A DNA stretch of 20,151 nucleotides from a virus, in IMG/VR virus record IMGVR_UViG_3300017771_000167, positions 1 through 20,151 of that record, one strand, 5' to 3'. The notes below the pieces were generated by a model, which did not search any database, was not told where the DNA came from, and worked only from the letters and a program-made list of their open reading frames with translations. A program made the position numbers and the translations under genes. Positions 1-20,151 of this stretch are shown piece by piece; the stretch's first letter is position 1; every line of letters starts with the position of its first letter.

Positions 1-1
1 A

Positions 2-2575
2 ACAATTCCTAACCTCGCAACTTCGAAGATAAACAGTGGCACTTTCGCTAACGCTAGAATTTCTGAGTCTAACGTCACGCAACACCAAGCCGCTCTGACG
101 CTTGCGTCAGGTCAGATTACGGGCGCACTAGGTTTCACGCCTATTTCTACTGAAACTGACGATCAAACTCTAGACGAGGTTCTGGCTCAGGGTAACACTT
201 CAAGCAGGAACATTACCGCTGGAGCCATTACAGGTTCCGCGCTCACCATTGATACTGATACACTTTTTGTTGATTCGTCTAATAACAGGGTTGGTATAGG
301 AACAACAAGTCCAGATGAATTATTTCATGTAAAAGGTAGCGCTACAACTCTAAAGGCAAAGATTGAATCCACAGGCAGTAACTCATACCCAACCTTAAGA
401 TTAACGAATGATGCACGTACATATGATTTACAAATTGATGGAGCAACAGACGCTTTTCGTATTTACGATTCAACAGGTACAGTAGAAAGATTTCGTATAA
501 CTTCTGGTGGTGACGTTGGTATAGGAGTAACGAGTCCAGCATCCAAATTACACATAGCAGACAATCATTCTCAATTAAGGCTCGAAGATACAGATGACAG
601 TAAATTTTTACTACATAGCTACTCTGGAGGTAAATATGTAGTTAGAAATAATTCAACAAGCACAACAGTAAATCAATTTACTTTAACTGAAGATGGAAAA
701 TTTGGTATAGGCACAATAAGTCCAGCTTATCCTTTTGCCTTAGAGAATAGTGGGACAGGATTAATAGCAAGAATATATAATACCAATGCTGATGGTGATG
801 GAGTGCTTATTAGAGCTGGATCAACCTCATCTGCAACTAGAGCATTACAAGTAGCTTCTACTAACGATACTAAAATTTTAACAGTTAATTCTAATGGCAG
901 AGTTGGAATAACAACAACAAGTCCAGACTATCTCTTAGATATAGGAGGTGATACAGGTAGCGCCGATAACACAATCAGAATGGTTCAAGCTAATAATGGA
1001 ACCGCTATAAGAATAGGAGCTGGTGGAGGCTCTAATGATGTAAATCTTTTGAGGGTCGATGGAAATGGCGGGACAGACAACAGGGGAGAGAGTGACTCTT
1101 CTAATTACGGATTCTCTCTAAGATACAAGGGTTCAGGATCAGGGGCTAATAATTCTTTAGCAGTTTTTGCTGATAATTCAACTGCTGGTTCTCAAATTGA
1201 AGCTCTTTCTATTTTGCAAGACGGTAAAGTAGGTGTAGGAGCAACTGCTCCTGATTCTCTACTTCATTTAGCATCAACAGGACCAGCGGTATTGACTATT
1301 GAAGCGGATACCGATAATGCAACTGAAACAGATAATGCTCGTATCGTCTTAAAACAAGATGGCGCACTAGTAGTCGGCAGAATGGGATATGAAAACGACA
1401 CTAATGCATTAGAATTTATTAATGAATTTAATGATAGCTTATCTCTAGGAACAAATAATACAAAAAGATTCACTATTACTGGGGCTGGTGATGCGTCTTT
1501 TACTGGTTCTGTTGGTATAAATACAAGTAGCCCGGGGCAGAAATTGCATGTATATCAAGGGACTGCAAAATTTGAATCAACAAATGGTAATGATGTTTCA
1601 TTGCAGCTTGGTCGCAGTGATGTAGCCAACCTATGGAATTTCAACCACGCTGGTAATGATTTAAGAATATATAACTCAGGTGGATCGGGGTACGATATCT
1701 TGTTCGGAGTTAATTCGGGTGGTACGTCACAGTCCAATAAGGTAGGTATAAATACAGCGAGTCCGTCTCACCAACTAGATGTTAATGGGACGTTTCAGGC
1801 TGTTGGAGACGCAACCTTCGATGCAAATGTTAATGCGGCTGGAGTCATAACTACTGGTGGAAATACCGAAGCCGAAGTAAAGAGTTGGCTCCATGTGGGA
1901 AGAATGTGGTCATTTAATGGCTTACCCGGTTTCTCTAAAGACTCTGGAGCTGCCGCAGCTAGAAGCGATGGTGTGGCCCCCGGTTCACTCTCAACTGGTG
2001 CGGCGGCTAGTCGTAGAGCGATGATGACTCTTATCAGGAATACATATAATGATTATGGAGGCTATTCTGGTGCTGGTCCTGATTATAGTCGCGCAATCGG
2101 CGCATCTATTAAGCTTGCATTTTTTGCAAACGGTCAAAACTCTTCTATAGTAAGATTATTGGTTGGATCGCCCTCTAGCGTTAGTAGCACACCATATGCT
2201 GACGAAGACCCTCTTTCGAATCATGGCTTTGGTGTTGAATTTAGGCGAGGTTCTGGCAGCACATATGAGTGGAGAGTATTCGGGCATAACGGGACATCAT
2301 TAACCGCTTCTACTTTTACAAGCACTGGTATCACATATACTACCGATCCTCGCACTATCGCGGTTTATAGTGATGGAGCTGGTAACATTACAGCTTATAC
2401 AGCTTTGTATGGATCTACAAGTTACACAACAGCAACAACAACTGGGGGGCCAACAGCTACAGCTGGGGGAATGAGTACCTACACCTCCATTCAAGTCGCT
2501 ACAAATGATAGCGGTTATGTCTCAGGCGCATCAGCTAAATGTGTCTTTATTGGGGCAAACTTTTACGCAGAATAA
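2..2575 (+). CDS. Tail-fibre / receptor-binding-like structural protein (5' partial)
   Basis: The frame is open from the left edge to TAA at 2573-2575, so about 857 residues of a longer protein are visible; the GTG at 803 is internal and not the true start. Seven copies of a VGIGTTSP-like motif are seen, at 290-313, 515-538, 701-724 (FGIGTISP), 902-925, 1229-1252, 1511-1534 and 1742-1765, spaced 62-109 residues apart. They are usually followed by a short hydrophobic strand such as LFHV, LHIA or LLDI. This repeat plan is common in marine phage tail fibres, where each unit probably forms a beta-rich shaft segment. After the last repeat (about residue 590) the sequence turns into a Gly/Ser/Thr/Ala-rich globular C-terminus without the motif, the likely host-binding head. 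No trypsin-like or chaperone autocleavage motif was recognised. The function is inferred from repeat type and composition. Confidence 0.82.
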   Translation, partial: TIPNLATSKINSGTFANARISESNVTQHQAALTLASGQITGALGFTPISTETDDQTLDEVLAQGNTSSRNITAGAITGSALTIDTDTLFVDSSNNRVGIGTTSPDELFHVKGSATTLKAKIESTGSNSYPTLRLTNDARTYDLQIDGATDAFRIYDSTGTVERFRITSGGDVGIGVTSPASKLHIADNHSQLRLEDTDDSKFLLHSYSGGKYVVRNNSTSTTVNQFTLTEDGKFGIGTISPAYPFALENSGTGLIARIYNTNADGDGVLIRAGSTSSATRALQVASTNDTKILTVNSNGRVGITTTSPDYLLDIGGDTGSADNTIRMVQANNGTAIRIGAGGGSNDVNLLRVDGNGGTDNRGESDSSNYGFSLRYKGSGSGANNSLAVFADNSTAGSQIEALSILQDGKVGVGATAPDSLLHLASTGPAVLTIEADTDNATETDNARIVLKQDGALVVGRMGYENDTNALEFINEFNDSLSLGTNNTKRFTITGAGDASFTGSVGINTSSPGQKLHVYQGTAKFESTNGNDVSLQLGRSDVANLWNFNHAGNDLRIYNSGGSGYDILFGVNSGGTSQSNKVGINTASPSHQLDVNGTFQAVGDATFDANVNAAGVITTGGNTEAEVKSWLHVGRMWSFNGLPGFSKDSGAAAARSDGVAPGSLSTGAAASRRAMMTLIRNTYNDYGGYSGAGPDYSRAIGASIKLAFFANGQNSSIVRLLVGSPSSVSSTPYADEDPLSNHGFGVEFRRGSGSTYEWRVFGHNGTSLTASTFTSTGITYTTDPRTIAVYSDGAGNITAYTALYGSTSYTTATTTGGPTATAGGMSTYTSIQVATNDSGYVSGASAKCVFIGANFYAE

Positions 2576-2582
2576 TTAAAAA

Positions 2583-2960
2583 ATGAATATTAACAATAAA
2601 AATCAATTACAATCAGATCTTAACTCTATTCAAGCAGGTATAGATAAAAGCGAAGAAGCAGTGGGGATAGCTATTGATCGCTTGAATCAAGCTCATAAAG
2701 AGTTTTGGGCTTTTCCTGATGATCGTTTAGAAGCGGTATTACAGCAATTACATGATGATAACTCTCTTAATGATTTATTCGCTAATCATAGTGGCTATGC
2801 TGTCGATTTAAATTCTCTAGCTGAGAACCATACCGATATCGTCAAAAGAGCAAGGGTAGGCGCAAATAGAGAATTCACCATTAGTGATGATATTGTTACA
2901 CTAACTCCAGAACCTGTTGATCCATTACCCCCGGAGCCGACTGGCTCACCAGATGTTTAA
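2583..2960 (+). CDS. Hypothetical protein, 125 aa, downstream of tail fibre
   Basis: This gene starts 7 bases after the tail-fibre stop, so the two are probably cotranscribed. The leader is A-rich (TTAAAAA before ATG) with no Shine-Dalgarno sequence. Residues 1-50 are polar and helical-looking with heptad-like spacing. The C-terminus (about residues 105-125) is a Pro/Glu-rich tail with PEPVDPLPPEP. There is no signal peptide or membrane segment. I do not recognise a named family. Position suggests a tail-associated accessory such as a fibre assembly or hinge protein, but that is only a guess from neighbourhood. Confidence 0.7.
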   Translation: MNINNKNQLQSDLNSIQAGIDKSEEAVGIAIDRLNQAHKEFWAFPDDRLEAVLQQLHDDNSLNDLFANHSGYAVDLNSLAENHTDIVKRARVGANREFTISDDIVTLTPEPVDPLPPEPTGSPDV

Positions 2961-2969
2961 AAAAAACCG

Positions 2970-2997
2970 TTGAAAATTTTGTTGGTATTTATATTAT
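2970..2997 (+). promoter_or_regulatory. Sigma-70-like promoter before the 57-aa gene
   Basis: TTGAAA (2970-2975) and TATTAT (2992-2997) are separated by 16 bases. The ATG at 3007 is only 9 bases after the -10 box, so transcription would start within about three bases of the start codon. Confidence 0.45.
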
Positions 2998-3006
2998 TAA
3001 ATAACA

Positions 3007-3180
3007 ATGAACGAAATTAAAATTTCTCTACAGGAAAACGAAACCAACGTGCTTTTACAACTTATTGATGTTGCAATCAAAGCTCAAGGTCTTCAGGTCG
3101 CTGAAGCTGGATCTTTTCTAGCGAATAAAATTACCGAACAGGTAAAAACTCAAATTACCCCACCCGAAGAAGAGCAATAA
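3007..3180 (+). CDS. Small hypothetical phage protein, 57 aa
   Basis: This short open frame begins MNEIKISLQENETNVLLQLI and ends in PPEEEQ, with TAA at 3178-3180. It is a single amphipathic helical domain (LLQLIDVAIKAQGLQVAEAG) of a type I recall as a frequent small uncharacterised phage protein, with the pattern L-L-x-L-I/L-D-x-A-V/I-K-A-x-G-L-Q-V-A-E. Gene spacing, a plausible promoter just upstream and amino-acid composition all support it being real. No function is known to me. It lies alone between the tail-fibre block and the next promoter. Confidence 0.68.
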   Translation: MNEIKISLQENETNVLLQLIDVAIKAQGLQVAEAGSFLANKITEQVKTQITPPEEEQ

Positions 3181-3215
3181 AGAACCAATCTTAGCAAATT
3201 CTTTTTTAAAAAACA

Positions 3216-3244
3216 TTGACAGCCCTACCATAGATCGTTATGGT
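3216..3244 (+). promoter_or_regulatory. Sigma-70-like promoter overlapped by a dyad
   Basis: A perfect TTGACA (3216-3221) and TATGGT (3239-3244) are separated by 17 bases, upstream of the ATG at 3263. A long inverted repeat (3219-3252) covers half of the -35, the spacer and the -10, as expected of an operator. Confidence 0.55.
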
Positions 3245-3252
3245 TGGGCTGT
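3219..3252. repeat. 14-bp inverted repeat with 6-base centre (operator or hairpin)
   Basis: The arms ACAGCCCTACCATA (3219-3232) and TATGGTTGGGCTGT (3239-3252) are reverse complements with one mismatch, around the centre GATCGT. No T-run follows directly, so a simple terminator is unlikely. Overlap with the promoter at 3216-3244 favours a repressor site. Confidence 0.7.
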
Positions 3253-3262
3253 TACGTTAAAT

Positions 3263-3565
3263 ATGAGTCAAGAAATCGTAAATATCTCAGTCAACAAATC
3301 CGACATATTTAATTATGTTGTGGGTAAAGCTTCTTATGATCCAATTGAGAAGTGTATCGATCCAACACTTTATGAAACATATTCTGATTTTATTCTCCGT
3401 CATGATGGAGACCAGCAAGAATACATCTACCAAGATAGAGATTATGAACTATTCTACAAGGAGATGAGTAAACTAAAAAAACTATCCAAGGGTATGAGCG
3501 GAAGTGAAATCATTCGCATTTGTGAAGAGCTGCAAGAGATGGCTCCAAAAACAATCAACTTATGA
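3263..3565 (+). CDS. Hypothetical protein, 100 aa
   Basis: The ATG at 3263 follows the promoter and dyad at 3216-3252. The protein is soluble and mixed-charge, with many aromatic and acidic residues (YIYQDRDYELFYKEMSKLKK). Its end looks helical (SGSEIIRICEELQEM). It has no membrane segment or recognisable catalytic motif. Its stop overlaps the start of the MazG-like gene by ATGA, so the two are translationally coupled and probably expressed together. I do not recognise the family; coupling to a nucleotide pyrophosphohydrolase is the only functional hint. Confidence 0.72.
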   Translation: MSQEIVNISVNKSDIFNYVVGKASYDPIEKCIDPTLYETYSDFILRHDGDQQEYIYQDRDYELFYKEMSKLKKLSKGMSGSEIIRICEELQEMAPKTINL

Positions 3566-3981
3566 GACCTTTTGAGAAAGCTGTATACAACATGCTAAAA
3601 CGACAAGAATCTATGAAATACGAAGAACTAACTAAATTAGTGATTGAGTGGGGAGAAAGCAAAGGAATTTTAGATTCTTCTACCGCACTTCGCCAACTAG
3701 ACAAGACGCAAGAAGAGCTTGATGAAACAAGAGCAGCTTTAAAAAAGCTAAATGATTTTGATTATCAGCGTGATCTGATGGAAGCTCTTGGAATGCCTAC
3801 TTCAAATAAAGAGGATATTCTTGCAGAAGTTAAAGATGGTATTGGAGATATGTTAGTTACTATTGTTTTACTCGCTAAGATGGTGGATCTGGACACTACA
3901 GACTGTTTAAATGCAGCTTATGATGTAATTAAAGGTCGCACTGGTAATATGGTAGACGGGCAATTTGTTAAAGATAATTAA
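3562..3981 (+). CDS. MazG-like nucleotide pyrophosphohydrolase
   Basis: This 139-residue all-helical protein has the MazG-like pattern: an N-terminal KGIL segment (residues 34-37), then KTQEELDETRAAL around residues 48-60 (the EExxE-type metal-binding helix), then DGIGDMLVTIVLLAKMVDLD around 91-110 (the second metal-binding ExxD-like helix), and a C-terminal YDVIKGRTGNMVDGQFVK segment typical of phage MazG-like proteins. Such enzymes hydrolyse (d)NTPs to monophosphates with magnesium. In phages they are thought to tune nucleotide pools or the (p)ppGpp response. The start overlaps the upstream stop (ATGA). Length is normal for a single-domain member. The exact substrate cannot be read from the sequence. 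Confidence 0.82.
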   Translation: MRPFEKAVYNMLKRQESMKYEELTKLVIEWGESKGILDSSTALRQLDKTQEELDETRAALKKLNDFDYQRDLMEALGMPTSNKEDILAEVKDGIGDMLVTIVLLAKMVDLDTTDCLNAAYDVIKGRTGNMVDGQFVKDN

Positions 3982-3993
3982 AAAACATTTAAA

Positions 3994-4125
3994 ATGAGAA
4001 AAGCAGCAGTTTTTGAGAAAAAAAAGAAGATTAAGAGGAAAGGTATTCACGCCAAAAGCAAGACATCCACCACTAAAACGTCTACAAATTACAAAAAACC
4101 TTATAGAGGCCAAGGAAAAATTTGA
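3994..4125 (+). CDS. Small basic phage protein, 43 aa
   Basis: ATG at 3994 and TGA at 4123-4125 give a very basic peptide containing KKKKIKRKGIHAKSKTS, then NYKKPYRGQGKI at the C-terminus. The K-R-K-G-x-H-A/S-K-x-K-T-S ... N-Y-K-K-x-Y-R-G-Q-G pattern matches a tiny conserved phage protein I recall from many marine phages, with no known function. High charge and lack of hydrophobic core suggest nucleic-acid or ribosome contact. It follows the MazG-like gene by 12 bases. The -35 of the next promoter (4122) overlaps its stop codon. Confidence 0.75.
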   Translation: MRKAAVFEKKKKIKRKGIHAKSKTSTTKTSTNYKKPYRGQGKI

Positions 4126-4150
4126 TTTTTGGCGGTTTTATGTGTAATAT
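4122..4150 (+). promoter_or_regulatory. Sigma-70-like promoter for the holin-like gene
   Basis: TTGATT (4122-4127) and TAATAT (4145-4150) are separated by 17 bases. The ATG at 4156 is 5 bases after the -10, so a leaderless transcript is predicted. Confidence 0.55.
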
Positions 4151-4155
4151 AATAT

Positions 4156-4350
4156 ATGGACGCTATTATTTCTCTTGTTGAGGACGAAGCTTGGTTTAGT
4201 TGGGTTACTGCTATTATTGCAGCAGCATCAATCATTGCCGCCGCATCCCCAACCCCACAAAAAGGTTCTTGGTTATCTAAGATCTACTCCGTTATTGATT
4301 TTCTGGCTGTAAACGTTGGAAAAGATAAGGATAAATCTGAAGACAAGTAA
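4156..4350 (+). CDS. Small membrane protein, holin-like candidate, 64 aa
   Basis: The protein begins with an acidic amphipathic stretch (MDAIISLVEDEAW). One Ala/Ile-rich membrane segment follows (about residues 15-31, SWVTAIIAAASIIAAAS), then PTPQKGSWLSKIYSVIDFL with a second weakly hydrophobic helix (about 41-54), and a charged KDKDKSEDK tail. Small proteins with this PTP-x-G-S-x-L-x-K-x-Y-x-V-I/V-D-F/W-L-A layout recur in marine phages, and size and topology suit a holin or other inner-membrane protein. The endolysin is about 10 kb away, so a lysis role is not supported by direct linkage. It has its own promoter and is followed by a strong terminator, making it a monocistronic unit. Confidence 0.68.
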   Translation: MDAIISLVEDEAWFSWVTAIIAAASIIAAASPTPQKGSWLSKIYSVIDFLAVNVGKDKDKSEDK

Positions 4351-4379
4351 TACTTTTAGTATATTATAAACCTTAAGTT

Positions 4380-4414
4380 CCCTCACTCTGAATATTCGGG
4401 GTGAGGGGCTTTTT
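4380..4414 (+). terminator. Rho-independent terminator
   Basis: A 12-bp stem (4380-4391 with 4396-4407, including two G-T wobbles) and an ATAT loop are followed by GC and five Ts (4410-4414). It ends the transcript of the holin-like gene. Confidence 0.88.
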
Positions 4415-4449
4415 GTATAAAAATCTTTTTACCAAGGGGAAATATTCTC

Positions 4450-4479
4450 TTGACAATCCGAGGGTAAATAGTGTAATAC
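4450..4479 (+). promoter_or_regulatory. Strong sigma-70-like promoter
   Basis: A perfect TTGACA (4450-4455) and TAATAC (4474-4479) are separated by 18 bases. The ATG at 4486 lies 6 bases after the -10, implying a leaderless mRNA. It sits just after the terminator at 4380-4414. Confidence 0.6.
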
Positions 4480-4485
4480 ATACAC

Positions 4486-4737
4486 ATGAAGATTACAGGT
4501 AAGCAGGAAGTAGAAATTGAGATTTCCCAAGGCCAAAGACACTTGATTGCTCTTGATTATATTTCAGAGGTATTTGATTGGGATTCAGACTACTTTATTG
4601 AGGACGGTTGGGTAATTAAGCGTGATATAGCTCACACCTCACACTCATTTGAGATTAAGAATAAAGTGAGGGAAGCGAGCAAGCGCGATCAATGCCTGTA
4701 TGACATCTTCAAAACTTTGAAAAGACAAGCTTTTTAA
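4486..4737 (+). CDS. Hypothetical protein, 83 aa
   Basis: This single plus-strand gene lies between a terminator and a minus-strand island. It starts MKITGKQEVEIEISQGQRHL; the first 15 residues look like two beta strands. The middle is acidic and aromatic (FDWDSDYFIEDGWVIKRD), and the end is a basic helix (KRDQCLYDIFKTLKRQAF). There is no membrane segment. Its stop overlaps the 3' end of the convergent gene by 4 bases. I do not recognise a family. The dedicated promoter and first position suggest early expression, which is inference. Confidence 0.68.
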   Translation: MKITGKQEVEIEISQGQRHLIALDYISEVFDWDSDYFIEDGWVIKRDIAHTSHSFEIKNKVREASKRDQCLYDIFKTLKRQAF

Positions 4738-4976
4738 CCGTTAAAAACTGAACCGTCCCCAGTGTAACGCAAACCAGCATCGTAAGGGGAGATGTACAGA
4801 GATTCATGCTGACTTAAGTCTCTGATCTTCTTATTGAATTCTCTGGTGATGTGGTCATTCAGTTCGCTATCAGTATAGTCATTGTAAAACCCAGTGACCT
4901 GCGCTCTGTAGCCAGTCCAAGTTCCTGATACAAAAGAGAAGTCTGAATGTATTTCTGATTGAGTTAATCGTGGCAT
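4734..4976 (-). CDS. Hypothetical protein, 80 aa
   Basis: This is the last gene of the minus-strand island, starting 3 bases after the stop of the SRCM-motif gene, so it is probably cotranscribed with it. The protein begins MPRLTQSEIHSDFSFVSGTW and is rich in aromatic and polar residues (YNDYTDSELNDHITREFNKK), with a C-terminal YISPYDAGLRYTGDGSVFNG. It has no signal peptide or membrane helix. I do not recognise the family. Its 3' end overlaps the convergent plus-strand gene by 4 bases. Confidence 0.65.
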   Translation of the reverse strand: MPRLTQSEIHSDFSFVSGTWTGYRAQVTGFYNDYTDSELNDHITREFNKKIRDLSQHESLYISPYDAGLRYTGDGSVFNG

Positions 4977-4979
4977 TTC

Positions 4980-5495
4980 TTATTCTCCTTTAGCTTTTTT
5001 AATTTGGTCTGGGGTGGGCGCACCTTTGTCGCCTTTCTTCCTCATTTTCTCACCAGAGCCGCTTTTGATTCGCTCTTTCTTTTTTCTGATGTTTTCCCAC
5101 AAGCTACTATCAGACTTCTCTTTCTCCTTTAAGATCTCATCATGACGCTTCATGAACGTTTTATGATCTGGCCCAGCCATATATAAAGTCTTACCATCTT
5201 TTGTTTTGTGAGGGTGGATACCCTTAAGACCCAACTTCTTAGCATCCTTTAGAGCTTCTTCTTTTGTTTCAAAGTAGTGCTGCATTACACTAGGTGCTGC
5301 GTTAGAGAAAAACAAAATCTTATCTTCGTCCCCAAGAACTGCGGAAGCTTTACTTTCAGCATCTTGGAATTGCGAAGAGCAAACAGCAATCCTTTGCTTG
5401 ATATCTTTGAACTCGTCCTTGGCTGCAATATCAACCATACAGCGGCTCATAAATTTAGATCTTTTTTCTCCGTTTTTAGGCGTTGGTAAAGGCAT
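4980..5495 (-). CDS. Phage protein with N-terminal SRCM...KQRIAVC motif, 171 aa
   Basis: The N-terminus reads MPLPTPKNGEKRSKFMSRCM, followed by EFKDIKQRIAVCSSQF (about residues 28-43). This P-x-P-K-x-G-E ... F-x-S-R-C-M ... K-Q-R-x-A-V-C pattern is one I recall at the start of many phage proteins, including some linked to prohead proteases, where paired cysteines may bind metal. The middle has YFETKEEALKDAKKLGLKGI and HKTKDGKTLYMAGPDH, which looks like a small alpha/beta unit. The C-terminal third is strongly basic and disordered (KKKERIKSGSGEKMRKKGDK). No protease active site is visible, so a standalone motif protein is more likely than a protease. It is the middle gene of the minus-strand island. 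Confidence 0.72.
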   Translation of the reverse strand: MPLPTPKNGEKRSKFMSRCMVDIAAKDEFKDIKQRIAVCSSQFQDAESKASAVLGDEDKILFFSNAAPSVMQHYFETKEEALKDAKKLGLKGIHPHKTKDGKTLYMAGPDHKTFMKRHDEILKEKEKSDSSLWENIRKKKERIKSGSGEKMRKKGDKGAPTPDQIKKAKGE

Positions 5496-5519
5496 ATTAA
5501 TTGTTACACCTAAAATGTC

Positions 5520-5819
5520 TTATTTTTTCACTTTTTTTAAGTCAGTATTTTCAAGAACCCAAGGAATCACAAGGTTCTCAACACACCTTACATAAGCTTC
5601 TTCATCATTTGCTTCCATGAAGGCTAGACCTGTCATCTCGAAAATCATATGAGTTACTTCATGAACCAAGGTCCACCAGTGCTGCTCTGGATCTGTTAGG
5701 CATTTTTTATTCAATTTAATTACCTTATCGTCCATCAAACATTCCCCCCAATCCTCCATTTCTTCGTAAATAATTTTAATCTTCTTGCTGAGAATATTTA
5801 CGGAAGAAAGCCTCTTCAT
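5520..5819 (-). CDS. Putative zinc metallopeptidase-like protein (HEVTH)
   Basis: This 99-residue protein carries an HExxH zinc-binding signature, HEVTHMIFEMTGLAF, at about residues 53-67. Downstream acidic residues (EANDEEAYVRCVENL) could supply the third ligand. Before the motif lies a short beta-rich part (KIKIIYEEMEDWGECLMDDKVIKLN), as in small phage SprT- or ImmA-like peptidase folds. It is short compared with full SprT or ImmA proteins, so it is probably a minimal peptidase domain. Substrate is unknown. It is the first gene of the minus-strand island and diverges from the plus-strand gene at 5875. The spacing from the next gene is 24 bases. Confidence 0.75.
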   Translation of the reverse strand: MKRLSSVNILSKKIKIIYEEMEDWGECLMDDKVIKLNKKCLTDPEQHWWTLVHEVTHMIFEMTGLAFMEANDEEAYVRCVENLVIPWVLENTDLKKVKK

Positions 5820-5840
5820 ACCTATGATTACACTTAATTC

Positions 5841-5868
5841 TTGACATTTTTGAGTATTTAATTAAAAT
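5841..5868 (+). promoter_or_regulatory. Sigma-70-like promoter in divergent region
   Basis: A perfect TTGACA (5841-5846) and TAAAAT (5863-5868) are separated by 16 bases. The ATG at 5875 follows 6 bases later, again predicting a leaderless transcript. It lies between divergent genes. Confidence 0.6.
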
Positions 5869-5874
5869 AAAAAT

Positions 5875-6099
5875 ATGACCCTTGAAGAAGAATTGGATTT
5901 GATTAAGAAAGCTAAAGCATCCATAGCGGAGATAGACCTAGAAAAACGAAAGGTTTTTGACGATTTAGTTCAACAAATTGAGCCTTCTGGCAGATTAGAA
6001 AGCACAATGTGGGACTATGTGATGCTTGGCGTGAACTGTTACGAATACGATCTAGAACCCCTGCTAAAAAATAGGTCAAAAACTCTTGACGCTGAGTAG
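5875..6099 (+). CDS. Hypothetical protein, 74 aa
   Basis: This starts the second plus-strand block behind a good promoter. The first half is a charged, helical, possibly coiled-coil segment (MTLEEELDLIKKAKASIAEI, then EKRKVFDDLVQQIE). The second half contains MWDYVMLGVNCYEYDLEPLL. There is no membrane segment or known catalytic motif. The next gene's promoter lies inside its last codons, so the two can be expressed separately. I do not recognise the family. Confidence 0.68.
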   Translation: MTLEEELDLIKKAKASIAEIDLEKRKVFDDLVQQIEPSGRLESTMWDYVMLGVNCYEYDLEPLLKNRSKTLDAE

Positions 6100-6113
6100 T
6101 CATGCAATATACT
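6086..6113 (+). promoter_or_regulatory. Sigma-70-like promoter that decides the start of the next gene
   Basis: TTGACG (6086-6091) and TATACT (6108-6113) are separated by 16 bases, and the ATG at 6123 lies 9 bases further. An in-frame ATG at 6102 falls inside this promoter, so 6123 (MNIFCLDKDP) is the better start. Confidence 0.6.
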
Positions 6114-6122
6114 CGCGGAGTT

Positions 6123-6620
6123 ATGAATATATTCTGTTTAGACAAAGATCCAGAAATCGCCGCTCGCCAGCATTGTGACAAACACTGTGTCAAGATGATT
6201 CTTGAATGCAATCAACTTCTCTGCACGACATTTTGGATGCAAGGTCTTGAAGCTCCATACAAAAAGACTCACTACAATCACCCATCTGCGATCTGGGCTA
6301 GAGAATCCCGTGGCAACTTTGAGTGGCTTACCCAGCATACTGCGGCACTCCTTAAAGAATACACCAGTCGATACAAGAAAATCCATAAAAGTACAGATAC
6401 TTTTATTTGGATTCTGGAGAACAAGCACCGCTTACACTTCGATAAGCAAGAGCAAACAGAATTTGCTGTAGCTATTGCCCAAGATCAAAGGTGTAGAGAG
6501 CTTCCAAACTTTGAGGCGCTTCCTGTTGTTGAAAAGTATCGCGAGTATTATAATCACGACAAATCTTACATGGCAAAATGGCAATACAGCGAAACGCCAA
6601 AGTGGTATACCGTAAAGTAA
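6123..6620 (+). CDS. Conserved phage protein (MNIF-x-LD ... CDKH-x-VKMILE family)
   Basis: With start at 6123 the protein is 165 residues. It opens MNIFCLDKDPEIAARQHCDK, then CVKMILECNQLL, THYNHPSAIWARES and NFEWL, and near the C-terminus YREYYNHDK and WQYSETPKWY. I recall this family from many marine phages and cyanophages; its conserved His, Cys, Arg and Asp residues suggest an enzyme. Some entries have been labelled as a pyrimidine-dimer glycosylase, but the sequence does not resemble T4 DenV, so I keep it as unknown function. It overlaps a 49-residue membrane ORF in another frame at its 3' end. Confidence 0.75.
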   Translation: MNIFCLDKDPEIAARQHCDKHCVKMILECNQLLCTTFWMQGLEAPYKKTHYNHPSAIWARESRGNFEWLTQHTAALLKEYTSRYKKIHKSTDTFIWILENKHRLHFDKQEQTEFAVAIAQDQRCRELPNFEALPVVEKYREYYNHDKSYMAKWQYSETPKWYTVK

Positions 6621-6727
6621 CAAAAATAATATTTGGAACGACATTTTTTTCTTTTATTGTTGGATATGTTATTGGAATTTGGGTTTCAGTTTTGTTGATT
6701 TATATAAAAGAATACTTTGATTTATGA
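6578..6727 (+). CDS. Small single-span membrane protein, 49 aa (overlapping)
   Basis: ATG at 6578 and TGA at 6725-6727 give a 49-residue frame. The N-terminus is basic (MAIQRNAKVVYRKVTK), followed by a strong hydrophobic segment (about residues 18-43, with FGTTFFSFIVGYVIGIWVSV) and an acidic end (KEYFDL). That is a classic one-helix membrane protein obeying the positive-inside rule. It overlaps the upstream gene by 43 bases and its stop overlaps the next ATG by ATGA, which fits the coupling seen elsewhere here. It fills a gap that would otherwise be empty. Its role is unknown; it could act in lysis or membrane remodelling. Confidence 0.6.
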   Translation: MAIQRNAKVVYRKVTKIIFGTTFFSFIVGYVIGIWVSVLLIYIKEYFDL

Positions 6728-7494
6728 GATTATCTAATAATACTAAAGTAGCCTTTTTAAATCTTAGCTTAAACGCCTTCAATCATACAAACATTTGGAA
6801 GAAGTTCTTTGATGGCGGCAACAAAGAAACCTTCAACCTTTACATCCACTCTAAAAATAAAAAGTGTTCTGTATTCAAAGAATATTTCATTAAGAATACT
6901 GTCCCTACAAAGTGGGGGCAATTCTCCCTAGTCGAGGCTACTGTAGAGCTAATGAAGTCTGCGTTAGTGGACGAACAAAATGAATACTTTACACTGATTA
7001 GTGATTCTCACTTACCTCTATACAGCCTAAATGAGACTGTAGATTCTATAAAGCAAAGATATGACATCTTAACATTTACAAAACACTTCAGTTTTCACAC
7101 GAAAGTTAAGAGTCAAAAGATTTTTAAAGAGGGGATCAAAGGATACGATTTTGGTGAGTATAATGCTGTGTGCCAGTTTTTTGTCTGCCGAAGAAGAGAT
7201 GTTGAAATATTTATTGAGACTTTTGAATACTGGTCTAAGTTCTTTGTGAAAGAAAAAGTTGTATTCGCTGATGAATTTTATTTTTGGGGAGTAGCCAAAC
7301 AGTTGGAGATGGATTTTAAAATGGGTCAAGCAACAACTTATTCTGATTGGAGCTTCAGAAAATTACCTGATGGCAAATTAGAGAGAAACCCAAGAGCTTT
7401 CACCACATTCAATAAGGCTATGCTTGAAAGCTACAGAAACCAAGGATTCTTGTATGCTAGGAAAGCAATGCCAAGCACTTTAATAACATTTTAA
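6724..7494 (+). CDS. Core-2/I-branching-type glycosyltransferase (GT14-like)
   Basis: This 256-residue protein resembles the Core-2/I-branching family (GT14, beta-1,6-N-acetylglucosaminyltransferase or xylosyltransferase-like). Diagnostic pieces are TKWGQFSLVEATVELMKSAL (about residues 62-81), then YFTLISDSHLPLYS (89-101), which matches the family's S-x-x-x-P-L block. QFFVCRRRDVEIF follows (about 151-163), as in the W/Q-F-x-x-L-x-R-x segment, and VFADEFYF (about 180-187) holds the acidic DE. The enzyme would transfer a sugar from a nucleotide sugar to a glycan in the cytoplasm. No membrane anchor is seen. Acceptor unknown: phage structural protein, host surface glycan or modified DNA are all possible. 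Start overlaps the membrane ORF by ATGA. Confidence 0.75.
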   Translation: MRLSNNTKVAFLNLSLNAFNHTNIWKKFFDGGNKETFNLYIHSKNKKCSVFKEYFIKNTVPTKWGQFSLVEATVELMKSALVDEQNEYFTLISDSHLPLYSLNETVDSIKQRYDILTFTKHFSFHTKVKSQKIFKEGIKGYDFGEYNAVCQFFVCRRRDVEIFIETFEYWSKFFVKEKVVFADEFYFWGVAKQLEMDFKMGQATTYSDWSFRKLPDGKLERNPRAFTTFNKAMLESYRNQGFLYARKAMPSTLITF

Positions 7495-7503
7495 TTTAAA
7501 AAC

Positions 7504-8127
7504 ATGAAAAATACAGTAGAATTACTTGGATATTATGGATCTGATGAGGTTATCGCTTGTAGCGCATGGACTTCAACAAGTAGAGAGTTAGATGAAAAGA
7601 AAAGAGAGAGAATTCCGAAGCTCATCGACATGCTTTGGAGTAACGGACATGAGACACCCTTTGAAAAGGGTAGTGTACACTTTCTTGTTGATTGTGATAT
7701 CGCCAGCCATATACATTTACTTAAACATAGGATTTCTTCGCTCAATGCTGAATCGGCTCGCTACAAAGAGCTTAAAGAAAATAAAATGTTTATTCCTGAA
7801 GATTGGCCAGCTTTTTGGCAGGAAATGTTAGTGTCTTATACACAAAAAGGGAATGAGCTTTACCACCAATGCATCGCTGAACTTGAGCCAGAGTTAGGGC
7901 GTAAACGAGCAAAGGAATCCGCACGGTTCTTTAAGACTTACAATAGTCGCATTCAAGCAGACGTTCAATTCAACATGAGAAGCTTTGCCAACTTCCTAAA
8001 ACTTAGGAATAGTGAACATGCTCAGAAAGAAATTAGAGAAATCGCTCAAAAGATGCTTGACTTGGTTGAGAATATCGAAGAGAATCCATTTAAGCACACT
8101 TTAAATAGTTGGCACAAAACATTATGA
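7504..8127 (+). CDS. thyX: Flavin-dependent thymidylate synthase ThyX
   Basis: ThyX makes dTMP from dUMP using methylene-tetrahydrofolate, FAD and NADPH, supplying thymidine for phage DNA. At 207 residues it has normal length. The signature RHR-x7-S appears as KHRISSLNAES (residues 74-84) with Lys replacing the first Arg, followed by ARYKEL. Also present are GHETPFEKG (about 48-56) and, near the C-terminus, FNMRSFANFLKLRNSEHAQ then EIREIAQKM, matching the dUMP/FAD-binding R-x-x-x-x-A-Q-x-E-I-R segment. The Lys for Arg change is conservative but worth noting. The leader is A-rich without a Shine-Dalgarno. The downstream gene starts in its stop codon (ATGA). Confidence 0.93.
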   Translation: MKNTVELLGYYGSDEVIACSAWTSTSRELDEKKRERIPKLIDMLWSNGHETPFEKGSVHFLVDCDIASHIHLLKHRISSLNAESARYKELKENKMFIPEDWPAFWQEMLVSYTQKGNELYHQCIAELEPELGRKRAKESARFFKTYNSRIQADVQFNMRSFANFLKLRNSEHAQKEIREIAQKMLDLVENIEENPFKHTLNSWHKTL

Positions 8128-8579
8128 AAAAAGCAGTAATATTATCAGTAATCGCTATCCTAACTTCATTATCAATCTACCGTGTAGTAGAGACGTATGT
8201 TTCTCGCGCCTCAGATCATGAAGATTATCCAGATTATCCAAACGGGCCGACTGTAAACGGTGAGGATTTACACACTAATTATCTTACGGCTACATTTTAT
8301 ACGTCTGCAAGCATGGACAGAGATAGCCTGTTTTCAGGAACATCCGTTAGGTTTCATCCAAATGGTAAACTTCTCGTTAAAGCTGGAATTAAATACGGTA
8401 AACTTCATGGGCCGTTTGACTCATGGCATGAGAATGGACAAAAACACATATCTCTAGTTTGGATGAATGGTAAGAAAGTTAAAAATTTTAAAGCATACCA
8501 TCCTAACGGAAAACGTATTTCGGGTGATGAACAAGAACTCGCGGAGAAAGTTTTTGGTGGTGTAATCACGGTAGAGTAA
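8124..8579 (+). CDS. MORN-variant repeat protein with N-terminal signal or anchor
   Basis: The start at 8124 overlaps the ThyX stop (ATGA), giving 151 residues. The N-terminus MKKAVILSVIAILTSLSIYR is a signal peptide or membrane anchor. From about residue 75 there are two to three MORN_2-type repeats: SVRFHPNGKLLVKAGIKYGK, LHGPFDSWHENGQK and KNFKAYHPNGKR, each with the F/Y-x-x-N-G-K-x pattern. Such repeats occur in the YwqK-like bacterial family and in phages, and are thought to form a beta-hairpin ladder for binding proteins or envelope. The region between (DHEDYPDYPNGP) is acidic. The protein would be exported or periplasm-facing; its role is unknown. Confidence 0.78.
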   Translation: MKKAVILSVIAILTSLSIYRVVETYVSRASDHEDYPDYPNGPTVNGEDLHTNYLTATFYTSASMDRDSLFSGTSVRFHPNGKLLVKAGIKYGKLHGPFDSWHENGQKHISLVWMNGKKVKNFKAYHPNGKRISGDEQELAEKVFGGVITVE

Positions 8580-8598
8580 TTTTAATCTTTAATAAATT

Positions 8599-8832
8599 AT
8601 GCAAATTAAAAAAATTGAACTCCGCTCTCTTCAGCAAGTTCGCACTTATGAGTTGGAGGACGGAGATATTATTGATAACTTTGGTTCTATAGAAAGATTC
8701 CAGAATATCCTTGATGACTCTGAACAGCCTACAGAGGAGGAAGATGAAATGTTATCTAACATTCTGAGCAATTGTCCATTAGAGGAAGACAATATTATGG
8801 GTGGTATTGAAGAGTCGTTTTTTGAATATTAA
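8599..8832 (+). CDS. Small acidic hypothetical protein, 77 aa
   Basis: The protein begins MQIKKIELRSLQQVRTYELE and then becomes strongly acidic (DDSEQPTEEEDEMLSNILSN, CPLEEDNIMGGIEESFFEY). It has no membrane segment or known motif. Highly acidic small phage proteins often mimic DNA or bind host polymerase or nucleases, but nothing here shows which. The start is preceded by AT-rich sequence with no Shine-Dalgarno. It lies 19 bases after the MORN gene, probably in the same transcript. Confidence 0.65.
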   Translation: MQIKKIELRSLQQVRTYELEDGDIIDNFGSIERFQNILDDSEQPTEEEDEMLSNILSNCPLEEDNIMGGIEESFFEY

Positions 8833-8841
8833 AGATTAAAA

Positions 8842-8919
8842 ATGGATACTGAAGAGCTTTCTTTGTTAATCGCACTGATTGCGATGATAGTATTACTTAT
8901 TAAGTGTTTTAATCAATAG
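8842..8919 (+). CDS. Tiny membrane peptide, 25 aa
   Basis: ATG at 8842 and TAG at 8917-8919 encode an acidic start (MDTEEL) then an almost pure hydrophobic helix (SLLIALIAMIVLLIKC) and FNQ. The A-rich leader (GATTAAAA) and position 9 bases after the acidic gene resemble its neighbours. It is plausible as a micro-membrane protein but too short to be certain. Confidence 0.45.
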   Translation: MDTEELSLLIALIAMIVLLIKCFNQ

Positions 8920-8923
8920 AAGA

Positions 8924-8999
8924 GGGTGCATAGTCCAATGTAGAGACGGCTCGATACAAAGAGTGCCAATGTGTGAGTTCAAATCTCACTGCACCACCA
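8924..8999 (+). tRNA. Malformed tRNA-like sequence (possible decaying tRNA)
   Basis: The 3' half is textbook: T-arm GTGAG-TTCAAAT-CTCAC (8973-8989), then TGCACC, discriminator A and an encoded CCA (8997-8999). The 5' side GGGTGCA (8924-8930) pairs with it over six bases and is followed by the usual TA. The rest is abnormal: the acceptor stem has only six pairs, the D-arm has a three-pair stem (GTC/GAC), and the anticodon arm (8948-8967) is two bases too long. That arm pairs only through a bulge or mismatch and has no clear U33, so no anticodon can be assigned. It may be a pseudo-tRNA or a tRNA mimic. It shares its T-stem sequence with the CAT tRNA at 11796. Confidence 0.5.
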
Positions 9000-9004
9000 A
9001 TAAT

Positions 9005-9364
9005 ATGATGAATAGAGAAATTAAATTTAGAGCTTGGAATAAGCTAGAAAGAAGGTGGGAGAAAAAGCTGTGTCTATATCTAGATGATTCTAAAATAGGC
9101 GACGTTAGTGAGTGCTTCCACAACGAAGAAGATGCGGAAGTTTACGAGATTGAACAATACACTGGTCTAAAAGACAGAAACGGGGTGGAGATTTATGAGG
9201 GGGATATTTTACAAACCTCTGAATCAGATGGCGTTTGGTCAGATCAAAAAAATGGGGTTGTTGTAAGCGATATTAGACACCCTTTCGGAAACGCTCATTT
9301 ATTTGAGGTTATTGGTAACGTTCACGAAGGAATTTTTAAGGATAAATCAACAACCAATGGATAA
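9005..9364 (+). CDS. YopX family protein
   Basis: The start is MMNREIKFRAWN, 6 bases after the encoded CCA of the tRNA-like sequence (ATG at 9005 or 9008). The YopX pattern is clear: REIKFRAW at the N-terminus, YTGLKDRNGVEIYEGDIL (about residues 53-70) and, near the end, HLFEVIGNVHEG. Length (119 residues) fits. YopX-like proteins are widespread in phages and prophages, form a small beta-rich fold and have no firmly known function. The next gene's ATG lies inside its last codons (8-base overlap). Confidence 0.85.
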   Translation: MMNREIKFRAWNKLERRWEKKLCLYLDDSKIGDVSECFHNEEDAEVYEIEQYTGLKDRNGVEIYEGDILQTSESDGVWSDQKNGVVVSDIRHPFGNAHLFEVIGNVHEGIFKDKSTTNG

Positions 9365-9602
9365 AAATTTAATAAAAATGGACGGCTACGATGACTGTAT
9401 TGTCGGGCTAGTAGAGAGGGCTGGTCAAGAACCGATTCTCTGCTATGATAAGGAAAAAGTTCTTTGTAAACTGGAATCCCAAGACATGGATAGATCCGAG
9501 GCAGAAGAGTTTTTTTATTATAATCAAATGGGAGCGTGGATGGGTGACTCTACCCCATGTTTTTTATCAAAAGAGCTTGACAAATACGAGCTTCTATCTT
9601 AG
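9357..9602 (+). CDS. Conserved small phage protein, 81 aa
   Basis: It begins MDKNLIKMDGYDDCIVGLVE, overlapping the YopX stop by 8 bases. It then has ILCYDKEKVLCKL, RSEAEEFFYYNQMGAWMGDS and a TPCFLS end. This GYDDCIVGL ... EEAxEFFxxNxxGAWxGxxTP layout matches a small uncharacterised family I recall from many tailed phages (the version with YEEAIEYFEFN...GAYVGESTP). There is no catalytic motif, and its role is unknown. The length matches that family. A second in-frame ATG (9378) is possible. Confidence 0.75.
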   Translation: MDKNLIKMDGYDDCIVGLVERAGQEPILCYDKEKVLCKLESQDMDRSEAEEFFYYNQMGAWMGDSTPCFLSKELDKYELLS

Positions 9603-9627
9603 AGTACTGAAATCAAAGAAAGAAAAA

Positions 9628-10047
9628 ATGAAAACACAATTATTCTTAGCTATATCACTAACGCTTTGTGCGCTTGCGACTTGGAGTTCCTTTAAGACTC
9701 CTGAAGTTAAAACAGTCATTCAAGAGGAGATTGTTTATCCAGAAAAAGTTGAGGCTTGCGTGTCTCTGACCAAGTTTCAACTAGAGAAAATGCTTAGTCA
9801 TTTCAATGAGGATGATCATCCCGCCGAAATGAAGCGTTTTAAAAGTTTGGTTAAGAGAGACGCGAACGGTTGGAGAATCTCTTCGACTCACTTGGCTAAA
9901 GGTGCAGATAAGTATCCTCTTCCAGACGGTGATTTCTTAGTTGTCGATGCTTCGTTTATTGATTATCATGGGAACTTCAAGGACTGCATTAACTATGCTC
10001 ACAGTTATCAAGATAATCACGAATATATTGTAGTGTCAGTCAAGTAA
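9628..10047 (+). CDS. Exported or membrane-anchored hypothetical protein, 139 aa
   Basis: The chosen start at 9628 gives MKTQLFLAISLTLCALATWS, a clear signal sequence or single membrane anchor preceded by an A/G-rich leader (GAAAGAAAAA). The frame is open further upstream but overlaps the previous gene. The rest is soluble: CVSLTKFQLEKMLSHF, then RDANGWRISSTHLAKGADKY, and DFLVVDASFIDYHGN with a C-terminal YIVVSVK strand. I do not recognise the family. It probably acts outside the cytoplasm, for instance in superinfection exclusion or envelope change, which is inference from the signal alone. Confidence 0.68.
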   Translation: MKTQLFLAISLTLCALATWSSFKTPEVKTVIQEEIVYPEKVEACVSLTKFQLEKMLSHFNEDDHPAEMKRFKSLVKRDANGWRISSTHLAKGADKYPLPDGDFLVVDASFIDYHGNFKDCINYAHSYQDNHEYIVVSVK

Positions 10048-10052
10048 ATTTA

Positions 10053-10135
10053 GGCTCTGTGGCGGAATTGGTAGACGCTGCGGATTTAAAATCCGTTGAT
10101 CCTAGATCGTGAGGGTTCGATCCCCTCCAGAGCTA
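10053..10135 (+). tRNA. tRNA-Leu (anticodon TAA)
   Basis: This is a class II tRNA of 83 bases. The acceptor GGCTCTG pairs with CAGAGCT (G-T closing pair). The D-arm is of the TGGCGGAATTGGTAGACGC type characteristic of bacterial tRNA-Leu. The anticodon arm GCGGA-TTTAAAA-TCCGT has loop anticodon TAA, a long variable arm follows, and the T-arm is GAGGG-TTCGATC-CCCTC. CCA is not encoded. It reads UUA, a codon common in this AT-rich genome. Confidence 0.93.
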
Positions 10136-10150
10136 TTATCACTTTATTGT

Positions 10151-10378
10151 ATGGAGAATCTTAAAAGAGAGTCTGGTAAGTGGGTCGTAACCTTTGGCAA
10201 ATATAAAAATTGTTTTTTAAAAAAAGTTCCCACTCATTACCTTGAATGGGTTCTTAAAAATTTTAAAGATTTATCTATTAAGGAATTGAATGTTATTAGA
10301 GGAACCGTTTCAGGTAGGAAAGGACAAATTAAAAAGCACGATCCTGTGAACCCGTCCGACGAATCACCAAGCAACTAA
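10151..10378 (+). CDS. DUF3820-like protein, 75 aa
   Basis: The start at 10151 (MENLKRESGKWVVTFGKYKN) lies 15 bases after tRNA-Leu; the frame also runs into the tRNA, which is not coding. The key pattern is TFGKYKNCFLKKVPTHYLEW followed by VLKNFKDL. It matches the short F-G-K-x-K-G-x-x-x-x-x-V-P-x-x-Y-L-x-W-L module (DUF3820) found in phage proteins and at the end of some exonucleases. The C-terminus is basic then disordered (GRKGQIKKHDP, NPSDESPSN). Function unknown, possibly nucleic-acid binding. Confidence 0.75.
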   Translation: MENLKRESGKWVVTFGKYKNCFLKKVPTHYLEWVLKNFKDLSIKELNVIRGTVSGRKGQIKKHDPVNPSDESPSN

Positions 10379-10382
10379 GACC

Positions 10383-10556
10383 ATGCCAAAGACTGATGCC
10401 AACCCTAAACCCGGATCGGGTTCCACGACTTGTTCTCGGAAGTGTAGTTATTGCTTTGGGCGGGGACGAATCCGACGACCGGGGAACTTCAACCAAACCA
10501 ACTGCCCAGTCTGCTATGGGCGAGGGGTGGTGAAAATCTCATCCGAGCGCTGGTGA
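10383..10556 (+). CDS. DnaJ-type zinc-finger protein, 57 aa
   Basis: ATG at 10383 and TGA at 10554-10556 encode 57 residues. After a Pro/Ser/Gly-rich start (MPKTDANPKPGSGSTTC) come two CxxCxGxG-type knuckles: CSYCFGRGRI (about residues 26-35) and CPVCYGRGVV (about 43-52), with an earlier extra Cys pair. These are the DnaJ central zinc-finger knuckles and would bind one zinc ion. Small proteins of this kind are common in phages and may help fold or assemble proteins. Base composition is visibly richer in G and C than the genes before it. Its stop overlaps a tiny ORF (TGATG). Confidence 0.75.
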   Translation: MPKTDANPKPGSGSTTCSRKCSYCFGRGRIRRPGNFNQTNCPVCYGRGVVKISSERW

Positions 10557-10621
10557 TGACTCAGCGCGAAGCGATTGAGTCCATCCCCCTTGTTCTCCAT
10601 CTTAATTTTTACGACTTATGA
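10556..10621 (+). CDS. Possible 21-aa coupling ORF
   Basis: ATG at 10556 overlaps the zinc-finger stop (TGATG). The frame ends TTATGA, overlapping the next ATG at 10618. The peptide is MTQREAIESIPLVLHLNFYD plus L. It may only serve to carry ribosomes between genes, or be chance. Confidence 0.3.
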   Translation: MTQREAIESIPLVLHLNFYDL

Positions 10622-10938
10622 AATACCAAAAGAAACCAGTAATAATCGAAGCCCTTGAATGGGACGGAAGTTCTCACAGACCCATGTTTGTCTTCCTAGA
10701 CGGAACGCACCGAAGTCACATGGCGACGGATGGCACTAATTTCTACATAGATCACAGCAAGGTTGAAGGGGGGTTAGTCATCAAGACGCTTGAAGGCGAA
10801 CACCTCGCCAACATAGGAGACTGGATCATCAAGGGCGTAGAGGGCGAGTTCTACCCATGCAAGCCTGCAATCTTTGAGAAAACCTACGATCCAGTTTCTT
10901 TGGAGAACACGATCAAGGATAACCGACTAGAATCATGA
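10618..10938 (+). CDS. Conserved phage protein (KY-x-KKPVVIEA family), 106 aa
   Basis: The N-terminus MKYQKKPVIIEALEWDG, then VIKTLEGEHLANIGDWIIKG and VEGEFYPCKPAIFEKTY, matches a small phage protein family found in many genera. The family consensus has KPV-I/V-I-E-A-x-x-W near the start and TLEGxxxAxxGDWIIKGVxGExYPCKPxIFxxTY near the end. It is probably a compact beta fold. No activity is established to my knowledge. The stop overlaps the next ATG (ATGA), in an operon-like run through 11431. It belongs to the G/C-richer cassette. Confidence 0.85.
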   Translation: MKYQKKPVIIEALEWDGSSHRPMFVFLDGTHRSHMATDGTNFYIDHSKVEGGLVIKTLEGEHLANIGDWIIKGVEGEFYPCKPAIFEKTYDPVSLENTIKDNRLES

Positions 10939-11141
10939 CACCTGAAACCGAAGATAGAAATAAACCGTTTGATGAAGACGCTGGATGCTACCCACCACTA
11001 GAACCTGATTCTAGTTCGTGTTCATCCGCTTGTTCTGATATGGTGATTACATTTGAATCGAGGGATGCGCTCCTCGCTGCACTCTGCGAAAGGGCATTCG
11101 GCGCAAAACCTATTTATCAGAACGGAAAGGATCAGTCATGA
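10935..11141 (+). CDS. Hypothetical protein, 68 aa
   Basis: The gene starts within the previous stop (ATGA) and its own stop overlaps the following ATG the same way, so it is locked into a coupled series. The N-terminal half is acidic and disordered (MTPETEDRNKPFDEDAGCYP, then SSSCSSACS). The C-terminal half is a possible helix (ESRDALLAALCERAFGAKP). It has four cysteines but no recognisable metal-binding spacing. I do not recognise the family. Confidence 0.65.
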   Translation: MTPETEDRNKPFDEDAGCYPPLEPDSSSCSSACSDMVITFESRDALLAALCERAFGAKPIYQNGKDQS

Positions 11142-11431
11142 GCGATAGCGAAATTGAACTGCATCCCGTTGTTCGCCATCCCGTTAAAATTCGGGGGCAG
11201 CTTCGGGAAATGGAGGGAGACCTACACCACAGCGACCTTGCTCTAAGCAATCAAGACAGATGCGCGGGTGATATGATGGCGCATGAAATTGGCGACCTCT
11301 ACATTGATCACCTAAACGAGTCGCCAGTGGCTCAATGGTCAAAGGTCATGAGGGCATTACGCGCCCACGGATACGAGATTTCTTTTCCAGCGAACGCCAG
11401 AGCTACCACTCAAGACCGATATCTAATATAA
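11138..11431 (+). CDS. Hypothetical protein, 97 aa
   Basis: ATGA-coupled to the previous gene, this is the last gene of the G/C-richer cassette. The protein is soluble and His-rich (ELHPVVRHPVKIRGQLREME, then HHSDLALSNQDRC and MMAHEIGDLYIDHL). MMAHEIGDL resembles a helix but lacks the second His of HExxH, so no peptidase is claimed. The C-terminus has MRALRAHGYEISFPANARAT. I do not recognise a family. Confidence 0.65.
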   Translation: MSDSEIELHPVVRHPVKIRGQLREMEGDLHHSDLALSNQDRCAGDMMAHEIGDLYIDHLNESPVAQWSKVMRALRAHGYEISFPANARATTQDRYLI

Positions 11432-11432
11432 A

Positions 11433-11777
11433 ATGGGACGAAGCAAAACATTATTTACGCTTGTAGCTTTATTAGGCTTGACAACAGCAGTAATTGCGGA
11501 GACAAAATATACTTCAATAATGACTGGAGTATCAGTTGGCAAAGGTAGAGTTCATATCTGGGAGGTATTGACAAAAACATTTAAAGCATCTCAAATTCGT
11601 ATTAAAAAAGGAGAAGATCATAAGCCTATTAGATGGGCTACAATTCCGAGCTATGTGACCGTAACGTTTATATCTAAAAATGATAAGATTACAAGATCGC
11701 AAGTTGAGAAAGCAGTTAAAGCTCCTCCTGAATCTAAAGAGAGCTATCTAGTGTGGAGGTTAGAGAAAGTGAAGTAA
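11433..11777 (+). CDS. Secreted or periplasmic hypothetical protein, 114 aa
   Basis: The N-terminus MGRSKTLFTLVALLGLTTAV then IAE is a textbook Sec signal peptide with a likely signal-peptidase I cut after Ala at about residue 22. The mature part is basic and beta-rich (KYTSIMTGVSVGKGRVHIWE, RIKKGEDHKPIRWATI, YLVWRLEKVK). The gene starts one base after the previous stop. The AT content returns to the level of the main genome here. I do not recognise a family. Export suggests an action on the envelope. Confidence 0.7.
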   Translation: MGRSKTLFTLVALLGLTTAVIAETKYTSIMTGVSVGKGRVHIWEVLTKTFKASQIRIKKGEDHKPIRWATIPSYVTVTFISKNDKITRSQVEKAVKAPPESKESYLVWRLEKVK

Positions 11778-11795
11778 AAAAAATTTATATTTAAT

Positions 11796-11871
11796 GCGCT
11801 TGTAGCTCAGTGGTTAGAGCAGGGGTCTCATAAACCCTTGGTCGTGAGTTCGAATCTCACCAGGCGCACCA
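11796..11871 (+). tRNA. tRNA with CAT anticodon (Met, or Ile2 if lysidine-modified)
   Basis: This 76-base cloverleaf has acceptor GCGCTTG with CAGGCGC, the D-arm TAGCTCAGTGGTTAGAGC, anticodon arm GGGGT-CTCATAA-ACCCT, T-arm GTGAG-TTCGAAT-CTCAC, discriminator A and an encoded CCA (11869-11871). The TTGGTC after the anticodon stem recalls E. coli tRNA-Ile2, so reading AUA after lysidine modification is as likely as elongator Met. Confidence 0.92.
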
Positions 11872-11901
11872 TTTTTAATTAGATAAATTTACATACAAAG
11901 C

Positions 11902-11907
11902 TATAAT
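11902..11907 (+). promoter_or_regulatory. Consensus -10 box (TATAAT) for the protease gene
   Basis: A perfect TATAAT lies 5 bases before the ATG at 11913. A -35 hexamer at the right distance (11879-11884, TTAGAT) is weak. It suggests a leaderless transcript starting at the ATG. Confidence 0.4.
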
Positions 11908-11912
11908 CAATT

Positions 11913-13052
11913 ATGAACCCTATTTCTCTTCACTGCTGCAAACAAATCGATGACCTGTTAGATGACTCCATGAGTATGGAGACTAACGGAAGGGTCTTCA
12001 TCTCTCAAGATCATGCGACTTCTGGTTATATGAGGAATGAAGATTTGTGGTGTGCAGACTTAGATATTACATGCGTATCTCCGTGGAATAGTAGCGGAGG
12101 TCATAAGAAAGCGGGGACACTGGTGACTCCAAGACACGTCATAGGAGCGACACACTATGAATATTCTGTGGGCGCGGTGGTTAGGTTTGTGGAGAAAGAC
12201 GGGACGGTTCATGACCGCACTGTGGCCGGAAAAGCCCGACACCCTGACTACAGCCCCCACATTCCAGACTTAACGATCTATACTTTAGATGGTGATCTTC
12301 CCTCAACTATATCGCCTTGCTCTGTAATGCCTAGCGATCACGGTGACTACTTAGATAGTAATTCTAAGATACCTTGCCTTGGGCTTGACCAAGAAGAGAA
12401 AGCCCTCATCATTGATTGGCGCTCTGGAGGTAGGATGCAGACACCTACAGATCCGAAAAGGCTTATTTTTCATGAGAATAAAATCGGTGGCGATAGCGGA
12501 AACCCTGCATTTTTAGTTTTCGACGGTAAGCCTGTACTTGTGACTGTCTGGACATGGGGTGGGGCAGGAGGTGGGACTCCCGTGGCAGATTATATTTCAG
12601 ATATTAACGCCATGATCGAGACCGCTGACACACGGGCAGGTGTATCCACAAACTATACAATTACTGAAGCGGATTTCTCAACTCGCGGTAACAAAATCTT
12701 CAATGCGGGAAAATGTAGCGCTCAATTCGAAGCTAAACTTCGTGAGTCAAGACCTAGCTGGTTTGAGAACAGCGCCGAGACCAGCGCCGAGACCAGCGCC
12801 GAATATACGAGTGCGGAAACCAGCGCGGAATATACGAGTGCGGAAACCAGCGCCGAGACGAGTGCTGAATATACCAGTGCGGAAACCAGCGCCGAGACGA
12901 GTGCTGAATATACCAGTGCGGAAACCAGCGCCGAGACGAGTGCGGAATATACCAGTGCCGAATACAGCAGTGCCGAATACAGCAGTTCTGAATCAAGCTC
13001 TGAGCCGCCTCGGGAAACCAGTGCGGAGTCTAGTTCAGAGGGTTTTTTTTAA
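11913..13052 (+). CDS. Trypsin-like serine protease with SAET/SAEYT repeat tail
   Basis: This 379-residue protein has a chymotrypsin-fold layout. GTLVTPRHVIGATH carries the catalytic His (H75), IPDLTIYTLDGDLP the Asp (D119), and IGGDSGNPAF the nucleophile Ser in a GDSG motif (S195). After it come VTVWTWGGAGGG, the expected substrate-pocket strand, and DYISDINAMIE. All three triad residues are present, so the enzyme is probably active. No signal peptide is seen (MNPISLHCCK start). From about residue 287 a low-complexity tail of SAET and SAEYT units follows, ending in Ser/Glu. Phage-encoded proteases of this class are uncommon. It may be a virion-borne or anti-host protease. The gene sits behind a tRNA. 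Confidence 0.82.
   Translation: MNPISLHCCKQIDDLLDDSMSMETNGRVFISQDHATSGYMRNEDLWCADLDITCVSPWNSSGGHKKAGTLVTPRHVIGATHYEYSVGAVVRFVEKDGTVHDRTVAGKARHPDYSPHIPDLTIYTLDGDLPSTISPCSVMPSDHGDYLDSNSKIPCLGLDQEEKALIIDWRSGGRMQTPTDPKRLIFHENKIGGDSGNPAFLVFDGKPVLVTVWTWGGAGGGTPVADYISDINAMIETADTRAGVSTNYTITEADFSTRGNKIFNAGKCSAQFEAKLRESRPSWFENSAETSAETSAEYTSAETSAEYTSAETSAETSAEYTSAETSAETSAEYTSAETSAETSAEYTSAEYSSAEYSSSESSSEPPRETSAESSSEGFF
12771..12990 (+). repeat. Tandem repeat encoding SAET / SAEYT units
   Basis: Units of 12 bases (SAET) and 15 bases (SAEYT) alternate. A 39-base higher-order unit (SAET-SAET-SAEYT) occurs three times in a row with only a few silent changes. Because the units are multiples of three and free of stops, the other frames stay open too. 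Confidence 0.9.
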
Positions 13053-13086
13053 AAATAATTAAAGCTATTTTAATTCTCTTAGGAGT

Positions 13087-13698
13087 ATGGAAGAAAAATT
13101 AAATGTAAGCAAAATCAAGTTATTCACAATAATTTTAACATGTGAGAAATATGAGCATAAAATGTTGTCACAAGACACATCGAAACTTAAAGATTACATG
13201 TATTTTATTGGTAACCCTGCGTTATCTTCGCCTTTAGTTAAGGGAGATATAGTCTATTTGCCTTGCCCAGACAATTATGAAAGCCTAACCCTCAAAACTT
13301 TAATGGCTATTAAGTGGGTGGTTGAAAATAAAGAGTTTGATTTACTGTTAAAAACAGATGACGATGTTACTTTTTTAGATCGTTTTGATGAGATCGTTTG
13401 CCAAGCTTCAAATTATGATTATTCTGGCGCTTTGCGTAGAGGAGGTTATGTATCTACTTGGCATCATGGAAAATGCGAGAATAAAGTATTAGACAATGCA
13501 ATGTTTAAGATTCCACTAATGATTTATTGTCATGGGGGGGGATACTTCTTGTCTAAGAAATCAGCTTTGCTTTTAGCGAACAACGAGATTAGAGATAATC
13601 ACTCTATTTATGAAGACGTAGAGGTTGGAGATTTGTTGCAAAAATTTGGAATTATCGCAGATGGTATTCTAGCGAAAGAGGGGATTTTCTGGCCATGA
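13087..13698 (+). CDS. GT31-like glycosyltransferase
   Basis: This 203-residue protein resembles the beta-1,3-galactosyltransferase family (GT31). The N-terminus FTIILTCEKYEHKM fits the first Rossmann strand. YESLTLKTLMAIKWVVEN (residues 64-81) matches the D-x-Y-x-N-L-T-L-K-T block, and LLLKTDDDVTFL (86-97) has the metal-binding DDD. YCHGGGYFLSKKSA (147-160) and YEDVEVGDLL (175-184) match the G-x-G-Y-x-L-S and E-D-V motifs. It would transfer a sugar from a UDP-sugar with manganese, in the cytoplasm, with no membrane anchor. AGGAG lies one base before the ATG, closer than is usual for a Shine-Dalgarno. The stop overlaps the next gene (ATGA). Confidence 0.78.
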   Translation: MEEKLNVSKIKLFTIILTCEKYEHKMLSQDTSKLKDYMYFIGNPALSSPLVKGDIVYLPCPDNYESLTLKTLMAIKWVVENKEFDLLLKTDDDVTFLDRFDEIVCQASNYDYSGALRRGGYVSTWHHGKCENKVLDNAMFKIPLMIYCHGGGYFLSKKSALLLANNEIRDNHSIYEDVEVGDLLQKFGIIADGILAKEGIFWP

Positions 13699-14357
13699 TC
13701 CCTAAAAAATTACATCAAGTTTGGCTGGGTGACAAAGAAATGCCTAAAGAGTTTGTGGAATATACAAGTAGTTGGAGGAAGCTGCATCCTGACTGGGAAT
13801 ATAAATTATGGACAGAGGAGACTATATCAGACAAACCTCAAATTAAAAACTTGATGGATAAGTGTGAAGCGTTTTCATCTAAATCAAATGTGGTTAGATT
13901 ATATGCGGTTTATTTAGAGGGTGGAGTTTATGCAGATGTGGATATTGATTGGCTCCGCAACTTTGATGAATTATTAAATGTTGATTCCTTTGCGTCGCCA
14001 GAAACAAACAAAACTAATAAAGAATTAGGCTTGGATCAAAGTTTTACAATAAATTACTCTCAAAGCTTCTGTAATGCAATTTTCGGTGCAGTTGCTAAAA
14101 GTGAGTGGGTAAATTGGCAAATAAAAGAACTACCCAAGAAGGTATCTAAGAAGCCACCTTGGGGTCCAGCTTTAATGACCAATGCTGTTGAAGTATTTAA
14201 AAACACGAATCATTTTCATGAATACCCATCAACGTATTTTTATCCATATTGTTGGAATGAAACACATAGAAAGTCTGAAGATTTCAAACATAATAATGAA
14301 CAGTCATATGCGGTCCATCATTGGGAAGCTTCGTGGGATCAAAAAAATAACCTATGA
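13695..14357 (+). CDS. GT32-like glycosyltransferase with DXD motif
   Basis: This 220-residue protein begins MIPKKLHQVWLGDKEMPKEF, the I-P-K-x-I-H-Q-x-W-x-G start of the DXD sugar-binding family. It then has SSWRKLHPDWEYKLWTEE (residues 25-42) and VVRLYAVYLEGGVYADVDID (66-85) with the DXD motif (D81-V-D83) after the R-x-x-x-L-x-x-x-G-G-x-Y pattern. Near the C-terminus AVHHWEASW matches the H-x-x-x-S-W closing segment. This fits GT32 (alpha-mannosyl or alpha-galactosyl type transferases). ATGA overlap with the GT31-like gene means both are made together and may act in sequence on the same glycan. Acceptor unknown. Confidence 0.85.
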   Translation: MIPKKLHQVWLGDKEMPKEFVEYTSSWRKLHPDWEYKLWTEETISDKPQIKNLMDKCEAFSSKSNVVRLYAVYLEGGVYADVDIDWLRNFDELLNVDSFASPETNKTNKELGLDQSFTINYSQSFCNAIFGAVAKSEWVNWQIKELPKKVSKKPPWGPALMTNAVEVFKNTNHFHEYPSTYFYPYCWNETHRKSEDFKHNNEQSYAVHHWEASWDQKNNL

Positions 14358-14380
14358 TTTTTGAAGCAACTAAAAGATGC

Positions 14381-14409
14381 TTGAAATAATTCATAAAACA
14401 CAGTAATAT
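14381..14409 (+). promoter_or_regulatory. Sigma-70-like promoter for the endolysin gene
   Basis: TTGAAA (14381-14386) and TAATAT (14404-14409) are separated by 17 bases. The ATG at 14423 lies 13 bases after the -10, leaving a leader of a few bases. Confidence 0.5.
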
Positions 14410-14422
14410 AAATGTATATACG

Positions 14423-15055
14423 ATGAAATTCAAAGGTAAAAGCGACATCATTAAAGAGGTACAAAGTAAACTTGGACTTAAAGCTGACGGGATTGATGGC
14501 CCCGCTACATGGAAAATGATTTGGGAAAACCTGATTCATGAGGATAAAGGAGAGCCAGAAAAGCCAGAGCCGCCAGTTCAAAAACTTAAAGATGATTACC
14601 CTGAAGTTTACAAAGCTTCCCCAAACCAGTCTGGACCCATCAAACCTAAGTATGTGATTCTGCATCATAGCAGTGGGAGTCATGATGGGACTCGTTCATG
14701 GATTTTAAATGCTGCGTCCAAGGTTAGTTATCACTATCTTATTGCGCCTGATGGATCTCGCACACAATTTGTTTATGATAAGAAAAGAGCTTGGCATGCT
14801 GGAAGATCTTCTTGGAAAGGCGTAAGCGGTCTAAATGGCCATAGTATCGGCATCTCTTTCTATGGGGACACTAACAAACGCACACCAAGTGCTGCTGAAA
14901 TCGATTCCGCTGCCAAGAAATGCAAATACCTTATGGATAAATTTGGTTTTGGTGTTGACAATATTCTGACACATGAGATGATTGCACCCAACAGAAAGAA
15001 TGATACTTCAGCCGCTACCTACCAAATGGTTATTGATCGAATAAAAGAGCTTTAA
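14423..15055 (+). CDS. N-acetylmuramoyl-L-alanine amidase (endolysin)
   Basis: It cleaves the bond between muramic acid and the peptide stem, releasing phage progeny. Residues 1-36 form a short peptidoglycan-binding helix pair (VQSKLGLKADGIDGPATWKM), and a charged Pro/Glu linker (about 40-60) follows. The amidase domain of the T7 lysozyme/PGRP class then has VILHHSSG (zinc His H81), SYHYLIAPDG (102-111), AWHAGRSSWKG (123-133), HSIGISFYG (140-148) and LTHEMIAPNRKNDTS with the second zinc His (H184) and Asp (D194). No signal peptide, so a holin is needed for release. It has its own promoter, and the next gene starts one base after its stop. Confidence 0.9.
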   Translation: MKFKGKSDIIKEVQSKLGLKADGIDGPATWKMIWENLIHEDKGEPEKPEPPVQKLKDDYPEVYKASPNQSGPIKPKYVILHHSSGSHDGTRSWILNAASKVSYHYLIAPDGSRTQFVYDKKRAWHAGRSSWKGVSGLNGHSIGISFYGDTNKRTPSAAEIDSAAKKCKYLMDKFGFGVDNILTHEMIAPNRKNDTSAATYQMVIDRIKEL

Positions 15056-15056
15056 C

Positions 15057-15269
15057 ATGAAAAAACTAATTAAATTACTGTCCGGTTTGTTTCGGCGTAA
15101 ACCAGACACTCAAGAAGCGTTTGACGTAGACCCCAAGATGTCAAAGAAAATGAAAGAGATATTCGGAACAGACCACAAGTTTGCTGAATTAGCTGTATAC
15201 GAAGAAGATAGCAGGAAAAAGGTGGAGAAATTGCTGGAAACTATTGAAGAAGACCCAGATCGGCTATGA
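15057..15269 (+). CDS. Small hypothetical protein, 70 aa
   Basis: The gene starts right after the endolysin stop. The N-terminus is amphipathic and basic (MKKLIKLLSGLFRRKP), a possible membrane-surface helix. The rest is a charged helical segment (KMSKKMKEIFGTDHKFAELA, then DSRKKVEKLLETIEEDPD). Small amphipathic products next to endolysins are sometimes lysis or tail-chaperone proteins, but no family is recognised. ATGA-coupled to the next gene. Confidence 0.68.
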   Translation: MKKLIKLLSGLFRRKPDTQEAFDVDPKMSKKMKEIFGTDHKFAELAVYEEDSRKKVEKLLETIEEDPDRL

Positions 15270-15634
15270 TTTATATTTTACGAGCAGGAGACTCAGACAA
15301 AGTGAAAATTGGCTTTACTAAGAGTTATAGGACTTTAAATAAAAGGATTAAAAATCTCCAAGCATGTAGTCCAGAACCTCTAAAATTAGAGAGTAAAATG
15401 AAGGGCAGCAAACTTAAAGAAAGGTATCTGCACCATATATGTATTACGAGACATCTTCATCATGAGTGGTTTTCCTTGACAAAGGAAGAAGTTTCGCGTT
15501 TAATAAAAAAATACAAGAATTTTAGCCCCACGATTCATCATGGTGAAAAATTCCGTTTAACAGAAATATCTGTAGCCTCTAAAAAGCTACTATGCAAAAA
15601 AACATTTAAAACAATTCCCCCAGATCGACTGTGA
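15266..15634 (+). CDS. MUG113 / T5orf172-like GIY-YIG-related protein
   Basis: The first half reads MIYILRAGDSDKVKIGFTKS, then LNKRIKNLQACSPEPLKL, and LKERYLHHICITRHLHHEWF. This is the pattern of the MUG113 or T5orf172 group, a GIY-YIG-related nuclease fold: Y-I-L ... V-K-I-G-x-T ... R-x-x-x-L-Q-x-x-S-P ... E-x-x-L-H ... E-W-F. Such domains occur in phage and prophage proteins and may cut DNA, though activity is rarely shown. The rest (about residues 75-122) is basic and could bind nucleic acid. ATGA overlap with the previous gene. Confidence 0.8.
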   Translation: MIYILRAGDSDKVKIGFTKSYRTLNKRIKNLQACSPEPLKLESKMKGSKLKERYLHHICITRHLHHEWFSLTKEEVSRLIKKYKNFSPTIHHGEKFRLTEISVASKKLLCKKTFKTIPPDRL

Positions 15635-15710
15635 TATTTCCAAATATGGGATGTTATTTTTAATCGAAACAAAATTTTTAGACTCTTACTAAAATAACAA
15701 ATTAATCTCT

Positions 15711-16256
15711 GTGATTCCTAAAAAACTAAAATATTTCCCTTGGATGTCGAGGGAAGCAATAAAAAAATCTAAAGCTTTAGGTTCCATCAAGAATTCGATC
15801 ACATCTGGAGGTGGAAATTTAGCTGGTTACCTTGGCGAAATAGCTCTAGCTAGACACCTAAAAGCAGATAATGTTTCTTGCGATGAGGGGAACGAGAAAT
15901 ACAATTATGATTTATTAAAGAGCGGAAAAAAGATTGAGGTTAAAACCAAGAGGAGAACGAGAGACGTTGAAGGTCATTACGAAGTCTCTATCGCTGCAAC
16001 CAGCAAGCATCAAAAAACAGATGTTTATGCTTTTATTTCGATCACCTTCGACAAGAAAGAGGGAAAAGGTAGAAACACTACTTATCACAAAGTTAAATCA
16101 ATTTGGTTATGTGGTTACATGACTCAAGACGAATACTTCAAGAAAGCTAAGTATATGCGTAAGGGGCAAATAGATATATCAAATGGTTTTAGAGTTCATG
16201 CAAACATGTATAACATGCCCATAAGCGAATTAAAAAGTAATATTGATGAAACATAA
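15711..16256 (+). CDS. PD-(D/E)XK-like endonuclease, 181 aa
   Basis: GTG at 15711 gives VIPKKLKYFPWMSRE; ATG at 15744 is an alternative. The fold signature is GYLGEIALARHLKA (residues 39-52, Glu of motif I), then KYNYDLLKSGKKIEVKTKRR (63-82) with Asp67 and the E-V-K (76-78) of the PD-(D/E)XK active site. Later parts include YEVSIAATSKHQKTDVYAFI, a typical beta strand region, and a C-terminal WLCGYMTQDEYF segment. Members of this kind include phage and restriction endonucleases that cut or trim DNA. No partner methylase is nearby. Function is inferred from the motif only. Confidence 0.75.
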   Translation: MIPKKLKYFPWMSREAIKKSKALGSIKNSITSGGGNLAGYLGEIALARHLKADNVSCDEGNEKYNYDLLKSGKKIEVKTKRRTRDVEGHYEVSIAATSKHQKTDVYAFISITFDKKEGKGRNTTYHKVKSIWLCGYMTQDEYFKKAKYMRKGQIDISNGFRVHANMYNMPISELKSNIDET

Positions 16257-16506
16257 AATACAAGAACTCATTATTCTTTTGGGATCTATTCTGATTGGTA
16301 TTCCAATAGGGTTGATTGTTGGGTTAGTCTGCTGGTTTAAGTTCCCATTTGAAGTATATGCTAAAGCTAGAATTGATTTAGCTAGAAACAGAATAAGGGA
16401 AGCTGAAGAACTGATCAAAGAATACGAAAAAGAAAATTCATCTGAAGGAATGTGGGACAGACACATAGAAAGAATAAAATCTCAAGAAAATAATTATGAC
16501 AACTGA
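16246..16506 (+). CDS. Membrane protein with coiled-coil tail, 86 aa
   Basis: ATG at 16246 overlaps the previous stop by 11 bases. A strongly hydrophobic segment (residues 8-31, with ELIILLGSILIGIPIGLIVG) is followed by a long charged helix (VYAKARIDLARNRIREAEEL, then IKEYEKENSSEG). One membrane span plus a coiled coil resembles an inner-membrane spanin or holin partner. No outer spanin with a lipobox was found nearby. The next gene overlaps its end by 11 bases. Confidence 0.65.
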   Translation: MKHKIQELIILLGSILIGIPIGLIVGLVCWFKFPFEVYAKARIDLARNRIREAEELIKEYEKENSSEGMWDRHIERIKSQENNYDN

Positions 16507-16819
16507 AGATCTATTGAAACTGCATAAAGACACCTGCGATACTTGCAGGGAGATTATGAAGCAAAAAAATAACGATTATACTGGAGGGAAAACCTCGAAA
16601 GACCCCTTCGCTAATTTTAACGCTGCATCTGTCCTTGGGATTGATCCAGTGCAAGGCTTACTGCTTAGAGTCATTGATAAGATTCAAAGGATTAGGTCTT
16701 TCACAAATGATAAGGAGTTGAAGGTCTCAAATGAGAGTGTCGAAGATGCTTGCGATGATATTGTTAATTATGCAATTTTAGCAAAGGCAATGCTTATGGA
16801 GCAGCGGGAATCATTTTAA
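16496..16819 (+). CDS. DUF1599-like nucleotide-modification-associated protein
   Basis: This 107-residue all-helical protein shows HKDTCDTCREIMKQKNNDYT, then DPFANFNAASVLGIDPVQGL, LLRVIDKIQRI and VEDACDDIVNYAILAKAML. The pattern K-N-x-D-Y ... D-P-F-x-N-F ... R-x-x-D-K-x-x-R-I ... E-x-x-x-D-x-x-x-D-I-x-N-Y-A is that of DUF1599 (nucleotide modification associated domain 1). It is related to MazG-like and dUTPase-like all-alpha pyrophosphohydrolases, so it may hydrolyse or modify nucleotides. The start overlaps the previous gene by 11 bases. Confidence 0.8.
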   Translation: MTTEDLLKLHKDTCDTCREIMKQKNNDYTGGKTSKDPFANFNAASVLGIDPVQGLLLRVIDKIQRIRSFTNDKELKVSNESVEDACDDIVNYAILAKAMLMEQRESF

Positions 16820-16837
16820 ATTAAATTTAAAAAAGCC

Positions 16838-16866
16838 TTGCATTGGGGTGTTCGATAAACCATAAT
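16838..16866 (+). promoter_or_regulatory. Sigma-70-like promoter that supports the 16876 start
   Basis: TTGCAT (16838-16843) and CATAAT (16861-16866) are separated by 17 bases. The ATG at 16876 lies 9 bases later. The TTG at 16843, in the same frame, falls within the promoter and is unlikely to be the start. Confidence 0.5.
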
Positions 16867-16875
16867 GGCCTCGTT

Positions 16876-17058
16876 ATGGAATTCGAACATCCCATTTTTG
16901 TTAGCCCGGAAGAGTATGAAGAGTATCACCAGATCATGAATGAACTGGCAGAGGAAGCAGAGAGAAATACTCTACATCCCCAACCTAAAGATCTTGGTCT
17001 GGAAAATAATTCATTTTTTAATCAAAAAAATATTGACTCACCCAGAGTCCGAGCTTAA
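16876..17058 (+). CDS. Small acidic hypothetical protein, 60 aa
   Basis: The chosen start follows the promoter at 16838. The protein begins MEFEHPIFVSPEEYEEYHQI and continues MNELAEEAERNTLHP, a charged helix. Its last codons hold the next promoter (17033-17061). There is no membrane segment or known motif, and no family is recognised. Confidence 0.6.
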   Translation: MEFEHPIFVSPEEYEEYHQIMNELAEEAERNTLHPQPKDLGLENNSFFNQKNIDSPRVRA

Positions 17059-17061
17059 TCT
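17033..17061 (+). promoter_or_regulatory. Sigma-70-like promoter for the AT-hook / RuvB-like pair
   Basis: TTGACT (17033-17038) and TAATCT (17056-17061) are separated by 17 bases. The ATG at 17072 is 10 bases after the -10. It overlaps the end of the previous gene. Confidence 0.55.
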
Positions 17062-17071
17062 ACATCCAGTT

Positions 17072-17308
17072 ATGAGTAATACAACAAAACGAGGTCGTGG
17101 TCGCCCCAAGGGTTCAACCAGTTTCATCAGCATCAAACTTGCTGATCTTATCAACAATCTTGGCCCCAATGCCAATGTATCAGTCAGTAAAAAGTGGCTT
17201 GATTCGATTGGTATCGAGATCCAAGAGTCATCTGCTCCATCTATGGTTGTCTCTTCGACCACTGATGAGCTTGAGGCTACAGAGACTATTCAATTCCAAA
17301 TCCACTAA
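17072..17308 (+). CDS. AT-hook-like DNA-binding protein, 78 aa
   Basis: Start at 17072 follows a promoter. The N-terminus has TKRGRGRPKGSTSFISIKL, where RGRPKG is an AT-hook core that binds the minor groove of AT-rich DNA. The middle (ADLINNLGPNANVSVSKKWL, then DSIGIEI) is a family I recall in cyanophages and related phages as a small protein after the R-G-R-P-K-G-S-T-S-F motif. The end is Ser/Thr/Glu-rich and likely disordered. It lies three bases upstream of the RuvB-like gene, so the two are probably made together and may act together on DNA. Confidence 0.72.
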   Translation: MSNTTKRGRGRPKGSTSFISIKLADLINNLGPNANVSVSKKWLDSIGIEIQESSAPSMVVSSTTDELEATETIQFQIH

Positions 17309-17311
17309 GCT

Positions 17312-18214
17312 ATGTTTGAAAGACTTGTAGGTCAGAGCGAAGTCAAGGGTCGCCTTGATTTCTATGCTAAAGCTCACAAAGCTGGCTCTATCATTCCACC
17401 CATCATGCTCAACGGAGCTAAAGGTTTAGGTAAGACTGAGTTCGCTAAGGAGTTCGCTAAGGGAATCAAAAGAAAACTTCTTGAGATTAACTGCGGGACA
17501 ATCCGCAATGCTCAACAGTTTTTTGAACAGGTCTTCATGCCAGCTATCGCTGGAGAGGAGATCACTGTCCTTTTGGATGAGTGTCATGCCTTACCTAAAG
17601 ATTTGACTGAGGTGTTCTTGACGGTGTTCAACACTGAGGGGAGCAAGAGTAAGCAGGTTTCCATTGGAGAAGGTTTCGCTACATTCGACTTTGAAAAGCA
17701 GAATTTCTTGTTTGCTACTACAGAACTTCACAAAATCTTCGATCCATTGAAGGATCGTATGACCATCGTCGATTTCAAGCCTTATGTTTCCAAGGAGCTT
17801 GCTCACATCATTCAGAAGAAAATTGATTGGGTTCAGTTCGATAAGGTTGTCCTTGATCAGATTGCTGACACCGTTCGTGGTAACGCTCGTAGCGCAATCA
17901 AAAGAGCTTTGGAGATCAAAGCATTCTGCGAGATCAATAATAATCCAAAGGTGGATGCAAAAGCTTGGCTTAAAATAAAACAAATCTTGGGGATCAAACC
18001 ACAGGGTTTAACTAACCTTGAGGTCCAGATCCTTGACATTCTCAAATCTAACGGTCCTAGCTCCTTCCAGATGCTGTCTGCTGTCACTGGGATGTCCCGC
18101 TCTGCCATCCAGCTTGAGGCGGAGAACAATCTACTTCGCAGTGGATTCATGGAGATCGACGGTAAGCGTAAGATCACAGTCAAGGGAACAAACATATTGA
18201 AGGAGTTAGCATGA
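17312..18214 (+). CDS. RuvB-like AAA+ ATPase
   Basis: This 300-residue protein has a full AAA+ core: Walker A GAKGLGKT (residues 35-42), Walker B VLLDECHALP (86-95), sensor 1 FLFATTEL (132-139), arginine-finger-like DPLKDRM (144-150) and sensor 2 RGNARSAIKRAL (189-200). The C-terminal winged-helix-like part is GLTNLEVQILDIL then a helix-turn-helix (about 242-285). Order and motifs match the Holliday-junction branch-migration helicase RuvB, though Walker B has DECH where RuvB has DEIH. It may replace RuvB or act as a clamp-loader-like motor in phage DNA repair or replication. No RuvA or RuvC is visible here. Confidence 0.85.
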   Translation: MFERLVGQSEVKGRLDFYAKAHKAGSIIPPIMLNGAKGLGKTEFAKEFAKGIKRKLLEINCGTIRNAQQFFEQVFMPAIAGEEITVLLDECHALPKDLTEVFLTVFNTEGSKSKQVSIGEGFATFDFEKQNFLFATTELHKIFDPLKDRMTIVDFKPYVSKELAHIIQKKIDWVQFDKVVLDQIADTVRGNARSAIKRALEIKAFCEINNNPKVDAKAWLKIKQILGIKPQGLTNLEVQILDILKSNGPSSFQMLSAVTGMSRSAIQLEAENNLLRSGFMEIDGKRKITVKGTNILKELA

Positions 18215-18582
18215 GGTATGTAGTATCACAATGGGGAACAGGTCTGTCAATTGGAATGATTGGCAAGCCAGAGGAGGTAGAAGAAGATAAGAACTTGGCT
18301 CATAATATATTTGGGGCTAGATCATATGATGATGTGTTTAATGGGCGCATCAATTTTAGTAGTATTTTTTATTTTTATAAATTCCTACTCTACAAACATG
18401 CCCTCCCATACATGTTTCAACATGGCGGCTCCCTTCGATCAGCGATCAAAGCCACCAAGCACAAGGTCAAGGAATACACCATAATCAAAGACAACTTCAT
18501 GTTCCAGATAAGCAGATTACCTGTAGCCTATAATGTAGGATTATATAATGATGGGGACTTTGGATATTATTACGAAGATTAA
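18211..18582 (+). CDS. Hypothetical protein, 123 aa
   Basis: ATGA-coupled to the RuvB-like gene. The protein begins MRYVVSQWGTGLSIGMIGKP; the middle is aromatic (FSSIFYFYKFLLYKHALPYM), and the end is YNVGLYNDGDFGYYYED. No clear membrane segment; the hydrophobic stretch is broken by Lys and His. No catalytic motif recognised. Coupling suggests a role tied to the AAA+ protein. Confidence 0.65.
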   Translation: MRYVVSQWGTGLSIGMIGKPEEVEEDKNLAHNIFGARSYDDVFNGRINFSSIFYFYKFLLYKHALPYMFQHGGSLRSAIKATKHKVKEYTIIKDNFMFQISRLPVAYNVGLYNDGDFGYYYED

Positions 18583-18595
18583 AATAGGGTAAACC

Positions 18596-18841
18596 ATGTT
18601 AAGCAAAGCAGAGATAGAGAAAATAGACGGGATCTTAAACTACCTTTTAGATGAGACAAGCCATGAGGATCTCGATGTTCTATTTTATATGATTGGTTTT
18701 TGCCCACGATGTAAAGGCATAGTTGAGCATCATATACATGAGCCATTTTCTTCGTGTGATTGTAGAACTGGAGAAGATACAGGGCGACCCACCTTCTTGC
18801 AGCGTATCAGACACAAGCAATCAGGCACTTACCATCTATAA
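18596..18841 (+). CDS. Small zinc-binding-like protein, 81 aa
   Basis: The first half is helical (MLSKAEIEKIDGILNYLLDE). The centre has FCPRCKGIVEHHIHEPF and SSCDCRTGE, so a CxxC pair and a CxC pair with three His between them, a probable zinc site. The C-terminus is basic (FLQRIRHKQSG). No known family is recognised. It is the last plus-strand gene before a long intergenic region. Confidence 0.6.
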   Translation: MLSKAEIEKIDGILNYLLDETSHEDLDVLFYMIGFCPRCKGIVEHHIHEPFSSCDCRTGEDTGRPTFLQRIRHKQSGTYHL

Positions 18842-18964
18842 AGAAACCTGATTAGGATATATAATATTGTTCATTTGTAATTACAAAACTCTTTTGTTTG
18901 TTGCATATTGTAGTGCCGAACACTAAAACCACAACATATAGTATAGTTTTACGTCCATATACCT

Positions 18965-19322
18965 ACTGCACCAACCCCCTCCCATCGTCGTCTACCCCTT
19001 ATACCTACAACATAAACTACACAACATACTAAGTAAAGATACAAGGGAGAATAATAGAGGAAAGACTGGAGGAATGGGTGTTCAAATACTGGATGTGGAT
19101 TACCCTTTTTAATTAAATAAAAATAATAAAAATTCCACACACAATAGTTTTCCTTGATTCTAAAGGATTTGCGGCCCTTTTGCTTGACGTAGCCGCCGCA
19201 GTGAGGTTGGTCTTTTTACTCCTCTTCGGTAAACCCAAACAAAAAAAATTATAAAAAAAGTCAATTTCTGCACGGGGGTAAATACAAAAAGTTTTTAAAA
19301 CTTTCACCTCACTGCACCAACC
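18965..19322. repeat. 12-base direct repeat ACTGCACCAACC
   Basis: Copies lie at 18965-18976 and 19311-19322, 346 bases apart within the intergenic region. Both are preceded by a C-rich stretch. Confidence 0.6.
19288..19304. repeat. 8-bp perfect dyad AAAGTTTT-T-AAAACTTT
   Basis: AAAGTTTT (19288-19295) and AAAACTTT (19297-19304) flank a single T. It may be a protein-binding palindrome or chance in AT-rich sequence. Confidence 0.4.
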
Positions 19323-19367
19323 ACGTTAAAAAACAATAAAAAAAGTGCAGGTCGGGTGACATTTCGC

Positions 19368-19540
19368 AAATAATAGGTAGGCCCAGATCGAGAGAGAGCG
19401 CCCAAATAATGCAGCGCCCCGAATAAACAAAATCAAAATCAAATAATGCCAGATCTAATCAAACGGCGTAAATAATGTGATTGCCCAGATCGCACAAAAC
19501 AAACTAAATAAACCCAGATCAAATAACAAGCCCCAAATAA
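19368..19540. repeat. Iteron-like array of AAATAAT ... CCCAGATC units
   Basis: Four composite units of AAATAA, a 1-9 base gap and (C)CCAGATC occur at 19368-19389, 19441-19455, 19470-19491 and 19506-19520. Extra AAATAA elements lie at 19404, 19521 and 19534. Starts of successive AAATAA elements are 36, 37, 29, 36, 15 and 13 bases apart. The spacing and composite form suggest bound protein sites rather than CRISPR. Confidence 0.55.
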
Positions 19541-19606
19541 GTGTGTGGTTAGCGGGGGCGACCACGTTCGATATCCGATTATCTCTGTAAGTCATTGATT
19601 GATAGG

Positions 19607-19678
19607 GAGTTACGGCGCTCCGCGCCCCCGTCCTCCGTAACTCGCTGACAACCAACGAGTTACGGGGGTTTATTTTTT
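19607..19678 (+). terminator. Three-segment hairpin system ending in a T-run (attenuator-like terminator)
   Basis: Segment 1 GAGTTACGG (19607-19615), segment 2 CCGTAACTCG (19635-19644) and segment 3 CGAGTTACGG (19656-19665) can pair as 1 with 2 or 2 with 3. Pairing 2 with 3 gives a 10-bp stem with an 11-base loop, followed by GGG and TTTATTTTTT (19669-19678), a Rho-independent terminator on the plus strand. Pairing 1 with 2 would break it. Confidence 0.6.
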
Positions 19679-19841
19679 AAACAAAACCCTCTAGAGCTTC
19701 GACAGCATCTTGGTATGTGATGTAGGTATTGTTTTCTATGTTGTGTTTGTTAATCCCTTCGGACCATTCAGCGTATTCTGGCGTTACTTCCTTATAGGGC
19801 AACCCTTCGAAAAAATCGTCGAATTTTTTCCATCCGTTCAT
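19677..19841 (-). CDS. Small hypothetical protein, 54 aa
   Basis: Start at 19841 gives MNGWKKFDDFFEGLPYKEVT, continuing PEYAEWSEGINKHNIENNTY and ending AVEALEGFV. A TTG start at 19862 would add 7 residues. The composition is protein-like (aromatic, charged) and it sits in line with other minus-strand frames. No family is recognised. The stop codon lies next to the T-run of the plus-strand terminator. Confidence 0.55.
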   Translation of the reverse strand: MNGWKKFDDFFEGLPYKEVTPEYAEWSEGINKHNIENNTYITYQDAVEALEGFV

Positions 19842-19886
19842 TCTGTGTTCTTTACCACTCAACTGAGTAGCTGTTTGTGCTGCTAG

Positions 19887-19973
19887 TCAATTGATACTAC
19901 AATCAAGGTGTATTTTTGCCTTTGGGTTTTGCGTTTTTGCGAACTCCAACAGTTGTTTGTTTGTTATTGTCAT
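19887..19973 (-). CDS. Possible 28-aa peptide
   Basis: ATG at 19973 and TGA at 19887-19889 encode MTITNKQLLEFAKTQNPKAK plus IHLDCSIN. It starts 14 bases after the stop of the partial gene at the right edge, preceded by an A-rich leader. Its size makes it uncertain; it could also be the remains of a longer gene. Confidence 0.35.
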   Translation of the reverse strand: MTITNKQLLEFAKTQNPKAKIHLDCSIN

Positions 19974-19987
19974 TTGCTTGTATTTTT

Positions 19988-20151
19988 TTAATCGATTAAG
20001 AATGTCCCATCTCCAAACATCCCCTCTTGAGATTTAGCCTCTGCCTTCAAGATTATTACAGCTCTCAAGTCGCGACCATCTTTTGTTGCAGGGCGAAAGT
20101 CCAAAATCTTTTCTATTTGTTCCAGCTTCTGCCTGTCTCCAGTGATCGACA
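19988..20151 (-). CDS. C-terminal part of a minus-strand gene running off the right edge
   Basis: The frame is open from the right edge to TAA at 19988-19990, giving 53 residues. It reads SITGDRQKLEQIEKILDFRP, then TKDGRDLRAVIILKAEAKSQ and ends GMFGDGTFLID. It has normal protein composition. The start lies outside the window. No family is recognised from this fragment. It shows that the right side of the intergenic region is transcribed leftwards. Confidence 0.65.
   Translation of the reverse strand, partial: SITGDRQKLEQIEKILDFRPATKDGRDLRAVIILKAEAKSQEGMFGDGTFLID

What the first reader, a model, noticed from the sequence alone, without database searches (positions are those of the whole stretch)
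11913..13052. Phage serine protease with intact triad and SAET/SAEYT repeat tail
A chymotrypsin-fold protease (H75, D119, S195) without a signal peptide is uncommon in phages. It is joined to an acidic Ser/Thr/Glu/Tyr repeat tail of 12- and 15-base units. The tail may be a linker, an attachment or glycosylation platform, or a variable region that changes length by repeat slippage. It may be a virion protease, a defence or anti-defence effector, or a toxin for the host.
Basis: partly seen in the sequence, partly recalled or inferred. Interest (0 to 1): 0.68.

Follow-up and report, generated by a model that had tools for sequence, protein, structure and literature searches.

The report
Swappable phage protease on repeat stalk
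An uncultured marine phage carries an intact trypsin-like enzyme joined to a flexible, length-variable serine/threonine/glutamate stalk; related phages carry a quite different beta-propeller domain on the same stalk at the same genome position, so it looks like one interchangeable head of a modular phage surface protein.

Summary
The ORF at 11913-13052 (379 aa) is an S1-type (chymotrypsin-fold) protease domain followed by a 93-aa SAET/SAEYT repeat tail. H75, D119 and S195 are invariant across 19 relatives spanning 30-84% identity. The AlphaFold model (pLDDT 87) matches solved trypsin-like proteases, dN/dS is 0.10-0.19, and no signal peptide is evident.

Relatives lie in virion gene clusters: beside a portal gene, just before tape-measure genes, and after virion proteins in an annotated podovirus. 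In the window's own phage group the gene sits just behind a tRNA-Met. There, relatives hold either this protease or a virginiamycin-B-lyase-like propeller, both on the same SAET linker. All 16 viral contigs with an exact SAET/SAEYT DNA match carry this gene family.

The stalk changes length: near-identical contigs (99.2-99.8%) differ there by whole repeat units. A 137-bp linker stretch is shared at 97% between a protease gene and a propeller gene.

Best reading: a virion- or envelope-acting fibre-like protein with exchangeable heads. Virion location is inferred; glycosylation by neighbouring glycosyltransferases is only suggested. New variant of a known kind; interest 0.55.

The parts
11913..13052 (+). 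Whole gene: S1-type protease with SAET/SAEYT repeat tail (379 aa)
   Evidence: ORF and translation
11913..12692 (+). Chymotrypsin-fold protease domain (about residues 1-260)
   Evidence: Alignment A2, AlphaFold model, Foldseek against PDB, profile match to trypsins
12135..12137 (+). Catalytic His75 codon
   Evidence: Invariant in A2 and A5
12267..12269 (+). Catalytic Asp119 codon
   Evidence: Invariant in A2 and A5
12495..12497 (+). Catalytic Ser195 codon (GDSGNP)
   Evidence: Invariant in A2 and A5; local pLDDT below 50 at residues 192-195
12705..12749 (+). Predicted C-terminal helix (residues 265-279) joining protease to tail
   Evidence: Secondary structure of the model
12771..13049 (+). 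Acidic Ser/Thr/Glu/Tyr repeat tail (residues 287-379), 12- and 15-bp units
   Evidence: unit-number differences between near-identical relatives
13041..13050 (+). GG + T8 run coding GFF-stop; relatives with the propeller read through the same GFF junction (GFFLD...)
   Evidence: DNA comparison of tail ends and proteins
11796..11871 (+). tRNA-Met (CAT) that borders the slot on the 5' side, 41 nt before the start codon
   Evidence: ARAGORN
13087..13698 (+). Glycosyltransferase (Pfam Galactosyl_T, GT31-like) that borders the slot on the 3' side here and in several relatives; functional link to the tail is hypothetical
   Evidence: PF01762 E 2e-16; shared with L017 at 76% DNA identity
13695..14357 (+). 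Glycosyltransferase with DXD sugar-binding region (PF04488); link to the tail hypothetical
   Evidence: E 2.4e-14

Best explanation
The gene encodes one form of a modular, fibre-like phage protein: a globular head (here an S1 protease) carried on a flexible, acidic Ser/Thr/Glu repeat stalk. The head acts outside the infected cell, most likely displayed on the virion, where the protease would cut surface proteins or matrix of the next host during adsorption; relatives use a beta-propeller head instead. Shown: protease fold and conserved triad; same stalk on two unrelated heads at one tRNA-Met slot; stalk length varies by whole units; stalk DNA is exchanged between protease and propeller genes; related proteases of other phages lie among virion genes. 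Inferred: catalytic activity, virion location in this phage group, substrate, and that the stalk works as a spacer whose length and head are swapped to change host interaction.
For: Triad and fold; purifying selection, dN/dS 0.10-0.19. Relatives among virion genes: next to a portal gene (phrog_213, E 2e-88) in a 212-kb phage with a gp23-type capsid (L044); 0.4 kb before a tape-measure gene (L055) and two genes before a tape-measure gene (L061, Anabaena lutea); after internal virion and structural proteins and a lyase, before an fN3 gene in annotated podovirus MW202510.1. A related GDSGSP domain is fused into another ORF family (L016 3705-4790). Head swap: window and L017 share tRNA-Met (95%), SAET repeats (70-76%) and GT31 gene (76%) while the protease part has no counterpart. 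tRNA-Met lies 17-48 or 186 nt upstream in 18/18 SAET-protease and 14/14 SAET-propeller loci with enough upstream sequence. Protease and propeller are fused in one ORF in L036-L038 and adjacent in L030. Stalk exchange: 137 bp at 97% between the L001 protease gene and L017 propeller gene, including non-repetitive sequence. Length change: 12, 12, 24, 36 and 18 bp between contigs 99.2-99.8% identical. No signal peptide, as expected for virion proteins assembled in the cytoplasm.
Against: In the window the gene is not inside a recognised structural module; it lies between tRNAs, small ORFs, glycosyltransferases and an endolysin-like amidase. No member of this phage group is cultured and no virion proteome was available. 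Several relatives are only known from contigs without capsid genes. A test for T4-type late-promoter boxes gave no enrichment, so late expression is not shown. Repeat-length differences could partly be short-read assembly effects.
Confidence: 0.52

Rival explanations
1. The protease is a soluble lysis-stage or released enzyme: it is made late, freed together with the neighbouring amidase, and helps degrade host envelope or debris; the stalk keeps it soluble.
For: An Amidase_2 endolysin-like gene lies close downstream in the window and in many relatives, and close upstream in the GIGST-type phages. Bacterial relatives are exported proteins.
Against: The alternative head, a beta-propeller, has no obvious lytic role, and other lineages place the protease among virion genes.
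Confidence: 0.2
2. Intracellular effector: a host-takeover or anti-defence protease acting in the infected cell.
For: No signal peptide; gene sits in a region of small accessory ORFs.
Against: The tail and head-swap pattern suit a displayed or exported protein; PADLOC gives only a low-complexity match; relatives in virion clusters.
Confidence: 0.1
3. The stalk is chiefly a glycosylation platform: the neighbouring glycosyltransferases (GT31-, GT32-, GT25-, GT14-like), sulfotransferases and UDP-glucose dehydrogenase decorate its Ser/Thr residues. This can be true together with the best explanation.
For: Glycan genes within 1 kb in 10 of 14 non-redundant SAET-protease loci against 1 of 17 linkerless protease loci (0 of 11 with both flanks longer than 1 kb); Sulfotransfer_2, Glyco_transf_25, UDPG_MGDP_dh and epimerase families by Pfam.
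Against: The gene families were chosen because they were seen next door, so the distance test is biased; L001, L004 and L025 have the stalk without such neighbours; such enzymes also occur elsewhere in these genomes. Loci are related by descent.
Confidence: 0.18

Closest known systems
S1 (chymotrypsin/trypsin) serine proteases, Pfam PF00089
   Same: Fold, order of His-Asp-Ser, GDSG motif
   Different: Very diverged (window protein itself gives no Pfam hit); has its own invariant DQEEKA motif; GDSGNP instead of the usual GDSGGP; sits in phages on a repeat stalk
Exported S1-like proteases of Verrucomicrobiota and related bacteria (found here, unnamed)
   Same: Same family by sequence, 26-52% identity outside phage-like contigs, DQEEK and GDSGNP motifs
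   Different: Bacterial forms carry signal or lipoprotein peptides and no SAET tail
Virginiamycin B lyase-type seven-bladed propellers (PDB 2z2n)
   Same: Fold of the alternative head (E 9e-14, TM 0.70-0.80)
   Different: 17% identity only; lyase activity not tested; phage form carried on the repeat stalk
Beta-propeller heads on flexible shafts in fibres of extracellular contractile injection systems (PMC12923769)
   Same: Exchangeable propeller head joined to a flexible shaft
   Different: Those shafts are collagen-like; here Ser/Thr/Glu repeats, and the alternative head is a protease
Trypsin-like serine protease listed for T4-like Sinorhizobium phage cluster N (PMC10783043)
   Same: A trypsin-like protease gene in large T4-like phages
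   Different: Relationship to this family not tested; no repeat stalk reported in the passage read

Membership tests
S1 serine proteases (chymotrypsin fold) | Catalytic His, Asp, Ser in this order with GDSG around Ser | tested here: met
   Invariant in A2 and A5
S1 serine proteases (chymotrypsin fold) | Double beta-barrel fold | tested here: met
   AlphaFold model pLDDT 86.9 and Foldseek probability 1.0 to trypsin-like entries, TM 0.44-0.50 by query and 0.49-0.66 by target
S1 serine proteases (chymotrypsin fold) | Sequence-profile match above the Pfam cut-off | tested here: not met
   Window protein no hit; 5 of 19 members match PF00089 (best E 2e-4), and where the bits were shown they were below the cut-off of 20.6. 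Membership is by fold and motif, not by Pfam threshold
S1 serine proteases (chymotrypsin fold) | Proteolytic activity | not testable with these tools
   Needs enzyme assay
Phage virion (fibre-like) proteins | Gene in virion gene cluster | tested here: inconclusive
   Met for relatives L044, L055, L061 and MW202510.1; not seen around the window gene
Phage virion (fibre-like) proteins | Present in particles | not testable with these tools
   Needs proteomics
Serine-rich repeat glycoproteins | Long Ser-rich repeat region | tested here: met
   93-aa tail with 42 Ser/Thr; much shorter than bacterial examples (own knowledge)
Serine-rich repeat glycoproteins | Dedicated accessory secretion genes and proven O-glycans | not tested
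   Glycosyltransferase genes adjacent, secretion genes not searched for
Known anti-phage defence proteins (PADLOC) | Profile match over the catalytic domain | tested here: not met
   Only a match over tail residues 283-352 to a type I specificity profile, E 2.5e-5

The most novel reading that the evidence does not exclude
A phage-encoded glycoprotein system: phage glycosyltransferases, UDP-glucose dehydrogenase and sulfotransferases build sulfated glycans on a Ser/Thr repeat stalk that carries interchangeable protease or propeller heads on the virion, and stalk length is tuned by repeat slippage.
Probability: 0.15. Interest if true: 0.82.

Novelty: new variant of a known kind. Interest (0 to 1): 0.55.

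Why it matters
It shows a phage surface-type protein evolving by three visible routes at once: exchange of whole heads (protease or propeller) at a fixed tRNA-bordered slot, exchange of stalk DNA between unrelated genes, and change of stalk length by whole repeat units. An extracellular trypsin-like head on a phage particle would be a way of entering hosts with protein surface layers or matrix that is little studied. The arrangement gives a direct, testable model for how uncultured marine phages change host interaction.

Tried and rejected
Plain homology searches with the window protein (Pfam, PHROGs, NCBIfam, PDB sequences) gave nothing; only family profiles and the fold search placed it. PADLOC hit to a type I specificity subunit lies in the low-complexity tail and was rejected. 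A T4-type late promoter (TATAAATA) upstream was considered because TATAAT-like boxes recur near the start codon, but in the 118-kb relative such boxes are no more frequent upstream of genes than in shuffles (15 observed, 16.4 expected): rejected as evidence. A gp23 search to name the phage group found it only in the L044 phage; DNA comparison with annotated phages found none close, so the host is unknown. Glycan-gene clustering: density 2.25 per 10 kb within 1 kb against 0.14 at 4-8 kb, but gene families were picked from the neighbourhood, so this is not an unbiased test. First automatic HMM iteration for GT31 and propeller was contaminated by fused ORFs (L023, L036) and was redone with fixed seeds. 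Searching for more copies of the L016 fusion found only L016 itself. The DNA pattern for GIGST repeats found nothing, being too strict. In L023 the tail gene reads into the GT31 gene because of one extra T in the T-run; taken as a sequencing or indel event, not shown to be a programmed frameshift. Literature searches found no description of this protein family.

Full report
What is there. The ORF at 11913-13052 (+) codes for 379 aa. Residues 1-260 are a compact domain; a predicted helix (265-279) leads to a 93-residue tail (287-379) made of SAET (12 bp) and SAEYT (15 bp) units. The tail holds 17 SAE motifs where shuffles of its own residues give about 1 (maximum 5 in 5000) and has net charge -20. 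Its codons differ from those of the protease part: Thr is ACC or ACG in 15 of 15 tail codons, but ACT or ACA in 19 of 22 in the protease. This fits growth of the tail by duplication of a few founder units.

Protease identity. Single-sequence searches fail. Relatives were gathered from IMG/VR and GTDB genomes. In an alignment of 19 members, 30-84% identical to the window, H75, D119, S195, the GDSGNP box and a DQEEKA motif are invariant. The profile of this alignment reaches solved trypsins (E 7e-4); 5 of 19 members match Pfam Trypsin, best E 2e-4. The AlphaFold model (pLDDT 86.9, pTM 0.85; low confidence only at 192-195) matches chymotrypsin-fold proteases, best E 2.7e-8. The triad persists in an annotated podovirus protein at 23% identity. 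dN/dS between the window and ten phage relatives is 0.10-0.19; for the three most distant phage relatives dS is saturated. So the domain is kept by selection; activity itself is inferred.

Where relatives live. Bacterial relatives, mostly Verrucomicrobiota and allied phyla, are exported: several have lipoprotein or signal peptides. Phage forms lack them. In a 212-kb phage with a gp23-type capsid gene the protease lies beside a portal gene. In prophage-like stretches of a Puniceicoccaceae MAG and of Anabaena lutea it lies just before the tape-measure gene. In podovirus MW202510.1 it follows internal virion and structural proteins and a lyase gene and precedes an fN3 gene. These are virion neighbourhoods, and Ig-like or other extra domains are fused in front. 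For the window's own phage group the virion location is an inference from these relatives.

The slot and its two heads. In the window's group the gene starts 41 nt after a tRNA-Met. All 18 SAET-protease loci, both SSSG-tail protease loci, and all 14 SAET-propeller loci with enough upstream sequence have a tRNA-Met 19-48 (or 186) nt upstream; an SSSG-class propeller (L138) has it at 17 nt. The second head is a beta-propeller closest to virginiamycin B lyase (model pLDDT 88.5; Foldseek E 9e-14), found in 62 viral loci. Comparing the window with L017: tRNA-Met 95% identical, repeats 70-76%, GT31-like gene 76%, and the protease part has no counterpart because L017 has the propeller there. Other phages fuse protease and propeller in one ORF (L036-L038) or hold both genes with the same SSSG linker (L030). 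Other linker kinds (GIGST, SSSG, SPSAT) are likewise found on both heads. A pattern scan for SAET-SAEYT DNA in 2.9 million viral contigs gave 16 contigs, all already known as carriers of this gene family; one of them (L014) holds only the tail end.

The stalk changes. Contig pairs 99.2-99.8% identical differ in the array by 12 bp (L004/L005), 12 bp (L001/L003), 24 bp (L022/L024), 36 bp (L022/L023) and, in the SPSAT array, 18 bp (L036/L038); in these pairs no other indel longer than 1 bp was seen. Also, 137 bp including a non-repetitive stretch (ADQASHSFNVQNW) is 97% identical between the L001 protease gene and the L017 propeller gene. So stalk DNA moves between unrelated genes. The window protein ends SSSEGFF-stop, the same junction at which propeller proteins continue as GFFLD, which suggests a past join with a propeller-type gene.

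Neighbours. The two genes downstream are glycosyltransferases (PF01762 E 2e-16; PF04488 E 2.4e-14); relatives have sulfotransferase, GT25, epimerase or UDP-glucose dehydrogenase genes nearby. Glycan genes occur within 1 kb in 10 of 14 SAET-protease loci and 1 of 17 linkerless ones. The choice of families was made from the neighbourhood, so I treat stalk glycosylation as a hypothesis only.

Judgement. The finding is real and the protease is intact. Most likely it is one head of a modular, fibre-like protein working outside the cell (0.52), with a lysis-stage enzyme (0.2) and an intracellular effector (0.1) as rivals. It is a new variant of known kinds (S1 protease; modular phage fibre-like protein).

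Noticed in passing
window 2-2575: Large ORF (857 aa, open at the 5' end) matching phage tail-fibre families (PHROG E 8e-16).
   Followed up: no
window 12640-13062: The +1 frame across the repeat array is also open (140 aa, Arg/Pro-rich); probably a by-product of the repeat.
   Followed up: no
L049-L051 (ORF 634 aa): Two protease domains in tandem in one ORF in contigs of 50-153 kb.
   Followed up: no
L016 3705-4790 (-): A GDSGSP protease-like segment fused to a protein otherwise like L017 752-1624, which I suspect (by eye, no profile match) is a tail-tube-like protein; contig ends inside it.
   Followed up: partly
L023 1788-3377: One extra T in the T-run puts the protease-tail gene in frame with the GT31-like gene (529 aa fusion ORF).
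   Followed up: partly
L186-L188, L159-L160: Propeller proteins with Cys-rich SPSATICGSC-type C-terminal repeats.
   Followed up: no
window 17312-18214: AAA ATPase resembling phage clamp loaders and RuvB; closest annotated phages only about 26% identical, so the phage group is far from cultured ones.
   Followed up: partly
window 7504-8127: ThyX-type thymidylate synthase (Pfam Thy1 E 3e-34).
   Followed up: no
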